A DNA stretch of 64,000 nt from Clostridia bacterium (GTDB lineage Bacteria; Bacillota; Clostridia; UBA1381; UBA9506): assembly GCA_017399695.1 (NCBI GenBank), contig JAFQBK010000016.1:1-64000 (forward strand), read 5' to 3'. Within the stretch, counting starts at the first letter, position 1. Each line of letters opens with the position of its first letter. Both the position numbers and the translations under genes were made by a program. Below, piece after piece: positions 1 through 64,000 of the stretch. The notes under the pieces were generated by a model that did not search any database, was not told where the DNA came from, and saw nothing but the letters and a program-made list of their open reading frames with translations.

Positions 1-3
1 AAA

Positions 4-157
4 GCACCTCAAAAACATTATTTTGAGTGCAGAACAAGGCAAAACTCCCCCATAATCCTGGCGGATATGGGGGAGTTTTAACAAAGTTATGTGCCAAAAT
101 TATGCTTTTGAGGCGAATCCTCCCTAAGTGAGGCCGCCCAAGCGGCTATTTTTTGTT
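4..157 (+). terminator. tandem hairpins at left edge (terminator-like)
   Basis: Bases 41-54 and 66-79 form a perfect 14-bp stem with an 11-base loop and end in a short T run. A second, smaller GC hairpin (133-137 with 142-146) is followed by ATTTTTTG. A bulged stem also pairs 4-14 with 21-30. The stretch probably ends a transcript entering from the left of the window. No gene is visible in 1-258. Confidence 0.6.
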
Positions 158-258
158 GCTGTATTCGTAAAATGCTTATTTTACATTTCGGTTAAATTTT
201 GTCCAAACACTTGCAAAGAGATAAGGCTTCCTTTATACTAATATTGGGTGATTATGAA

Positions 259-963
259 ATGAGAAAGAACGGTTTTCGTATTTTTTCCGTTGTGATATTT
301 TTTGTTGCAATGGTTCTTTTAACGGTGATTGCTATTCCTTTGATTCGTTCTTTGGGCAATCCGTCAGAATTTAAAGCATTCATTGATTCTTGCGGTCCGT
401 GGGGTTTTGGAATGATGCTTTTTATTCAGGTGTCGCAGATTGTTGTGGCGCTTATCCCCGGAGAATTTGTTGAGTTTGTTGCCGGAACAGTGTATGGTTG
501 GCTTGGTGGACTTTTGTTTTGCCTCTTCGGCATCGCAGTTGGTCAGACGATTATTTTCTTCCTGGTTAAATTTTGGGGAAAAGATTTTGCAGAGAATGTG
601 GCAGGGAGCAAGGCAGTATCAAAATTTAAATTTCTGCAGGATGAGAAAAAATTAAGAACAATTATATTTTTCTTGTTTTTCGTTCCGGGAACGCCCAAGG
701 ATTTGATTACTTATCTTGTTCCTTTGACAAAGATAAAATTTGCAGATTTTTTAGTGATTACGCTGTTTGCAAGAATTCCCTCGGTGTTGTCGTCAACCTA
801 TGCAGGAGATGCGTTTTCAAATAAGGATTTTTTGACGCTTGCCATTACATACGGGGCGATTATTGTATTTTCCGTTGCGGGCGTAATTTGTTATCGGATT
901 TGGGATGAAAAAAGGATGGAAAGACTTTCAAAAAAGAATTTGGGTAATAAGGTTTCCGGTTAA
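259..963 (+). CDS. TVP38/TMEM64-family (SNARE-associated, DedA-like) membrane protein
   Basis: This is a 234-residue polytopic inner-membrane protein with a hydrophobic N-terminal segment followed by the SNARE-associated core. The core includes the re-entrant stretch around PGEFVEFVAGTVYG and a later FVPGTPKDLITYLV stretch containing the conserved proline/glycine pair. The family includes proteins thought to scramble or transport lipids; the exact substrate here is unknown. The ATG at 259 follows a GGGTG ribosome site. An upstream in-frame TTG at 199 would add 20 residues but lacks such a site. The gene is followed by two other membrane-protein genes in the same direction, possibly co-transcribed. 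Confidence 0.8.
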   Translation: MRKNGFRIFSVVIFFVAMVLLTVIAIPLIRSLGNPSEFKAFIDSCGPWGFGMMLFIQVSQIVVALIPGEFVEFVAGTVYGWLGGLLFCLFGIAVGQTIIFFLVKFWGKDFAENVAGSKAVSKFKFLQDEKKLRTIIFFLFFVPGTPKDLITYLVPLTKIKFADFLVITLFARIPSVLSSTYAGDAFSNKDFLTLAITYGAIIVFSVAGVICYRIWDEKRMERLSKKNLGNKVSG

Positions 964-1025
964 CTTACTTCGGTTGTAACTGCTTGTGCAGTCAACATAT
1001 TATTTATTATTTTGGAGGTTTTATT

Positions 1026-1433
1026 ATGAACAAAACAAAGCTTGGAATTAGCGCAAATGCATTTGCTGCAATGATTTTTCTTGCAGGTCTTTTTGGTATT
1101 TTGCCTGTGATCGTTATGACGGGTGCGGTACTTTTGTTGGATGAGAGCGACTGGTTAAAGCGTATGGCAGTTAAAGCTCTTGCTTTTATCCTGATGCTTG
1201 AAGTTTTGTCCGCTTTCATTGGTATTTTAGGAAGTTGCTTTAATATCTTTGAAAATCTCTTTAGTATGCTTCCATTCTTTACCTTCTCATTTTTTAACGG
1301 ATTCATTTCTGTTCTGAACAGCATTGTATCGATTCTTACCAAGATTGGTCTTTTGATTTATGCGCTTTTGTCGTATAAAGGGAAATATGCGAAAGTTCCG
1401 TTGGTAGAAAACCTGATTAATAAGAATATGTAA
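1026..1433 (+). CDS. small hydrophobic membrane protein, unknown family
   Basis: This 135-residue protein has about four predicted membrane-spanning stretches and few charged residues. I do not recognise a family. The start is the ATG at 1026, 7 bases after a strong GGAGG; an earlier in-frame start at 984 has no ribosome site. It lies 15 bases before the zinc-ribbon membrane protein and was probably transcribed with it, so the two may act together in the envelope. That link is inference from spacing only. Confidence 0.65.
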   Translation: MNKTKLGISANAFAAMIFLAGLFGILPVIVMTGAVLLLDESDWLKRMAVKALAFILMLEVLSAFIGILGSCFNIFENLFSMLPFFTFSFFNGFISVLNSIVSILTKIGLLIYALLSYKGKYAKVPLVENLINKNM

Positions 1434-1448
1434 TTTAGGAGGACTTTC

Positions 1449-2546
1449 ATGTTCTGTACAAAATGTGGAAAACAAAATAATGACGGTGCAACGTTTTGCA
1501 CCTCGTGCGGTGCACAGCTTGCATCAAAACCGGCACAAGCTCCGGTGTACCAGCCAGCAGCTCCGGCAAAGCCACTTAGCCCGGTAGAGAAAATTGTGCG
1601 CAGTCCGCTTCTTACTTTTGCAATTATCTGCACATTTGTAGGATTTTTATTTACCTTTTTCAGTTGGTTTGCAGGGAATGGTCTTGATTATGCACTTCGT
1701 GATCTCGCTTATATGGAAGGCGTACCCTCTGAGGCGAGCGAGTTTATTATGGATGTTGCAAATACCTTGCATTATGCCGGCGGCCTATTAGTCGTTGTCA
1801 ACATCGTTTGCAATCTGCCACTCATATTGACAAGTATCGGTTTGTTTGTTTGGCTGTTTTCCACTCGTTCGGAAAAGAAAGTCGGTGGTCTTGGAGCAGT
1901 TAAAGCGGGTGTTATTATTGATTTGATATTTGATTGTCTCGTAATTGCGCTCTCGCTCATTGTAAGTGTTGTTTTGATGGTTGGCGCGTCCGCAGCTTTC
2001 AGTTCGATGCATCCGGCGGCGATTGGCGGAATTCTTGTTTTTGTTTTGCTGTTGATTGGAGTGCTCATTTTTACTATTTTCTATGTGAAAGGCATTCTTT
2101 CAACGATCAAAGCGACCAAGTGCGCTCTTTTAGGAGAAAAAACAACGGCGCGCCCGTCGATGTTTGTTGCGGTTATCGGAATAATCGCAGGCGGCATTAG
2201 TATCATTAGTGGATTGATTAATCTGGTGAACCCATACATTAATGGACTCGTTGCGCTTACGGGACTCTTAAACGGAGTAGCGATTTTCCTGTTTGCGATT
2301 GCCATTATTTCCGGAAAGAAAACTGTTTTATCGGCGACCGCAGGTGTGGCTACCACGCCGGCATATACAGCTCCTGCTTCTGCGCCTGTTTTTACGCCTG
2401 AAGTTGAGGCTGCAAAACCACAGGTGCCTACATATTCCGATCCGAGCTTTGCTCCAATGACGGAAGATTCGCCGACGCAGTTCTGCATTCATTGTGGAAA
2501 AGGATTAAAAGACGGCGAAATCTGCAGCTGCAGAGAAGAAGCATAA
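1449..2546 (+). CDS. membrane protein with zinc ribbons at both ends
   Basis: The 365-residue protein opens with a zinc ribbon (CTKCG, then CTSCG; residues about 4-22). A Pro/Ala-rich linker and about six hydrophobic segments follow (residues about 55-295). A Pro/Ala-rich tail then leads to a second Cys cluster, CIHCG...CSC, at the C-terminus. Paired zinc-ribbon caps on a membrane domain are seen in many uncharacterised Clostridia proteins. The ribbons should lie in the cytoplasm, perhaps binding a partner or sensing metal. The start ATG follows TAGGAGGA. A strong terminator follows directly. Function is unknown. Confidence 0.75.
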   Translation: MFCTKCGKQNNDGATFCTSCGAQLASKPAQAPVYQPAAPAKPLSPVEKIVRSPLLTFAIICTFVGFLFTFFSWFAGNGLDYALRDLAYMEGVPSEASEFIMDVANTLHYAGGLLVVVNIVCNLPLILTSIGLFVWLFSTRSEKKVGGLGAVKAGVIIDLIFDCLVIALSLIVSVVLMVGASAAFSSMHPAAIGGILVFVLLLIGVLIFTIFYVKGILSTIKATKCALLGEKTTARPSMFVAVIGIIAGGISIISGLINLVNPYINGLVALTGLLNGVAIFLFAIAIISGKKTVLSATAGVATTPAYTAPASAPVFTPEVEAAKPQVPTYSDPSFAPMTEDSPTQFCIHCGKGLKDGEICSCREEA

Positions 2547-2554
2547 ATAAATAT

Positions 2555-2589
2555 AAAACACCGCAAGAATCGTCTTGCGGTGTTTTTTT
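2555..2589. terminator. bidirectional intrinsic terminator
   Basis: An 11-bp perfect stem (2558-2568 with 2573-2583) and a 4-base loop are flanked by an A run on the left and a T run on the right. It serves both the zinc-ribbon gene and the convergent radical SAM gene. Confidence 0.9.
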
Positions 2590-3484
2590 ATACGCCCTCT
2601 GTGTTAAAATCGGGGATAAAGCTTTCCTTTGCCGTTTCGCCCTCCTGGATATATGCGTTTTCTATGCCTAAGGATTCGGCATAACGTACGACGCAACCAT
2701 ATTCTTCATCAGATAGCCTGCGTCCCAATAACGGGTCATTCGAAAGGGGAGGAATCGGCGTGTATTGGTTCATAATACTAATAATAATATCGTCGCCGTA
2801 AGTATGATAAAGATACGATATGATGCTTTTCGCCTCGTTTTCGTGCCCGGGAAGAACCAGATGCCTTGCGACAAGCCCCTTTGTTAAGAGCTCGCCATCA
2901 AACTGCAGAGGGCCGACCTGACGAAACATTTCGGCAAAAGCTGTACGGGCAACTTCAGGATAGTCAGGACACGCGGAGCAGCGACAGGCGGTTTCCGGCT
3001 TATCATACTTAAAATCAGGGAGATAAATATCAATGAGTCCGTCTAACATTTGTAGCGTTTCTAAACGCTCGTAACCGCTGGTGTTATAGACAAACGGTAA
3101 CGGGAACCCCTCTTTTTTTACGGTTTCAATAGCAGTTTTGATTTGTGGTACATAGTGTGTGGGAGTTACGAGATTAATGTTATGTGCCCCTTGCTTATAT
3201 AACTCATAAAAAATCTCACAAAGCCGAGAAAGACTAACTTCTTTACCGTACTGCGCATCAGATATCGCGTGATTTTGGCAATAGCTGCAGTGCATCGGGC
3301 AACCGGAAAAAAAGATTGTTCCGGAACCGCGAGACCCCGAAAGGCAGGGTTCTTCCCAATGATGCAGAGCAGCACGAGCGAGCAAGAGGGAAGCAGGAGC
3401 ACGACACACGCCAAGCTCACCGGACAGACGGTTGACGCCGCAATGTCTTGGACATAAGGTGCACGACTCTAATAAATAATCCAT
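2588..3484 (-). CDS. PflX-like radical SAM protein
   Basis: The 298-residue protein resembles the stand-alone PflX family of radical SAM proteins related to pyruvate-formate-lyase activases. The CxxxCxxC cluster motif is present as CPMHCSYC (about residue 73), preceded by a second Cys-rich stretch CTLCPRHCG at the N-terminus. Such proteins bind a 4Fe-4S cluster and S-adenosylmethionine to make a 5'-deoxyadenosyl radical; the substrate is not known. The ATG complementary to 3482-3484 has GGAGGG upstream, so an earlier in-frame start at 3523 is rejected. No glycyl-radical enzyme gene is adjacent. The gene converges on the zinc-ribbon gene. Confidence 0.8.
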   Translation of the reverse strand: MDYLLESCTLCPRHCGVNRLSGELGVCRAPASLLLARAALHHWEEPCLSGSRGSGTIFFSGCPMHCSYCQNHAISDAQYGKEVSLSRLCEIFYELYKQGAHNINLVTPTHYVPQIKTAIETVKKEGFPLPFVYNTSGYERLETLQMLDGLIDIYLPDFKYDKPETACRCSACPDYPEVARTAFAEMFRQVGPLQFDGELLTKGLVARHLVLPGHENEAKSIISYLYHTYGDDIIISIMNQYTPIPPLSNDPLLGRRLSDEEYGCVVRYAESLGIENAYIQEGETAKESFIPDFNTEGV

Positions 3485-3568
3485 AGTTCCCTCCACAGTT
3501 AGTTTTGGATTATTATATAACAAAACAGTGGAATTGTCTACTGAAAATAGGAGTGCGTTATTGTTAAA

Positions 3569-4588
3569 CTATTTATGATTTTTGCGAAGCATAAATACAG
3601 AAGCGCAAACAATCGCAGCAATTAAGGCAACGCCGCCGACTATCCAACCGGCACTATCCTTTACCGGTTTATCTGTAAGTTCTGTTGGTAAATTAGCAGC
3701 TGAAACGGGAAGACTTTCCGGCATTTTCATTTCCTTTTGAACATCAGCGGGGAGCAGAGAATACAGTTTTGATACATCTTCTGTATTCATTTCGTAGTCC
3801 TTTTGCATCAGTCTGCTCATAAACAAACCGTAGTGATCCACTTCACCAAATCTTGATACAGCACCATAGTAAACCATTTTATCGTTTGCATCTAATAACT
3901 CAATATACAAAACGGTTTCATAAGGTGCCGATGTTTTTGCATCCTCTTGCGTTTCATAAAGCATTTCATTTTTTGCACCGGTTACCATTATCTCCTCCGC
4001 TATTTGGAAGAATGGTTCCTTATCTACTTCGTAATGCTTGCCCTGATAAAGAAATGATACTTTTTCAACCGGTGAACTTGATAAGGATGGTTTTTTATAT
4101 AAGAATTCGGCAAAGCTTATCTGTTTTCCCAGGGTAGAACGCTCTTGTTCTGCCATAGTAAAAGCACCTTCATTTAAATAATCCTCAAATCTTTTTGTCA
4201 TATCATACTTATCCGCATCAACTAATTTGATGGATTTTTCATCTCGTGACTTTATGTCATATATGTAGAAATTGTTTTCATCTATGTAACCAAATAAATA
4301 CTCTTTTCCTTTTTCCAATGTTAAAACACTATCACATCTTGTATAGGTTTCTTTTACACCTATTTCTACTTCACCTTTTATTTTTTTCGTAGGTATAACT
4401 TCTACAGTTTCGATAGAAACTTGCGAAGAACCTTCGATTGATTTTGTAGTGAAATTTTCAACTGTTCCAATAAAAACTTTAGCACCATCTTCGCCCAACA
4501 GACTTTCGGGTATGCTTCCTGCAAATACGGATGTTGAGAGTGCAAGCAGGACTGCTATCACGCCAAATAAACTGATTAATTTTTTCAT
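3569..4588 (-). CDS. secreted protein with C-terminal membrane anchor, unknown function
   Basis: The 339-residue protein has a signal peptide ending near VFAGS (about residue 24). A hydrophilic extracellular region follows, and then a single C-terminal membrane segment (about 313-334) capped by RKNHK, so it is probably held in the membrane facing outward. I do not recognise the central region. It lacks an LPxTG sorting motif. AAGGAGG lies upstream of the ATG. It stands alone between the radical SAM gene and the divergent mnmG promoter. Confidence 0.65.
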   Translation of the reverse strand: MKKLISLFGVIAVLLALSTSVFAGSIPESLLGEDGAKVFIGTVENFTTKSIEGSSQVSIETVEVIPTKKIKGEVEIGVKETYTRCDSVLTLEKGKEYLFGYIDENNFYIYDIKSRDEKSIKLVDADKYDMTKRFEDYLNEGAFTMAEQERSTLGKQISFAEFLYKKPSLSSSPVEKVSFLYQGKHYEVDKEPFFQIAEEIMVTGAKNEMLYETQEDAKTSAPYETVLYIELLDANDKMVYYGAVSRFGEVDHYGLFMSRLMQKDYEMNTEDVSKLYSLLPADVQKEMKMPESLPVSAANLPTELTDKPVKDSAGWIVGGVALIAAIVCASVFMLRKNHK

Positions 4589-4754
4589 TGGATGGCCTCC
4601 TTATTTGGAATTAATTTTATAATAACATATCGCCAAATCTTCGTAAATAAAAGAGAATTAAAATTCATTTTTTGTACATAGAAAGTTAATAAAGTATGAA
4701 AACGAAATTCTACATCTTTTAGGCGTTTTTTCTCGTATTTTTTTGATTTTGTTA

Positions 4755-4783
4755 TTGTCAAGCGGTGAAAATAATGCTATAAT
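4755..4783 (+). promoter_or_regulatory. sigma-A promoter for mnmG operon
   Basis: TTGTCA at 4755-4760 and TATAAT at 4778-4783 are separated by 17 bp, near-consensus. It lies about 60 bases upstream of the mnmG start and probably drives the long + strand run that follows. Confidence 0.8.
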
Positions 4784-4846
4784 AAAATATTATAATATAA
4801 CTATGATAAAATAAGTCGAAATATGAGTATTAAAGGGGAATGGGAC

Positions 4847-6790
4847 ATGGAAGACAGAAAGGGGACACCGGAAAGCGGAATGAGTGCACGCTATGATGCG
4901 GGAAGCATTGATGTTGCAGTCATTGGTGCAGGTCATGCCGGTTGTGAAGCAGCGCTTGCCTGTGCGCGTCTCGGCCTTCAAACAGTTTTGTTTTCTATGA
5001 ATCTCGATGCGGTTGCGAATATGCCGTGTAACCCCTCAATCGGTGGAACAGCAAAAGGTCATTTGGTTAGAGAAATCGATGCTTTAGGCGGCGAAATGGG
5101 AAAGGTCGCAGACCGAACCTTTTTGCAGTCGAGAATGTTGAACCGCGGCAAAGGTCCTGCGGTGTATTCTCTGCGCGTGCAGTCAGACAGACGTGCCTAT
5201 CAGATGGATATGAAGCACGTGATCGAGCAGACAGAAAACCTGCTCTTAAAACAAGCAGAGATTGTAGATATTACTTGTGAAAACGGTGCGGTAACCGGCG
5301 TTTTAACACATATGGGCGCTTATTACAAGACCAAAGCGGTTATTCTTTGTACAGGTACTTATCTAATGGGCAGAATTATCGTCGGAGATGTTTCCTATAG
5401 TGGTGGACCGGATGGGATGTTTCCCGCCAACCGTTTATCTGAGGCACTGGTGCGAATTGGTGTCAAGCTGATGCGCTTTAAGACCGGAACGCCTGCCCGA
5501 ATCAACCGCTTAAGCGTTGATTTTTCTAAAATGGAAGAGCAAAAAGGCGATGAGGAGATTACGCCGTTTTCTTTTGAAAATGATGATATCGGCGAAAATC
5601 AGGTCTCTTGCTTTTTGACTTATACCAATAGCGAAACACATCGGATTATCAAAGAAAACTTGCATCGGTCACCGCTTTACAGTGGTATGATTGAGGGCGT
5701 CGGACCGAGATACTGTCCGTCGATTGAGGACAAGGTCGTCCGCTTTGCAGACAAAGAACGCCATCAGATTTTTATTGAACCGATGGGCAAAAATACAGAA
5801 GAAATGTATGTGCAGGGCTTTTCGTCAAGCCTTCCCGAGGATGTTCAGCTGAAGATGCTGCGCTCACTTCCGGGACTTGAACATGCGCAGATGATGCGTA
5901 CGGCCTACGCAATTGAATATGACTGTGCCGACCCGACGCAAATGCTTCCGACGCTTGAATTTAAGGAAATCGGTGGACTTTACGGTGCCGGTCAGTTTAA
6001 CGGTAGCTCCGGTTACGAAGAGGCGGCGGCGCAAGGGTTAGTTGCCGGTATCAATGCCGCGCTGAAAATTAAAAATGAAGCGCCAATGATTTTAGAACGC
6101 TCCGGAAGCTATATCGGAACTTTAGTGGATGACTTAGTAACCAAAGGGACAAAAGAACCGTACCGGATGATGACCTCGCGCTCGGAGTACCGGTTGCTTT
6201 TAAGACAGGATAATGCAGACGCCCGTCTGACACCGGAGGGATACCGGATTGGTTTGATTTCCGAAGAACGCTATCAGGCATTTTTAGAAAAACAAGAACG
6301 AATTGAAAAAGAAAAAGAACGTTTGGAAAAGATAGTGGTTCCACCGAGTGATAAGGTTAATAAGTTTTTAGAAAGTCACAACTCCACACCGCTTAAAACC
6401 GGTATTAAAATGACCGAACTTTTGCGGCGACCAGAACTTTCATATGAGATGCTGTCAGAGCTTGATGAAGGACGCCCAATGCTTCATCGATTTGAAGCGG
6501 AGCAGGTAGAAATCCAGACGAAGTACGATGGTTATATTACGAGGCAGATGAAACAGGTAGAGCAGTTTAAGAAACTGGAAGATAAAAAAATTCCGGCAGA
6601 TATCGATTATCAGCAAATTGACGGACTCCGGCTGGAAGCAAGGCAAAAGCTTGATAAAACAAGACCGGTATCTTTGGGACAAGCAGGCAGAATTTCAGGG
6701 GTAAGCCCTGCGGATATATCCGTTTTAATGATTTATTTGGAGCAACAGAAACTGATGAGAAAACAGGAGGCGCAGGCTGATGTTAAATAG
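4847..6790 (+). CDS. mnmG: tRNA uridine-5-carboxymethylaminomethyl(34) synthesis enzyme MnmG (GidA)
   Basis: MnmG works with MnmE to install the carboxymethylaminomethyl group on wobble uridine 34 of certain tRNAs, using FAD and a methylene-folate donor. The FAD-binding [12 protein letters not shown] motif lies near the N-terminus, followed by the family signature [21 protein letters not shown]. The C-terminal helical MnmE-binding domain is also present. The ATG at 4847 follows a GGGG-rich site and gives 647 residues; an ATG at 4823 is the alternative. The last 11 bases overlap yicC. Placement next to yicC-remA-gmk rather than beside mnmE/rsmG is unusual for Bacillota. Confidence 0.95.
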
Positions 6791-7658
6791 TATGACCGGC
6801 TATGGCCGGTGCGAACACATTGACGAGAGCAAGAAAATTGTTATCGACATCCGTTCCGTGAATCACAGATACAGCGATGTTACGGTGAAAATGCCACGGA
6901 TGTACGGATATCTGGAGGATAAGGTGAGAGAGTATGTTTTGGCAGGCATCTCTCGCGGTAAGGTTGATGTATTCGTTTATATCGAAAACTACACGAATGA
7001 TGACAAAGCAGTAGTCCTTGATGAAGCACTTTTGATGAACTACCATTCGCTATTAAAAGAAATCAAAGAAAAATGCGATATCAAAGAAGAAATCAAGGTT
7101 TCTGATATGACCCGGTTTTCTGATATTTTTATCACCAAGCAGCAGGAAGAGGATAAGGAAAAAGCGTGGCAGATGATTTTAACTTGTTTAGAGCCTGCGA
7201 TGAACGATTTCCTTGCGATGCGCAGTCGTGAGGGTGAACGTTTGTACAATGACTTAAAAGAAAAAGAGGCAAGAATTCAGGAAATCGCGGCGGAAATCGA
7301 AGCGTTATCGCCTGCAGTTGTCGAAGAATACGCCAAGAAGCTATCCGAGCGTATGACCGAGCTTTTGGGTGAATTCAAGGTGGATGAAGGAAGACTCTTA
7401 ACCGAGGTTGGCATTATGGCTGACCGCGTGTGTATTAATGAAGAACTGGTTCGCTTAAAAAGTCATTTCGTAGAGCTTGATGACATTCTTTCCGAGAATG
7501 AGCCTGTGGGAAGAAAGCTTGACTTTTTGGTGCAGGAGCTTAATCGCGAAACGAACACCATCGGCTCAAAAGCAAACCATTCGGGAATCACAAAGCTTGT
7601 GGTTGAGATGAAGTCGGAAATTGAAAAACTGCGTGAGCAGATTCAGAATGTAGAGTAG
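6780..7658 (+). CDS. yicC: YicC/YloC-family endoribonuclease
   Basis: The 292-residue protein begins with the family hallmark [10 protein letters not shown] and ends with the DUF1732 domain ([17 protein letters not shown], about 248-264). YicC of Escherichia coli has been linked to small-RNA turnover, and the family is regarded as endoribonucleases. The start overlaps the end of mnmG by 11 bases, which suggests translational coupling. The order yicC-remA-gmk-rpoZ is conserved across Bacillota and supports the call. Confidence 0.92.
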
Positions 7659-7668
7659 GAGGAAGAAC

Positions 7669-7944
7669 ATGAAGCTGATTAATATTGGTTTTGGTAATGT
7701 TGTTTCTGCCGCTCGTCTAGTTGCGATTGTAAGTCCGGAATCTGCGCCGATTAAGCGTATCATTCAGGATGCCCGTGACCGCGGAATGTTGATTGATGCG
7801 ACCTACGGCAGAAGAACTCGTGCAGTGATAATTATGGATAGTGACCATATCGTGTTATCTGCGGTACAGCCGGTAACTGTTGCACACCGCTTGGATGAAT
7901 CCGAGATGCTCGAACTGGACGAGGAGGAAGAAATCGATGAATAA
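7669..7944 (+). CDS. remA: RemA/DUF370 DNA-binding regulator
   Basis: The protein is 91 residues and starts [21 protein letters not shown], typical of the RemA family. In Bacillus subtilis, RemA binds DNA and activates biofilm-matrix and osmoprotection genes. It follows GGAGGA by a standard gap, and its last 8 bases overlap the gmk start. No matrix operon is visible here, so its targets are unknown. Confidence 0.93.
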
Positions 7945-8545
7945 AAGAGGTCTTTTATTGGTCGTTTCAGGACCGTCCGGCGCGGGAAAAGGAACGATTT
8001 GTGCCGAGCTTTTGTCTAAACATCCGGAGATTTTCCTTTCTGTCTCAGCAACAACAAGAGCACCGCGCGAGGGAGAAGTAGATGGAAAAAACTACTTTTT
8101 TATGACAGAAGAGGAATTTACGAGTAAGATTGACCGAAAAGGGTTTATTGAATGGGCATGCTTTTGTGGCAATTATTACGGCACACCCAAAGATGTCGTT
8201 GAGGAAAAACTGGAAAATGGGCAGGATGTTATTTTGGAGATTGAAGTGCAGGGTGCAATGAAAGTAAAAAGCGAGTACCCAGAGGCAGTATTTATCTTCG
8301 TTGTTCCGCCGACAGCAGAAATCTTAAGAGAGCGTCTAACCGGTCGGGGAACCGAGACAGAAGAAGTGATTTCCAAGCGGCTCGAAACGGCAAAATGGGA
8401 ATTTTCGAATGTAACCAAATATAATTACATATTAATAAATGATGAGGTTTCGCTTGCGGTTTCTCGCTTAGAATCCATTCTTTGTGCTGAAAAGGCGAGA
8501 GTCGCCCGCAATGGAACATTCATTGAATCTTATTCACTAAACTAA
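7937..8545 (+). CDS. gmk: guanylate kinase
   Basis: Gmk phosphorylates GMP to GDP using ATP in the cytoplasm. The P-loop GPSGAGKGT is at the N-terminus (residues about 10-18), with the GMP-binding [19 protein letters not shown] stretch after it. Length is 202 residues, normal for the family. The start is the ATG at 7937 inside the end of remA, preceded by GAGGAGGAA. An upstream in-frame ATG at 7880 would add 19 unrelated residues. Confidence 0.96.
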
Positions 8546-8571
8546 ATTTAACAAGAGAGGATTTGTTAGCT

Positions 8572-8817
8572 ATGATGTTATACCCTTCAATTATTGATTT
8601 AATGGAAAAGGCAGGTAGCCGTTATAGTTTGGTCATCGCTGCGGCAAAACGCGCACGCGCAATTTCGGAAGAAACCTTAAAAGAAACCGAAGTTGGCATG
8701 GACGGTGCACGCAGTATTACCGAGGCAGTGAAAGAGATTGCTGACGGCAGCGTAATGATTGTGCAGGCAGAGAACAATCCGGCAGAAGAGGAAGCATTAA
8801 ACGAAGATCAGGAGTAG
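8572..8817 (+). CDS. rpoZ: RNA polymerase omega subunit
   Basis: This small subunit (81 residues) begins MMLYPSIIDLMEKAGSRYSLV and contains the AAKRARAI helix that clamps the beta-prime subunit. The ATG at 8572 lies 11 bases after AGAGAGG. The adjacent ATG at 8575 is equally possible. Position after gmk is the standard one. Confidence 0.93.
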   Translation: MMLYPSIIDLMEKAGSRYSLVIAAAKRARAISEETLKETEVGMDGARSITEAVKEIADGSVMIVQAENNPAEEEALNEDQE

Positions 8818-8825
8818 GTGATTGC

Positions 8826-10154
8826 TTGAATATCCGAATCGGATTTGTATCGCTTGGTTGTCCGAAAAATTTGGTAGACACAGAGGTTATGCTTGGTATT
8901 TTAGGTGAGGAAGGCTATCAGATTGTAGCTGACCCGGCGGAAGCGGATGTAATTGTTGTCAACACCTGTGGGTTTATTGAAAGCGCACAGGAAGAGTCGA
9001 TTCAAACGATACTTGAAATGGCTGAATATAAAAAGAAAAACTGCAAACTGCTGATTATGAGCGGGTGCCTGGCGGAACGCTATCACGAGGAGATACGAAC
9101 AGAACTGCCGGAGGTAGACGCTGTTGTCGGCACGGGGGATTACCCGAAAATGGCACAGGTAATTAAAAGCACCTTAAAAGGGGAACATCCAGTGCTTTTT
9201 GGCCATGCAGACGAGCCGGAGCCGAAAGGTCTGCCACGGATGCTTTCTACAGGCGGGGTGAGTGCGTATCTTAAAATCGCAGATGGGTGCAGTAACAATT
9301 GTACATACTGTATTATCCCTAAACTCCGGGGAAAGTATCATAGCCGTGAGATGGAAGATATTCTGGCGGAAGCGGAATCTTTGGCGGCAAGCGGCGTCAA
9401 AGAACTGATTGTTATTGCGCAAGACACCACGCGTTACGGAATTGATATTTATGGCGAGTATCGCTTGCCGATGCTGCTAAAAAAACTCTGTGCGATTGAC
9501 GGAATCCATTGGGTGCGTGTGCATTATCTGTATCCGGAAGTGATTACGGATGAGCTGATTTCTGTTTTTCGTGAGGAAGATAAAATTGTCAAATATATGG
9601 ATATCCCGATTCAACACTGTTCTGACCGCGTTTTAAAGCGGATGGGCCGTCATGGCGGAAAAGATGAACTTTACGCGCTTTTATCTAAATTGCGCAAAGA
9701 AATTCCGTCTTTGGTGATACGAACTACTGTAATTGCGGGTTTCCCGGGGGAAACAGAAGAAGAATTTTCTGAACTTTTAACCTTTGTAAAAGAGATGAAG
9801 TTTGAGCGGTTGGGCGCGTTTGCCTATTCTCAGGAAGACGGCACTCCTGCTGCGAAACTACCCGAACAGCTTCCGCAGGAGATAAAAGAAAAGCGCGCAG
9901 CGCAAATTATGGAAATACAGGCAGAAATATCTAAAAGCCATCGGGACTCGATGCTTGGAAAAGAGATTGAGGTTTTGGTCGAGGGCTATGATATGGATAA
10001 CCTGATGTATTTCGGCAGAAGCTATCAGGATTCTATTGATATTGACACAACCGTTTATTTTGCCGCGGAAGATGAAGCAACAATTGGTGATTTTGTCACA
10101 GTGACGGTTTTAGATGCCGATACCTATGATTTGACAGGTCAAATGAAAGCATAA
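8826..10154 (+). CDS. rimO: ribosomal protein S12 methylthiotransferase RimO
   Basis: RimO adds a methylthio group to an aspartate of ribosomal protein S12. The domains appear in order: N-terminal UPF0004 domain with SLGCPKNLVDTE, a radical SAM core with CSNNCTYC (about residue 155), and a C-terminal TRAM domain. Length is 442 residues. The start is TTG, with GGAG and GGTG upstream in the end of rpoZ. The SLGCPKNLVD motif distinguishes RimO from the tRNA enzyme MiaB. Confidence 0.95.
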   Translation: MNIRIGFVSLGCPKNLVDTEVMLGILGEEGYQIVADPAEADVIVVNTCGFIESAQEESIQTILEMAEYKKKNCKLLIMSGCLAERYHEEIRTELPEVDAVVGTGDYPKMAQVIKSTLKGEHPVLFGHADEPEPKGLPRMLSTGGVSAYLKIADGCSNNCTYCIIPKLRGKYHSREMEDILAEAESLAASGVKELIVIAQDTTRYGIDIYGEYRLPMLLKKLCAIDGIHWVRVHYLYPEVITDELISVFREEDKIVKYMDIPIQHCSDRVLKRMGRHGGKDELYALLSKLRKEIPSLVIRTTVIAGFPGETEEEFSELLTFVKEMKFERLGAFAYSQEDGTPAAKLPEQLPQEIKEKRAAQIMEIQAEISKSHRDSMLGKEIEVLVEGYDMDNLMYFGRSYQDSIDIDTTVYFAAEDEATIGDFVTVTVLDADTYDLTGQMKA

Positions 10155-10171
10155 TGAAATGAGGGAGTCAG

Positions 10172-10699
10172 TTGAGCACACCGAATAAACTTACGGTTTT
10201 AAGGGTTCTTTTTATACCGGTTTTTATGGCGTTCTCTTTGTATGATTTTGCGCCGTATTCCAACTATATTGCATTAGGTATTTTTGTTTTGGCATTTATT
10301 ACAGATGCGCTGGATGGCTATTTGGCGCGAAAAACCGGACAAATTACGGACTTTGGTAAAATAATGGATCCTTTAGCGGATAAGCTTTTGGTAACGGCAG
10401 CACTGGTCTGCCTTTTGCAGCAAGGGATTGTATCCTCCTGGGTTGTTGTTATCATTTTGGCGCGCGAATTTATTATTTCCGGTATTCGCATTGTAGCGGC
10501 AGCTGACGGAAATGTCATCGCGGCAAGCTGGTGGGGAAAATGGAAAACAGTGTCTCAGTTTATTGCGGTTTCTGTTGCTTTGTTTTTTGATGAGGCAAAT
10601 GCAGCAGTAGACATCATTGTTTGGTTTACTGCAATCTTAACGCTGATTTCCGGTGTGGATTATATCGCAAAGAATGCAAAATATATGTCGATGAAATAA
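10172..10699 (+). CDS. pgsA: CDP-diacylglycerol--glycerol-3-phosphate 3-phosphatidyltransferase
   Basis: PgsA makes phosphatidylglycerol phosphate, the committed step to phosphatidylglycerol, in the membrane. The CDP-alcohol phosphotransferase motif is complete: DALDGYLAR followed by G and two aspartates (TDFGKIMDPLADK). Length is 175 residues with about five membrane segments. The start is TTG, preceded by GAGGGAG. It is followed by a flippase gene. Confidence 0.93.
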   Translation: MSTPNKLTVLRVLFIPVFMAFSLYDFAPYSNYIALGIFVLAFITDALDGYLARKTGQITDFGKIMDPLADKLLVTAALVCLLQQGIVSSWVVVIILAREFIISGIRIVAAADGNVIAASWWGKWKTVSQFIAVSVALFFDEANAAVDIIVWFTAILTLISGVDYIAKNAKYMSMK

Positions 10700-10758
10700 A
10701 CTCAAGCAGTGCGTATGTTCAAAGTCTTGGTTTCATATATATGGACTGAGGTGAGAAT

Positions 10759-12288
10759 GTGCGAAAGGCAAAAAAAATATTATTTCATACGTTGATACTG
10801 ACGCTGACCTCGCTTATTATGCGAACGGTCGGCGTTTCTTTTCATGTTTTTATTTCAAACCGCATCGGTGCCGGCGGGCTCGGACTGTTTGGGCTGATTA
10901 TGTCCGTATACACCTTTGCCGTGACGTTGGCAATCTCAGGAATTCGACTGACAACGACCAAACTTGTAGCGGAAGAACTGGCAAAAGGGCAAGGGAGCAC
11001 GGCGCTTTTGGCAGTGAAACGCTGCCTTTTATACAGTCTGTTTTTTGGAGGCCTTGCAAGCATCGGTCTTATTTTGTGTGCCGATTGGGTAGGTACATCA
11101 CTTTTAGGAGATGCGCGTACCATTCCGTCACTTTATGTTCTGGCATTTAGCCTGATTCCAGTCGCAATGTGCTCTGTGCTTACGGGATATTTTCTGGCAG
11201 TGCGTAAGGCGGTAAAGAGTGCGGCAGCTCAATTTTTGGAGCAGCTTTTGCGCATTGGAATTGTTGTTTTTGGTTTGAATTTTATTGCGCCATCCGACAT
11301 AGAAAAATCCTGTCTGTTGATGGTTTTCGGAACAAGCGCATCCGAAGTTTTTTCCTTTCTGCTTCATTATTGTCTGTACCGACTGGACCGACAGCAAATC
11401 CGTAAGGACAACCAGAAAGCAGGAACAATTACCGGACGGATGATGCGGATTGCAATTCCACTTGCCATCAGTGATTATGCTCGCTCAGTGCTTTCGGCGG
11501 CAGAACATCTTTTAATTCCAAGGAAGCTTTCGGAGCACGGGTATTCCAAGGATGCAGCGCTTTCGCAGTACGGTCGGATTCACGGGATGGCTTTGTCAGT
11601 TTTAACCTTTCCGTCTGCGTTTTTAGGCGCGTTTTCATCTCTTTTGATGCCTGAAATTGCAGAAAGTTATGCGAAAAAGAATATGCGCCGAATTTTTTAT
11701 ATCATGACGCGGGTATTAAAGCTTGCCTTTATTTTTGCGGTTTTTGTGGGCGGAGTTTTCCTTTTCTTTTCGAAAGAGCTTTCGCAGGCAATTTATGGCT
11801 CGTATGAAATCGCTCCGTACCTTTGCTGTCTTTCGCCTCTGCTGGTTGTGATTTATACAGATGATGTGGTTGATGCACTCTTAAAAGGCTTAGACCAACA
11901 AGTCAGCAGTATGCGCTATAACCTTTTAGATTCTTTTCTGGGTGTAGTTTTGGTTTGCCTTTTGATTCCGCGCTTTGGTGCCGGTGGGTATATTGCCGTT
12001 ATTTATATTACGGAGATGATCAACGGCATTTTAAGTATGAATCGTTTGATCAAAGTGACAGATTTCAGCTTAAACATCAAAGATTTCATCACAAAGCCGG
12101 TCCTGTCCGCGCTGTTGGCTGCTGGATTGGTTAAATTGGTGTTTTTTCATAATGCATTCAGTGTGACTATTTTAGCGGCTATGATTGTATTGATGTTATT
12201 GTTTTATGTTCTTATTTTGCTTGTGACCTCCTGTATTACCCGTGAGGATTTTTCGTTTTTCGCGACGTTGTTTCGGAAAGGAAAATAA
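10759..12288 (+). CDS. SpoVB-like polysaccharide/lipid II-type flippase (MOP superfamily)
   Basis: The 509-residue protein has about 14 membrane segments and an N-terminus typical of the SpoVB/polysaccharide biosynthesis family (RTVGVSFHVFISNRIGAGGLG). Members flip lipid-linked sugars across the membrane; SpoVB is needed for spore cortex synthesis. Because the genome encodes other spore functions a SpoVB-type role is plausible, but paralogues with vegetative roles exist. The start is GTG at 10759 with GAGGTGAGA upstream. Confidence 0.85.
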   Translation: MRKAKKILFHTLILTLTSLIMRTVGVSFHVFISNRIGAGGLGLFGLIMSVYTFAVTLAISGIRLTTTKLVAEELAKGQGSTALLAVKRCLLYSLFFGGLASIGLILCADWVGTSLLGDARTIPSLYVLAFSLIPVAMCSVLTGYFLAVRKAVKSAAAQFLEQLLRIGIVVFGLNFIAPSDIEKSCLLMVFGTSASEVFSFLLHYCLYRLDRQQIRKDNQKAGTITGRMMRIAIPLAISDYARSVLSAAEHLLIPRKLSEHGYSKDAALSQYGRIHGMALSVLTFPSAFLGAFSSLLMPEIAESYAKKNMRRIFYIMTRVLKLAFIFAVFVGGVFLFFSKELSQAIYGSYEIAPYLCCLSPLLVVIYTDDVVDALLKGLDQQVSSMRYNLLDSFLGVVLVCLLIPRFGAGGYIAVIYITEMINGILSMNRLIKVTDFSLNIKDFITKPVLSALLAAGLVKLVFFHNAFSVTILAAMIVLMLLFYVLILLVTSCITREDFSFFATLFRKGK

Positions 12289-12383
12289 GAAGTTAATTTT
12301 TTGTTATTTTTTGTGAATTCGATTGAAATCAGATGCGTTTTGTAGTAGAATTATAATAAGATAATTTTTGCTGGAGGATGCGT

Positions 12384-13739
12384 ATGAAACCAATGAAAAC
12401 TTTGGCGATTGTTTTGACAATCGTTTTGGTCTTAATCGCAGGATTTGTTGTTTTAAATATGTCGGAGCAGTCGCCGCAGGAACAAGAGCAGACTCCACAG
12501 ACAACGCTTGAAACCGTAGTTTTGTTTGAAACGGGTGTGGATGCGATAGCCGAAATAGAGATGAGAGGAAAACAAGAAAGTTATACGCTTTCTCGCACAA
12601 ATGATGATTGGGTGCTGGATGGCGATTCTTCGCTTTTGCTTGACAAGGCAAAGGTGGACAGCCTTGTAAATTCTTGCGCTTATATCATCGCTTCTAAGGA
12701 AATCGCCGAAAACGTGACAGATGTATCAGCTTATGGTCTTGCTGACCCGTATAAAACGGTTGATATCCGATTAAAGGACGGAACTGTGACTCGTGTTATA
12801 ATTGGAAACGAGACAGCGGATGCGTCCATGCGCTATCTGATGCTTGCGGGCGGAACTTCTGTTTATACAAAGTCTACGTATGCGGCGGATGCGTTAGCAC
12901 CGGCGATGGATTCGCTGCGTAATAAAAAACTGTATGCCGTGTCGGAAGAAACGGTGAACTACCTTTCTGTAGCGCGTGAGGGGACAAACACTTATGCGTT
13001 CAAACGATTGAAAAAAGAAGATGGTTCGTGGGATGTCATCTGGAATATGCAAGAGCCGTTTGAAAAGGTGTTTAACGAGTATACCTTTACCGAGGAACTT
13101 TTGCCGGGGCTTTTAAGCCTGACGGCGGATTCCATTGTGGCGGATTACCCGAAAGCACTAGGTCAGTATGGGCTTAATCAGCCTTATGCAACGGTTACGG
13201 TAAAGGATGACGAAAAGAGCCACACAATCCACATCGGCAGCCGCACAGAAAGTGGCAGCCGCTATGTAAAATACGCAGATAGTCATACTGTGTATCTGAT
13301 GTCGGAATCGAAACTTGCATTTCTAAACATCGGTTATTTGCAGTTGATTGACAAACTCATTCATGTTGTCAGCATTGAAGAGGTGAATGAAATCAGGGTA
13401 AAAGGTGAAAATGCTGAGTATCTAATGAAAATTGAGGGTGCATCGGAACCTTATACCTACAAAATCAACGGAAAAGAATTAGAGGAAAAAACCTTTAAGA
13501 TGGCTTATCAGTCCATCATTGGTATTGTCCTTGATGACTATACCAACGCACCGCAAAATAGTGGTGCAGAGAAAGCGTCCATCCGCTACAGAAAGAAAGA
13601 CGGAAACACTATTTTGGTGGCGTTTCACGAGTGGGACGAGCGCAATTATCTTGTGCGTGTCAATGGGAAGGGCAGTATGATTTGCCGTAAAAAACAAGTG
13701 AGCGGTCTAATCGATACACTTGCAAAATATGCCGGCTAA
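12384..13739 (+). CDS. DUF4340 domain protein, membrane-anchored
   Basis: The 451-residue protein has one N-terminal membrane segment (about 4-24) and two tandem DUF4340-type units, each with a YGLADPY- or YGLNQPY-like turn followed by a beta-rich stretch (TVDIRLKDGT; TVTVKDDEK). In other genomes DUF4340 proteins often accompany Gld-type ABC exporters. No ABC genes are present here. The true start is the ATG at 12384, 6 bases after GGAGG; the ATG at 12378 abuts the ribosome site. The product faces the outside. Function is unknown. Confidence 0.8.
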   Translation: MKPMKTLAIVLTIVLVLIAGFVVLNMSEQSPQEQEQTPQTTLETVVLFETGVDAIAEIEMRGKQESYTLSRTNDDWVLDGDSSLLLDKAKVDSLVNSCAYIIASKEIAENVTDVSAYGLADPYKTVDIRLKDGTVTRVIIGNETADASMRYLMLAGGTSVYTKSTYAADALAPAMDSLRNKKLYAVSEETVNYLSVAREGTNTYAFKRLKKEDGSWDVIWNMQEPFEKVFNEYTFTEELLPGLLSLTADSIVADYPKALGQYGLNQPYATVTVKDDEKSHTIHIGSRTESGSRYVKYADSHTVYLMSESKLAFLNIGYLQLIDKLIHVVSIEEVNEIRVKGENAEYLMKIEGASEPYTYKINGKELEEKTFKMAYQSIIGIVLDDYTNAPQNSGAEKASIRYRKKDGNTILVAFHEWDERNYLVRVNGKGSMICRKKQVSGLIDTLAKYAG

Positions 13740-13756
13740 AATCGTAGGAGGACATT

Positions 13757-14818
13757 ATGACAAAGGACCAGATGAAAAAACTGTTTAGTTCCAATATCTT
13801 TTTGCTGTCCTCGCGCGCAAAGGCAGAAGACAATATAGAAGAGTTTTATCGCGAGGAAATGGAGCGTGGTGCAAATGTTTTGTTTGCGCCCGATTTTCAT
13901 ATTTGCGCATCGAATATGGAGCCGCTTACACAAACAGTGAAAGCTGCCGGGGAGACAGCGTTTTCAGCTTGTGTTATCAGACCACCCGAGGGTGGGCTTT
14001 CCCTTTATGGCGGCGACTATCAATACAAAGAATATTATGAGGAAATCAAACAGCAGGCAACACTTTGTTATGAGGCTGGCGTTTCCTTTTTACTGCTTGG
14101 GGGTTTTTCAAATTTAACGGAAGCAAAGCTTGCGGTCTTTGCTGCAAAAGAAGCCTGCCCCTTACCTTTGTGCGTCGGTCTTAGATTTAATGATGAGATA
14201 AAGCTAGCCGGTGGAATTGATGCCGCAATGGCAATTCTTACCCTGCAGACCCTTGGCGTCAGCGCAGTAGGTGTTTTGGAGACAGAAAATGCTGATGATG
14301 CGCTTGAGGCACTGTCACAAATGAAAGAGTTCACATCGGTTCCCTTATTTGCGCTTCCGAATGTGTCCGAGTTTATGACGCCGGAGGATTATGCCGATTA
14401 TATGGCAGAGTATATCAACTGTAAGTGCGCGATGGTGGGAACCTTTAACGGCGATGCCCGCTATACAGCCGCTATCAGTAAGGCCTTGTGGCAGACGGAA
14501 CCATTTTTGCCGGATTTTCATGAGGTTCACGCCATTACCGGTCCCGGTGGTATTCTGTTTTATGATTTTAAGAATCAGACCGTCAGCGAAAATAAGCTAT
14601 TGCTTGAAATAGAGATTGAGGATGAGAAAACCGTTGTTTCAGTGATTGATAAGCTAATCAAAGCCAAAACACCTCCGGTCTGCTTTAATAGTAAGGATTT
14701 GGATGCTTTGGTGGCGGCGGTGCAGCTATATCCGGGACGACCTGCGGTTCGCTCGGATGAGTACGGCGAAATTGCTGCAAAAGAAAACGGCGCCTTGGTG
14801 CTGCCTGAGGGAGTGTAG
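13757..14818 (+). CDS. homocysteine S-methyltransferase-like pseudoenzyme (MetH N-terminal module, zinc cysteines lost)
   Basis: The 353-residue protein follows the MetH homocysteine barrel in order: FYREEMERGANVLFAPDF (about 30-47) matches the SGSDVILTNTF region. EAGVSFLLLGGFSNLTEAKLAV matches the EGVDGIIFETF region. FALPNVSEFMTPEDYADYM matches the EPNAG...PxxF region. The zinc motifs are gone: GINCS reads GVLET (172-176) and GGCCGT reads AMVGT (225-229). The C-terminal stretch CFNSKDLDALVAAVQLYPGRP resembles part of a pterin-binding domain. Catalysis by the normal mechanism is unlikely. C222 and C224 lie nearby. It starts after GGAGG, 17 bases beyond the DUF4340 gene and 3 bases before recR. 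Confidence 0.65.
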   Translation: MTKDQMKKLFSSNIFLLSSRAKAEDNIEEFYREEMERGANVLFAPDFHICASNMEPLTQTVKAAGETAFSACVIRPPEGGLSLYGGDYQYKEYYEEIKQQATLCYEAGVSFLLLGGFSNLTEAKLAVFAAKEACPLPLCVGLRFNDEIKLAGGIDAAMAILTLQTLGVSAVGVLETENADDALEALSQMKEFTSVPLFALPNVSEFMTPEDYADYMAEYINCKCAMVGTFNGDARYTAAISKALWQTEPFLPDFHEVHAITGPGGILFYDFKNQTVSENKLLLEIEIEDEKTVVSVIDKLIKAKTPPVCFNSKDLDALVAAVQLYPGRPAVRSDEYGEIAAKENGALVLPEGV

Positions 14819-14821
14819 AAC

Positions 14822-15415
14822 ATGTATGCATTACCAATTGCTCGCTTGATTGAGGAGTTTGCAAAGCTGCCGGGAATCGGCAAGCGTTCGGCAGAACGCT
14901 TAGCATATCACGTGCTGCGGTTGCCGAGGGAAGAGATTGCAGCTTTTTCGGAAGCCCTACTTGCGGCAAAAGATCAGATTACTTTTTGTCCGGTTTGTCA
15001 GTCACTGACCGATGCAACGCCTTGTGATATCTGTGCAAATCCTAAACGAAACCACCGTTTGATTTGTGTGGTGGAAAACCCGAAAGATATTTTAGCGATG
15101 GAAAAAACCCGCGAATATGATGGCGTGTACCATGTGCTACATGGTGCTATTTCGCCAATGGACGGCGTCGGACCGGAAGACCTCAAAATGAAAGAATTAC
15201 TCGTGCGTATCCACGAGGATGGCGCGGATGAGGTCATTATGGCAACCAATTCAAGCATTGAGGGTGAGGCAACCGCGATGTATGTGGCGAAGCTTTTGCG
15301 TCCTTTGGGTGTTAAAGTGACCCGCATTGCACACGGAATCCCCGTGGGCGGTGATTTGGAGTACGCTGATGAGGTTACGCTGACGCGTGCACTTTCCGGC
15401 AGACAGGAAATATAG
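14822..15415 (+). CDS. recR: recombination protein RecR
   Basis: RecR helps load RecA at gaps during recombinational repair, with RecO/RecF. The 197-residue protein has the helix-hairpin-helix ([17 protein letters not shown]), the zinc finger [16 protein letters not shown] (about 58-73) and a Toprim domain ([26 protein letters not shown]). The ATG follows GAGGGAG. RecR is normally downstream of dnaX and a YbaB gene; neither is here. Confidence 0.96.
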
Positions 15416-15431
15416 ATAGGATGTGAATTGG

Positions 15432-16274
15432 ATGGAGGTCATCGGTTTTGTAGGAGCAAGCGGGACAGGAAAAAGCTACCGCTGTCATTTTGTCGCAAAA
15501 CAAAATCGGATTCAATATATCATTGACGACGGACTTTTGGTCGATTCTAAGCGAGTACTCGCGGGTCTTTCTGCAAAAAAGGAAGCGACCAAGATTGCAA
15601 GCGTTCGTCGCGCACTTTTTGTAGATGATTCTCATGCGGAAAAAGTCAAAGAGGCAATTCGCGCGCTCTGCCCTGAAAAAATTTTGATTTTGGGGACTTC
15701 CGAGCGTATGATTCGCCATGTAGCAAGCCGTCTGGAACTTCCGCCAGTGCTTCGGATGATAAAGATTGAGGATATTGCCTCACCGGAGGAAATTGAAAAG
15801 GCTCTTTCGGTGCGTCGTGAGCAGGGAAAACACGTTATTCCTGTGCCAACCTTTGCAATTAAAAAGGATTTTTCCGGTTATTTTATCGATACCTTAAAAA
15901 TTATCTTAAATTACGGCAAAACTCCCGAGGACACCTATCGCAGTGAAAAAACGGTTGTACGTCCAACGTTTAGTTATATGGGTGAGTTTCATATTGCAGA
16001 CGGCGTTTTAATGTCACTCGCAGCCCACGAGGCAGAAAAGGTACAAAATGTCTCAAAGCATTTGAAGACATACGTGAAATCATACCCCGAGGGTGTGATT
16101 CTTACGCTTGAAATTTCGGTATTTTTTGGTCGAAACATCAGCGATATTGCAAAAGATGTGCAAGAGGCGGTTAAGGAGTCCATAGAAAATTATACCGCGA
16201 TTAATGTGCTCGAAATCAATGTTTCCGTGAAGGGAATCGAGGTGGAAGATGGATATTTGCATCAAGCCAAATGA
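15432..16274 (+). CDS. P-loop NTPase fused to Asp23/Gls24 domain
   Basis: The N-terminal half has a Walker A motif GASGTGKS (about 9-16) and a nucleotide-binding fold; the C-terminal part (about 190-270) has the Asp23/Gls24 pattern (VRPTFSYMGEFHIADGVLMSLAAHEAEKV...ILTLEISVFFGRNISDIAKDVQEAV). Asp23 proteins sit at the membrane and are linked to envelope stress. An ATPase fused to this domain suggests a partner- or membrane-controlled switch. I chose the ATG at 15432; GTG at 15423 sits too close to the ribosome site. The 3' end overlaps trmN6 by 26 bases. Confidence 0.75.
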   Translation: MEVIGFVGASGTGKSYRCHFVAKQNRIQYIIDDGLLVDSKRVLAGLSAKKEATKIASVRRALFVDDSHAEKVKEAIRALCPEKILILGTSERMIRHVASRLELPPVLRMIKIEDIASPEEIEKALSVRREQGKHVIPVPTFAIKKDFSGYFIDTLKIILNYGKTPEDTYRSEKTVVRPTFSYMGEFHIADGVLMSLAAHEAEKVQNVSKHLKTYVKSYPEGVILTLEISVFFGRNISDIAKDVQEAVKESIENYTAINVLEINVSVKGIEVEDGYLHQAK

Positions 16275-16980
16275 GCGAGTCGAAGAGCTTTATGGAGGCA
16301 CTCGTGTGATACAGAATCCGGACGGCTTTTGCTACGGAACGGATGCAGTAATGCTTTCCGGCTTCGTTTCGGCAAAGCCAAACGAGAAGCTGTTGGATTT
16401 TTGTACCGGTACGGGCGTTATACCGCTTTGTCTTCGCTTGTTAACCCGATGCCGCGATATGACGGCGCTTGAGATACAGCCCGAGGTTGCGGATATGGCA
16501 GAACGCAGTGTGCGCCTCAATGGTTTTGAATCAGAAATCAAGGTAGTGTGCGGCGACTTAAAAAATGCAAAAGAACTATTTGGTGCGGAATCCTTTGATG
16601 TGGTGACCTGCAATCCGCCGTATATGAAGCCATTGAGCGGTAAAGAGAATATTAATGACTCCAAAACGATTGCAAGGCACGAGGTTCTGTGTACGCTTGG
16701 TGATGTAATCAAAAGCGCTGCCTCTGTTTTGCGTACAGGCGGGCGTTTTTATATGGTACATAGACCGGAACGGCTAGCTGAAATTTTTTATTTGATGAAG
16801 CAGGAAAAGCTGGAGCCGAAACGGATGCAGTTCGTACATTCGGATTTTGCTGCGGCGCCGTCTTTGGTCCTTGTAGAGGGTCAAAAAGGCAGAAAAAGCG
16901 GTTTGGTGGTACTAGAGCCGGCCTTGGCAAAAGGAATCGATAAAATCATAGAGCAAGCAGGTGTTAATTTTGACGACTGA
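16249..16980 (+). CDS. trmN6: tRNA1(Val) (adenine37-N6)-methyltransferase-like protein (TrmN6/YabB)
   Basis: This 243-residue class I SAM methyltransferase has a glycine-rich SAM loop (LLDFCTGTGVIPLCL) and the adenine-N6 catalytic motif NPPY (about 123-126). The N-terminus carries the family signature (NPDGFCYGTDAVMLSGF). Bacillus has yabB just upstream of rsmI (yabC), and the same order here supports the call. The ATG at 16249 has GAGGTGG upstream, within the end of the previous gene. It overlaps rsmI at its 3' end. Confidence 0.88.
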   Translation: MDICIKPNERVEELYGGTRVIQNPDGFCYGTDAVMLSGFVSAKPNEKLLDFCTGTGVIPLCLRLLTRCRDMTALEIQPEVADMAERSVRLNGFESEIKVVCGDLKNAKELFGAESFDVVTCNPPYMKPLSGKENINDSKTIARHEVLCTLGDVIKSAASVLRTGGRFYMVHRPERLAEIFYLMKQEKLEPKRMQFVHSDFAAAPSLVLVEGQKGRKSGLVVLEPALAKGIDKIIEQAGVNFDD

Positions 16981-17824
16981 AAAGTGTACTCCGGGTGTTT
17001 TATATCTGGTAGCAACACCCATCGGAAATTTAGACGATATCAGCTATCGTGCGGTAAAGGTGTTAGAAAGCGTGGATTTTATTGCCGCAGAGGACACGCG
17101 ACATTCATTAAAGCTCTTAAACCATTTGGGCATCTCCAAACCGATGACAAGCTATTTTGAGCATAATATCCGACAAAAAGGCGAGTATATTATCGAGCGT
17201 ATCTTAAACGGAGAAACCGCGGCACTGATTTCCGATGCCGGAACACCGGCGATTTCAGACCCCGGAGAAGATATCGTAAAGATTTGCCACGAAAGGGGCG
17301 TGCGCGTGATTCCTGTCCCCGGCGCAGTTGCAGGTATCAATGCTTTAATTTGCTCGGGGCTTTCGACCTCGCGGTTTTCGTTTGAAGGATTTTTGAGCGT
17401 CAATAAAAAGAGCCGTACAGAGCATTTGGAAGCTGTAAAGCGAAGCACCTATACATTGATTTTTTATGAAGCGCCGCACAAACTAAAGAATACCTTAAAA
17501 GATATGCTGTCCTGCTTTGGCGAAAGACGCATCACAATTGCGAGAGAACTGACAAAAAAGTTTGAGGAAATCCGTCCGACAACGCTTTCGGAGGCTGTGT
17601 CCTATTATGAAGAAAATGAGCCGAAAGGTGAGTATGTACTGGTAATCGAAGGCTGTACACCGGGAGAAGCGAAAGAAGAAAATGAACTGCTAACGCTTTC
17701 TGTTTTAGACCATTTGGCGTTTTATACCAATCAGGGAATGGATAAGAAGGAAGCGATGAAGCGTGTGGCGGAAGAACGTGGAGTCAGCAAACGAGAGATT
17801 TACAGTGCAACGATACGCGAGTAA
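16970..17824 (+). CDS. rsmI: 16S rRNA (cytidine1402-2'-O)-methyltransferase RsmI
   Basis: RsmI methylates the ribose of C1402 in the ribosomal decoding centre. The tetrapyrrole-methylase fold is clear: LYLVATPIGNLDDISYRAV at the start, then AEDTRHS and LISDAGTPAISDPGE. The start is uncertain: TTG at 16970 has AGGTG 6 bases upstream and gives 284 residues, while GTG at 16961 gives 287. Both overlap the end of trmN6. Confidence 0.95.
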   Translation: MTTEKCTPGVLYLVATPIGNLDDISYRAVKVLESVDFIAAEDTRHSLKLLNHLGISKPMTSYFEHNIRQKGEYIIERILNGETAALISDAGTPAISDPGEDIVKICHERGVRVIPVPGAVAGINALICSGLSTSRFSFEGFLSVNKKSRTEHLEAVKRSTYTLIFYEAPHKLKNTLKDMLSCFGERRITIARELTKKFEEIRPTTLSEAVSYYEENEPKGEYVLVIEGCTPGEAKEENELLTLSVLDHLAFYTNQGMDKKEAMKRVAEERGVSKREIYSATIRE

Positions 17825-17878
17825 TAAAAGCGGAGAGCGCGGACAAAATAAATTGGAAATAATCTATGGAGGCTCGAT

Positions 17879-19159
17879 ATGGAAAAGGTAACCTGCTGTA
17901 ATATTAAAGACGGCATCCGTCTTTATCATATTCCGTCGGATAAATTCAAGACGGTTTCGATGAGCGTGAACATTCATCGCACGCTGGATAAAAGAGAGGC
18001 GGCATATAATGCCTTACTTTGTGATGTGATGCGTCGCGGCTGTGAAAAATATCCGACACAGAGAGATGTTGCTCGGCTTCGTCAGTCACTTTACGGAGCA
18101 TTTGTGGATGTGGATATCCGAAGAAAGGGCGAAGACCAAATTATTTCCTTTCAGCTCAGCACAGTTGCGGATTGTTATCTGCCGGAAACGGAAAAGGTAC
18201 AGATGCGTGCGCTTGGTTTTTTGTTTGATATGATGCTCGAACCGTTAGTGGAAGACGGTGCATTCAGAGCGGATTATGTTGCGCAGGAAAAGGTAAACCT
18301 GAAGAACGATATTGATGCCCTCATTAACGATAAGCGCGCCTATGCGGTGTGGCGTTTGGTTGAACTGATGTGCGCCGATGAGCCTTACGGCGTTCACGAA
18401 CTTGGCACAAAAGAGGATGTCGACAGCATTACGCCGCAGTCGCTTTATGCGCATTATCAAAAGGTTCTTTCCGAAGGTCCCATTGACATTTTTGTAGTCG
18501 GTCAGGTGGATATTGATTCGATTCGCGACTATATTTCAGAGAGATTTGCTGCGGTTTCAGTTTTGAAAACCGCAATGCCGAAAACAAAGCTTCATACTCC
18601 GGCAAAGGAAGAACAAGAAATTGTCGAGGCGTTCGATGTAACACAGGCAAAGCTTTGCCTCGGTTTTTATACCGGTGTCAAGCCGGAGGATAGCGATTAT
18701 CCTGCACTGATGGTGTATAACGGCATTTTGGGCAGCGGTGCACATTCCAAACTTTTTAACAATGTCAGAGAGAAATTGAGCCTTGCGTATTACGCATCCT
18801 CGCGCCTGGAGCGCTATAAAGGCATGCTTGTCATTTCTTCCGGAATCGAAATTGCGAACAAACAAAAAGCATTGGACGAAATCAAAGTGCAGATGGAAGA
18901 AATGGAAAAAGGCAATATTTCAGAATATGAATTTGATGCTGCGACAAAAAGTATCGTCAATGCCCTGCGTTCTTTAGGTGATGATGTAGGATATTTGGAG
19001 GATTATTACCTTGGTCAGGCAGTGAGCGGAACCAGTGTCAGTCTGGAAGAAATGATAAACCTGATTAACAAAGTAACACCTGCGGATGTGGTTCGTGTTG
19101 CTAAGAAGATTCAGCCGGAACTGGTTTATTTCCTTACGGGAAAGGGGGAAACAGCGTGA
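17879..19159 (+). CDS. M16 peptidase homologue without active site (YmfF-type)
   Basis: The 426-residue protein has the insulinase/mitochondrial-processing-peptidase fold but no HxxEH zinc motif where one is expected (ALLCDVMRRGCEKYPTQ). It resembles Bacillus YmfF, the inactive partner of YmfH; this pair has been linked to modification of elongation factor P. The ATG follows GGAGG. It overlaps the next gene by 4 bases, consistent with a heterodimer made from one message. Confidence 0.85.
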   Translation: MEKVTCCNIKDGIRLYHIPSDKFKTVSMSVNIHRTLDKREAAYNALLCDVMRRGCEKYPTQRDVARLRQSLYGAFVDVDIRRKGEDQIISFQLSTVADCYLPETEKVQMRALGFLFDMMLEPLVEDGAFRADYVAQEKVNLKNDIDALINDKRAYAVWRLVELMCADEPYGVHELGTKEDVDSITPQSLYAHYQKVLSEGPIDIFVVGQVDIDSIRDYISERFAAVSVLKTAMPKTKLHTPAKEEQEIVEAFDVTQAKLCLGFYTGVKPEDSDYPALMVYNGILGSGAHSKLFNNVREKLSLAYYASSRLERYKGMLVISSGIEIANKQKALDEIKVQMEEMEKGNISEYEFDAATKSIVNALRSLGDDVGYLEDYYLGQAVSGTSVSLEEMINLINKVTPADVVRVAKKIQPELVYFLTGKGETA

Positions 19160-20445
19160 AGCTTTTAAAGATTTACAATGAAGTGGTAAAGGAAACACTT
19201 TACTATGCAAAACATGATAGTGGGCTTTCGGTCTATATTATGCCGAAAGCGAGTTACAGTAAAAGCTATGCTGTTTTCGGTACACATTTTGGTTCAGTTG
19301 ACAGAAAATTTATCCTGCCGGGGAAAACGGACTTTATGGAAATCCCCGATGGCGTGGCACATTTTTTAGAGCATAAGTTGTTCGAGCAACCCGATGGCGG
19401 CAATGTGTTTGAGGATTATGCACGGCACGGTGCCAATGCCAACGCATATACGAGCTTTAATTTAACGGCATATTTGTTTGAAAGCACGCAGGATATATTA
19501 GAAAATTTGGGAATTCTGTTAGACTTTGTTCGCAAACCGTACTTTACTAAGGAAAATGTGCAAAAAGAACAGGGAATCATCGGTCAGGAAATCGGGATGT
19601 ATGATGATGACCCCGATTGGCGCGTGATGATGAACTTTTTGTCGTCGATGTTTTCGGAGCATCCGGTGCGTCGTGATATCGCAGGTACGGTGGAAACTAT
19701 TGCACAGATTGACCATGAGCTTTTGTATGATTGTTATAACACCTTTTATAATTTATCCAATATGGTGTTATTCGTCATCGGTGATGTAAAACCGGAGGAA
19801 ATTGCGGAATGTGTCGAAAGACACGTCACGGAAAATGAGCCTTTAGAGCGCGAAATTGTCCGTGATTACGGAAATGAGCCGACGACGGTACTCCAGTCAG
19901 AGGTTTCACAGAAATTAAGCGTTTCTGTCCCGATGTTTATGTTTGGGTTTAAGGATATTGATACCGGTTTTGATGGAAAAGCACTCCTGAAAAAGAATAT
20001 TGAGCTCTCCATCATTGCAGCGGTTCTGTTCGGTCGTTCCGGTGAGCTTTATTCCAAGCTGTACGACGGCGGATATATTTTAGGGGATTTGGGCGTTGAG
20101 GTTGAGTGTGAAAAGGATTATGGCTTTACAGTCATCAGCGGAGAGAGCAAAGACCCGAAAAAAGTAAAAGAAATCGTTTTGGATTATCTTGAAACGGCGG
20201 TAGAACGCGGCGTCTCGCAAGAAGATTTTGAGCGCGTCAAACGCTCTATCTGGGGACGCTATATTAAGCAGTTTAACAATATCAATTCGGTGGCACATAA
20301 CTTTATGTCCGATATCTTCAATCATATCGGCATCTTTGATTTTATAGATGTCATTGATACGGTTACACTTTCGGATGTAAACAAACGGCTATCCGAGCAG
20401 TTTAAGCCGGAGTATTCAGTTTTATCCGTGATTGAACCGATGTAA
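19156..20445 (+). CDS. M16 zinc peptidase (YmfH-type)
   Basis: The 429-residue partner of the preceding gene has the inverted zinc motif HFLEH (about residue 70) and the distal zinc-binding glutamate region QEIGMYDDDPDW typical of active M16 enzymes. It starts with GTG inside the stop of the YmfF homologue. Together they form an active/inactive M16 pair acting in the cytoplasm. In Bacillus the pair sits near pgsA, which is also on this run. Confidence 0.88.
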   Translation: MKLLKIYNEVVKETLYYAKHDSGLSVYIMPKASYSKSYAVFGTHFGSVDRKFILPGKTDFMEIPDGVAHFLEHKLFEQPDGGNVFEDYARHGANANAYTSFNLTAYLFESTQDILENLGILLDFVRKPYFTKENVQKEQGIIGQEIGMYDDDPDWRVMMNFLSSMFSEHPVRRDIAGTVETIAQIDHELLYDCYNTFYNLSNMVLFVIGDVKPEEIAECVERHVTENEPLEREIVRDYGNEPTTVLQSEVSQKLSVSVPMFMFGFKDIDTGFDGKALLKKNIELSIIAAVLFGRSGELYSKLYDGGYILGDLGVEVECEKDYGFTVISGESKDPKKVKEIVLDYLETAVERGVSQEDFERVKRSIWGRYIKQFNNINSVAHNFMSDIFNHIGIFDFIDVIDTVTLSDVNKRLSEQFKPEYSVLSVIEPM

Positions 20446-20499
20446 CTTTCGGGCGGCAAGTTCCGCCTTACATATTCTAGCGAAAGGACGGTACATAGG

Positions 20500-21294
20500 A
20501 TGAATATTATATCTTTTCCGGGTCTTGGAATCGGACCTATGACGATTTATAATTCCGTTAAAATTTTCGGTTTTTCCATTCATTGGTACGGAATTATTAT
20601 CGCAACAGGAATTATTCTTGCATATCTGTTTGCGGTGCGCGAGGGAAAAAAGAGGGGAGTTACACAGGATACACTGATAGATGTAATTCTTTGCGGCTTG
20701 CCTTCTGCGATTGTCTGTGCACGCATTTATTACGTTGCTTTTGAATGGGAACAGTACCGAAATAATTTATGGGATGTTTTCAAGATTTGGGAAGGTGGCA
20801 TTGCCATTTACGGCGGCGTCATCGGTGCGGTTTTGGCGACTTGGATTTATTGCAGAGTGAAAAAAATCAGCTTCGCAAATGTTGCTGACCTTGGCGGTTT
20901 TGGATTTCCTATCGGTCAGGCAATTGGGCGCTGGGGAAATTTTGTGAACGCAGAGGCTTATGGTGAGGCAACGACACTTCCATGGCGTATGGAAATAGCT
21001 CATCTCGGCTATGGCGTACACCCGACTTTTTTATATGAATCCTTATGGAATATCGGGGTATTTCTGTTTTTGCTCTGGTATCGCAAAAAACAGAAATTTG
21101 AAGGCGAAATTTTCCTTTTGTACCTTACGGCATACGGCTTAGGTCGCTTTTGGATTGAGGGCTTGCGGACGGACAGCTTGTGGATTGGTCCAATGCGTGT
21201 TTCGCAGTTGGTTGCCTTGCTTTGCTTTGTTGTGGGCGGAGCGCTTATCATCTATTTTAGAAAGAAAAAGAAAAAAGAAACGCATGCTTTATAA
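20500..21294 (+). CDS. lgt: prolipoprotein diacylglyceryl transferase
   Basis: Lgt transfers a diacylglyceryl group from phosphatidylglycerol to the lipobox cysteine of lipoprotein precursors in the membrane. The 264-residue protein has seven hydrophobic segments and the signature GRWGNFVNAEAYG (about 145-157), plus the HPTFLYESLWN motif. It uses phosphatidylglycerol, the product line of pgsA upstream. Several lipoproteins in this window would be its substrates. Confidence 0.95.
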   Translation: MNIISFPGLGIGPMTIYNSVKIFGFSIHWYGIIIATGIILAYLFAVREGKKRGVTQDTLIDVILCGLPSAIVCARIYYVAFEWEQYRNNLWDVFKIWEGGIAIYGGVIGAVLATWIYCRVKKISFANVADLGGFGFPIGQAIGRWGNFVNAEAYGEATTLPWRMEIAHLGYGVHPTFLYESLWNIGVFLFLLWYRKKQKFEGEIFLLYLTAYGLGRFWIEGLRTDSLWIGPMRVSQLVALLCFVVGGALIIYFRKKKKKETHAL

Positions 21295-21326
21295 AAAAAG
21301 AGGTGGGATATCCCACCTCTTTTTAG
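21295..21326. terminator. bidirectional terminator, perfect palindrome
   Basis: A continuous palindrome (AAAGAGGTGGGA meeting TCCCACCTCTTT) is flanked by A and T runs, between convergent lgt and the M23 peptidase gene. It overlaps the peptidase stop codon. Confidence 0.85.
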
Positions 21327-22372
21327 CTTGCAAAGGAATGGAGAATTGGTTCGTCAAACTCGAATACTCGCTGATATTCCTTGCTTTCGGCATCTTTATA
21401 TACCGCAGATTTATTCTTTTGAAGTAATTCTGTTAAGGCATATAAATCGATCCAAATCTCGTTGTTTGAATCCTTTTGTTGCTCGTTAAAAATCAGCTGA
21501 ATCCCGAAATGGAGATGCGGCGTGTTGATGTTGTTCACATTTTCTTTGGTGCTGTAGCCGGTCATTCCCAAATATCCGATGACGTCACCGGCTTTGACCA
21601 CCTTTCCCTCGTACATATCGTTATACGGATGGTCTTTGCGCAGATGGGCATAGTAATAATAGCGCTTGGAATCAAAACTGCGGATTCCGATGCGCCAACC
21701 GCCATACTGATTCCAGCCGACACACTCGACGATGCCGGATTCAACGGCAATAATCGGCGTACCGACGCTACCCATAAGGTCGTGACCTAAATGCTTGCGA
21801 CGAAACCCATAGGAGCGCGACGAACCAAAATCGTCGTAATGGCTGAAAGAGTAACCACGGGCAATTGGCGAAAATGCCTTTAAGCCGTAGGTTTTGGTTT
21901 TTGTCTTCGTTTTGCCGTCTGCGTCATAGCTCTCAATTTCATATTCGCCCACAAAACCGTCTAAAACGGCGCTGTATGCCTCGAAGAAATAGGTGTAGTG
22001 TTTCATATCCTTTGAGAGCTTTTCGATGCTTTCGCCGTTATCTAGAGTCTTGACGAGTGACTTTAAGTCTTGGCTTTTGTATTGTTTCCAGTTTCCGCCG
22101 TATTTGCAGGCAAGATAGGAGAGTAGTTCAATCCAACTTCTGTTCTTTCCGTTTTTGTGTGCCTCGATGTCTTCTTTTAATGTTTCGCTGAGCGCAGCAT
22201 AAGGAATAGAAAAATCGACCCACTTGATATATTCATCTTTTTTCTCTTCCGTTTGCTCTTCCGTTTGACTTGCCGGGATGGCTTCAAAGGGGAACAAAAA
22301 GAGGAAAAGAAAACAAAGAAGAACGGAAACTATAATTATTGCGTGACGCTTTTTGATGGCACAAATCAACAA
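21323..22372 (-). CDS. M23 family metallopeptidase, membrane-anchored
   Basis: The 349-residue protein has an N-terminal membrane segment (about 10-30) and a C-terminal LytM/M23 domain. The zinc ligands appear as HLGHDLMG and HLHFG, with YYYAHL between. Such enzymes cut peptide cross-links in peptidoglycan, often in spore or division contexts; a SpoIIQ-like role cannot be shown. The start is TTG with AGGATGTGA upstream, so it is slightly uncertain. Confidence 0.8.
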   Translation of the reverse strand: MLICAIKKRHAIIIVSVLLCFLFLFLFPFEAIPASQTEEQTEEKKDEYIKWVDFSIPYAALSETLKEDIEAHKNGKNRSWIELLSYLACKYGGNWKQYKSQDLKSLVKTLDNGESIEKLSKDMKHYTYFFEAYSAVLDGFVGEYEIESYDADGKTKTKTKTYGLKAFSPIARGYSFSHYDDFGSSRSYGFRRKHLGHDLMGSVGTPIIAVESGIVECVGWNQYGGWRIGIRSFDSKRYYYYAHLRKDHPYNDMYEGKVVKAGDVIGYLGMTGYSTKENVNNINTPHLHFGIQLIFNEQQKDSNNEIWIDLYALTELLQKNKSAVYKDAESKEYQRVFEFDEPILHSFAS

Positions 22373-22468
22373 AAAATCACATCCTAACTATCTTTTGTAA
22401 TATATATGATTAAAGACCCCTTATGATGAATATGATAGAAACATAAAAAGGAAAAAGGGGGATTTATT

Positions 22469-23335
22469 ATGATTTTGTCTTTTCGTCGGATGTTGATTTG
22501 GGTGTTGCTTTGTTGTACATCAGTGTTCTTTTTGGGCGGAAATATTCGCAATGTAAGCGGCGATGCCGGTGATGACGGGGTAAAATTACCGATTTTAATG
22601 TATCATCATATCTTAAAGGATTCAAATAAATGGAATCAGTTTGTGATTTCGCCACAGGAGTTTGAGTCGGACCTTAAGTTTCTGAGCGAAAACGGCTATC
22701 AGTCGGTTGTAATTGAGGATTTATTGTTATATCAAAAGGGAGAAAAAGAGCTCCCTAAAAAACCCGTGATGATTACAGTGGATGACGGATATTTGTCAGT
22801 AAAAGAATATATGCTGCCGTTGCTCGAAAAGTATGAGATGCGTGCAGTGTTTTCCATTATCGGAAGATATACGGACGAATATTCCGAAAACAATGACATA
22901 AATGTATCTTATGCCCATGTAAACAGTGAAGATTTAGCGGAGTTATCGCGAGGTGGCATATTTGAGATTCAGAACCATACCTACGATATGCACAAAATTA
23001 AGCAAGGCAGAAAAGGAGCAAAAATCAGCGCAGGAGAGAGTAAAGAAAACTACAAGAAAATCTTTTGTGAGGATGTTGAGAAAGCGCAGAAGATGATTTC
23101 AAACGCCATTTCAAAAGACCCGACCTGTTTTACATATCCGTTTGGATTTTATTCAAAGGAGAGCGAGGAATTTATAAAAGAGATGGGTTTTTCTGCTTCG
23201 CTTTCCTGTACCGAGGGAGTGAATCTTCTGTCGAAAGAAACCGGGGGGTTGTATCTATTAAAACGCTTTAACAGACCCCACGGAAAAAGTGCAAAACAAA
23301 TTTTTGTAAAGGCGGGGCTAGAAGCGAAAAAATAA
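22469..23335 (+). CDS. polysaccharide deacetylase, exported
   Basis: The 288-residue protein has an N-terminal signal or anchor segment (about 8-25) and a NodB-type deacetylase domain. The domain includes ILMYHHI and the metal-binding motif TVDDGYLS, with later FEIQNHTYDMHK and FTYPFGFYS. It probably removes acetyl groups from cell-wall or capsular sugars outside the cell. AAAGGGGG lies upstream of the ATG. It is divergent from the M23 gene. Confidence 0.87.
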   Translation: MILSFRRMLIWVLLCCTSVFFLGGNIRNVSGDAGDDGVKLPILMYHHILKDSNKWNQFVISPQEFESDLKFLSENGYQSVVIEDLLLYQKGEKELPKKPVMITVDDGYLSVKEYMLPLLEKYEMRAVFSIIGRYTDEYSENNDINVSYAHVNSEDLAELSRGGIFEIQNHTYDMHKIKQGRKGAKISAGESKENYKKIFCEDVEKAQKMISNAISKDPTCFTYPFGFYSKESEEFIKEMGFSASLSCTEGVNLLSKETGGLYLLKRFNRPHGKSAKQIFVKAGLEAKK

Positions 23336-23358
23336 ATGTAAAAAAATGAAAAAAACAC

Positions 23359-23387
23359 TTGCTATTTTCAAAAACTTGTTGTATAAT
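23359..23387 (+). promoter_or_regulatory. sigma-A promoter for rplS
   Basis: TTGCTA at 23359-23364 and TATAAT at 23382-23387 have a 17-bp spacer, within 105 bases of rplS. Confidence 0.75.
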
Positions 23388-23393
23388 ACTTTG

Positions 23394-23489
23394 TTGTGTG
23401 GGCGTATGCCTGCTGGTGTAATACGGACATTCCTCTGCTAGCTTATAAAGTTTGGGCAAGAATGTTTTGGGAGAGAGGAGGATAAATCC
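23394..23489 (+). ncRNA. structured 5' leader of rplS (possible L19 leader)
   Basis: The leader contains the small hairpin GGGCGTATGCC and a longer pairing of ACATTC (near 23427) with GAATGT (near 23460). Autogenous L19 leaders are known in Bacillota. I infer that this is one; no covariance model was run. Confidence 0.4.
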
Positions 23490-23831
23490 ATGGACATCAT
23501 TAAAGAATTAACACAGGACCAGATCAGAACTGATTTACCGGAACTGGAAATCGGTAGCACTGTTAAAGTGCATGTAAAAGTTAAGGAAGGTAACCGCGAA
23601 AGAATCCAGGTGTTTGAAGGTACTATTATTAAGATTCAGCACGGCGGCATTCAGAAGACCTTTACTGTAAGACGTATTTCTTACGGTATCGGTGTAGAGC
23701 GTACTTTCCCGGTCAATTCTCCTAAAATTGACAAGATCGAGGTAGTGAGAAAAGGTAAGGTTAGACGTGCTCGTCTTTACTACCTGCGTGACAGAGTCGG
23801 TAAAGCAGCAAAGGTTAAAGAACGCTTATAA
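23490..23831 (+). CDS. rplS: 50S ribosomal protein L19
   Basis: The 113-residue protein has the full L19 sequence, including [19 protein letters not shown] and the C-terminal [20 protein letters not shown]. It sits at the 30S-50S interface. It begins the conserved block rplS-lepB-rbgA-rnhB-yraN, with a strong AGAGGAGGA ribosome site. Confidence 0.98.
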
Positions 23832-23843
23832 GAAGCATCATAC

Positions 23844-23936
23844 AATCGGGACGGTATTTTCCGTCCCGATTTATGCAATTACGGGAAATTTTGATGCGTT
23901 AAGAAAGAGCAGAATGGATTCTGCTTTTTCTTATCT
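23844..23936 (+). terminator. two tandem hairpins between rplS and lepB
   Basis: The first hairpin pairs 23844-23854 with 23861-23871. The second pairs AGCAGAA with TTCTGCT at 23908-23925 and extends into A/T-rich arms. They probably reduce read-through from the ribosomal protein gene into lepB. Confidence 0.6.
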
Positions 23937-23968
23937 TATCAGAAAATATTGAAGGAGGAAATTACGTA

Positions 23969-24664
23969 ATGGATGCAGAAAACAAAGATTTTTACGAAGA
24001 AAATAAGCCGAAGCAGGGCGTTGTTTTTGATGCAGAAGAGTTTGAAAAAGAATATATAGTACTTGATGAAATAGACGATGAAATGCTAGAACCTGTGTTA
24101 GAGGAAAAAAGAAAGAACGGATGGCTTCGTGAGCTGTATGAGTGGACCCAGGCGATTGCGGTTGCTTTGGTCGTTGCGCTCATCATCAATCAGTTTTTCT
24201 TTGCCATTGTGCAGGTCGAGGGAGATTCAATGCTACCGACGCTCCACGACGACGAACGTCTGGTCATCAGTAAGTTTATGTATACACCACAAAACGACGA
24301 TATTGTCATTGTAAAGTCAGAAGCACTTGGCAAGCATATTGTAAAACGCGTCATTGCAACGCCGGGTCAGGAAATCAATATCGTAGCGGCAACCGGTGAT
24401 GTTTATGTTGACGGAAAACTCCTGGATGAGCCGTATATTAAAGAAAAAATTATCGCTTCAAGAGTTGGAACGAAATATAACTATCCTTTGATTGTTCCGG
24501 AAGACACGGTTTTTGTGCTGGGTGATAACCGAAATAATTCGCAGGACAGCCGTTCTCTTGGAGTTATTCCGTATTCGGAAATTGTTGGAAAAGCAACACT
24601 CAGAATTCTGCCGTTTGATAAGTTTGGCGGACTGTATGATAATGTGCCGAAAGATTTAGAATAA
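23969..24664 (+). CDS. lepB: signal peptidase I
   Basis: LepB removes signal peptides from exported proteins. After an acidic N-terminal tail of about 55 residues there is one membrane segment (about 62-80). The catalytic serine motif GDSMLPTL and the lysine motif KRVIATPG follow, then GDNRNNSQDSRSLG. Length is 231 residues. The gene follows GAAGGAGG. Confidence 0.96.
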   Translation: MDAENKDFYEENKPKQGVVFDAEEFEKEYIVLDEIDDEMLEPVLEEKRKNGWLRELYEWTQAIAVALVVALIINQFFFAIVQVEGDSMLPTLHDDERLVISKFMYTPQNDDIVIVKSEALGKHIVKRVIATPGQEINIVAATGDVYVDGKLLDEPYIKEKIIASRVGTKYNYPLIVPEDTVFVLGDNRNNSQDSRSLGVIPYSEIVGKATLRILPFDKFGGLYDNVPKDLE

Positions 24665-24726
24665 TAAAATGGTAGGGGCAGGGTGATTCGCCGTGTCCCT
24701 TTTCTATTACAGAAAGGATGAATGCT

Positions 24727-25584
24727 ATGAACGTACAGTGGTTCCCGGGACATATGGCAAAAACACGCCGTATGATGAGCGAGCAATTAGGTCTCATTGA
24801 TATTGTGGTTGAACTTTTGGATGCCAGACTTCCGCTTTCATCCCAGAATCCGGAAATCAGCAATATCATCGGTGACAAGCCACGCCTGATTATCTTAAAT
24901 AAAGCAGACCTTGCAGATGACGCGGTCAATCAGGAGTGGGTGAGATATTTTAAAGAAAAAGGAATTTATGCCATCCTTTTAGATAGTGTTCACGCGAAAA
25001 ACTTGAATTTTGTTGCAGACAAAATACGTCTGGTCTTAAAAGACAAGCTCGAAAAACAGGCGGAAAAAGGCATGTCCGGCCGCTCGGTGAAGGTTATGGT
25101 TGCAGGCATCCCAAATGTGGGAAAATCGTCGTTTATCAATAAACTGGCGGGAAGAGCCAGCGCAATTACCGGTGACCGACCGGGTGTGACGCGCGGAAAA
25201 CAATGGATTCGCCTGAAAAACGGGATTGAGCTATTGGATACTCCGGGTATCTTGTGGCCAAAGTTTGAGGATGAGGAGACGGGATTGCGCCTCGCATACG
25301 TCGGCTCGATTAAGGATGAGATTATGGATGTAGAAACTTTAGCATCCAAACTGCTTGAATTCTTAAATAGCGAATATAAAGAAGAACTTTGTGCAAGATA
25401 TAAGCTTTCGGAGACAGAAAATCTGATGGGTTATGAACTTCTTGAAATGATTGGAAAAAAACGAGGGTTTGTAATTTCGGGCGGCGAAATAGACCTTTTG
25501 CGTGCAGCAAATATTGTGCTGGATGAATTCAGAAGCAGCAAAATAGGAAAGATCAGTCTGGAACGACCGAAAGTGGAGGAGTGA
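24727..25584 (+). CDS. rbgA: ribosome biogenesis GTPase RbgA (YlqF)
   Basis: RbgA is needed for late assembly of the 50S subunit. It is a circularly permuted GTPase: G4 NKADL (about 60) precedes G1 GIPNVGKSS and G3 DTPGI. The N-terminal WFPGHMAK is a family signature. The ATG at 24727 has AAAGG at suitable spacing; the ATG at 24718 abuts the site. It ends inside the rnhB ribosome-binding region. Confidence 0.95.
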   Translation: MNVQWFPGHMAKTRRMMSEQLGLIDIVVELLDARLPLSSQNPEISNIIGDKPRLIILNKADLADDAVNQEWVRYFKEKGIYAILLDSVHAKNLNFVADKIRLVLKDKLEKQAEKGMSGRSVKVMVAGIPNVGKSSFINKLAGRASAITGDRPGVTRGKQWIRLKNGIELLDTPGILWPKFEDEETGLRLAYVGSIKDEIMDVETLASKLLEFLNSEYKEELCARYKLSETENLMGYELLEMIGKKRGFVISGGEIDLLRAANIVLDEFRSSKIGKISLERPKVEE

Positions 25585-25589
25585 GCCTG

Positions 25590-26210
25590 ATGCAGAGAAA
25601 TGAATTTGATGCACAATACCGCAAAAATGGAATTCAGCTTTTAGCCGGCGTGGATGAAGCAGGGAGGGGCCCATTGGCAGGTCCTGTCTATGCGGCGGCA
25701 GTGATTTTGCCGGAGGACTATTATCTGGAAGATATCAACGACTCGAAAAAGCTGAGCGAGAAAAAAAGAGAAGTGCTGTTTGATGTTATTTGTGAAAATG
25801 CCCTGGCATATTGTATCAGCTCAGTCAGCGCAAAAGAAATTGATGAAATCAACATCTTAAACGCGACCTTTCTTGCGATGAAGCAGGCGGTGGAGGGCTT
25901 GTCCTTGCCGGCAGATTTTGTATTGGTTGACGGCAATCGCTCCAAAGGACTTTCGGTGCCGTTTGAATGTGTGGTTAGTGGGGATGCGAAAAGTCAGAGC
26001 ATCGCAGCAGCGTCCATCCTAGCTAAAGTGGCAAGAGACAGACATGTCAAAGAGTGTTTAGCGCCGAAATATCCGCAATATGAGTTCGAAAAGCACAAAG
26101 GCTACGGCACAAAACTACATACGGAAAAGATTTTAGAGTTTGGACCCTGTGAGGAGCACCGAATGAGCTTTTTGGGAAAAATACTTGCGAAAAAGGAATT
26201 ATTGGAATGA
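25590..26210 (+). CDS. rnhB: ribonuclease HII
   Basis: RNase HII removes ribonucleotides from DNA. The 206-residue protein has the DEAGRGPLAGP active-site motif, later DSKKLSEKKRE and the aspartates VDGN and SGDAKS. The ATG at 25590 lies 9 bases after GGAGGA; an in-frame GTG at 25581 is too close. It overlaps yraN by 4 bases. Confidence 0.95.
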   Translation: MQRNEFDAQYRKNGIQLLAGVDEAGRGPLAGPVYAAAVILPEDYYLEDINDSKKLSEKKREVLFDVICENALAYCISSVSAKEIDEINILNATFLAMKQAVEGLSLPADFVLVDGNRSKGLSVPFECVVSGDAKSQSIAAASILAKVARDRHVKECLAPKYPQYEFEKHKGYGTKLHTEKILEFGPCEEHRMSFLGKILAKKELLE

Positions 26211-26578
26211 TGAAAAATACATTATTCTTTGGGAATGTCGGTGAAAAAGCGGCATGTAAATACTTAAAAAAGAATAAATATAAAATACTTGCGTGCAATT
26301 ACCGAAAGCCCTATGGTGAGATAGATATCATTGTACAAAAAGGCGAAACGGTTGTTTTTGTTGAGGTTAAAACGCGAAAAGGAACGGAATTCGGTCTTGC
26401 TTGTGAGGCTGTGACTGCATCAAAACAAAAGCGTTTAGTGCAAACAGCGTACAGTTTTATTGAAGAAAACAATCTGGACTTAAATTACAGATTTGATGTT
26501 ATTGAGGTTTATCACGAAAACGGTAAGGCGAAAACTATCAATCATATTGAAAATGCATTTTTGGTGGAGGGATTTTAG
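26207..26578 (+). CDS. YraN/UPF0102 family predicted nuclease
   Basis: The 123-residue protein has the PD-(D/E)xK-like core NYRKPYGEIDIIVQ...VFVEVKTRKGT. The family is predicted to be a Holliday-junction-resolvase-like nuclease. It starts on ATG overlapping the rnhB stop, with a second ATG immediately after. Position after rnhB is conserved. Confidence 0.9.
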   Translation: MMKNTLFFGNVGEKAACKYLKKNKYKILACNYRKPYGEIDIIVQKGETVVFVEVKTRKGTEFGLACEAVTASKQKRLVQTAYSFIEENNLDLNYRFDVIEVYHENGKAKTINHIENAFLVEGF

Positions 26579-27528
26579 TGAAATATCCATACACGATTGT
26601 TGACTCTCATTGCGACACCTGCGCAGAACTTTTGGACCGTGGAGAAGAATTGCTGCAGAACGAGGGCCATATTAGTCTTACGGAGCTTAAAAAGTATCGC
26701 GGTTATATCCAGTTTTTTGCTGCGTGGATTGACGAAAACAAGGAAAACTGGCTGTCCCGTGCTTGTGCAATTATTGATAAATTCTATCAAGAGCTTGAGA
26801 AAAACAAGGATTCTATGCTCTTGATTCAAAACAGTTCTGACCTAAAGCGCGCCCTGGACGAGAAAAAAGTCGGCGCGATTTTGGCGATTGAAGATGGACG
26901 TGCGATTTGCGGTGAACTGTCAAACCTTCGTACGCTTTATCGTTTGGGCGTGCGGGCAATGACGCTTGCGTGGAACCATGATAACGATTTGACCGGCGGA
27001 ACGCTGACAAAGGATAACGACGGATTGACTTCGTTTGGAAAAGATGTGGTTCGTGAGATGAACCGTTTGGGAATGATGGTCGATGTGTCGCATCTTCCTA
27101 AGAAAAGCTTTTGGGATGTTTTAGAGATAACGGATAGCCCTGTGTTTGCGTCACACTCAAATTGTGAGGCAATCCATAAACATCCGAGAAATTTAGACGA
27201 TGAGCAAATCAAAGCCTTAATTCAGACCGGAGGCATGTTGGGTATCAGCGTCTATCCGGCCTTTTTAACGGATAAAGAAGCGAGCCTTGACGATGTGATA
27301 AAACATATCGACCATGTTTTGTCGCTTGGTGGAGAAAAAATCCTAGGCATCGGGACAGATTTCGATGGAATTCCGAATCTTCCGGTAGAAATGAAAAATG
27401 CCGGAGATTTGCATCTTTTATTCGATAAAATGAAAAAAATAGGATACAAAGATTCGTTAATAGATGCAATCACCCACGGGAACTTCGTAAATTATTTGGA
27501 TAAAGCGCTGAAAAATGAAAAAAGTTGA
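26578..27528 (+). CDS. membrane dipeptidase (M19 family)
   Basis: The 316-residue protein belongs to the renal-dipeptidase (M19) zinc peptidases: the first metal motif is DSHCD, with AIEDGRAI, SHSNC and GIGTDFDG later. It would cleave dipeptides, including D-amino-acid ones. It starts with GTG overlapping the previous stop by one base. Confidence 0.9.
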   Translation: MKYPYTIVDSHCDTCAELLDRGEELLQNEGHISLTELKKYRGYIQFFAAWIDENKENWLSRACAIIDKFYQELEKNKDSMLLIQNSSDLKRALDEKKVGAILAIEDGRAICGELSNLRTLYRLGVRAMTLAWNHDNDLTGGTLTKDNDGLTSFGKDVVREMNRLGMMVDVSHLPKKSFWDVLEITDSPVFASHSNCEAIHKHPRNLDDEQIKALIQTGGMLGISVYPAFLTDKEASLDDVIKHIDHVLSLGGEKILGIGTDFDGIPNLPVEMKNAGDLHLLFDKMKKIGYKDSLIDAITHGNFVNYLDKALKNEKS

Positions 27529-27536
27529 TTTTATTC

Positions 27537-27565
27537 TTGCATTTTTGACAAAAATATATTACAAT
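27537..27565 (+). promoter_or_regulatory. candidate sigma-A promoter for aminotransferase gene
   Basis: TTGCAT (27537-27542) and TACAAT (27560-27565) are separated by 17 bp. A nearby TTGACA at 27545 has unsuitable spacing. Confidence 0.5.
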
Positions 27566-27619
27566 ATTATGCATGTAATTTTATGTATCTGAACTTATAA
27601 CGATGGAGGACAGGAAGCT

Positions 27620-28810
27620 ATGTATATTTCGGAAAAAGCGAAAAGCATCAGCCCGTCAACGACGCTTGCGATTGATGCAAAATTTAAACAGATGAAAGCA
27701 GAGGGCATCGATGTTGTCGGCTTTGGCACAGGAGAGCCGGATTTTGATACCCCTCAATATATTAAAGATGCAGCGATTGCGGCGATTTGTGAAGGCAAAA
27801 CTAAATATACCCCCGCTGCCGGTACGATTGATTTACGTAAAGCAATTTGTAAAAAGTTAAAGGATGAAAATGGTCTTGATTATACCTTTGACCAGATTGT
27901 TGTATCCAACGGTGCGAAGCATTCTTTGGTCAATACATTCCAGGCAATCTTAAACCCGGGCGATGAGGTTATTATTCCTGCACCTTTCTGGGTGAGCTAT
28001 CCGGAAATGGTTAAGATGGCAGATGGTGTGCCAGTGGTTCTGACAACGAGCGAGGCAGATTCCTTTAAGTTTACGGCAGAGGAATTCCGTGCAGCGATTA
28101 CACCGAAAACCCGTGCTGTCGTATTAAACAGTCCGTCGAATCCGACCGGTATGGTTTATACGGAGGAAGAACTCCGTGCGATTGCAGATGTTGCGGTCGA
28201 AAATAACATTTATGTTGTATCTGATGAAATCTATGAGCATCTAATTTATGAGGGCAAGCACGTCAGCATTGCAAGCTTTAGCCCGGAAATCAAAGACCTC
28301 ACCATTATCATTAACGGTGTGTCTAAAACCTATGCCATGACCGGATGGCGTATCGGATACGCTGCAGCTCCGCAACCGATTGCAAAGGTGATGTCAAACA
28401 TCCAGTCGCACGCGACTTCGAACCCGAACTCCATTGCGCAGGCAGCGACCATTGCAGCACTGGGCGGCGGAAAAGAAGAAATTGAAATGATGAAAAAAGC
28501 ATTCGCAGAGCGTCGTGATTATATGGTCGAGCGCATCAATTCCATCCCCGGAATTTCTTGCCTGAAGCCGAGCGGTGCGTTTTATGTGATGATGAACATC
28601 AGCAAGCTCAAAGGTCGCACGATGGCAGGTAAGCTGATTGAAACCTCAGATGATTTTGCAAATGCGCTGCTTGACAGTGCAAAGGTTGCGGTTGTTCCGT
28701 GCAGTGGTTTTGGCGCTGATGATTTTGTTCGTTGGTCGTATGCTACAGCAATGGAAAACATCAAAGAGGGACTTGACCGAGTCGAGAAATTCATCAAGGA
28801 TAACGAATAA
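27620..28810 (+). CDS. class I/II PLP-dependent aminotransferase (aspartate aminotransferase type)
   Basis: The 396-residue enzyme begins with the aspartate aminotransferase I-gamma pattern (SISPSTTLAIDAKFKQMK, GTGEPDFDTP). The PLP lysine lies in GVSKTYAMTGWRIGY and the substrate arginine in DFVRWSYA. It moves amino groups between an amino acid and 2-oxoglutarate or a similar acceptor; aspartate is most likely. It has its own promoter and terminator. Confidence 0.9.
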   Translation: MYISEKAKSISPSTTLAIDAKFKQMKAEGIDVVGFGTGEPDFDTPQYIKDAAIAAICEGKTKYTPAAGTIDLRKAICKKLKDENGLDYTFDQIVVSNGAKHSLVNTFQAILNPGDEVIIPAPFWVSYPEMVKMADGVPVVLTTSEADSFKFTAEEFRAAITPKTRAVVLNSPSNPTGMVYTEEELRAIADVAVENNIYVVSDEIYEHLIYEGKHVSIASFSPEIKDLTIIINGVSKTYAMTGWRIGYAAAPQPIAKVMSNIQSHATSNPNSIAQAATIAALGGGKEEIEMMKKAFAERRDYMVERINSIPGISCLKPSGAFYVMMNISKLKGRTMAGKLIETSDDFANALLDSAKVAVVPCSGFGADDFVRWSYATAMENIKEGLDRVEKFIKDNE

Positions 28811-28815
28811 TTCCA

Positions 28816-28848
28816 AGCGGTAAAGTAATGGCTTTACCGCTGTTTTTG
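28816..28848 (+). terminator. intrinsic terminator
   Basis: A 10-bp stem (28816-28825 with 28832-28841) and 6-base loop are followed by GTTTTTGTTT. It ends the aminotransferase transcript. Confidence 0.85.
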
Positions 28849-28885
28849 TTTAAAACAGAAAGAATGGAAGATAATAAACTCTGTC

Positions 28886-28914
28886 TTGAAATATTTCCAT
28901 ATATTTGTTATAAT
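28886..28914 (+). promoter_or_regulatory. sigma-A promoter for pyrK-pyrD
   Basis: TTGAAA (28886-28891) and TATAAT (28909-28914) have a 17-bp spacer. No PyrR-type leader is evident; the pyrK start is only 41 bases downstream. Confidence 0.75.
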
Positions 28915-28954
28915 ATAATGTTAGAATTACATATTTAATAGATGGGGTATGATT

Positions 28955-29722
28955 ATGAGCTACGATGTATTTAAGTGTAAGCTGATTTCTAAAAAAGAAA
29001 TCGCGCCAAACATCATTGATGTTACGGTAAAAAGCCCGGAAATTGCGGCACTTGCAAAGCCAGGACAGTTTTTGCATATCAAATGCGGCGATGAGATTGC
29101 GATGCCGCTGCGCAGACCGATTAGTATTTGCGATGCTGAGGGAGACAAACTTCGTTTTATTTTTGAAATCAAAGGAAGAGGCACAAAAAGCCTTGCATTT
29201 ATCGAGGATGAGCTTGATATTTTAGGTCCTTTGGGCAATCCGTTTACTGTTTCGAATGAAACCTTTCAAAACCCTGTGGTAATCGGCGGCGGTATTGGTA
29301 CATATCCGCTGTATAAATTGACCAAGGCACTCGAAAACCCGACGGTTTATTTAGGCTTCCGTTCCAAAGCACAAGTGACGCTTGAAGAGGATTTCCGCTC
29401 GGTTTGTAAGGATGTAACGGTCGCAACCGATGACGGAAGCTATGGCTATAACGGGTATGCCATCGAACTCCTAAAAGAAAAAATAAAAAAAGACCCGGTA
29501 GATATTATCTATGCCTGCGGTCCGACACCGATGCTTCGTGCGGTAAAACAAGTTGCAGAAGAAGCCGGAATCCGTTGTCAGCTTTCTTTGGAGCAGAGAA
29601 TGGGTTGTGGAATCGGTGCGTGTCTTACCTGCTCGTGTGAGACAAAGCACGACGGTACATGGAAATTTATGCGTGTGTGCAAAAACGGACCGGTCTTCTG
29701 GTCGACGGAGGTGGTGCTGTAA
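28955..29722 (+). CDS. pyrK: dihydroorotate dehydrogenase B, electron-transfer subunit
   Basis: PyrK carries electrons from PyrD to NAD+ in class 1B dihydroorotate dehydrogenase. The 255-residue protein has the FAD-binding RRPISI motif, the NAD region GGIGTYPLYKL and the 2Fe-2S cysteines CGIGACLTCSC near the end. The ATG at 28955 sits 7 bases after GGGG. The stop overlaps the pyrD start by one base, which suggests coupled synthesis of the two subunits. Confidence 0.95.
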   Translation: MSYDVFKCKLISKKEIAPNIIDVTVKSPEIAALAKPGQFLHIKCGDEIAMPLRRPISICDAEGDKLRFIFEIKGRGTKSLAFIEDELDILGPLGNPFTVSNETFQNPVVIGGGIGTYPLYKLTKALENPTVYLGFRSKAQVTLEEDFRSVCKDVTVATDDGSYGYNGYAIELLKEKIKKDPVDIIYACGPTPMLRAVKQVAEEAGIRCQLSLEQRMGCGIGACLTCSCETKHDGTWKFMRVCKNGPVFWSTEVVL

Positions 29723-30633
29723 TGATGAATATGAAGGTAAATATTGCAGGCGTTGAGCTGAACAATCCAATCATTACCGCATCCGGTTCATACGGCTTCG
29801 GTCGCGAGTATGGAGAGCTTTACAGCTTAAATGAGTTAGGTGCGATTTGTGTGAAAGGGCTGACGCTTGCTCCCCGTGCCGGAAATCCGCCACCGCGTAT
29901 TACGGAAACCTATGGCGGTATCTTAAACAGTGTCGGACTTCAGAATCCGGGCGTGGATGCATTTATCAAATATGAACTGCCCGAACTGAAGCAGTATACC
30001 TGCAAAGTTATAGCCAATATCGCGGGCAATACGGTAGAAGATTACTGTCAGATGGCGGAAAAACTGTCCGACAGTGATGTTGATATGCTCGAAATGAATA
30101 TCTCCTGCCCGAATGTCAAAGAGGGTGGCGTTGCGTTCGGTACGAATGCGAATACCATCTTACACATTACGCAGGAAGTAAAAAAACATACCAACAAGCC
30201 GCTGATAGTAAAGCTTTCACCAAATGTAACGGATATTACGGAAATGGCAAAAGCAGCAGAGCAGGGCGGTGCAGATGCGCTTTCTTTAATTAACACCTTG
30301 CTTGGTATGGCGATTGATATCAAGACCCGGCGCCCGATCCTTGCCAATGCGACCGGTGGACTTTCCGGTCCTGCGGTTAAACCGGTAGCGGTCCGTATGG
30401 TATATCAGGTGGCGCAAGTAACAAATCTTCCGATTATCGGAATGGGCGGTATTACTACCGGTGAAGATGCCGTAGAATTTATGCTCGCAGGAAGCTGTGC
30501 GGTTGCAGTTGGTACGGCGAACTTTATGAACCCGTATGCCTGTGTCGATATTAAAAAAGGCATCATAGATTACATGGAACAAAACAAAATCGACGATGTC
30601 GGTGATTTGGTTGGCAAAGTTATTATCAAATAG
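29722..30633 (+). CDS. pyrD: dihydroorotate dehydrogenase B, catalytic subunit
   Basis: PyrD oxidises dihydroorotate to orotate in pyrimidine synthesis. The 303-residue protein has the FMN barrel, the [11 protein letters not shown] active-site motif with the class 1B cysteine, and KLSPNVTDI. The ATG at 29722 has GGAGG 10 bases upstream. No other pyr genes are near, so the rest of the pathway is elsewhere. Confidence 0.95.
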
Positions 30634-30646
30634 AGGAGCGAATTTC

Positions 30647-31999
30647 ATGGAAAAAATTACACTGGACTACTCAAAAGCACTGAATTTCATCACAGAAGAA
30701 GAAATCGAAAATATTGCCGGACAGATTGCGGATGCGCACGAAAAACTGGAAAAGAAAACAGGCGCAGGCAATGATTTTTTAGGCTGGGTTGGACTTCCGA
30801 CGGACTACGATAAAGAAGAGTTTGCGCGCATCAAACAAGCAGCAAAAAAGATTCAGTCTGACTCTGATGTTTTAATTGTGATTGGTATCGGGGGCTCTTA
30901 CCTTGGTGCAAGAGCTGCGATTGAAATTCTGACAAATTCTTTCTATAATTATCAGGATGGAAAAGACAGAAAAACACCCCAAATCTTTTTTGCGGGAAAT
31001 TCTATCAGTTCCACTTATTTAGCAGAGCTTTATGAGCTTGTAAAGGACAAGGACTTGTCGGTAAATATCATCTCGAAATCGGGAACAACCACGGAACCGG
31101 CAATTGCTTTTCGCGTGTTTAAGGAACTGTTAGAGAAAAAATATGGAAAAGACGGCGCAAAGGGAAGAATTTACGCTACAACTGACAAAGCGCGTGGCGC
31201 ATTAAAAGCTCTGGCAGATAAAGAAGGATACGAAACCTTTGTGATTCCGGATGATGTTGGTGGTCGTTATTCTGTTCTGACTGCGGTTGGTCTTTTGCCG
31301 ATTGCAGTGTCAGGTGCAGACCTTGATTTGATTATCAAAGGCGCACAAGACGCACAGAAAGAGTATTCCTCTTGTGACGTAAAAGATAATATTTGTTATC
31401 AGTATGCAGCGATTCGTAATGCTTTGTACCGCAAAGGAAAAACAACGGAAATTATGGTCAATTATGAGCCGAGACTGCATTATTTTGCAGAATGGTGGAA
31501 ACAGCTCTTTGGCGAGAGTGAGGGCAAAGACCAAAAGGGTATCTTCCCTGCGGCAGTTGATTTTTCAACGGACCTTCATTCCATGGGACAGTATATTCAG
31601 GACGGCATGAGAAATATTTTTGAAACCGTACTGAATGTAAACGAACCGAAAAAGGACCTGACCATCGGAGCGGATGCCGAAAATGTCGACGGTCTGAACT
31701 TTTTGGCAGGAAAAACGATGGATTTCGTGAATCACAAAGCGTTTTTAGGTACGGTACTTGCACACAATGACGGCGGTGTACCGAATATGATTATTAATAT
31801 CCCGAAGCTTGATGAATACTATTTTGGTCAGTTGGTTTATCTCTTTGAACGCGCTTGCGGCATCAGCGGTTATGTTTTGGGTGTGAATCCGTTCAATCAG
31901 CCGGGTGTTGAGGCATATAAAAAGAATATGTTCGCACTTCTGGGAAAACCGGGGTATGAAGAAGAAAAAGCAAGACTTGAAAAAGTGCTTGGTTTGTGA
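30647..31999 (+). CDS. pgi: glucose-6-phosphate isomerase
   Basis: Pgi interconverts glucose-6-phosphate and fructose-6-phosphate. The 450-residue protein has [11 protein letters not shown], the [10 protein letters not shown] phosphate loop and the catalytic region [12 protein letters not shown]. The ATG at 30647 follows GAGGAG. It lies 13 bases after pyrD. Confidence 0.96.
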
Positions 32000-32052
32000 T
32001 ATACTTGACCTGATTGTCTTGGAAAGTTCAATTACTTTTGGAGGTTATATCA

Positions 32053-33555
32053 ATGCAATATCAAAGTACAAGGGATAAAAGTGTCCGTGTAGCATCGGCG
32101 TATGCCATTAAAACCGGACTGGCAGCAGATGGCGGACTCTATGTTCCCGAACAGATTCCGAAGCTTAGCCTTTCGGAAATTGCAGCACTCGCACCGATGA
32201 GCTATAATGATCGCGCGGTGAATATCTTAAGCCGTTTTCTGACGGATTTTTCGGAAGAAGAAGTGACAACCTGTGTCAACCGTGCATACAGCAAAGAAAA
32301 GTTTGAAACCGTAGAAATCGCGCCGCTGTTTAAGCTTGCGCAAGGGGTATATTTTCTTGAACTGTGGCATGGTCCGACCTGCGCATTTAAGGATATGGCA
32401 CTACAGATTCTGCCGCATTTATTAAAGCGTTCCATTGAAAAGACCGGCGAAACCAAAGAGGTTGTTATTTTGGTTGCGACCTCCGGCGACACCGGAAAAG
32501 CAGCTCTTGAGGGCTTCCGTGATGTTGAAGGCACCCGTATTATTGTCTTTTATCCGGCAGATGGCGTCAGCGATGTGCAGAAACGTCAGATGGTAACGCA
32601 GGAGGGTAATAATGTCGATGTTGCTGCGGTCAGCGGAAACTTTGACGATGCACAAAGCGGCGTAAAACAGATTTTTACAGATAATGAATATGCTGATGTT
32701 TTGGCGCGTAATAATTTCCTTTTGTCGAGTGCAAACTCAATTAACTGGGGCAGACTCGTACCGCAGATTGTGTACTATTTCTCGTCTTATGCAAGTATGC
32801 TCAAGAATGAAGAAATTACGCTTGGTGAAAAGGTGAATTTTGTCGTTCCTACGGGTAACTTTGGTGATATTTTGGCAGCGTACTATGCAAAAGAAATGGG
32901 TCTTCCGGTAGCAAAACTCATTTGTGCATCCAACGAAAACAATGTATTGACCGACTTTATCAATACCGGTGTTTATGACAGAAACCGTTCCTTTAAGACA
33001 ACAACATCTCCTTCGATGGATATCTTGATTTCCAGTAACTTAGAGCGCTTTTTATTCCACGTCACCGGTGGGGATGATGCTAGGGTTTCTGCCTGGATGA
33101 AGGATTTAAAGGATGCGGGACGCTATGAAGTGCCGGAACTGACGAAAAATAAGATTAAAGAAATTTTCTGGGGCGGCTTTTGCGACGATGCGGAAACCTT
33201 TGCACAGATTGACTCCGTTAATCGCGAGTTTGGTTATGTAATGGATACCCATACCGCGGTGGCAAAAGGTGTGTACGATAAGTATGTAAAAGAGACCGGC
33301 GACGAGACCAAGACAGTCATCGTTTCAACCGCCAGTCCGTTTAAGTTCAGTGACAGCGTTCTGTCTGCAATCCAGGGTGAAGATGCGACTGAGGGCAAAG
33401 ATCCGTTTGATCTTTTGGATGAGCTTGCCCAGACAACCGGGCTTTTGATTCCGCAGGGACTTTCCGGTCTGCGAGAAAAGCCTGTTATTTTCACCGCTGT
33501 TTGCGAAAAAACAGAAATGTATGATGTTGTCAGCCATATGCTGAACTTGGCATAG
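32053..33555 (+). CDS. thrC: threonine synthase
   Basis: ThrC converts O-phosphohomoserine to threonine with PLP. The 500-residue protein has the PLP lysine in HGPTCAFKDMALQ and a SGDTGKAALEGF phosphate motif. The ATG at 32053 follows TTTTGGAGG. It is placed 53 bases after pgi. Confidence 0.95.
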   Translation: MQYQSTRDKSVRVASAYAIKTGLAADGGLYVPEQIPKLSLSEIAALAPMSYNDRAVNILSRFLTDFSEEEVTTCVNRAYSKEKFETVEIAPLFKLAQGVYFLELWHGPTCAFKDMALQILPHLLKRSIEKTGETKEVVILVATSGDTGKAALEGFRDVEGTRIIVFYPADGVSDVQKRQMVTQEGNNVDVAAVSGNFDDAQSGVKQIFTDNEYADVLARNNFLLSSANSINWGRLVPQIVYYFSSYASMLKNEEITLGEKVNFVVPTGNFGDILAAYYAKEMGLPVAKLICASNENNVLTDFINTGVYDRNRSFKTTTSPSMDILISSNLERFLFHVTGGDDARVSAWMKDLKDAGRYEVPELTKNKIKEIFWGGFCDDAETFAQIDSVNREFGYVMDTHTAVAKGVYDKYVKETGDETKTVIVSTASPFKFSDSVLSAIQGEDATEGKDPFDLLDELAQTTGLLIPQGLSGLREKPVIFTAVCEKTEMYDVVSHMLNLA

Positions 33556-33565
33556 GGGGAATAAA

Positions 33566-34537
33566 ATGGACTGGATTCAAGTGACAATTTATACTTCTTC
33601 TGCGGGTATCGAACCGGTCAGCGGCAGACTGTATCAGTTGGGCGTTACCGGTGTAGAAATCGAAGATGAGACCGAGTTTTATACCTTTTTGGAAGAAAAC
33701 CGCGGCAGTTGGGATTATGTGGATGAAGACCTTGAAAAGCGGATGCAGGGTGAGACGAAAGTCAAGATTTACTTAAGCGACAATGCGTCCGGTCACGATA
33801 TGCTGCACGCAGTCCGTGAAAGCATGACCGCGCTTAAATCCTTAGATACGGAAAATATGTTTGGACGATTAGAGATTTCGCTCGACAATCTGAACGAGGA
33901 AGATTGGGCAAACAACTGGAAGCAGTATTTTAAGCCGCTCACGGTTGGAGATAAAATCTTGATTTTGCCGGAATGGGAAACCCTCACAGAAGAGACAGAC
34001 CGTACGGTGTTTACGGTAAATCCCGGAATGAGTTTTGGTACCGGCTCACATCAGACCACGCAGCTTTGCATTGAAGAACTCGAAGAGTGTATTGGCGAAA
34101 ATACACATGTATTGGATTTGGGTTGTGGCAGTGGTATTTTATCCATTATCGCACTGTTGCTTGGCGCACCTGATGCGACGGCAGTTGATATTGACCCGAA
34201 TGCCGTTATGATTGCGCGAGAGAATGCGGAAAGAAACAATATCTGTCCGGATGTTTATCGCGCACTCGCGGGTAATGTACTGGAAGATGAAAAACTAATC
34301 GAAACCATTTCCGATAAAAAATATGAGGTTGTGGTAGCGAATATCGTTGCGGATGTTATCATTGGACTTGCAGATATCGTTGAGAATTTAATAGTTCCCG
34401 GCGGTACATATATTACATCGGGTATTATCACAGACCGAAAAGCAGATGTGATGGCAAGATACGAAAGCAGTGGTTTTGAAATCGTAAAGGTTCGCGAAAA
34501 AGGCGACTGGGTATCTGTGGTTATGAAAAAGAAATAA
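33566..34537 (+). CDS. prmA: ribosomal protein L11 methyltransferase
   Basis: PrmA trimethylates L11. The 323-residue protein has the N-terminal L11-recognition domain and a SAM-binding fold with VLDLGCGSGILSI, after the GMSFGTGSHQTT motif typical of PrmA. It follows thrC by 10 bases and is closed by a terminator. Confidence 0.95.
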   Translation: MDWIQVTIYTSSAGIEPVSGRLYQLGVTGVEIEDETEFYTFLEENRGSWDYVDEDLEKRMQGETKVKIYLSDNASGHDMLHAVRESMTALKSLDTENMFGRLEISLDNLNEEDWANNWKQYFKPLTVGDKILILPEWETLTEETDRTVFTVNPGMSFGTGSHQTTQLCIEELEECIGENTHVLDLGCGSGILSIIALLLGAPDATAVDIDPNAVMIARENAERNNICPDVYRALAGNVLEDEKLIETISDKKYEVVVANIVADVIIGLADIVENLIVPGGTYITSGIITDRKADVMARYESSGFEIVKVREKGDWVSVVMKKK

Positions 34538-34636
34538 AAGGGACAGTAGCAAAATGCGCATACCACACAAGGCAAAAATGTGTTTAACACAGAGTCTTTT
34601 GTATGTTAAAAATTCAAAAAGATGCAAAATTTAAGG

Positions 34637-34669
34637 AAGGAATTCGTCATTTGACGAATTCCTTTTATT
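34637..34669 (+). terminator. intrinsic terminator of prmA
   Basis: A 13-bp perfect stem with a 2-base loop (34637-34649 and 34652-34664) is followed by a TTATTT tail. Confidence 0.85.
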
Positions 34670-34780
34670 TTATGCCTTGTGTTTTGAACAAACTTCACCA
34701 CTCGGCGTACCCATGTACGCCTTCGGGTAATCCCTGCGGGTTCAGTTTGACCAATCTGCGCTATTTTCCGTCCGTCCCTC
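34670..34780. repeat. GC-richer intergenic patch with small palindrome
   Basis: Between two terminators lies a patch with GGCGTAC-CCAT-GTACGCC and a weaker outer pairing of AAACT with AGTTT. No credible gene is present. Its style recalls the patch near 56800, but I could not align them. Confidence 0.3.
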
Positions 34781-34811
34781 AAAAAAAGCAGGGATAATCC
34801 CTGCTTTTTTT
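34781..34811. terminator. bidirectional terminator for gerQ
   Basis: An A7-GCAGGGA stem pairs with TCCCTGC-T7 around a 3-base loop. On the minus strand it ends the cwlJ-gerQ operon. Confidence 0.85.
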
Positions 34812-34816
34812 ATTTC

Positions 34817-35266
34817 TCAATAAGAAGTTCTAAAGCTTGTGCGCATACCGCTTGACGGCATCGAATTATTTTGCCAGTTTGATGAATTTGACGGCTGGTT
34901 GTTTGACGACGGCCAGTTATCTCCCGGTGTTTGTGAGGTACGTCTCATTCTGCTTTGCGGAACGGTGGTTGTATTATAGAAAGTAACAAATTTGACGGCG
35001 TAGAGGTCGCAGACAATGTATCGGTCATCCATCGGGTCATAAAGACTTAAAAAGTTTGTACCGGAAGAATACAAAATTCCTTCTTTGAACTCTAATCGGT
35101 TTGTGCCAATGAGAAACTCAACGACTACGTACTGACCGAGATTCTGCGCCAGAATAGAGGCAAAAGAACCGTAATACACTTCGGAGTTGCTTTGCGGATT
35201 TGCGATTGTCATAGGACTTTCAGCGGGAGTTACATTTGCGTTTGAATGTTCTAAACCATTTGCCAT
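34817..35266 (-). CDS. gerQ: spore coat/germination protein GerQ
   Basis: The 149-residue protein has the GerQ core (SFASILAQNLGQYVVVEFLIG...FKEGILYSSGTNFLSLYDPMDDRYIVCDLYAVKFVTF, about 33-105), followed by a Ser/Asn/Pro-rich tail. In Bacillus, GerQ is a coat protein needed for CwlJ to function in cortex breakdown. It lies 27 bases after cwlJ in the same operon, with AGGTGA upstream of the ATG. Confidence 0.85.
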   Translation of the reverse strand: MANGLEHSNANVTPAESPMTIANPQSNSEVYYGSFASILAQNLGQYVVVEFLIGTNRLEFKEGILYSSGTNFLSLYDPMDDRYIVCDLYAVKFVTFYNTTTVPQSRMRRTSQTPGDNWPSSNNQPSNSSNWQNNSMPSSGMRTSFRTSY

Positions 35267-35293
35267 TATGTATCACCTGACCTTTTTAGATTT

Positions 35294-35731
35294 TTAAGTT
35301 TCATAATACGCATCTGTCGGATTGTAGAAACAATGTTTACCGATTCTTACATTGAAATATCCGATGTCGCTCGGAAACCGTCCGGGACAGCTTGGCGCAA
35401 ACGGATTAAAAAACCAAAGCGCCTGCCCGAGATTATACAGTCTGTTTCCGGCGATTGCCCAGTCGGCAATGTCTAAATGAATTTGTTCTACATTCATATT
35501 AAACAGATTCTGAGGGTTATACCGCCCGTTTTCCGTTTCAGATGCACAGACAAATTGACCGGGTTGAAAAATAATGTTCCGGATGCTTCCGCCTTCACTT
35601 ATACGTGCATATTCACCGCCCGGTGCGTTGACACGATTCATTACCACAGAGGCAACCGCCCGCATGCCGTTGTCGCCTTCACCTCCTGCTTCGCATTTAA
35701 TTAGTTTTGCCAATAATTCGCGGTCTGACAT
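35294..35731 (-). CDS. cwlJ: spore cortex cell-wall hydrolase CwlJ
   Basis: The 145-residue protein is a SleB/CwlJ-family (hydrolase_2) enzyme: the catalytic glutamate lies in IKCEAGGEGDNGMRAVASVVMNRV, followed by the ALWFFNP motif. It has no signal peptide, as in Bacillus CwlJ, which is deposited in the coat from the mother cell. It degrades cortex peptidoglycan in germination. GAGGTGA is upstream. Confidence 0.92.
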   Translation of the reverse strand: MSDRELLAKLIKCEAGGEGDNGMRAVASVVMNRVNAPGGEYARISEGGSIRNIIFQPGQFVCASETENGRYNPQNLFNMNVEQIHLDIADWAIAGNRLYNLGQALWFFNPFAPSCPGRFPSDIGYFNVRIGKHCFYNPTDAYYET

Positions 35732-35759
35732 TTGATCACCTCGCTTTTATCACACTTAT

Positions 35760-35767
35760 ATTATATG
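35760..35767 (-). promoter_or_regulatory. possible sigma-E -10 element for cwlJ-gerQ
   Basis: On the minus strand CATATAAT resembles the sigma-E -10 (CATACAAT). The -35 is not clear. Bacillus cwlJ is sigma-E dependent. This is inference. Confidence 0.35.
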
Positions 35768-35837
35768 AGAAAAACGAAAATTGGTTCCTTGGCATAAGTA
35801 GGGAAAATCGGGTGATATTAAAAAAGAGGTGAGTGCT

Positions 35838-36599
35838 TTGAAAACATTAATTTGTTGTTTAACTATCTTGGGACTGTTACTTTCTGCGTGCTCAGCGAAT
35901 GAAGAAAAAGAGCCGAAAGTTCCAATGGAGCTTTCCGAAATTAAAGATAGCTTTTCGTCCCTTTATCAGATTATATTCCGAAAAGAAAATGAGAGTATCT
36001 TCCCGACGCTTGGCGCGGAAGAAGCAGTCATGGTTGGTTCAGGATTCGAACCGTTTCCAAAGGAAAATGTTCCGACAGGTGTCGGATTTTATGATGAGCG
36101 CAAACATTACTATATAAAAGAAGCCCTAAAACAGATGGAAACAGCTCGAGTGAGACTGTTACATGACGGTGCGGGACAGGAGACAATAGAGGCGCTGGAT
36201 AATATCGTCCATCGCTTGGCGCACGAGATAAATGAAAAGAATGATGCGCAGGCAATGGAGGCGTTAAACGACGGAATTTATTTGATTTCAAGACTGATGG
36301 ATGATTACGGAAAAGCTTGTGAGGGCTGTGTTTTACGGTTGGAGTATAGCTTAAATCTGCTTGAAATGGAAGCGGAAAATCCGAAACGCTTTATAAACGC
36401 GCTTTCCTTTACGCAAAAAGTAATTTCAGAATTGGAAAGCAAAGTGGATGACGATTCAAAGACATATGTAAAGCAGATGAAAGAAAGTGTCATTTCTCTT
36501 CAGAATGCATCCGAATATAATGATGAAGAGTTAATTCGCTTAAAAGTTGAAATTATGCGCGCGAATTGGAAGAAAATATCTTCTATGACGAAAACATAG
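35838..36599 (+). CDS. putative lipoprotein, unknown function
   Basis: The 253-residue protein has a lipoprotein signal peptide with lipobox LLSAC (about residue 18), followed by a helical, charged region. I do not recognise a family. The TTG at 35838 lies 6 bases after AGAGGTG; the GTG at 35829 is inside the ribosome site. It would be a substrate of Lgt and stays at the membrane surface. Confidence 0.6.
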   Translation: MKTLICCLTILGLLLSACSANEEKEPKVPMELSEIKDSFSSLYQIIFRKENESIFPTLGAEEAVMVGSGFEPFPKENVPTGVGFYDERKHYYIKEALKQMETARVRLLHDGAGQETIEALDNIVHRLAHEINEKNDAQAMEALNDGIYLISRLMDDYGKACEGCVLRLEYSLNLLEMEAENPKRFINALSFTQKVISELESKVDDDSKTYVKQMKESVISLQNASEYNDEELIRLKVEIMRANWKKISSMTKT

Positions 36600-36657
36600 G
36601 AATAAAAAAGACTCTGTTTGCGCAAACTGTAGTTATCAGTTGAGAGGAGTGATTTTT

Positions 36658-36837
36658 ATGTCAACAGTTCATAAAACAGAAAAGCCGCTTTTGGGAGTGA
36701 TGTGCTCTGTAACCAATTGCGAGTATCACGGGGAAAACCACGAATGTGACGCCTCGAGCATCGAAGTTTGCACCTGTGACCCCGTTCAGCAGTGCGGTGT
36801 GCAGTGTAAAACCTTCAAGCCGAAAGCAGGCAGATAA
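36658..36837 (+). CDS. DUF1540 domain protein
   Basis: The 59-residue cysteine-rich protein matches the DUF1540 pattern: CSVTNCEYHGENHECDASSIEV, then CTCDPVQQCGVQCKTF. It has eight cysteines, spaced as for metal or disulfide binding. DUF1540 proteins are common in spore formers. The ATG follows GAGAGGAG. Function is unknown. Confidence 0.8.
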   Translation: MSTVHKTEKPLLGVMCSVTNCEYHGENHECDASSIEVCTCDPVQQCGVQCKTFKPKAGR

Positions 36838-36839
36838 AA

Positions 36840-36876
36840 AATAACCGGACGGTTACACGTCCGGTTATTTTTTTGT
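36840..36876. terminator. bidirectional terminator (DUF1540 gene/typA)
   Basis: A 12-bp stem (36840-36851 with 36858-36869) with a 6-base loop ends in a T7 run between convergent genes. Confidence 0.9.
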
Positions 36877-36884
36877 CGTAATTA

Positions 36885-38708
36885 TTATATTTGTTTTTTC
36901 AGTCTTCCTGCCATTTTATCACGGTCGCTTTTTGCAAGAATTTTCTTGCGCAGGCGGATGGATTCGGGAGTGACCTCAACCAATTCGTCATCAGAAATGA
37001 ACTCTAAACATTGCTCCAGACTCATCTGCAAGGGAGGTGTCAGCTTGATGGTATCATCACTGCCGGCAGCACGCATATTGGTTACGTGCTTTTTCTTGCA
37101 GACATTGACGGTCAGGTCTTCATTTTTGGCATTTTCGCCAACAATCATGCCCTCGTACACGTGAACGCCCGGTCCGACAAAGAGTCTACCACGGGTTTCG
37201 GCGTTGGCCAAACCATAAGTCACCGTATCGCCGGTCTCCCAAGCGATCATGGAACCACGGTCGCGCATTTCAATTTCGCCGCGGAATTCGCTGAAACCGT
37301 CAAGCACGGAATTCATCACGCCATTTCCCTTGGTATCCGTTAAAAATTCACTGCGGTAGCCAATCAGACCGCGAGACGGGATCTTAAACTCCAAGCGCAT
37401 ATATCCGCCATCCGTCGGGTGCATATTCGTCATTTCCGCTTTTCTTGAGCCGAGTTTTTCGATAACATTACCAGAAAACTCCTCCGGCACATCAATTACA
37501 AGTTCTTCAATCGGCTCTAACAGCTTTCCATTTTTCTCCTTAAAAATTACCTGCGGACGGGAAACCTGAAATTCATAGCCCTGACGGCGCATCGTTTCAA
37601 TCAGGATGGAAAGATGAAGCTCACCGCGTCCTGAAACCTTAAAACAATCCGCACTATCGGTTTCTTCCACCTTTAAGCTTACATTGGTTTCAAGCTCACG
37701 GAACAGTCTTTCGCGCAGGTGACGGCTGGTTACAAAATCGCCCTCCTGACCGGCGAATGGACTGTTATTGACCAAAAAGTTCATTGAAATAGTAGGCTCG
37801 TCCACCTCAATGACCGGCAAAGGGTCGATATGTGTCGGGTCGCAAATTGTTTCACCAATATTGACATCGCCAAGGCCTGAAATGCTGCAGATATCTCCAC
37901 AGGTAACCGATTCGGTTTCTATTCTTTTTAATCCATCAAAGGTGTAAAGTCTTCCTACTTTCACATTTGCTGTCGTACCGTCTGCGCGGCACAAGGCAAC
38001 ATTCTGACCATAGCGGATAGTACCTCTTGCTACCTTGCCGACAGCGATTCTTCCAATATATTCATCGTAATCGATGTTGGAAACAAGCATCTGAAGCGCG
38101 CCTTCAGTATCATCATTCGGCGCGGGAACGTGCTCAACAATAGTATCAAACAGAGGAACCATGCTTTCTTCCTGCTCATCTGGCTCCAAGCCGCATGTTC
38201 CTTGTTTTGCTGAGGCATAGATAATCGGGAAATCCGCCTGCTCATCGCTTGCACCGAGTTCAATAAAGAGGTCTAACACCTCATCAATGACCTCATACGG
38301 TCTTGCCTGCGGACGGTCCACCTTATTTACTACAACAATCGGTTTTAAGTCGAGCTCTAATGCCTTTTTTAATACAAATCGCGTCTGCGGCATTGCGCCT
38401 TCAAAGGCATCAACCACCAATAAGACGCCTTCAACCATTCCAAGCACACGCTCGACCTCGCCACCAAAATCGGCGTGCCCCGGGGTATCAACAATATTGA
38501 TTTTCACATCTTTATACTGTACAGAGGTGTTTTTAGATAAAATGGTAATACCGCGTTCGCGCTCCAAATCATTTGAGTCCATGACACGGTCTTCTACCTG
38601 CTCGTTGTCACGATAAATACCGCTGTTTTTTAACAAAACATCAACCAGCGTTGTCTTGCCGTGGTCAACGTGTGCGATAATTGCAACATTGCGAATTTTT
38701 GCTCCCAT
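36885..38708 (-). CDS. typA: translational GTPase TypA/BipA
   Basis: BipA is a ribosome-binding GTPase affecting 50S assembly and stress adaptation. The 607-residue protein has G1 [10 protein letters not shown]2 RERGITI, G3 DTPGHAD and G4 NKVDR, followed by EF-G-like domains and the BipA C-terminal domain. GGAGG is upstream of the ATG. It is divergent from lysA. Confidence 0.96.
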
Positions 38709-38784
38709 CAGAAACCTCCATTAATTACTAAAAATAAACCAACTATAATATTTTAACACAAAATTGGAAAAAGTCAAATAAAAA

Positions 38785-38813
38785 TTGACAACCGCGCAGT
38801 TTTTTGTTAGAAT
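38785..38813 (+). promoter_or_regulatory. sigma-A promoter for lysA
   Basis: TTGACA (38785-38790) and TAGAAT (38808-38813) are 17 bp apart, only 34 bases before the lysA ATG. The short leader leaves no room for a lysine riboswitch. Confidence 0.8.
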
Positions 38814-38847
38814 AAATGGTAATTATGAAATCCGGGGAGGAAAAAGA

Positions 38848-40149
38848 ATGTTTGTGTCAAAAAGTGCCGGTGTAAACGACAAAAACCATCTGACCTTTGC
38901 AGGGCTTGATGTGGTTGAGCTCGCCAAAGAATACCAGACGCCACTTTACCTGATGGACGAAAATCTCATCCGAGAAAATTGCCGTCTCTACCGCACATCC
39001 ATTGAAAAGTATTACGATGGTAACGGCTTGGTTCTTTATGCAAGTAAAGCCTTTTCCTCTCTTGCAATATACCGTATTGTTATGGAAGAAGGACTCGGTG
39101 TGGATGTGGTCTCCGGTGGAGAGCTTTTCACTGCGATCAGTGCCGGTTTTCCAGCTGAAAAAATCTATTTCCACGGAAATAACAAGACCGAACAGGAGCT
39201 CGTCTACGCTTTGGAATCCGGCGTTGGACGCATTGTAGTTGATAATCTTACAGAGCTTTCTATGCTGAACTCCCTTGCAAAGACCATGGGAAAAACGGCG
39301 GACATTCTCTTCCGTATTAAACCGGGCATTGATGCACATACGCACGATTTCATTATGACCGGTCAAATCGATTCAAAATTTGGCGTTGCTCTCGAAACCG
39401 GTGAAGCATTTGATATCATCAAGACCGCAAGCACTCTCGAAAACGTTCACGTTGTCGGTCTGCATTGTCATATCGGCTCGCAAATTTTTGACCTCGCACC
39501 ATTTGAAGAGGCTGCAAAAGTGATGCTTACTTTTATCGCAAAAATCAAAAATGAACTTGGAATCACGATTACCGAACTGAATCTCGGCGGCGGCTTTGGT
39601 ATTCAGTATGTCGAATCCGACACACCGATTGCTTACGACAAATATATGGAATCCGTTAGCGGGGTAGTAAAGGAAACCTGTAAAGCATTAGGCCTTGCGC
39701 TTCCGAAAATCCTGCTAGAGCCGGGGCGTTCCATTGTTGCCTCCGCCGGCTTGACCGCATACACGGTCGGCAATGTAAAAAACATTCCCGATGTTCGTAC
39801 CTACGTTTCCGTAGATGGCGGTATGGCGGATAATCCGCGTTATATTCTTTATCAGGCGGAATATGATTTTGAAATTGCAAATAAAATTGGAGACGAAAAG
39901 TCTGAAACCGTTACGGTTGCCGGTCGTTGTTGTGAGTCCGGCGATTTACTTGGTGAAAATGTCCATCTTCAAAAGGCAGAAGCCGGCGACATTTTAGCGG
40001 TATTTTCCACCGGAGCGTACCAATACTCGATGGCAAGCCACTATAACCGCCTGCCCAATCCGGCAGTACTCATGATTAAAGACGGAAAAGAGCGGGTTGT
40101 TATCAAACGCGAAAGTTATGAAGATTTAATTAAAAACGATTTATACTAA
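38848..40149 (+). CDS. lysA: diaminopimelate decarboxylase
   Basis: LysA makes lysine from meso-diaminopimelate using PLP. The 433-residue protein has the PLP lysine in LYASKAFSS, LNLGGGFGI, GRSIVA and the C-terminal GRCCESGD and GAYQYSMAS motifs. The ATG at 38848 follows GGGGAGGA. It is closed by a strong terminator. Confidence 0.95.
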   Translation: MFVSKSAGVNDKNHLTFAGLDVVELAKEYQTPLYLMDENLIRENCRLYRTSIEKYYDGNGLVLYASKAFSSLAIYRIVMEEGLGVDVVSGGELFTAISAGFPAEKIYFHGNNKTEQELVYALESGVGRIVVDNLTELSMLNSLAKTMGKTADILFRIKPGIDAHTHDFIMTGQIDSKFGVALETGEAFDIIKTASTLENVHVVGLHCHIGSQIFDLAPFEEAAKVMLTFIAKIKNELGITITELNLGGGFGIQYVESDTPIAYDKYMESVSGVVKETCKALGLALPKILLEPGRSIVASAGLTAYTVGNVKNIPDVRTYVSVDGGMADNPRYILYQAEYDFEIANKIGDEKSETVTVAGRCCESGDLLGENVHLQKAEAGDILAVFSTGAYQYSMASHYNRLPNPAVLMIKDGKERVVIKRESYEDLIKNDLY

Positions 40150-40152
40150 TAC

Positions 40153-40190
40153 AAAACCGGCATCGCAAAAATGCGATGCCGGTTTTATTT
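40153..40190 (+). terminator. terminator of lysA
   Basis: A 15-bp perfect stem (40153-40167 with 40172-40186) and 4-base loop are followed by ATTTA. Confidence 0.85.
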
Positions 40191-40218
40191 AGGAACAGAA
40201 ATGATCTCCGAATTAATG

Positions 40219-41043
40219 CTACGTTTTTTGTTTGTACATACTTCTGTATTTATGCGGTGTAATGCCGTTTTCCTCTTTAAACTCCTTAGAAAAATAACTG
40301 ATGCTGGAAAAACCGCATTTCATAGCGACGGCAGAGACGTTCTCCTTGCGCAATAGTTCTTTTGCCGCACGGATGCGCACGCTTCTAACATATTTACAAA
40401 AACTGACAGAAAAGTTTTTCTTAAAGAGTCTGCAAAAATGGCTGTGGTTGTAGGAAAGATGCTCTGCAGCAGAGTGCGAAGTAATGGGTTGTCTAAAATT
40501 TTCTCTGATGTAGGTTACTATATTTTTGGTAAAATCGTTTGCATTTGCCAAATATGTATCGTAAAGCTCGCCCTCCAGTTTTGAAAAGAGAAGAAAGAGA
40601 TTGCCGAGTGCAAGCTGTCTCCAACCGAGGGGCTCCTTCTCATAAGCCTCATAAATATTTTTGATATAGTGTTCAAACGATGGGCTAGTCACGTGATTTC
40701 GATACTTTTTTTCTTCTTGGAGCAGATTTTCTTCATAATCGTCAGGAAACAGATTCAGATTAAAATCGACGCAGTAATAGTGAAACGGTTTTTCGGTGAT
40801 TTCGCCATAATGAACCTCGTATGGGTTTACAAGGACCAAACTTCCGGCGGTTGCGGTAAATTCATTTTCTCCAACCTTCATTTTCGCCGAACCGGAGGAT
40901 ATGTAAATGAGCTCGAAGTCGCTGTGATAATGTGTTCCGGTAAAAACATAGGGGAGCTGTTCGGGTACAATTTCTTTATAAAAAGAAACCAAAGGAAGAC
41001 CTTTGGGGTCAATGATATACTTGTCATTAAACAAAAAAATCAC
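40219..41043 (-). CDS. AraC-family transcriptional regulator
   Basis: The 274-residue protein has an N-terminal cupin domain (THYHSDFELIYISSGSAKM...LVNPYEVHYG) and a C-terminal pair of AraC helix-turn-helix motifs (HFCRLFKKNFSVSFCKYVRSVRI; CGFSSISYFSKEFKEENGITPHKYR). It is divergent from the glycosidase-like gene and probably controls the following island in response to a sugar. Confidence 0.88.
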   Translation of the reverse strand: MIFLFNDKYIIDPKGLPLVSFYKEIVPEQLPYVFTGTHYHSDFELIYISSGSAKMKVGENEFTATAGSLVLVNPYEVHYGEITEKPFHYYCVDFNLNLFPDDYEENLLQEEKKYRNHVTSPSFEHYIKNIYEAYEKEPLGWRQLALGNLFLLFSKLEGELYDTYLANANDFTKNIVTYIRENFRQPITSHSAAEHLSYNHSHFCRLFKKNFSVSFCKYVRSVRIRAAKELLRKENVSAVAMKCGFSSISYFSKEFKEENGITPHKYRSMYKQKT

Positions 41044-41111
41044 CTCTTGTCAATCATATCCGTTTTGGCTAAAAAAGTCAATATAGTTAAAAAATAAAGT
41101 CGAAAAAGTGA

Positions 41112-41140
41112 TTGAAAAGGCAAAAATATTAAAATAAAAT
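41112..41140 (+). promoter_or_regulatory. promoter of carbohydrate island
   Basis: TTGAAA (41112-41117) and TAAAAT (41135-41140) are separated by 17 bp. The AraC regulator probably acts here. Confidence 0.6.
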
Positions 41141-41155
41141 TAAAATGAGGTGAAA

Positions 41156-42484
41156 ATGATGAAACGCTATAAGATTGTATATAAAAACTATTCAGAAGCG
41201 GTGGAAAAGCTTTATGCAACCGTGCAAAGCTATCTCCCGTATACCCTTGTTTGCGGCAAGGAGGAAGATGATGCCTATCATACCATTTGGATTGGTGTTA
41301 CCGAGGGAGTCTGCGGTTATAAAATTGTGGTGGACGAAAAACAAAGAGTCGAGATTACTGCCGAAGATGAGGCAAATCTTTTGTACGCCGTATCTGATTT
41401 TAAGAATATTTATTTGCCGTTTAATAATAGCCGAGATAAAGACCGTGTGGTTGACTTTTATGTCAGAAAACCGTTTTTAGAGCCATTAAAGCCGGTTGAA
41501 ATCTCCTCTTGCCCGCGCATTAAGCGAAGAGGTTTATGGACTTGGGGACACACGATTTATGATTATAAAAAATACATCGACAATATGGTGACCTTAAAGT
41601 TAAACACCCTAATTATATGGAACGACTTTGTGCCGGTCAATATCGGTGATGTGATTGACTATGCGCACGATCACGGCGTAAAAATCTATCTCGGATTTGC
41701 CTGGGGTTGGGATACCAGCGATGTGAAAGTAAATATTTCGGATACTTTATGCTTAACGGAACACGTAGTGAACAAGTATCAAAAAGAGTATAAAAATCTT
41801 TCCTGCGACGGCATCTATTTTCAATCCTTTACAGAGAAGACCGCAGACAATATCGATGGCGTCAATATTGCCGATGCGGTGATTACATTTGTAAACCGCA
41901 CCGCAGAAAAAATATTCGAAATGAATCCTGAATGTGAGATATTGTTCGGATTGCACGCAATGTCGGTGCTTGAAAGAATTGAGGAGTTTAAGAAAATTGA
42001 TGAACGGATTTCGATTATCTGGGAGGATTTGGGAGCTTTTCCGTATCATAATTCGCCGTCTGAAACGGACGGTTTTACAAAAACCAAAGAATTAAATATC
42101 AAAATTCGGGATTTGCGAGATGCGGGTTTTGGTTGCGTATTAAAAAGCAATTACCGACTCAACTGGTTTGATTTTGAGCACCAAGCTGGCCCATATATTA
42201 TGGGTGTAACCGAGGAAAAGGTGCGGAAGAAAAAGCTGGATACGGTAAAACCTTTGCTTCGCACGATTCAGGCAGACTGGATAAAAAACGCTGAACTTGC
42301 AAAACGCCTGATTTCTGATTTTAACGAAGATTCTATCGTAACCGTTTTGGCTGAAGACGGCATGTTTGAAGAGTGCATTACGTATCCGATGGCACTGTAT
42401 GCGCAAATGATGTGGGATTGTGAGCGCCCGACGGAGGAAATCATGCATCAGGCGGCATTGATGCCGGATGTTGATTTTGTTTGA
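41156..42484 (+). CDS. putative glycoside hydrolase, TIM-barrel, unclassified
   Basis: The 442-residue cytoplasmic protein has an N-terminal alpha/beta region (about 1-115) resembling the accessory domain of hexosaminidases. A barrel follows, beginning PRIKRRGLWTWGHTIYDYKKYIDNM and NTLIIWNDF. Acidic residues that could be catalytic are in CDGIYFQSFTE and ISIIWEDLGAF. It resembles GH20-like enzymes in layout, but I cannot assign a family. There is no signal peptide, so it would act on imported sugar. The start is ATG 41156 or 41159 after GAGG. The stop overlaps the reading region of the next gene. Confidence 0.55.
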   Translation: MMKRYKIVYKNYSEAVEKLYATVQSYLPYTLVCGKEEDDAYHTIWIGVTEGVCGYKIVVDEKQRVEITAEDEANLLYAVSDFKNIYLPFNNSRDKDRVVDFYVRKPFLEPLKPVEISSCPRIKRRGLWTWGHTIYDYKKYIDNMVTLKLNTLIIWNDFVPVNIGDVIDYAHDHGVKIYLGFAWGWDTSDVKVNISDTLCLTEHVVNKYQKEYKNLSCDGIYFQSFTEKTADNIDGVNIADAVITFVNRTAEKIFEMNPECEILFGLHAMSVLERIEEFKKIDERISIIWEDLGAFPYHNSPSETDGFTKTKELNIKIRDLRDAGFGCVLKSNYRLNWFDFEHQAGPYIMGVTEEKVRKKKLDTVKPLLRTIQADWIKNAELAKRLISDFNEDSIVTVLAEDGMFEECITYPMALYAQMMWDCERPTEEIMHQAALMPDVDFV

Positions 42485-42498
42485 GGGGAGGAATAGCC

Positions 42499-43326
42499 TT
42501 GAAAATCAAATTCTACGGAACAGCGGCAGCGGAGGGTGTTCCCGCCTTGTACTGCACCTGTCCGACCTGCGAGCACGCCCGGAGGAGCGGCGGAAAAGAA
42601 GTGAGAACGCGGAGCCAGGCACTTATTAATGATGACCTTCTAATAGATTTTCCGGCAGACACTTATCTTCATGTGCTGCAAGGCGGTTTGCCTCTTCACC
42701 ACATACGGCATATCCTGATTACGCACGCACATCCGGACCATTTGTATCCGGCGGATATTTCGATGCGTGGTCCTGGGTTTTCAAACCTTGAAGATTCGGA
42801 AACACTCCGCATCTATGGCAGCTCAGGTGTGTGGAAAGAACTGATGAAAAATGACACTATTCCCGTTTTAATGGCGCGGAACATCATTAAATTTACAGAG
42901 GTTCATGCGTTTAATACCTTTACAGCAGGGGAGTATCGGGTGACACCGCTGAAAGCGGACCACGGCACAGAAAATCCGTATATTTATCTGATAGAAAAAG
43001 AGGGTAAAAGTCTTTTGTATGCACACGATACAGGCTATTTCCCCGAAGAAACGATGGAATTTCTTAAACAGTGGAATAAGACGGTGGATTTAGCAAGCTT
43101 TGATTGTTGTTACAGCTTAAAACACTGTGAAAAAGGGCATATGGGATTTGATGAGGTGCGCACTATGGCAGAGCAATTAAAAGAAATCGGAGCATTAGAT
43201 GAAAATTCGGTGTGCTGTATCAACCATTTTTCCCATAACAACGGACTTTCTTACGAAGAAATGAATAAATATGCCAAGAAATATGGATATTTAACTACGT
43301 ATGACGGTATGGAAACGGAGTTTTAA
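42499..43326 (+). CDS. PhnP-like metallo-beta-lactamase-fold hydrolase
   Basis: The 275-residue protein has the HxHxDH motif (THAHPDHLYPADI) and a cysteine-rich zinc knuckle CTCPTCEHAR near the N-terminus, as in PhnP-type phosphodiesterases. It may cut a cyclic or diester phosphate of a sugar. TTG at 42499 has GGGGAGG upstream; a TTG at 42481 lacks it. It overlaps the next gene by one base. Confidence 0.8.
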   Translation: MKIKFYGTAAAEGVPALYCTCPTCEHARRSGGKEVRTRSQALINDDLLIDFPADTYLHVLQGGLPLHHIRHILITHAHPDHLYPADISMRGPGFSNLEDSETLRIYGSSGVWKELMKNDTIPVLMARNIIKFTEVHAFNTFTAGEYRVTPLKADHGTENPYIYLIEKEGKSLLYAHDTGYFPEETMEFLKQWNKTVDLASFDCCYSLKHCEKGHMGFDEVRTMAEQLKEIGALDENSVCCINHFSHNNGLSYEEMNKYAKKYGYLTTYDGMETEF

Positions 43327-44450
43327 TGATGAGAGATTATTTGATTAAAGACGTATTACCTTTTTGGCTAAATAATGCCATTGATGAAGAATTTGGCGGA
43401 ATTTTTACGCAGCTAGACCGCGAGGGAAATATTTACGGCGAAGAAAAAAGCGTGTGGTTTCAAGGCAGAGCCCTTTATATTTTTTCCATGGCATATAACT
43501 GCGTAGAAAAGAATGAGGCGTATCTTGCCGCAGCAAAAAAGATTTATGAGTTTCTTCCCAAGTGCTCCGGAGAAGACGGAAGAATGTTTTTTACAGTAAC
43601 GCGTGACGGCAGAGAAATCCAAAAACGCCGCTATTATTTCAGCGAAACCTTTGCGGCTATCGGTTGTGCGGAATATTACCTTGCAACAAAGGATGAGGAC
43701 GCGTGGGAAAAAGCGGAGAAGTATTTTGATATTGCGTATAGCCTTTATTCGGGCAAGCAAAAATCAACTCCGAAATTTAATCCAGAAACTATACAAATGA
43801 AGTCGCTTTCTCCGGCAATGATTATGCTGTCAACGGCGCAGGTGATGTGGAAAATTGACAGAGAAAAGTATGACACAATTGCGAAAGAGTGCACCAAAGA
43901 AATCTTGCTCCACTTAAATTCCAGGGGCCTTTTGGAAAACGTCAGCCCTGAGGGTGATTTTGTGGATACACCGACGGGAAGAATTGTAAATCCGGGTCAT
44001 AGTTTAGAGGCTGCGTGGTTTTTAATGGCGGAGGGAATTTATCAAAAGGATGAAAAATTAACCCGTATCGGAAAAGATATCATTGATATTTCGATGCGAC
44101 TCGGCTTACAAGACGGAGGCATTATTGCTTTTTGCGATTGCGATGGAAAACCGCCGCAGGCACTGGAGTGGGATATGAAGCTTTGGTGGCCGCAGTGTGA
44201 GGCGATGATTGCAAACCGCCTGTGTTATAGCGTGTTTGGCGAAGAAAAATACCTTGCGGCATACAATGACCTAAAAGCGTATACAGAAACATATTTTAGA
44301 GATAAAGAATACGGTGAGTGGTACGGCTACCTGCATTATGACAATACACCGTCCACTACCTTAAAAGGCAATATCTTTAAAGGTCCGTTCCATTTGCCGA
44401 GAATGTTAATTTTAATTGATAAAATCGAAAAAGGTGAGAGCGTATTATAA
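43326..44450 (+). CDS. AGE family epimerase/isomerase
   Basis: The 374-residue protein is an alpha/alpha-barrel of the N-acylglucosamine 2-epimerase/cellobiose 2-epimerase/mannose isomerase family: FGGIFTQLDREG, WFQGRALYIFS, then GHSLEAAWFL and WWPQCEAM. These give conserved histidine and arginine positions. Its neighbours suggest a role in a sugar or amino-sugar degradation route. The exact substrate is unknown. Confidence 0.85.
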   Translation: MMRDYLIKDVLPFWLNNAIDEEFGGIFTQLDREGNIYGEEKSVWFQGRALYIFSMAYNCVEKNEAYLAAAKKIYEFLPKCSGEDGRMFFTVTRDGREIQKRRYYFSETFAAIGCAEYYLATKDEDAWEKAEKYFDIAYSLYSGKQKSTPKFNPETIQMKSLSPAMIMLSTAQVMWKIDREKYDTIAKECTKEILLHLNSRGLLENVSPEGDFVDTPTGRIVNPGHSLEAAWFLMAEGIYQKDEKLTRIGKDIIDISMRLGLQDGGIIAFCDCDGKPPQALEWDMKLWWPQCEAMIANRLCYSVFGEEKYLAAYNDLKAYTETYFRDKEYGEWYGYLHYDNTPSTTLKGNIFKGPFHLPRMLILIDKIEKGESVL

Positions 44451-44492
44451 AAAAGAACTGATTACAGCAAAAACTGTAATCAGTTCTTTTTT
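44451..44492. terminator. bidirectional terminator
   Basis: A 17-bp stem (44451-44467 with 44474-44490) and 6-base loop lie between the AGE gene and convergent ypeB. Confidence 0.9.
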
Positions 44493-45867
44493 ATATCGTC
44501 AAAACTCCGTCATCCGATTCTAAAAGGAGCAGAATTTTCTCTTCGTGACCGGTTTGTGCGTTAATATAAATTAAATAGTTCTGGTCATCAAAGCTACCCT
44601 TACATTCATAACACAGCACTTCGCGCTTGCTGTCAAGCGGAATAAGCGCCAAACGAACAGAATCAATCATAAGATGTGAATTTACTTTTGCACGTGCGTC
44701 GCTTTCGGTAAGAGTGGGCAAGGGGAGAGAGCGCTCATGGTGGCTCATTAAATATCCGCGCGTCTCGATTCCTAAAATTTCACCGCTGTCTAATGCAATT
44801 TTGAGCTTAATGAGGTCGGAGTACATAATAATGCCCTGCCCCTCATAAGCATAGTTTACAGTCAGTGTATTTTCAGCTTTTTCATAGTAGCTTTCTTTCA
44901 TACCGACAATGCCGATAGAGGTTAAATACTCAAGTCCCTTGTTCGAGGCAGTTTTAGCGTCTATGACAGACTTTTCGGGGGAACGGGCATCTAACATCCA
45001 AAGCACCATGCCGCCGGTTTTTGTAATAGTAATATAGACCTTCGAATCGTCCTCTTTCGTGCCGACAAATGAATAGCAGGGGATGCGTCCGCCGACATCT
45101 TCTGAGGCATCTAGTGATTTTAAGTTTTTATCTTTCAGGAAGCTTTGAGCAATTTGTTTTGCTTGCTCTTTGGTGTAATCGGTTTTTCCTTTCAAAAACA
45201 TCGGCTCCATCGTTTCGATGTGCTCGGAAAACGGGCCGTCATAAATCAGAGCAGGATAGTTCTGTATATCTTTTTCAATCCTGTAAATTCCCTCGGGCTC
45301 AACGGCTTCCGCTTCGTCTTCGTTTGCGTAAGCAGTCATGCCGATGACGCTCGTAAGGGACATTTCCTGACTGTATAGCTTGTCCTCGAGTGAGGTGAGT
45401 GTGTTATTTACAGCGGTTGCATGTTTGGATAGTTCGGACAAATTCGAGAATTCTTCGTCACTGATTTTACCGCTGATTAAAACTTTTGAGGACAGATACG
45501 ATGCATAGTCTCCAAGCTGCGACAGAAATTTAGAGGTGCTTCCCAAATGCTCGCTTTCTGTTGGAAGCTGGGAAAGGCAGGATTTTGCTGAGGCGGTCTG
45601 CATAAAAATCTCTGCCGAAAGAGCCGAAATTTGCGTGCTGTCCGACGAAAGCAAGGTTTTTTTCAGTAAAGTGTCAACATCGCGCACATAATCCGTCATA
45701 TCATGAAACGCGCGCACGTATTGATTTTCCATTTCCTGTGCGAGCGCGCGGGCGCGGTTGTTCTGAAAAATACTGACGCCTGCAAGGACAATCGAAAGTG
45801 CAAGGAGAAGAATAGTCATCCATTTGTATTGGCTAAAGAAGTTTTTGGATTTTGTTTCCTGATTCAT
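44491..45867 (-). CDS. ypeB: germination protein YpeB
   Basis: YpeB is needed to hold and stabilise SleB in dormant spores. The 458-residue protein has one N-terminal membrane segment (about 15-32), a helical domain with alternating Leu/Ser heptads and C-terminal PepSY-type repeats (EQAKQIAQSFLKDKNLK; DAKTASNKGLEYLTSIG). It follows sleB by 16 bases, the normal pair order. Confidence 0.92.
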   Translation of the reverse strand: MNQETKSKNFFSQYKWMTILLLALSIVLAGVSIFQNNRARALAQEMENQYVRAFHDMTDYVRDVDTLLKKTLLSSDSTQISALSAEIFMQTASAKSCLSQLPTESEHLGSTSKFLSQLGDYASYLSSKVLISGKISDEEFSNLSELSKHATAVNNTLTSLEDKLYSQEMSLTSVIGMTAYANEDEAEAVEPEGIYRIEKDIQNYPALIYDGPFSEHIETMEPMFLKGKTDYTKEQAKQIAQSFLKDKNLKSLDASEDVGGRIPCYSFVGTKEDDSKVYITITKTGGMVLWMLDARSPEKSVIDAKTASNKGLEYLTSIGIVGMKESYYEKAENTLTVNYAYEGQGIIMYSDLIKLKIALDSGEILGIETRGYLMSHHERSLPLPTLTESDARAKVNSHLMIDSVRLALIPLDSKREVLCYECKGSFDDQNYLIYINAQTGHEEKILLLLESDDGVLTI

Positions 45868-45883
45868 CGCTCAATCTCCTTTC

Positions 45884-46348
45884 TTAGCGGGCAAAATAAT
45901 GTCTGCCGATGACGGTAACCACTTCGCGGGAGTAAATCCACTTGTTGGTTGTTCTTGCAGGATTATAATAGTAGAGTGCGCCTCCCGACGGGTCCCAACC
46001 GTTCATCGCATCCTGACATGCCTTATAGACTGTTGAATTGGTGGCGATGGGAACATTGATTTGTCCGTCTACCGTTGCGGTAAATGCACCTTTTTGGTAG
46101 ATAACACCGGCAATTGTGTTTGGGAAGGACGGGTGGTCGACCCGGTTTAATACAACCGCGGCAACTGCCACTTGACCTTCGTAAGGCTCACCACGGGCCT
46201 CGCCATTGACACATCGGGCGAGGAGTTGTAAGTCGCTTGCCCAGCTGGATGCGGCAAACGTGGTGTTCTGCGGCGCATTGATGTACACGATTCCGCAGGT
46301 TAAGAAAAAAATGACACACATAGTAAAATAAAACATTCGTTTCGTCAT
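45884..46348 (-). CDS. sleB: spore cortex-lytic enzyme SleB (without PG-binding domain)
   Basis: The 154-residue protein has a signal peptide (about 1-30) and the SleB catalytic domain with VNGEARGEPYEGQVAVAAVVLNRV and ALYYYNP. Bacillus SleB also carries an N-terminal peptidoglycan-binding domain, absent here, so this is a short form. The ATG complementary to 46346-46348 has GGAGG upstream; a longer reading from 46432 is not supported. The pair with ypeB defines the role. Confidence 0.9.
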   Translation of the reverse strand: MTKRMFYFTMCVIFFLTCGIVYINAPQNTTFAASSWASDLQLLARCVNGEARGEPYEGQVAVAAVVLNRVDHPSFPNTIAGVIYQKGAFTATVDGQINVPIATNSTVYKACQDAMNGWDPSGGALYYYNPARTTNKWIYSREVVTVIGRHYFAR

Positions 46349-46391
46349 AAAAAACCTCCGCAGGAAAAAATGATTACTGCTATTTTCTGCA

Positions 46392-46420
46392 AAGTATGAC
46401 GGTTTATGCATCAAGATACA
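46392..46420 (-). promoter_or_regulatory. possible sigma-G promoter for sleB
   Basis: On the minus strand TGTATC, 16 bp, then CATACTT resembles sigma-G sites (about TGAATA and CATACTA). Bacillus sleB is sigma-G dependent. Moderate inference. Confidence 0.35.
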
Positions 46421-46452
46421 AAAAAAGAGCATTGCAAATTTGCAATGCTCTT
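46421..46452 (-). terminator. intrinsic terminator of ychF
   Basis: A 28-base perfect palindrome (AAGAGCATTGCAAA and its complement) is followed on the minus strand by a T run. It lies between ychF and sleB, so the two genes are probably separate units. Confidence 0.85.
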
Positions 46453-46464
46453 AATGGTTAGCAA

Positions 46465-47562
46465 TTAAACATTAAAGCGGAATAAAACAATGTCTCCGTC
46501 CTGCATAACATATTCCTTGCCCTCGGAGCGAACGAGCCCTTTTTCTTTTGCTGCGACATACGTTCCGCAATCGATTAAATCTTTGTATGCAACGACTTCG
46601 GCACGGATAAAGCCTTTTTCAAAATCGGTGTGGATTTTACCTGCAGCCTGCGGTGCTTTTGTGCCGCGGGTGATGGTCCATGCACGCACCTCCGGTTCAC
46701 CTGCGGTTAAGTAACTGATTAATCCCAACAGCTTATAACTTTTTTTCACCAGACGGTCAAGGCCGGACTCGTTGATGCCAAGTGCCTCTAAATACTCGTC
46801 TTTTTCCTCCGGCGGTAAGATGGAAATATCTTCTTCGATTTTAGCGGAAATCGGCATAACCTCGGAACCCTCTTTTGCGGCTAATTCCTCTAATTCACGG
46901 ACCATAGAATTACCTTCAATGCCGTTTGTAAAGTCGTCCTCAGAAACATTTGCAGCATAAAGAACAGGCTTAAAGGTAAGAAGCGGAAGGTCTTTAATCA
47001 GTTCTTGTTCTTCGGCGGAGTATTCTCTGGAACGAGCCGGCTTTCCGTCCTCTAAAATTGCCTTGATTTCTTCTAAAAGAGCCATTTCAATCTGATATTT
47101 TTTATCGCCGGTTTTCATCATTTTGCGTGTTCTGTCCATACGCTTTTCCATCATTTCAAGGTCGGCAAAAATCAGCTCTAAATTGATGGTTTCTACATCT
47201 CGAAGCGGAGAAACCGAACCCTCGACATGAATGATGTTGCTGTCCTCGAAGCAACGAACCACGTGAACAATCGCATCGACCTCGCGGATGTGGGATAAAA
47301 ACTTATTCCCCAAACCTTCACCACGGCTGGCACCTTTGACTAAACCTGCGATGTCAACGAACTCAATCGTAGCATTAGTGACTTTCTGCGGGTTGTACAT
47401 TTTCGCAAGTACATCTAAACGCTCGTCAGGAACGGCAACAATGCCGACATTTGGCTCGATGGTACAAAAAGGGTAGTTTGCTGATTCTGCCCCTGCCTGC
47501 GTAATCGCATTAAACAAAGTGGATTTTCCTACATTAGGAAGTCCGACGATACCAAGTTTCAT
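46465..47562 (-). CDS. ychF: redox-regulated ATPase YchF
   Basis: This Obg-related P-loop ATPase has G1 GLPNVGKSTLFNAI, DIAGLVKGASRGEGLGNKFL and a C-terminal TGS domain. Length is 365 residues, normal for the family. The protein binds ribosomes and favours ATP over GTP. AAAGGAGA lies upstream. Confidence 0.95.
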   Translation of the reverse strand: MKLGIVGLPNVGKSTLFNAITQAGAESANYPFCTIEPNVGIVAVPDERLDVLAKMYNPQKVTNATIEFVDIAGLVKGASRGEGLGNKFLSHIREVDAIVHVVRCFEDSNIIHVEGSVSPLRDVETINLELIFADLEMMEKRMDRTRKMMKTGDKKYQIEMALLEEIKAILEDGKPARSREYSAEEQELIKDLPLLTFKPVLYAANVSEDDFTNGIEGNSMVRELEELAAKEGSEVMPISAKIEEDISILPPEEKDEYLEALGINESGLDRLVKKSYKLLGLISYLTAGEPEVRAWTITRGTKAPQAAGKIHTDFEKGFIRAEVVAYKDLIDCGTYVAAKEKGLVRSEGKEYVMQDGDIVLFRFNV

Positions 47563-47605
47563 AAATTTTCACGTCTCCTTTGGTGACTTACAATTAACAA
47601 ACAAC

Positions 47606-47634
47606 ATTATAACACGAAGCATTTGAAAAATCAA
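47606..47634 (-). promoter_or_regulatory. sigma-A promoter for ychF
   Basis: On the minus strand TTGATT and TATAAT are separated by 17 bp, about 45 bases before the ychF ATG. Confidence 0.75.
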
Positions 47635-47701
47635 TTCTTTAAAATCAATAATTAGAATATTTGTCTGTTAAGATACAAAGCGGAGGGGCTGGGCTAGCGT
47701 G

Positions 47702-47730
47702 TTGACAAGGATTGTAATATACAATATAAT
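47702..47730 (+). promoter_or_regulatory. consensus promoter with no intact gene downstream
   Basis: TTGACA (47702-47707) and TATAAT (47725-47730) with a 17-bp spacer give a perfect sigma-A promoter. The next 250 bases contain no plausible gene, only the repeat debris and then a truncated hydrolase. Confidence 0.75.
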
Positions 47731-47981
47731 ATACTAAAATAAGGTAAGTGTGATTGTGTGTCGGGAGAACCATCCCCTTGACATGTGTCAGATAGAACAT
47801 GTGACAGGGATAAGTAGAGGGATAGTAGCAAATTCTTAAGTTAAAAAGTTGACAATAAATGTATGTCCCGATTGTCCACGGGGGTATCTCGCGGTGTGAT
47901 TACAAGGCTATAAGGAGTTAGTTTGTTTGAGGGACATTTGGTTTCGCATATAAAATAGTACCAAAAAATGTACGTCCCCAA

Positions 47982-48533
47982 ATGGCCCATGGCAAACCCG
48001 TGCTGTTTTACGGGTCTTCTATTACGGAGGGTGCGCACACCACAAGACCCTCTAACGCATACACAGCACTCCTGTCGAGCTGGCTTGATTTTGATTATTA
48101 TAATTTAGGTTTTTCGGGCGGTGCAAAAGGGAATCCGGAGATTGCGGATTTCATTAATACGCTGGATATCAGCGCGTTTGTGTTGGATTATGACCACAAT
48201 GCACCCGATGTTGCACACTTAGAAGCAACCCACGAGCCGTTTTTCAAGAAAATCAGAGAAAAGAATCCGAATCTTCCTATTTTGATGATGACAAGTCCGG
48301 ACTTTGATTATGCGCCGGACAAAGCGGAGCGCAGAGAGGTTGTCAGAAAAACGTATGAAAATGCGGTGGCGGCAGGGGACAAGAATGTTTATTTTCTTGA
48401 CGGAGAAACGTTCTTTGGAACAGAAGACCGTCATTCGTGCACAAGCGACACCTGCCACCCGAACGATTTGGGGCACTATCGAATGGCAAAGGTTATCCTG
48501 CCAGTGATGCGTAAAATGCTTGAAAATAAATAA
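47982..48533 (+). pseudogene. truncated SGNH/GDSL hydrolase
   Basis: The 183-residue reading frame has the SGNH esterase core: the catalytic serine in FYGSSITEG at the very start, the LGFSGGAKG block and the Asp/His pair in CHPNDLGHYRM near the end. Full-length relatives carry an N-terminal beta-domain of about 150 residues, which is missing. No ribosome site precedes the ATG. The break coincides with the repeat debris, so I call it a remnant; a functional short esterase is less likely. Confidence 0.6.
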
Positions 48534-48538
48534 GTGCA

Positions 48539-48583
48539 AATAAACTGCGACATCCTTATTTTGTTGTTGCAGTTTATTGTTTT
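48539..48583 (+). terminator. terminator-like hairpin
   Basis: AATAAACTGC (48539-48548) pairs with GCAGTTTATT (48569-48578), followed by GTTTTT. Confidence 0.6.
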
Positions 48584-48594
48584 TAAAAAAAGAA

Positions 48595-48623
48595 TTGTAA
48601 TTTTGATTGCACAGTGATATAAT
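48595..48623 (+). promoter_or_regulatory. promoter of Asp23 gene
   Basis: TTGTAA (48595-48600), a 17-bp spacer, and TGATATAAT (extended -10). Confidence 0.75.
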
Positions 48624-48677
48624 ATAACTAATCATTGTAAAATAACCATCGGTTGTTTTTTGGAGGAGGAAAACAGT

Positions 48678-49148
48678 ATGGCAGAAAAATTGAACATAAA
48701 TGATGAAATGTTAGAAATCGGCGAAGTTAAAATCTCCGAGGAGGTTATTTCTGTTGTGGCGGGTCTTGCCGTAACAGAGGTTGAGGGTGTTTCAGTAGCA
48801 AACTCTATTGCAGATGGTATCGTTGAAAAATTCGTAAAGAAAAATTACGGCAAAGGAATCCGCGTTGAATTGACGGAAAAGGAAGTCAGTGTTGACGTTC
48901 ATGTTGTTGTTGATTACGGCATTAAAATTCCGGATGCAGCTTGGCAACTTCAGGAAATCATTAAGAAAAATATTGAGAATATGACTGACCTTACGGTTGC
49001 AAAGGTTAATATTTTTGTTGAAAGCATTTCCATTGAACGTGAAAAAGCGGAAATGAAAGAAGCAAGACGTGTAACCAAAGAAGAGAAAAAAGCAGCTAAG
49101 GTAGCCAAAAAAGCAGCGGCTTCCGAGGAAGCGCGCGAAGAAAAATAA
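48678..49148 (+). CDS. Asp23/Gls24 family envelope stress protein
   Basis: The 156-residue protein has the Asp23/Gls24 domain (GEVKISEEVISVVAGLAVTEVEGV...VDVHVVVDYGIKIPDAAWQLQEIIKKNIENMTDLTVAKVNIFVESI) and a charged Lys/Ala/Glu tail. Asp23-type proteins coat the inner face of the membrane, and in staphylococci respond to envelope stress. GGAGGAGGA lies upstream. It is the second Asp23 domain in this window. Confidence 0.88.
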   Translation: MAEKLNINDEMLEIGEVKISEEVISVVAGLAVTEVEGVSVANSIADGIVEKFVKKNYGKGIRVELTEKEVSVDVHVVVDYGIKIPDAAWQLQEIIKKNIENMTDLTVAKVNIFVESISIEREKAEMKEARRVTKEEKKAAKVAKKAAASEEAREEK

Positions 49149-49153
49149 AAAGT

Positions 49154-49190
49154 CAGGTAGGCTTGGCGTAGCTGGGCCTGCCTGTTTTTA
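49154..49190 (+). terminator. terminator of Asp23 gene
   Basis: CAGGTAGGC pairs with GCCTGCCTG (one T-G wobble), followed by TTTTTAC. Confidence 0.75.
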
Positions 49191-49224
49191 CAAGTGATAT
49201 TACATAGTGAGGCAGGGAAATAGA

Positions 49225-50028
49225 ATGAAAATTGGTTTTATTGGCGGCGGCAATATGGCATACGCGATTGCCGGCGGTGTTGTAAAAGCAGGGCTGTGCG
49301 GCGCAGGAGATATTTACGTCAGTGACCCAATCGAAGCGGCGCATGGAAAGTTTCAGGATTTGGGAATTTCGACTGACACAAATAATATGTACGCGCTTTC
49401 GGGCGATATAATTATTCTTGCAATTAAACCGTTTATTTACCCAACGGCACTGAAAGCTTTGGCTGAAAACGCGAAAGAGGAGCTTAAGGATAAGGTTTTT
49501 GTTTCCATTGCGGCAGGAATTTCGGTCAAAGAAATCAAGGGATATCTCGGCTTTGATGCAAAAGTAATCCGCGTAATGCCGAATACACCGGCGATGGTTC
49601 TTGCCGGTATGAGCGTACTCGCAGAGCCAATCTCACCGGTCAATGATGAAGAATTTACCGCTGCCTGTAAAATTTTTGAAGCAGTTGGTGAAGTAGAAGT
49701 TTTACCGGAAAAACTGATGAATTCCGTGATTGCAGTCAGTGGCAGCAGTCCGGCATATGTCTATATGCTGATTGAGGCGATGGCAGACGGTGCAGTCCGT
49801 GACGGAATTGCGCGCGATAAGGCATATCGCTTGGCAGCACAGTCAGTGTTAGGCTCTGCGAAAATGGTTTTAGAAACCGGAAAACATCCGGGCGAACTTA
49901 AGGATATGGTATGCTCGCCGCGAGGGACAACCATTGCCGCAGTCGCGGAACTGGAAAACGCAGGCTATCGTAATGCAATTTTAGAAGCGATGCGTGCTTG
50001 TACCGAAAAAGCAAATCATATAAAATAA
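49225..50028 (+). CDS. proC: pyrroline-5-carboxylate reductase
   Basis: ProC reduces pyrroline-5-carboxylate to proline with NAD(P)H. The 267-residue protein starts MKIGFIGGGNMAYAI with the nucleotide-binding glycines, and has VIRVMPNTPA and the SGSSPAYVY and SPRGTTIAA motifs. The ATG at 49225 follows GGCAGGGA. Confidence 0.95.
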   Translation: MKIGFIGGGNMAYAIAGGVVKAGLCGAGDIYVSDPIEAAHGKFQDLGISTDTNNMYALSGDIIILAIKPFIYPTALKALAENAKEELKDKVFVSIAAGISVKEIKGYLGFDAKVIRVMPNTPAMVLAGMSVLAEPISPVNDEEFTAACKIFEAVGEVEVLPEKLMNSVIAVSGSSPAYVYMLIEAMADGAVRDGIARDKAYRLAAQSVLGSAKMVLETGKHPGELKDMVCSPRGTTIAAVAELENAGYRNAILEAMRACTEKANHIK

Positions 50029-50110
50029 CGACATTTTCCATCATTTTCTTTGCTTAAAAATCCATTTCGCTCACATAATAAAGATATACTATAAAAAAGG
50101 TGGGTTAAGA

Positions 50111-50287
50111 ATGAAAAGTATTGGATTTTTAGGCGGCATGCTTGCCGGTGCAGCCATCGGTTCGGCAATTACGATGCTTATCGACCCGATCAGCGACAAG
50201 CAAAAGAAGAAAATGCATCGCGCATCGGGAAATATGTTTAAGACGATGGGCAGCGTAATTGATGCTATGATGATGACGAAATATTAA
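50111..50287 (+). CDS. YtxH-like microprotein
   Basis: This 58-residue gene has AAAGGTGGG upstream of the ATG. The product opens MKSIGFLGGMLAGAAIGSAI, a glycine-rich hydrophobic segment, and continues with a basic helix (DKQKKKMHRASGNMFKTMGS). That layout matches YtxH-type proteins, which sit at the membrane and have no known enzymatic role. A terminator follows directly, so it is a stand-alone gene. Confidence 0.7.
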   Translation: MKSIGFLGGMLAGAAIGSAITMLIDPISDKQKKKMHRASGNMFKTMGSVIDAMMMTKY

Positions 50288-50290
50288 TTG

Positions 50291-50331
50291 AAAACGGTCT
50301 GTAAAAATCATTTACAGACCGTTTTTTATTT
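50291..50331 (+). terminator. intrinsic terminator
   Basis: A 15-bp perfect stem (50291-50305 with 50311-50325) and 5-base loop end in TTTTTT. Confidence 0.9.
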
Positions 50332-50366
50332 TGGAAACGCTTACCTTTCTTACCATAAATTCAGCA

Positions 50367-50396
50367 TTGATTTTGTTATATCCCGGATGATATACT
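50367..50396 (+). promoter_or_regulatory. candidate promoter of stalk/SleB hydrolase gene
   Basis: TTGATT (50367-50372), 18 bp, TATACT (50391-50396). Confidence 0.5.
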
Positions 50397-50419
50397 ACGA
50401 AAGGTAAGGAGGTCATACT

Positions 50420-51274
50420 ATGTTTAGAAAATTTTGGTTGCTGACCGCCGCAATTCTTAGCATTTTTACATTCATTACACCGATGAAACAGGCGAAAGCA
50501 GCCGCAAACTTTGATACACCCATTTGTCTGACAGTAAACGACACTTACCTTGCGATGGATTCAGAACCGTTTTTATACGCAGGAAGCACCTTTGTCCCGA
50601 TCCGATTTGTAAGTAGCGCATTAGGCGCCGATGAGGTTTCGTGGGATGCAGGAAAGAAAACTGCAGTTATCCGTGATGGCGGTACAACCATTCGTTTGCC
50701 AATCGGAAAGAAAGTGGCGTACATTAACGGCAGTCGGGTTTCGGTCGACAAAAGCGTTATGCTGGTCAACGACAGAACCTATGTGCCCGTTCGGTTTGTT
50801 GCGGAGCATCTTGGCTGCACCGTCAGCTGGGATTCTGCAAGCTATACGGTCTTAATCCGAAAGAAAGGTTCCGTTGTTCCTGAGGCTTTACGCGCAGAGC
50901 CAAAATATGATAAGGACGAGATTTACTGGCTTTCAAAAATTATTCATGCAGAAAGTCAAGGCGAGCCGATGGAGGGAAAAATTGCCGTCGGTAATGTCAT
51001 ATTAAACCGAGTCGAAAGTCCGGAATTCCCATCCACTATTTACAGCGTCATTTTTGACCGTAATTACGGAGTTCAGTTTTCGCCGACACTCGATGGCTCG
51101 ATTTATCAAACTCCGCTAGGAGACAGCGTTATCGCGGCAAAAAGGGCATTAAGAGGGGAGAAAACAGTCGGAAAGTCTTTATATTTTCTGAATCCTAAAA
51201 CAGCCGAAAGCCCTTGGATTATAAACAATCGAAAATATTATAAGACAATCGCAAACCACGATTTTTACTTGTAA
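50420..51274 (+). CDS. stalk-domain cell-wall hydrolase (SleB/CwlJ family)
   Basis: The 284-residue protein has a signal peptide (about 1-27). A copper-amine-oxidase-type stalk domain follows, with FVPIRFVSSALGADEVSW and YVPVRFVAEHLGCTVSW repeats (about 35-155). The hydrolase_2 domain then starts IIHAESQGEPMEGKIAVGNVILNRV (about 175) and ends with SLYFLNP. Stalk domains bind cell-surface polymers. It is the third hydrolase of this family in the window. GGTAAGGAGG lies upstream of the ATG. Confidence 0.85.
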   Translation: MFRKFWLLTAAILSIFTFITPMKQAKAAANFDTPICLTVNDTYLAMDSEPFLYAGSTFVPIRFVSSALGADEVSWDAGKKTAVIRDGGTTIRLPIGKKVAYINGSRVSVDKSVMLVNDRTYVPVRFVAEHLGCTVSWDSASYTVLIRKKGSVVPEALRAEPKYDKDEIYWLSKIIHAESQGEPMEGKIAVGNVILNRVESPEFPSTIYSVIFDRNYGVQFSPTLDGSIYQTPLGDSVIAAKRALRGEKTVGKSLYFLNPKTAESPWIINNRKYYKTIANHDFYL

Positions 51275-51308
51275 TAAGAAAGACCGCCATGTGGCGGTCT
51301 TTCTTATT
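51273..51308. terminator. bidirectional terminator
   Basis: A 17-bp perfect stem with a TG loop (51273-51289 with 51292-51308) separates the convergent hydrolase and DUF1858 genes. Confidence 0.9.
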
Positions 51309-51311
51309 GTT

Positions 51312-51518
51312 TTATTGTTTTGCTAGAAAATCATTGATTTTGTTTACCAACGCATCTGCATCTACGCCGTGTACTGCGCAAGCCTGCTCGATGGATTCGC
51401 CACTTGCTGACGGGCATCCGAGACAATGCATACCGATTTCTAAAAAGAACTGTGCAGTCTCCGGGTTCATGCGCAAAACATCAATAATAATTGTGTCTTT
51501 TGTTACTTTGTTTTCCAT
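51312..51518 (-). CDS. DUF1858 domain protein
   Basis: The 68-residue protein begins MENKVTKDTIIIDVLRMNPETAQFFLEIGMHCLGCPSASGES, the DUF1858 pattern with a CxxC. Such domains are linked to redox or metal chemistry and often sit beside Fe-S enzymes. It is the last gene of the hisD-like operon, 20 bases after the lyase beta gene. The ATG has GGAGG upstream; an earlier in-frame start at 51560 lacks it. Confidence 0.8.
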   Translation of the reverse strand: MENKVTKDTIIIDVLRMNPETAQFFLEIGMHCLGCPSASGESIEQACAVHGVDADALVNKINDFLAKQ

Positions 51519-51538
51519 AGGTTTAACCTCCTGTATGT

Positions 51539-52063
51539 TTAATCTAAATGATAAAGGCAATTACCACAAGAGTCGATGATGACTGTAAGTGGCATATCCT
51601 TTACAGTGAGCTTTTTAATTGATTCTGGTCCCAAATCTTCGTAGGCTATGACTTCCATACTAGTAATACATTCAGAGTATAATGCGCCGGCACCGCCGAT
51701 GGCCCCTAAATAAATCACGCCGTTTCGTTTGATTGCTGTAACCACCTCGTCGGAGCGCTGACCTTTTCCTATCATTGCCTTTAAGCCTAAATCCAAAAGA
51801 TTGGGAGTGTAAGCGTCCATTCTTCCGCTGGTTGTCGGACCACAGGACCCAATCACGCGTCCGGGTTTTGCGGGGGTCGGCCCTGCATAGTATATGGTCG
51901 CACCTTTTACGTCGAAAGGAAGTTCTTCGCCTTTTTTTAGAGCTTCGTTCATTCGTTTGTGCGCCGCATCCCGTGCGGTGTATAAAACTCCGCTGAGTCT
52001 GATACGGTCGCCCGCGCGGAGCTTTTTAATGATTTCGTCAGTAAAGGGTAGAGTAATATCCAT
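51539..52063 (-). CDS. fumarase/tartrate dehydratase-type Fe-S hydro-lyase, beta subunit, unpaired
   Basis: The 174-residue protein matches the beta (C-terminal) half of class I fumarase or L-tartrate dehydratase: LSGVLYTARDAAHKRM, PGRVIGSCGPTTSGRMD and IDSCGNCLYH. The alpha half that carries the Fe-S cluster normally lies next to it. Here the neighbours are a HAD gene and a DUF1858 gene, so alpha is elsewhere or missing. It starts one base after the HAD stop, indicating coupling. Confidence 0.85.
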   Translation of the reverse strand: MDITLPFTDEIIKKLRAGDRIRLSGVLYTARDAAHKRMNEALKKGEELPFDVKGATIYYAGPTPAKPGRVIGSCGPTTSGRMDAYTPNLLDLGLKAMIGKGQRSDEVVTAIKRNGVIYLGAIGGAGALYSECITSMEVIAYEDLGPESIKKLTVKDMPLTVIIDSCGNCLYHLD

Positions 52064-52064
52064 C

Positions 52065-53123
52065 TTAATTCTCCCTCATTAAATCTAAAACGCTGTCTAA
52101 AATATAGTCTGCCTTTTCTGCTTCAAAAAATGTACGCGCTTTTTCTCCTTGCACTCCGGTTAAAACGGCGGCAAAATGAAATCCTGCAGCTTTTGCGGCG
52201 TACAAGTCTGCACCGGCATCGCCGATGACCAGAGTGCGTGCAGAAATCTTTTTATCGTATACACCGTCCACAATCTGCTGTGTTGTGATTTCGTGTCCAA
52301 AACAAGCCTTTACAAACATAAACGGATGTGGTTTGGGAAGATTGATATGAAATCCTTTGCGAAATAGTTCGTCCTGTGCCACGGTAACATCGTCATAAGT
52401 TACAAAACCGTCTGATGCAAAGCAAGAATAAATACCCCAATCCGCTAAGACAGACGCACATTCCAATCTCGGCCGACCTGTGCCGACACAGATACGCTTG
52501 TTGCTTGCTTTTAGTAAATCAAAAAGAATCTGTAATGCTTCTTTGTTTACCAGTGGTTCTTCGCGGTACATGAGTCCGGATTTGCCGGAAAGTCGGGGAG
52601 TAAAGCCGTATTCTTTTTTGAAATATTCATCCCCTAAAAACCATTCCTGAAAACAAGATACAACTTCATCCTGCCAAAATGATCCTAAACGCTCAAAGTG
52701 CGAAAAATCGCCCTGTAAATGAGAGGCAAGTTTTTCAGCGACGGTTTGATAGAGGGTAAATGTGTCTTTTGAAAATGATGTAAAATAGTCTAAAACATCA
52801 CAGAAACTAGCATTTTCACCTAATGAAAGCTTCATTCCAACCACGAGGTATGCCAAATCCCAGTTGGAATTTACGCCGATATTTTTTAGTGCAGTGATGG
52901 TCTTCCTGTCGCAGAAAACTTCTTTTCTGATGTCTGAAATAGCTTGCATCATTTGTTCCGCCGTCAGTGTCTGCTCACCGTAGTAATGTTTTCCGTTCAG
53001 TATTTCATAGACAGTGAGCGCGGCGGCATTCCAGTACATTTCTTCGCTGGTTATGACACCGTCTAAATCAAAAATAATGGTATCATACGCATCTAAAAAA
53101 GCTGAAAGCTTGAGCTGCGACAT
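52065..53123 (-). CDS. HAD-family hydrolase with large cap
   Basis: The 352-residue protein has HAD motif I FDLDGVITSEE, motif II VGTGR, the lysine in KPHPFMF and motif IV VIGDAGADLYAAKAAG. A long cap of about 200 residues lies between motifs I and II. It is probably a phosphatase. In its operon it could remove phosphate from a product of the HisD/HisB-like enzymes. That is inference. Confidence 0.8.
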   Translation of the reverse strand: MSQLKLSAFLDAYDTIIFDLDGVITSEEMYWNAAALTVYEILNGKHYYGEQTLTAEQMMQAISDIRKEVFCDRKTITALKNIGVNSNWDLAYLVVGMKLSLGENASFCDVLDYFTSFSKDTFTLYQTVAEKLASHLQGDFSHFERLGSFWQDEVVSCFQEWFLGDEYFKKEYGFTPRLSGKSGLMYREEPLVNKEALQILFDLLKASNKRICVGTGRPRLECASVLADWGIYSCFASDGFVTYDDVTVAQDELFRKGFHINLPKPHPFMFVKACFGHEITTQQIVDGVYDKKISARTLVIGDAGADLYAAKAAGFHFAAVLTGVQGEKARTFFEAEKADYILDSVLDLMREN

Positions 53124-53137
53124 AGAAAGCCTCCGTG

Positions 53138-53767
53138 TTATTCAATAATAAATTCAACACTGCCGGCAACGCCTGCAGACATATTTTTGCGGTTTTCATC
53201 CAGATAAAAAGCTCTGCCGAGCGCAATGCCGAACGCGCGGTAAATTGCCTCCCAGATGTGATGACCGTTAATGCCTTTTTCAGCATCAATATGCAGCGTG
53301 CACATTGCCCCCTGACAAAAGCCCTCCAGGAAAGTTGTGAGGTCTTCTGAGAGTACACCCTCTGTCATGCTCGGCATCGTGATCTTAGTAGTATCAAAAT
53401 CAATATATGCGCGCTCTTCAAAGCTAATAGCACAGCTTGCCTTTGCTTCGTCAATGATACCAATGCCATCACCGTAACCGGTGGCGCCATTCTTTTTATT
53501 TCTCAAGATATATTCGCGTGCGGCTTTACCGAAAGTGATACCGAGGTCTTCGTAGATGACGTGCTGAAGATTAAACTCATCGAGCGAAATCTCAACAATT
53601 ACATTCACCCCTGAACGCCAAGCAATGTGCTCAATCATGTGCGAAAGAAATGGGGCAGGGGTCTTGATTTTCTTACGGTAATCTGCCGAAAGACCGGAAA
53701 AGTCTAAAGTAACTTTCATTTCCGATTCCGTCGTTTTACGGGTCACGCAAATTTTATTTTCGCTCAT
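53138..53767 (-). CDS. hisB: divergent imidazoleglycerol-phosphate dehydratase homologue (HisB-like)
   Basis: The 209-residue protein has the two-repeat HisB fold: PFLSHMIEHIAWRSG, HVIYEDLGITFGKAA, YGDGIGIIDEA and GHHIWEAIYRAFGIALG. Compared with Bacillus HisB, the HHxxED site reads HVIYED, losing the second histidine (V70). The RHG/KHG histidine is replaced (around 51-52), and the C-terminal STKG lysine is absent. It is therefore doubtful as a histidine-pathway enzyme. Start ATG complementary to 53765-53767, with GGAAAGGAAG upstream; the longer reading to 53857 overlaps the HisD-like gene. Confidence 0.75.
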   Translation of the reverse strand: MSENKICVTRKTTESEMKVTLDFSGLSADYRKKIKTPAPFLSHMIEHIAWRSGVNVIVEISLDEFNLQHVIYEDLGITFGKAAREYILRNKKNGATGYGDGIGIIDEAKASCAISFEERAYIDFDTTKITMPSMTEGVLSEDLTTFLEGFCQGAMCTLHIDAEKGINGHHIWEAIYRAFGIALGRAFYLDENRKNMSAGVAGSVEFIIE

Positions 53768-53771
53768 AGAA

Positions 53772-55064
53772 TTACTTCCTTTCCTTAACCGCCAAAGCAT
53801 GTGTGTCAAAGCCTTCGACGGTAGCAATATTGTAGGCGTGCTCTCTGACGCGCTCAAAACCTTCGCGGCTTGCGTAGCCGACAGAGGAGCGTTTTAAGAA
53901 GTCCATGACGGAAACGCTTGAGTAGGTTTTTGCAAAACCGCCGGTTGGCAGAATCGCGTTTGGTCCTAATACAAAATTACAAAGTGTAACGGGAGTATAT
54001 TCGCCAAGCAGAATTTCGCCTGCGTTCTGAATTTTTTCTAAAACAGCAAACGGGTCTTCTGTCATAACTTCCATATGCTCGGGTGCATATTCGTTAACAA
54101 AGTCAATGGATTCCTCTAAAGATTCGGTCAGAATAACACCGCCGTATGTATTGAAGTTCGTGGTAACAAAACTTCTGCGCTTTTCCGAAATTTTTTCAAG
54201 TTGGCGGTCGATAATCGGCAGAACCTTTTCAACCAACTCGCGGGAGTGAGTTACTAAAAGTGCCGCAGAATCGGGACCGTGCTCGGCTTCAATCATAACA
54301 TCCAAAGCACATTTTTCCGGGTCAGCTTTTTCATCCGCCAAAATAATAACCTCACTCGGGCCTGCGGGCAGACCTGCGTCAATGTGGTTGGCAAGTACGC
54401 GCTTTGCAGCAGTTGCGTAAGCATTTCCGGGTCCGATGATTTTATGGCATTTCGGGATGGTTTCTGTACCATATGCAACAGCGGCAACCGCCTGAATACC
54501 ACCCACCTTATAAATTTCGGTAATGCCGATGATTTTAGCAGCGGCTAAAATTGCATCATCTACTTCGCCTTTTTCGTTTGGAGGAGTTACAACAACAATC
54601 TTCGGCACATTTGCTACAACGGCAGGGATACCGAGCATTAAAAGAACGGACGGAAAGCTTCCTTTGCCGCGGGGAACATAAAGGCAAACATCAACGATAG
54701 GAGTTGTTTTTTCGCCGACCATCAGCCCTTTATCAACATTAGTAAACCACATTTCTTCCGGCATCTGCTTGGAATGAAAATCGCGGATGTTTTTCGCTGC
54801 ATAGGCAATGGAATCACGTACTTTAGGGTCTAAACGTGCGTAACCTGCTTCGATTTCTTCAGTAGTAACTTTAATTTTGTCCTGCGTTAAAGTGACTCGG
54901 TCGAATTTTTCCGTGTATTTTAATACAGCGCTATCACCGTTGTCGCGGATGTCATTTGAAACATCAATCGCAAGCTTCATCTGTTCGCTGATATCAAGCT
55001 CGGCGCGCTTTAATACAAAACTTTTTTCCTCTGCGCTCAAATCTTTCCAGACACGAATTTTCAT
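53772..55064 (-). CDS. hisD: divergent histidinol dehydrogenase homologue (HisD-like)
   Basis: The 430-residue protein is clearly HisD-family: KVGGIQAVAAVAYGTETIPK, GLPAGPSEV and AEHGPDS, with the catalytic E329-H330 pair in APEHMEVM. The zinc ligands of Escherichia coli HisD (Gln259, His262, Asp360, His419) read E259, H262, N363 and H422. The substrate histidine 367 reads A370. So the fold and NAD region are kept while the metal and substrate site has changed. It heads a five-gene operon. AAAGGAGAT lies upstream. A relative acting on another alcohol is likely. Confidence 0.8.
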   Translation of the reverse strand: MKIRVWKDLSAEEKSFVLKRAELDISEQMKLAIDVSNDIRDNGDSAVLKYTEKFDRVTLTQDKIKVTTEEIEAGYARLDPKVRDSIAYAAKNIRDFHSKQMPEEMWFTNVDKGLMVGEKTTPIVDVCLYVPRGKGSFPSVLLMLGIPAVVANVPKIVVVTPPNEKGEVDDAILAAAKIIGITEIYKVGGIQAVAAVAYGTETIPKCHKIIGPGNAYATAAKRVLANHIDAGLPAGPSEVIILADEKADPEKCALDVMIEAEHGPDSAALLVTHSRELVEKVLPIIDRQLEKISEKRRSFVTTNFNTYGGVILTESLEESIDFVNEYAPEHMEVMTEDPFAVLEKIQNAGEILLGEYTPVTLCNFVLGPNAILPTGGFAKTYSSVSVMDFLKRSSVGYASREGFERVREHAYNIATVEGFDTHALAVKERK

Positions 55065-55131
55065 GGTTTACCTATCTCCTTTATTCATCCTCCTGCCTTG
55101 CAGGAATAGTATGTTTTAGCACAATAAATAT

Positions 55132-55160
55132 ATTATAACGGATTCGTGTCATAATTTCAA
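55132..55160 (-). promoter_or_regulatory. sigma-A promoter of hisD-like operon
   Basis: On the minus strand TTGAAA and TATAAT are separated by 17 bp, about 70 bases before the ATG. Confidence 0.75.
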
Positions 55161-55240
55161 GAAAATCCTCATAAATTTTAATAATTATTACCATATTTTA
55201 TGAAATTCAGTAAATAGTTAAAAATATTATGTTAACCTAT

Positions 55241-55364
55241 GGGTAAAAAACTTGCGTAAGTTATTCACATTGATAACAGACTTATCAACAGAAAAAAGCT
55301 CTATAATCGTCGATTTTTCATAAGTTATCAACATTATCAACAGGTTATCAACAGTTTTTTACCC
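55241..55364 (+). promoter_or_regulatory. DnaA-box-like cluster inside 12-bp inverted repeat
   Basis: TTATCAACA occurs at 55282, 55325, 55334 and 55345, and TTATTCACA at 55261, all on the + strand. The cluster is bounded by GGGTAAAAAACT (55241-55252) and its exact complement (55353-55364). AT-rich DNA lies to the left. The 397-base gap 55065-55461 holds this, the hisD-like promoter, and no other gene I can see. Confidence 0.6.
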
Positions 55365-55461
55365 ACAAAAAATATGTTTGTAAACAAAAGATGAACGGCA
55401 TATTCAGGGGATTTGGGAGAGGTTTACATAAAACCAAGATTATCGGGGTGCGAACAGAAAT

Positions 55462-56502
55462 ATGAAAAATGAAATGAAACAAGCGGTTAAAATCGGAGCA
55501 ATTTATTCAGGGGCAGTGATTGGCGCCGGCTTTGCATCGGGTCAGGAGCTGTTGTTATTTTTTGCGCGCTTTGGCATCCGCGGTGCTTGGGGCCTGGTGC
55601 TTGCAGGAATTTTGTTTATTTTGCTTGCTGTAATGATTTTATCTGCAGGGAAACAGCGAGCAAATGGTGATTTTAAGACCTATATCAGACAGATTTTTGG
55701 AACAAATTTAGCAGAGGTTTATTATTTGATTATTCAGATTTTTATGGCAGTTTCATTCTGTGTGATGATTTCGGGCAGCGATGCATTATTCTGCGAACAA
55801 TTTGGATTTCCTAAAGGGGTAGGAGCGTTGCTTTCTGCTTTGTTTTGTTTTTTTATCTTACAAAAAGGCGCAAACTGCTTAGCAATTACAAATTTAATCT
55901 TAGTTCCATTGATGACTGTTGGGATGATTTTAGTTTGCGTGTGGTTTTTACTGATGCAGACCGAGCCGGTATGGTTTTCCGGTACAGACCTTAGAGGGAA
56001 TATTTTTCTTTCGGCAATTTTATATGTCAGTTATAATATGATGACGGCTGCGGCGGTTTTGGTACCCATCAGCAAAACAGCAAGTTGTAAAAAGACGGCA
56101 ATGCTCGGCGGCGCACTTGGCGGTGGCTTGTTGATTCTGCTTGCCGTTTTGGTGTTTGTAGTGTTAGTATTTGCGCAAAATATGATGTTTCTCGGAGAAA
56201 TGCCGATTCTTAGGGTATCGCAAACACTCGGGATGTGGGTTTCTGTATTGTATGCAGTAGTGCTTTTAATGGCGATGATGACTACTGCAGTAGCAAACGG
56301 TTTTTCTGTGATGGAGCACTTTACCGCTAAAGGCGGAAACCGCCGGCTTTATGCCGTACTTCTGTGTTTAGCGTCAGTCCTTGCGGCAAAAATCCCTTTT
56401 TCAAAAATGCTGGATACATGCTATACCTTTTTTGGTTGTTTGGGGATTTGCTTTTTGAGCGCTGTGGTGTACGATTGGTTTAGAAATCGAAAATTTAAAT
56501 AA
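55462..56502 (+). CDS. YkvI-family membrane transporter
   Basis: The 346-residue protein has about ten membrane segments and the YkvI N-terminus (GAIYSGAVIGAGFASGQELLLFF). The family belongs to the amino-acid-transporter-like superfamily; substrates are unknown. It is divergent from the hisD-like operon and shares its regulatory gap. Confidence 0.8.
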   Translation: MKNEMKQAVKIGAIYSGAVIGAGFASGQELLLFFARFGIRGAWGLVLAGILFILLAVMILSAGKQRANGDFKTYIRQIFGTNLAEVYYLIIQIFMAVSFCVMISGSDALFCEQFGFPKGVGALLSALFCFFILQKGANCLAITNLILVPLMTVGMILVCVWFLLMQTEPVWFSGTDLRGNIFLSAILYVSYNMMTAAAVLVPISKTASCKKTAMLGGALGGGLLILLAVLVFVVLVFAQNMMFLGEMPILRVSQTLGMWVSVLYAVVLLMAMMTTAVANGFSVMEHFTAKGGNRRLYAVLLCLASVLAAKIPFSKMLDTCYTFFGCLGICFLSAVVYDWFRNRKFK

Positions 56503-56517
56503 GTTGTTGTTAGAAAG

Positions 56518-56566
56518 CAGGCAATTGTAGGCGCTCTTAAGAGGTGCAGACGATTGCCTGTTTTTT
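56518..56566 (+). terminator. terminator of transporter gene
   Basis: CAGGCAAT (56518-56525) pairs with ATTGCCTG (56553-56560), with an inner hairpin, followed by TTTTTT. Confidence 0.75.
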
Positions 56567-56607
56567 AAATATTGTTTTAAGCAATCGCATTTTCTTACGT
56601 TTCGGAT

Positions 56608-56961
56608 TCTCTCAATCAAAAGAAAAAGTGAGCAACACCTTGCGGTATTACTATTAGGACTCCCACAAAGGTTGACCTTTGTGGGAAGAAGGAGGAACAG
56701 TGGAGCAAGTGAGGATTTTTAAAATAAAAAATCGGAACAAGCGAAACTTGTTCCGACGTGGTCGGGATGACAGGATACAGCCGCTTCGCGTCTTACTTGC
56801 TTGTCCACCCAAACGCTACGCGTTTCGGTACCGGACGGCGCATCTTTTTGCGAAGAAACAGTCCGCTGGACTATTTCTTTTAACGCAAAAACCTTCTCAA
56901 GGTTCGAATCCTCTCAATCAAAAGAAAAAGCAAGCAATACCTAACGGCATTACTTGCTTTT
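56608..56961. repeat. tRNA-Pro-associated duplication region
   Basis: A block near 56608-56655 (CTCTCAATCAAAAGAAAAAG onward) recurs at 56911-56962, about 303 bases apart. The last 18 bases of tRNA-Pro including CCA recur at 56759-56776. A perfect palindrome (TCCCACAAAGGT and complement) lies near 56660-56685, and CGGAACAAG/CTTGTTCCG near 56742. No protein gene is credible here. Confidence 0.6.
56926..56961 (-). terminator. terminator of tRNA-Pro
   Basis: A 13-bp stem with one wobble (56926-56938 with 56949-56961) lies directly after the tRNA on the minus strand and runs into a T-rich tail. Confidence 0.75.
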
Positions 56962-57038
56962 TGGTCGGGATGACAGGATTCGAACCTGCGGCCCTCTGGT
57001 CCCAAACCAGATGCGCTACCAAGCTGCGCTACATCCCG
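56962..57038 (-). tRNA. tRNA-Pro (anticodon UGG)
   Basis: All arms pair: acceptor CGGGATG/CATCCCG, D arm GCGC, anticodon stem TCTGG/CCAGA with loop TTTGGGA, and T arm GCAGG/CCTGT with TTCGAAT. CCA is encoded, giving 77 bases. It has its own promoter. Confidence 0.96.
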
Positions 57039-57049
57039 AAGACCTTCAC

Positions 57050-57078
57050 ATTATATCACAAACAAAATGAAAAGGCAA
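57050..57078 (-). promoter_or_regulatory. promoter of tRNA-Pro
   Basis: On the minus strand TTGCCT, 17 bp, TGATATAAT (extended -10), about 12 bases before the tRNA. Confidence 0.8.
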
Positions 57079-57435
57079 TAGAAATTTTATGGATTTATAT
57101 TTTGCTTAAAAAGAAAGCGGAAACTTTTAAAATTAGACATGATAGTCACATTTTTTTGCTATTTCTTTCTCTATGGTCAGTGTAAAGGGGTTAAAAAGAA
57201 AACATGATTGTTAAGCTGTTCCGAGCTCTTAAGTCGCTGTTTTATTTGTAAAGGTATTTGCCTTTTTTAAAAAATGTAGAAAATAAAAAATGATAAGTCA
57301 TCGTTATCACATTTATAACAAGTTTACACAAAAAAACATATGCTTTTTGTAAAAAGTGGATTAAAAAATTTGTCCAAACAGGTAAAAATAATGCTAAAAT
57401 GTTAAATTTTTTCGGTAGATATCGCGGAAAAGGAA
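57079..57435. other. intergenic region before the two-component operon
   Basis: No credible gene is present. A 15-codon frame (57204-57251) with AAAGGGG upstream is followed by a short AAAGG/CCTTT hairpin and T run. The rest is AT-rich and probably carries control sites for the downstream system. Confidence 0.4.
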
Positions 57436-57444
57436 TGATATAAT
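57436..57444 (+). promoter_or_regulatory. extended -10 promoter for response regulator
   Basis: TGATATAAT at 57436-57444, 27 bases before the gene; no clear -35. Confidence 0.45.
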
Positions 57445-57471
57445 TTTATGTAGGATAAGAGGTGATGTCAA

Positions 57472-58992
57472 ATGAGCTTATTGCGCGCGATTGTTGTTGA
57501 AGATGAACGCAATATCAGAGAAGGGATTGGTACCTTTATCGAAACCGTTGCGACCGATTACGAAGTTGTCGGTCTTTTTTCTGATGGCGATGAAGCAATC
57601 GAATATCTGGAAAAAAATGAAGTGGATTTAGTGCTTACTGACATCAGAATGAGCCGTATTTCTGGCATTGAATTGGTAAAGTACCTTTATGAAAATCATC
57701 CGAGAACGCTGTCGGTGGTGCTCAGCGGTTACCGTGAATTCGAGTACGCCAAAAGCGCAATGGCATATCACGTATTCGACTATCTTTTAAAACCAGCCGA
57801 CTATGGAGAATTAGAGAAAATGCTCCAAAAAGCAGCGGAAGAAATCCGTCGGCGAAATCAGGAAAACGAATCCAATGCAAAACTCGAGGCGCTGCTTCCG
57901 GAGCTGCGTCGGGAATTCTTTATTTCTCTGCTCGCCGGGACTTTCAAGCAAACAGAAACCATAGCAGAAAAAGCGTCACTTTTGCAATTAGGGGCGAAGT
58001 TTATTGAGTCGAGTTGTAGTGTGATAGAGGTGTCACTTGTAGACTATGAAGACTTTTTCGAAAGTAAATGGAAATATGGCCGTGACAGTTTTCATAATGC
58101 AATAGAAAACCTGATTCTTACGAACCATTATGAAGCAGGCTGTAAGCTTTATTTTGTTGGGGATTATCATTATCAGACAGCTTGTATTTTTGCAAGCGTG
58201 GAAAACGCATCCAATCCGCAAGAGGCAGAGCACATTTTAGAAAAAGAATTAGACAAGCTGACAGTCTCGGCAAGACAGGTTATGTCCTGTGAATTGCAGT
58301 TTAGCGCGGGTAAAATATTTAAGAATCCTTTGGAACTAGCTCAAAACCGTTGCTTTACAGAAGAGGGAAGCTATGCTGACCGTGTCACGCTTCTAAAGAC
58401 ATATATTAGTATGAACAGTGAAGAAGAGGGTTTGTTACTTGCACGGAGTCTCTTTGATGAGATGAAAGGCAACACGCTTCCATATATTAAGGGCAGAGTG
58501 CTTGAAATTTTTCATACCCTCTGTGATGTGGATGAGGGGCAAAACTTTCCGGAAGAATCCGTGAATCGGATTATTCGGGCAGAGACTATGGAAGAAATTG
58601 AACGAGAATATCTCGGACAAATTACATTTATGATTAATTGCGCGCAAGCAGCGCAGGAATCGTCGCATAACCTGGTAATCAAACGTGCAAAGCAGTACAT
58701 AGAAAAGAATTTTGCCATGGATATTTCTCTTCAGGATGTGGCAGAACACGTGTATTTGAATCCAGTTTATTTTAGCAAATATTTCAAGGAGCACACGAAG
58801 AAAAATTTCAGTGACTATTTAGCAGATGTGCGTATCAATTTTGCGAAAAAAGAACTGGTTAACGGAAAGAAAATTGACGATGTATGCCGCCTGTCTGGTT
58901 ATCGTAATAGTAGCTATTTTTCTAAAATATTTAAAACAAGTACGGGGATGACACCGCGCGAATATCAAAGAATGAAAATAGGACGTGATTGA
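57472..58992 (+). CDS. YesN-type response regulator (receiver + AraC HTH)
   Basis: The 506-residue protein has a receiver domain (phosphate-accepting Asp in LVLTDIRMSRISG, about 54; signature lysine in LLKPADY). A middle linker domain follows, then a C-terminal AraC helix-turn-helix pair (DISLQDVAEHVYLNPVYFSKYFKEHT; GYRNSSYFSKIFKTSTGMTPREYQRM). YesN proteins control sugar ABC operons. GAGGTGATG lies upstream. The histidine kinase follows 3 bases later. Confidence 0.93.
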   Translation: MSLLRAIVVEDERNIREGIGTFIETVATDYEVVGLFSDGDEAIEYLEKNEVDLVLTDIRMSRISGIELVKYLYENHPRTLSVVLSGYREFEYAKSAMAYHVFDYLLKPADYGELEKMLQKAAEEIRRRNQENESNAKLEALLPELRREFFISLLAGTFKQTETIAEKASLLQLGAKFIESSCSVIEVSLVDYEDFFESKWKYGRDSFHNAIENLILTNHYEAGCKLYFVGDYHYQTACIFASVENASNPQEAEHILEKELDKLTVSARQVMSCELQFSAGKIFKNPLELAQNRCFTEEGSYADRVTLLKTYISMNSEEEGLLLARSLFDEMKGNTLPYIKGRVLEIFHTLCDVDEGQNFPEESVNRIIRAETMEEIEREYLGQITFMINCAQAAQESSHNLVIKRAKQYIEKNFAMDISLQDVAEHVYLNPVYFSKYFKEHTKKNFSDYLADVRINFAKKELVNGKKIDDVCRLSGYRNSSYFSKIFKTSTGMTPREYQRMKIGRD

Positions 58993-58995
58993 TTC

Positions 58996-60750
58996 ATGAT
59001 GCAGAAAAAGTCCTTATGGTATTTTGTCAAACGATTTAAAAGGAACAGTGTTTTCGTTAGAAATCTGCTCCTTTTTCTCGTTGTGCTTATGATACCTACG
59101 CTGATGTTCAGTTACTATTTAACAAATCAGACATCGGGACTTTTGCGGGAACAAAATGCAGATTCGAGCTTATCGGCTCTCGAACGTATTGCCGATGGTC
59201 TCAGAAATCAGTTGGCAGAAACAGAGTATATGACAACGCACGCCGGATTTCGCAGTGATGTACAACAGTTTGTTCTGTCTGCGCCGGAAGAGGGGGAGGC
59301 ATACGAAGGAAGTATTGTTGAATATCTGAACACCTATGTATCGGTTAAAAAATATGTGGACAGCTTATATGTGTATTCGATGAACACGGGAATGCTCGTT
59401 GATAACCATGGGCTGTACCATATTTCCGAATTTTCTGATATTTCATGGCTTGACCATGTGGTTCCGATGAAAGTCAATGATTCTTTGTTCATTGGTCGTA
59501 AAAAAGATGGAGGGTTCATGAACTGTATTACGGTGATTAAGCCTATCCACATTACACCGGACTATATGGCGGGAGTGGTTGTATGTAATATCAGCATCAA
59601 AGAAATTACAAAAATGTTTGGTGATATTGCCGGCATTGAAAATACATATATCGTACAAGATAACGGCAATCTGATTTACTGCAAAGACAGTAAGGCAATT
59701 AACAAAAGTGCACCGGAGGAAATTTTGTCTATTGTGGCACAGTCGGACAAAAAAACGTTAGTTGGTGAAAAGTACGGAATCTTCGGTGAGTGGCAGTATG
59801 TGTCCAAGGTTTCTGTCAAGGAATACGGAATGCACATTTTGTCTCTGACGCCGGAAAGCTATTATCAGGAAAGGGTCCAAAGCGTCCAAAACAGCATGCT
59901 TCTTTTTATGGGACTTCTTAGCTTAATTGCCATTGCAGGCGCCTGCTTCTTGGCATTCCGCTCGTTTGTGCCGATTCGAAGTATTTACGAAATTGTTAGC
60001 GATGAAACAGCGGCAGATGATATTGAGCAAATCAACGAATTTTTAATGATTGAAAGTAATATCAAGAAAAAACTTGCGCGAAATGAAGAGATGGATAGGG
60101 AGCTTAAGCTTCGGATAGAACTCTTAAAGAAGGCGCAGCTTACAGCGCTTCAGGCACAAATTAACCCGCATTTTCTATACAATACGCTGGATAACTTAAA
60201 TTGGATGGCATTTAAGGAAATCGGCGGAAAAAACCCGGTATCAGACGGTTTGGTTTCATTGTCCCTGCTTTTTTATGAAAGCGCAAAGGACGAACGTTAT
60301 GTAGTAACACTGGAGCAGGAACTGCAATTTGCGGAGCTTTACCTGAGCATTATTAAAATGCGGTATGGAGATATGGTTAAAACCAACATTTTTATTCCAC
60401 CGGAGCTTTATAACACGCCGATTGTGAAGATTTGCTTGCAGCCCCTCATAGAAAATGCCATTTATCACGGAATCAAACCAAAAGGCAACGGCGAAGTCAA
60501 TGTCATGGGAAGAATGCTTAAGGACGCTGTGGAGCTTACCGTCGAAGATGACGGTGTCGGAATGACAGAGGAAGAAATGGAACGCTTGAATCAAACCCTA
60601 CAGGAAGAATATGTTGGATACAGTGGGAGCATAGGTGTTCGAAATACCAATCAAAGAATCAAATTAGTATTCGGTGAAAATTACGGTGTTAAGGTGGAAA
60701 AATCTACCTCCGGAGGCTTAAAAATCGTCGTAATACTGCCAAAAAGTTAA
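58996..60750 (+). CDS. YesM-type sensor histidine kinase
   Basis: The 584-residue membrane kinase has two membrane segments (about 20-42 and 300-320) around an extracellular sensor domain. A HAMP-like linker follows, then the His_kinase motif QINPHFLYNTLDNL and an ATPase domain with VEDDGVGM. It phosphorylates the YesN partner. ATG at 58996 and 58999 are both possible. Confidence 0.93.
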   Translation: MMQKKSLWYFVKRFKRNSVFVRNLLLFLVVLMIPTLMFSYYLTNQTSGLLREQNADSSLSALERIADGLRNQLAETEYMTTHAGFRSDVQQFVLSAPEEGEAYEGSIVEYLNTYVSVKKYVDSLYVYSMNTGMLVDNHGLYHISEFSDISWLDHVVPMKVNDSLFIGRKKDGGFMNCITVIKPIHITPDYMAGVVVCNISIKEITKMFGDIAGIENTYIVQDNGNLIYCKDSKAINKSAPEEILSIVAQSDKKTLVGEKYGIFGEWQYVSKVSVKEYGMHILSLTPESYYQERVQSVQNSMLLFMGLLSLIAIAGACFLAFRSFVPIRSIYEIVSDETAADDIEQINEFLMIESNIKKKLARNEEMDRELKLRIELLKKAQLTALQAQINPHFLYNTLDNLNWMAFKEIGGKNPVSDGLVSLSLLFYESAKDERYVVTLEQELQFAELYLSIIKMRYGDMVKTNIFIPPELYNTPIVKICLQPLIENAIYHGIKPKGNGEVNVMGRMLKDAVELTVEDDGVGMTEEEMERLNQTLQEEYVGYSGSIGVRNTNQRIKLVFGENYGVKVEKSTSGGLKIVVILPKS

Positions 60751-60760
60751 TATCGTTATT

Positions 60761-60803
60761 GAAAGTTGAAATGTTGTCATATACATTTCAACTTTCTTAT
60801 TTT
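60761..60803 (+). terminator. intrinsic terminator after YesM gene
   Basis: A 13-bp perfect stem (60761-60773 with 60784-60796) is followed by TTATTTT. The ABC operon therefore probably has its own start. Confidence 0.75.
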
Positions 60804-60875
60804 ACAATATAATTAAGATATGATTACGGATTTTTTTGTTCGTATATTTTAACGCATGGAGGAATGGTGAATTTG

Positions 60876-61832
60876 ATGAAAAAAGAGGTTGCAAAAAACA
60901 CTTACAGCCTCCCGCGCAGTTCTGTACTTAGCGTGAGGACGTTCAAAAAGAATTGGGAGCTTTTATTGCTGGCCATGCCTGCAATTATTTACTTTATCGT
61001 ATTCTGTTATGCACCAATGGGAGGTGCAGTGATTGCGTTTAAGTATTATAACTACATTGACGGTATTTTCGGCAGCCGCTGGGTTGGATTTGATAACTTT
61101 AAGTATTTTTTCCTCTCCAACGATGCTTGGAGAATCACCCGAAACACGCTTTTATATAATGCGGCGTTTATTTGTCTTGATACGATTGTCGGCGTTGCAC
61201 TAGCACTTTTGCTGTACGAGGTAAAAAGCAGAAAGTGCATCAAGTATTATCAGACAACGATGATTCTGCCGCACTTTCTGTCTTGGGTTATCATCGGCTA
61301 CATATCCTATGCGCTCTTAAACCCGAGCTACGGTTTACTCAATCAGGTGATTGGAGCATTCGGCGGAGAGGGAATCGATTGGTACGCAACTCAAGGTGCA
61401 TGGCCGTTTATCTTGGTAATTTTCCAAATTTGGCAGTGCATCGGTTTGAAAACCATTATGTTTTACGCTTCGGTTATGGGTATTGACCAATCACTCTTTG
61501 AGGCGGCGAAAATTGACGGAGCAAATAAATGGCAGCAGATTAAATACATCACCCTGCCACATTTGGTATCGATCATTACGATTCTAACTATCTTAGCAAT
61601 CGGTGGCATCTTCCGCGGAGACTTCGGTCTGTTCTATCAGATTCCTCGCGATGTTGGCCTTTTGTATCCCGTAACGGACGTTATTGACACCTACATCTAC
61701 CGCGGTATGAAAAATGGTGACATTGGTGTCACCTCTGCAGTCGGTCTGTTCCAGTCTTTTGTTGGAATGGTGTTGGTGCTTTTGACCAATGCAGTTGTAA
61801 AGAAAATTAACCCTGACCACGCGCTGTTTTAG
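60876..61832 (+). CDS. sugar ABC transporter permease (LplB-like, CUT1)
   Basis: The roughly 318-residue protein has six membrane segments and the cytoplasmic EAA loop EAAKIDGANKWQQIKYITLPHL. The LplB-like sequence PAIIYFIVFCYAPMGGAVIAFK is typical of CUT1 oligosaccharide permeases. The start is uncertain: the ATG at 60864 abuts GGAGG, and TTG 60873 or ATG 60876 are better spaced. No ATP-binding gene is adjacent; a shared MsmK-type ATPase is usual. Confidence 0.92.
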   Translation: MKKEVAKNTYSLPRSSVLSVRTFKKNWELLLLAMPAIIYFIVFCYAPMGGAVIAFKYYNYIDGIFGSRWVGFDNFKYFFLSNDAWRITRNTLLYNAAFICLDTIVGVALALLLYEVKSRKCIKYYQTTMILPHFLSWVIIGYISYALLNPSYGLLNQVIGAFGGEGIDWYATQGAWPFILVIFQIWQCIGLKTIMFYASVMGIDQSLFEAAKIDGANKWQQIKYITLPHLVSIITILTILAIGGIFRGDFGLFYQIPRDVGLLYPVTDVIDTYIYRGMKNGDIGVTSAVGLFQSFVGMVLVLLTNAVVKKINPDHALF

Positions 61833-61843
61833 GAGGAAGCATT

Positions 61844-62737
61844 ATGGAAAAAAGATTTTCGGTTTCTAAAATTTTATTGAACGGATTTTTTATTCTGTTC
61901 TCTCTGTGCTTCCTGCTTCCATTTCTGTTGGTAGTATCGGTATCCTTTTCCTCGGAAGCATCCATTGAGGCTGTGGGCTATACATTACTTCCCTCAGAGT
62001 TTTCATTAGAGGGCTATTTGTATGTATTCCAGAATCCGCAACAGATTATCGACGCATACATTGTCACGGCATTTACAGCGTTTTTTGGTACGCTTTGTGC
62101 TCTGGTCGTAATGTCGATGGTGGCGTATTCACTTTCCAGACGTGACTTTGCATACCGTGGCGGATTGACATTGTTTATCTTTATTACAATGATTTTCTCC
62201 GGTGGTTTGGTTCCAAGCTATATTATTAATACACAGTACCTTGGTCTTGGTAATAACATATTAATTTATATTCTGCCAGGTCTTGCGAGTGCTTGGCATA
62301 TCGTAATTCTGCGAACCTTCTTCCAGGACTTGCCGATGGAATTGGTTGAGTCTGCAAAGCTTGACGGTGCAAGAGAAATTACGATTCTTTCGAGAATTAT
62401 TATTCCTTTGTCCAAACCGGTTTTAGCGACGGTTGGCCTTTTAATTCTCTTGGGTAGATGGAACGACTGGAACACATCACTCATTTATATTACGAACCAG
62501 AAACTTTACACCTTGCAGTATCTCTTACAGAGAATCCTGCGTGAGGTTGAATTTATTCAGGCGATGGCGAAAGAAATGCCAACCGGTATCAGCGCAGCGC
62601 AGATTGCGGGCGACCTCCCAACCGAGAGTATGCGTTTTGCGCTGGCCATCGTGGCAGCGGGACCGATGCTTGTCGTATTCCCGTTCTTCCAGAAATATTT
62701 CGTATCCGGACTGACGGTTGGTGCAGTAAAAGGCTGA
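61844..62737 (+). CDS. sugar ABC transporter permease (LplC-like, CUT1)
   Basis: The 297-residue second permease has six membrane segments and the EAA loop ESAKLDGAREITILSRIIIPLSKP. It starts after AGGAGGAAGC, 11 bases from the first permease, and pairs with it to form the channel. Confidence 0.92.
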   Translation: MEKRFSVSKILLNGFFILFSLCFLLPFLLVVSVSFSSEASIEAVGYTLLPSEFSLEGYLYVFQNPQQIIDAYIVTAFTAFFGTLCALVVMSMVAYSLSRRDFAYRGGLTLFIFITMIFSGGLVPSYIINTQYLGLGNNILIYILPGLASAWHIVILRTFFQDLPMELVESAKLDGAREITILSRIIIPLSKPVLATVGLLILLGRWNDWNTSLIYITNQKLYTLQYLLQRILREVEFIQAMAKEMPTGISAAQIAGDLPTESMRFALAIVAAGPMLVVFPFFQKYFVSGLTVGAVKG

Positions 62738-62817
62738 TGCCTTTACACCTTAACTTGTTGTTAAATGGGTAATCCAAATAACATATAAACTAAATTTAAG
62801 GAAAGAGGTTGAGAACT

Positions 62818-64000
62818 ATGAAACGATGGATTGCAGTAATCCTGTGTCTGGTGATGGCTCTTTCGCTGGTCGCCTGCGGCGGCGGAAGTGCAACGATTTC
62901 ATTGGACGATCCGAACGAAGAGGTAACTCTTAAATGGTTGTTCGGTGGTAGCAATGAACTTGCAGACGAGAATATGGTTTATGAAGAGTTTAATAAGCAG
63001 CTCCCGAATTACCTGCCAAACACGCAGGTGGAATTCGAAACCATTCCGTTTGCAGATTATGCTGAAAAATGGAAACTGCTTGCGGCATCCAGAGAAAAAT
63101 ACGATGTCGTATGGAACGGTTGGATGCTCGACTACCAGTCCGAGATTGCAAGAGGCTCATACATTGAACTGGATGCACTGGTTGATGAGTATGGTAAAGA
63201 TTTGAAGGCAGAGCTTCCGCAGTGGCTTTTGGATTGTAACCGTGTTGGTGGAAAGCTTTACAGTATTCCATGCTATCAGATGTCTTCTTTGCAGTACGGT
63301 GTTTATGTAAAGAAAGATGTTGCGGAAAAATATTTGGATATTGAAGCAGCACAGGCAATGATTAATAAGGGTACGGACTATACGGTGGAAGACTTTAAGG
63401 TTTGGGAGGACTTCCTCACAAAAGCTCAGGCAGCAGGCGAGTTAGGCAAGGGCGTATCTTATAGCTTCTTTGAATATATCATGGGATATCTTGGCTTACC
63501 GGAAGGCAGGGGTAAGTTCGAGTTTATGGGTGAAGGCAGCCGTTGTGCAGTCTTCTATGATGATGTTGAAAATATGAAGGTTTACGATGTAAACTTCGAT
63601 TTCCCGAACAATAATGCATACTACGACCTTACGGCAGATTGGTATCAGAAAGGCTTTATGAGAAAGGATATCATTTCTGTACAGGACAAAAAAGAGGATG
63701 AGGGCAAAAAGAATGGCAATATCCTCTGGTATGGTCAGGCATTTGCAGGCGAAGAAGAAAACTTTGCAAAGACGAACGGTTTTGAAGTTATTATTTTCCG
63801 TACACCGAACAGCCTGTTCATCGACCACGGTAACACCACCACGAATACCGCAATTGCTACGACTTCGGAGCATCCGGCACGTGCAATGATGCTGATTGAT
63901 TTGATGAACACCAAAAAGGGTGCAGATATCTATAACCTTTTAACCTATGGTCTTGAGGATGTACATTATAAGAAGGTATCCAATAACAGAATCGAGTGGT
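62818..64000 (+). CDS. extracellular solute-binding lipoprotein (LipO-like), partial
   Basis: The gene runs off the right edge; about 394 residues are visible. The lipoprotein signal ends in LVACGG, so the protein is lipid-anchored outside the cell. The mature region (TLKWLFGGSNELADENMVYEEFNKQL...DVVWNGWMLDYQSEIARGSYIELDALVDEYG) is a CUT1 family 1 binding protein of the LipO/DUF3502 type that delivers oligosaccharide to the two permeases. AGAGGTT precedes the ATG. Confidence 0.93.
   Translation, partial: MKRWIAVILCLVMALSLVACGGGSATISLDDPNEEVTLKWLFGGSNELADENMVYEEFNKQLPNYLPNTQVEFETIPFADYAEKWKLLAASREKYDVVWNGWMLDYQSEIARGSYIELDALVDEYGKDLKAELPQWLLDCNRVGGKLYSIPCYQMSSLQYGVYVKKDVAEKYLDIEAAQAMINKGTDYTVEDFKVWEDFLTKAQAAGELGKGVSYSFFEYIMGYLGLPEGRGKFEFMGEGSRCAVFYDDVENMKVYDVNFDFPNNNAYYDLTADWYQKGFMRKDIISVQDKKEDEGKKNGNILWYGQAFAGEEENFAKTNGFEVIIFRTPNSLFIDHGNTTTNTAIATTSEHPARAMMLIDLMNTKKGADIYNLLTYGLEDVHYKKVSNNRIEW

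Follow-up and report, generated by a model that had tools for sequence, protein, structure and literature searches.

An extra-oriC DnaA-box array enclosed by XerD-like half-sites in Clostridia: a candidate site for DnaA titration or remodelling

In Bacillus subtilis, six clusters of DnaA boxes outside oriC keep the pool of free DnaA low, and cells from which all six are removed initiate earlier (Okumura 2012, as relayed in PMC5295017 and PMC13220808); the Escherichia coli sites datA and DARS2 depend on IHF or Fis (PMC5295017, PMC13220808). XerD has been proposed to act as a site-specific unloader of SMC at sites in the terminus region of B. subtilis (Karaboja 2021, as relayed in PMC12322038 and PMC8242196), and published dif sites include the XerD arms TTATGTTAACC of Sulfurimonas denitrificans, TTATGTAAACC of Syntrophus aciditrophicus and TTATGTAAACT of Myxococcus (PMC2731167). 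DnaA-trios and the layout of clostridial oriC regions have been described as well (PMC7561715). Our literature search, which left most subscription papers outside its reach, found nothing that joins XerD half-sites with DnaA boxes. Such a combination is what we describe here for a clostridial genome, starting from a locus in the window (that is, the whole stretch of 64,000 nucleotides analysed).

The locus contains five DnaA boxes within 93 bases (55261-55353), all on the plus strand and comprising four copies of TTATCAACA and one of TTATTCACA; the count, direction and AT-rich surroundings given by an earlier sequence-only reading hold, and the adjoining DNA is 81% A+T. The features are as follows.

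53772-55064, minus strand: hisD, histidinol dehydrogenase (Pfam PF00815, E=1e-150; TIGR00069, E=1.2e-142)
55132-55160, minus strand: predicted hisD promoter, TTGAAA-17-TATAAT, 11/12 matches, outside the element
55227-55237, plus strand: left flanking motif, TTATGTTAACC, 99% mean column conservation over 17 loci, no adjoining XerC arm
55240-55252, plus strand: left half of an inverted repeat, TGGGTAAAAAACT, in 1/17 loci, mean column conservation 0.48
55261-55269, plus strand: DnaA box A1, TTATTCACA, at the same place in 17/17 family loci, 23-24 bp past the left arm
55270-55278, plus strand: degenerate middle box of triplet A, TTGATAACA, from the alignment and the box positions
55282-55290, plus strand: DnaA box A3, TTATCAACA, from the alignment
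55325-55333, plus strand: DnaA box B1, TTATCAACA, from the alignment
55334-55342, plus strand: DnaA box B2, TTATCAACA, directly abutting B1
55345-55353, plus strand: DnaA box B3, TTATCAACA, from the alignment
55353-55365, plus strand: right half of the inverted repeat, AGTTTTTTACCCA, unconserved
55421-55431, minus strand: right flanking motif, TTATGTAAACC as read on the minus strand (GGTTTACATAA on the plus strand), 99% mean column conservation
55462-56502, plus strand: membrane-protein gene, divergent from hisD, a homologue of which adjoins the element in nearly all loci of the family

The density of the boxes sets this locus apart within its genome. The whole 1.69-Mb assembly holds 36 copies of TTATCAACA (6 for the reversed control), and a group of four occurs at the window site only, whereas about 1.5e-8 such groups would be expected from 36 randomly placed copies. 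When 40 relatives were searched by BLASTN, nearly all members of the family proved to carry the cluster. Of 20 family genomes, 13 have the B1-B2-B3 triple, each exactly once (reversed control 0), and a search of 75 further genomes of the order did not find it. In an alignment of 17 family loci, the two box triplets keep fixed offsets and the arms (that is, the flanking motifs) start 193-197 bp apart in every case, with a mean column conservation of 0.99 for each arm and of 0.89 and 0.94 for the two triplets, against about 0.6 for the intervening and surrounding DNA (flanks about 59%). The array, its order and its spacing are thus conserved across the family while the intervening DNA is only about 60% conserved, and the locus carries several boxes outside oriC, in numbers above chance. 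The middle box of triplet A, degenerate here, reads TTATTAACA or TTATCAACA in some relatives. In two genomes (G008 and G012) hisD is missing from the locus, yet the element keeps its place next to the membrane-protein gene, which also speaks for the titration or remodelling reading favoured below. Just past triplet B lies a AAACAAATGTTTG-like palindrome (55364-55385), partly conserved in most but not all family loci, which is possibly a further binding site.

The limits of the element are not those first proposed. The sequence-only reading took the cluster to be bounded by a perfect 12-bp inverted repeat; the TGGGTAAAAAACT/AGTTTTTTACCCA repeat is indeed perfect (over 13 bp), but as a boundary it misleads, because it is unconserved, being private to the host genome among the 17 aligned family loci, and it is therefore no part of the conserved element. 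The conserved boundary is formed by the arms at 55227-55237 and 55421-55431, which lie beyond the stretch that reading had described and had escaped it. They constitute an outward-facing inverted pair, TTATGTWAACY...RGTTTACATAA, around both box triplets.

The arm sequences TTATGTTAACC, TTATGTAAACC and TTATGTAAACT match published XerD arms of dif letter for letter, and the XerD-arm pattern of dif, TTATGTNAAN, is present at the element; the comparison is with dif sites of other organisms, no dif having been found in the host contigs searched, so that the host motif is a candidate XerD arm. An XerC arm at 6-bp separation is absent, with 1/11 and 3/11 matches at the two arms, and is missing at all copies of the element, so that we rejected the flanking motif as a complete dif. 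An apparent XerC arm in two genomes (G008 and G010) proved to be the ribosome-binding site of the neighbouring membrane-protein gene. A 28-bp dif was not found in contigs C4, C14, C15 and C16 and part of C11, where the best-scoring candidate (C15:65510) was weak and was not accepted. The host genome encodes an XerD above the NCBIfam cut-off, and a relative near the terminus.

The arms are rare and paired. GTTWACATAA occurs nine times in the genome, with six copies in three close pairs (0.0085 pairs expected): two at the window site, two around a second box triplet near pyrH and two on C4, the other three lying inside genes. The C4 pair (62492/62671, spanning 62492-62680), which has a cdaA/ybbR-like operon on one side and an S-layer gene on the other, faces inwards and is without DnaA boxes; arms and boxes are thus separable, which speaks against the reading favoured below. 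In another genome (G039:C1, L090 5861-5886), two XerD-like arms, GTTTACATAA and TTATGTAAAC, form a palindrome laid out like dif, with a few bases between them, again without DnaA boxes.

Taken together, the flanking motif is most likely an XerD-binding site. The alternative with a lesser, though appreciable, chance of being correct is that it is the site of another protein working with DnaA, perhaps a nucleoid-associated protein or a regulator, which would be compatible with either a titration or an operator role. In its favour, no dif was found in the contigs examined, the motif corresponds to only one half of dif, and further copies of the arm lie close to some oriC/dnaA regions (L142, L149, L151 and L152). 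Against it stand the letter-for-letter match, which extends to the natural variants TTATGTTAACC and TTATGTAAACC/T, and the pyrimidine at arm position 11, which is kept at copies of the element but not at most chance copies.

The same architecture recurs elsewhere in the class. A search of 391 genomes for the arm pair TTATGTAAAC-N160-190-GTTTACATA, in which DnaA boxes were no criterion, matched 12 genomes (reversed pattern 0), one of which (G005) belongs to the family of the window. Between the arms, 10 of these 12 carry three to six DnaA-box-like 9-mers (shuffle p <=0.004; reversed control 0-1). Among 2.9 million viral contigs the same pattern gave 29 pairs, each with one box at most; at least three boxes thus lie between the arms in 10/12 class genomes versus 0/29 viral pairs (Fisher p=6e-8, some of the viral matches being near-duplicates). 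The clostridial pairs are found at serS-trmK, pdxS, rnc-hisD and galE (pdxS, serS, trmK, rnc and galE being named from translated neighbours rather than family searches), and have total lengths of 182-183, 191-192 and 203 bp, a spacing that fits the helical repeat (p ~0.005, in a small test of 7 locus groups with few independent loci). Tandem arm pairs are not clearly above their control (about 7 genomes), several being fortuitous occurrences within genes, and look genuine only where boxes accompany them. Matches outside the family from a contig scan had been selected for boxes and were excluded from the independent evidence.

Within the host genome, the second DnaA-box triplet (G000:C11:61792-61964) lies upstream of pyrH-frr-uppS-cdsA and is conserved in L042, L046, L058, L078, L080 and L083; most copies are flanked by two arms in the same direction, and in the closest relatives these are 160-163 bp apart. 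That the architecture turned up beside different genes from family to family, in a search with no demand for boxes, argues that it, and not a single locus, is under selection. A box cluster between serS and a trmK-like gene, with the same arms, was also observed in another family of the order (L136, L147, L157, L159 and L162-L165).

Given this anatomy, the B. subtilis clusters and the partner proteins of E. coli datA and DARS2, we favour, as an evenly balanced proposition, the reading that the locus is an extra-oriC DnaA-box cluster at which DnaA is titrated or remodelled, gated by XerD-like binding on either side. The sequence-only reading had offered a DnaA titration or regulatory site, an operator for another protein, and part of an unusual origin; the first is the best supported of the three, given the conserved array, a host DnaA that carries the DNA-binding domain PF08299 and the occurrence of the 9-mer at the host's own oriC, where the boxes upstream of dnaN are TTATCCACA, TTATCAACA and TTATTCACA, although the binding itself is predicted from sequence. 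The domain IV recognition helix of the host protein reads GGRNHATILNGI, against GGRDHTTVIHAH in the closest solved structure, 8btg (GGRNHATI versus GGRDHTTV), which we take to be B. subtilis DnaA. Since the helix differs from that of B. subtilis, the boxes here are putative sites for the host DnaA, and the change may be linked to the TTATYAACA boxes (that is, A at position 6).

Under this titration or remodelling reading, DnaA would form a short same-direction oligomer on two box triplets at fixed spacing; DnaA, probably as ATP-DnaA, would bind cooperatively and stay held, leaving less of it free, and the lowered pool would delay or time initiation, as with the B. subtilis clusters. A flanking protein, most likely XerD, would occupy the XerD half of dif alone on both sides, and two such proteins, with about 18-19 helical turns between them and the helical face held constant, could loop or bend the array. 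The loop may then gate the loading or release of DnaA, comparable to IHF and Fis at E. coli datA and DARS. In this scheme it is initiation, and not the neighbouring genes, that the site would control.

The main functional rival is a local operator, which we consider unlikely: the array, under DnaA control, would mainly regulate transcription of hisD, of the divergent membrane-protein gene, or of both. The product of the latter gave no Pfam or NCBIfam match, and we take it to resemble YkvI/BrnQ-type permeases. The intergenic position between divergent genes speaks for an operator, as does the permease gene that adjoins in nearly all family loci; moreover, DnaA represses or activates several genes of this kind in B. 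subtilis (PMC4447404), as at sda, ywlC or trmE. The predicted hisD promoter, however, lies at least 67 bp beyond the left arm and none was found facing the permease gene, the architecture also adjoins the unrelated genes pyrH, trmK, pdxS, rnc and galE, and the arms of the pyrH copy do not point along the gene. We also rejected the flanking motif as the promoter -10 element of the two divergent genes, because its orientation differs in the pyrH and C4 copies. An RNA reading was rejected as Rfam gave no match to the element, and a mobile element or plasmid piece was rejected likewise (72,556 plasmids gave no match, the copies are syntenic within the family, and the arm pairs of viral contigs lack box clusters).

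More doubtful still is an XerD-dependent site for SMC unloading or chromosome folding, where DnaA would serve to load XerD, block it or set its timing. A pair of XerD half-sites lacking XerC arms would suit such a role, and the skew maximum of C15 at about 124-152 kb leaves about 70-95 kb between the window site and the GC-skew terminus; for this copy the reading may hold. The pyrH and G321 copies, however, lie inside replichores with no skew switch nearby, and DnaA boxes are no known part of such sites.

The chromosomal context also bears on the last alternative. Cumulative GC skew reaches its minimum on C14 (52-60 kb), away from the window site, and together with the DnaA-trios (a run of six, TAGTAGTAATAGTAGTAG) places oriC at C14:58.1-58.4 kb, beside dnaN (L004 8861-9964) and not beside dnaA (L003 4327-5679), which lies with recF on C16. 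None of dnaA, dnaN and rpmH adjoins the window site, whose flanks are hisD and the permease gene, as the sequence-only reading had recognized in calling this context unlike that of oriC. A second or relocated oriC is barely credible: the site does have a DnaA-box cluster, with dense same-direction boxes beside AT-rich DNA between divergent genes, but the skew is positive on either side of 55.3 kb without a switch and no run of three TAR trinucleotides occurs in 55080-55460, so that the suggestion of an unusual origin is unsupported.

Returning to the titration or remodelling site, a conserved DnaA array accompanied by two further sites at set positions would be a concrete candidate for the tuning of free DnaA in Firmicutes without the datA/DARS system of E. 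coli. Should XerD be the second protein, one regulatory element would serve both the beginning and the end of the chromosome cycle. The pairing of arms and boxes in Clostridia hints at an undescribed link between the start and finish of chromosome replication. We would go further only tentatively, and think it improbable rather than probable, that two XerD half-sites at a helically phased distance loop a DnaA oligomer and so couple the initiator to the dimer-resolution and SMC-unloading protein; the timing of initiation would then sense termination or segregation, and the locus would represent an undescribed class of element in Clostridia.

Compared with known systems, the element can be set beside the B. 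subtilis clusters, as an intergenic group of DnaA boxes outside oriC, those of B. subtilis being proposed, in the accounts that relay them, to hold DnaA and so delay initiation. It differs in its loci, in its two fixed box triplets and in its conserved TTATGTWAACY arms at a fixed distance, of which we found no description for the B. subtilis clusters in PMC5295017 and PMC13220808. With dif it shares the sequence of the XerD arm, yet it has neither an XerC arm nor a 6-bp core, its two half-sites are about 195 bp apart, and it does not lie at a skew switch. Like the XerD-bound SMC-unloading sites of B. subtilis (Karaboja 2021, as relayed), it would offer XerD a putative site without recombination; unlike these sites as there described, its half-sites are paired, enclose DnaA boxes and occur within replichores, not only near the terminus. 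Finally, it resembles E. coli datA, DARS1 and DARS2 in placing DnaA boxes away from oriC. The putative partner would be XerD-like rather than IHF or Fis, but just as the action of datA and DARS2 needs a second, site-specific DNA-bending protein, the element described here would have its putative second protein at the arms.
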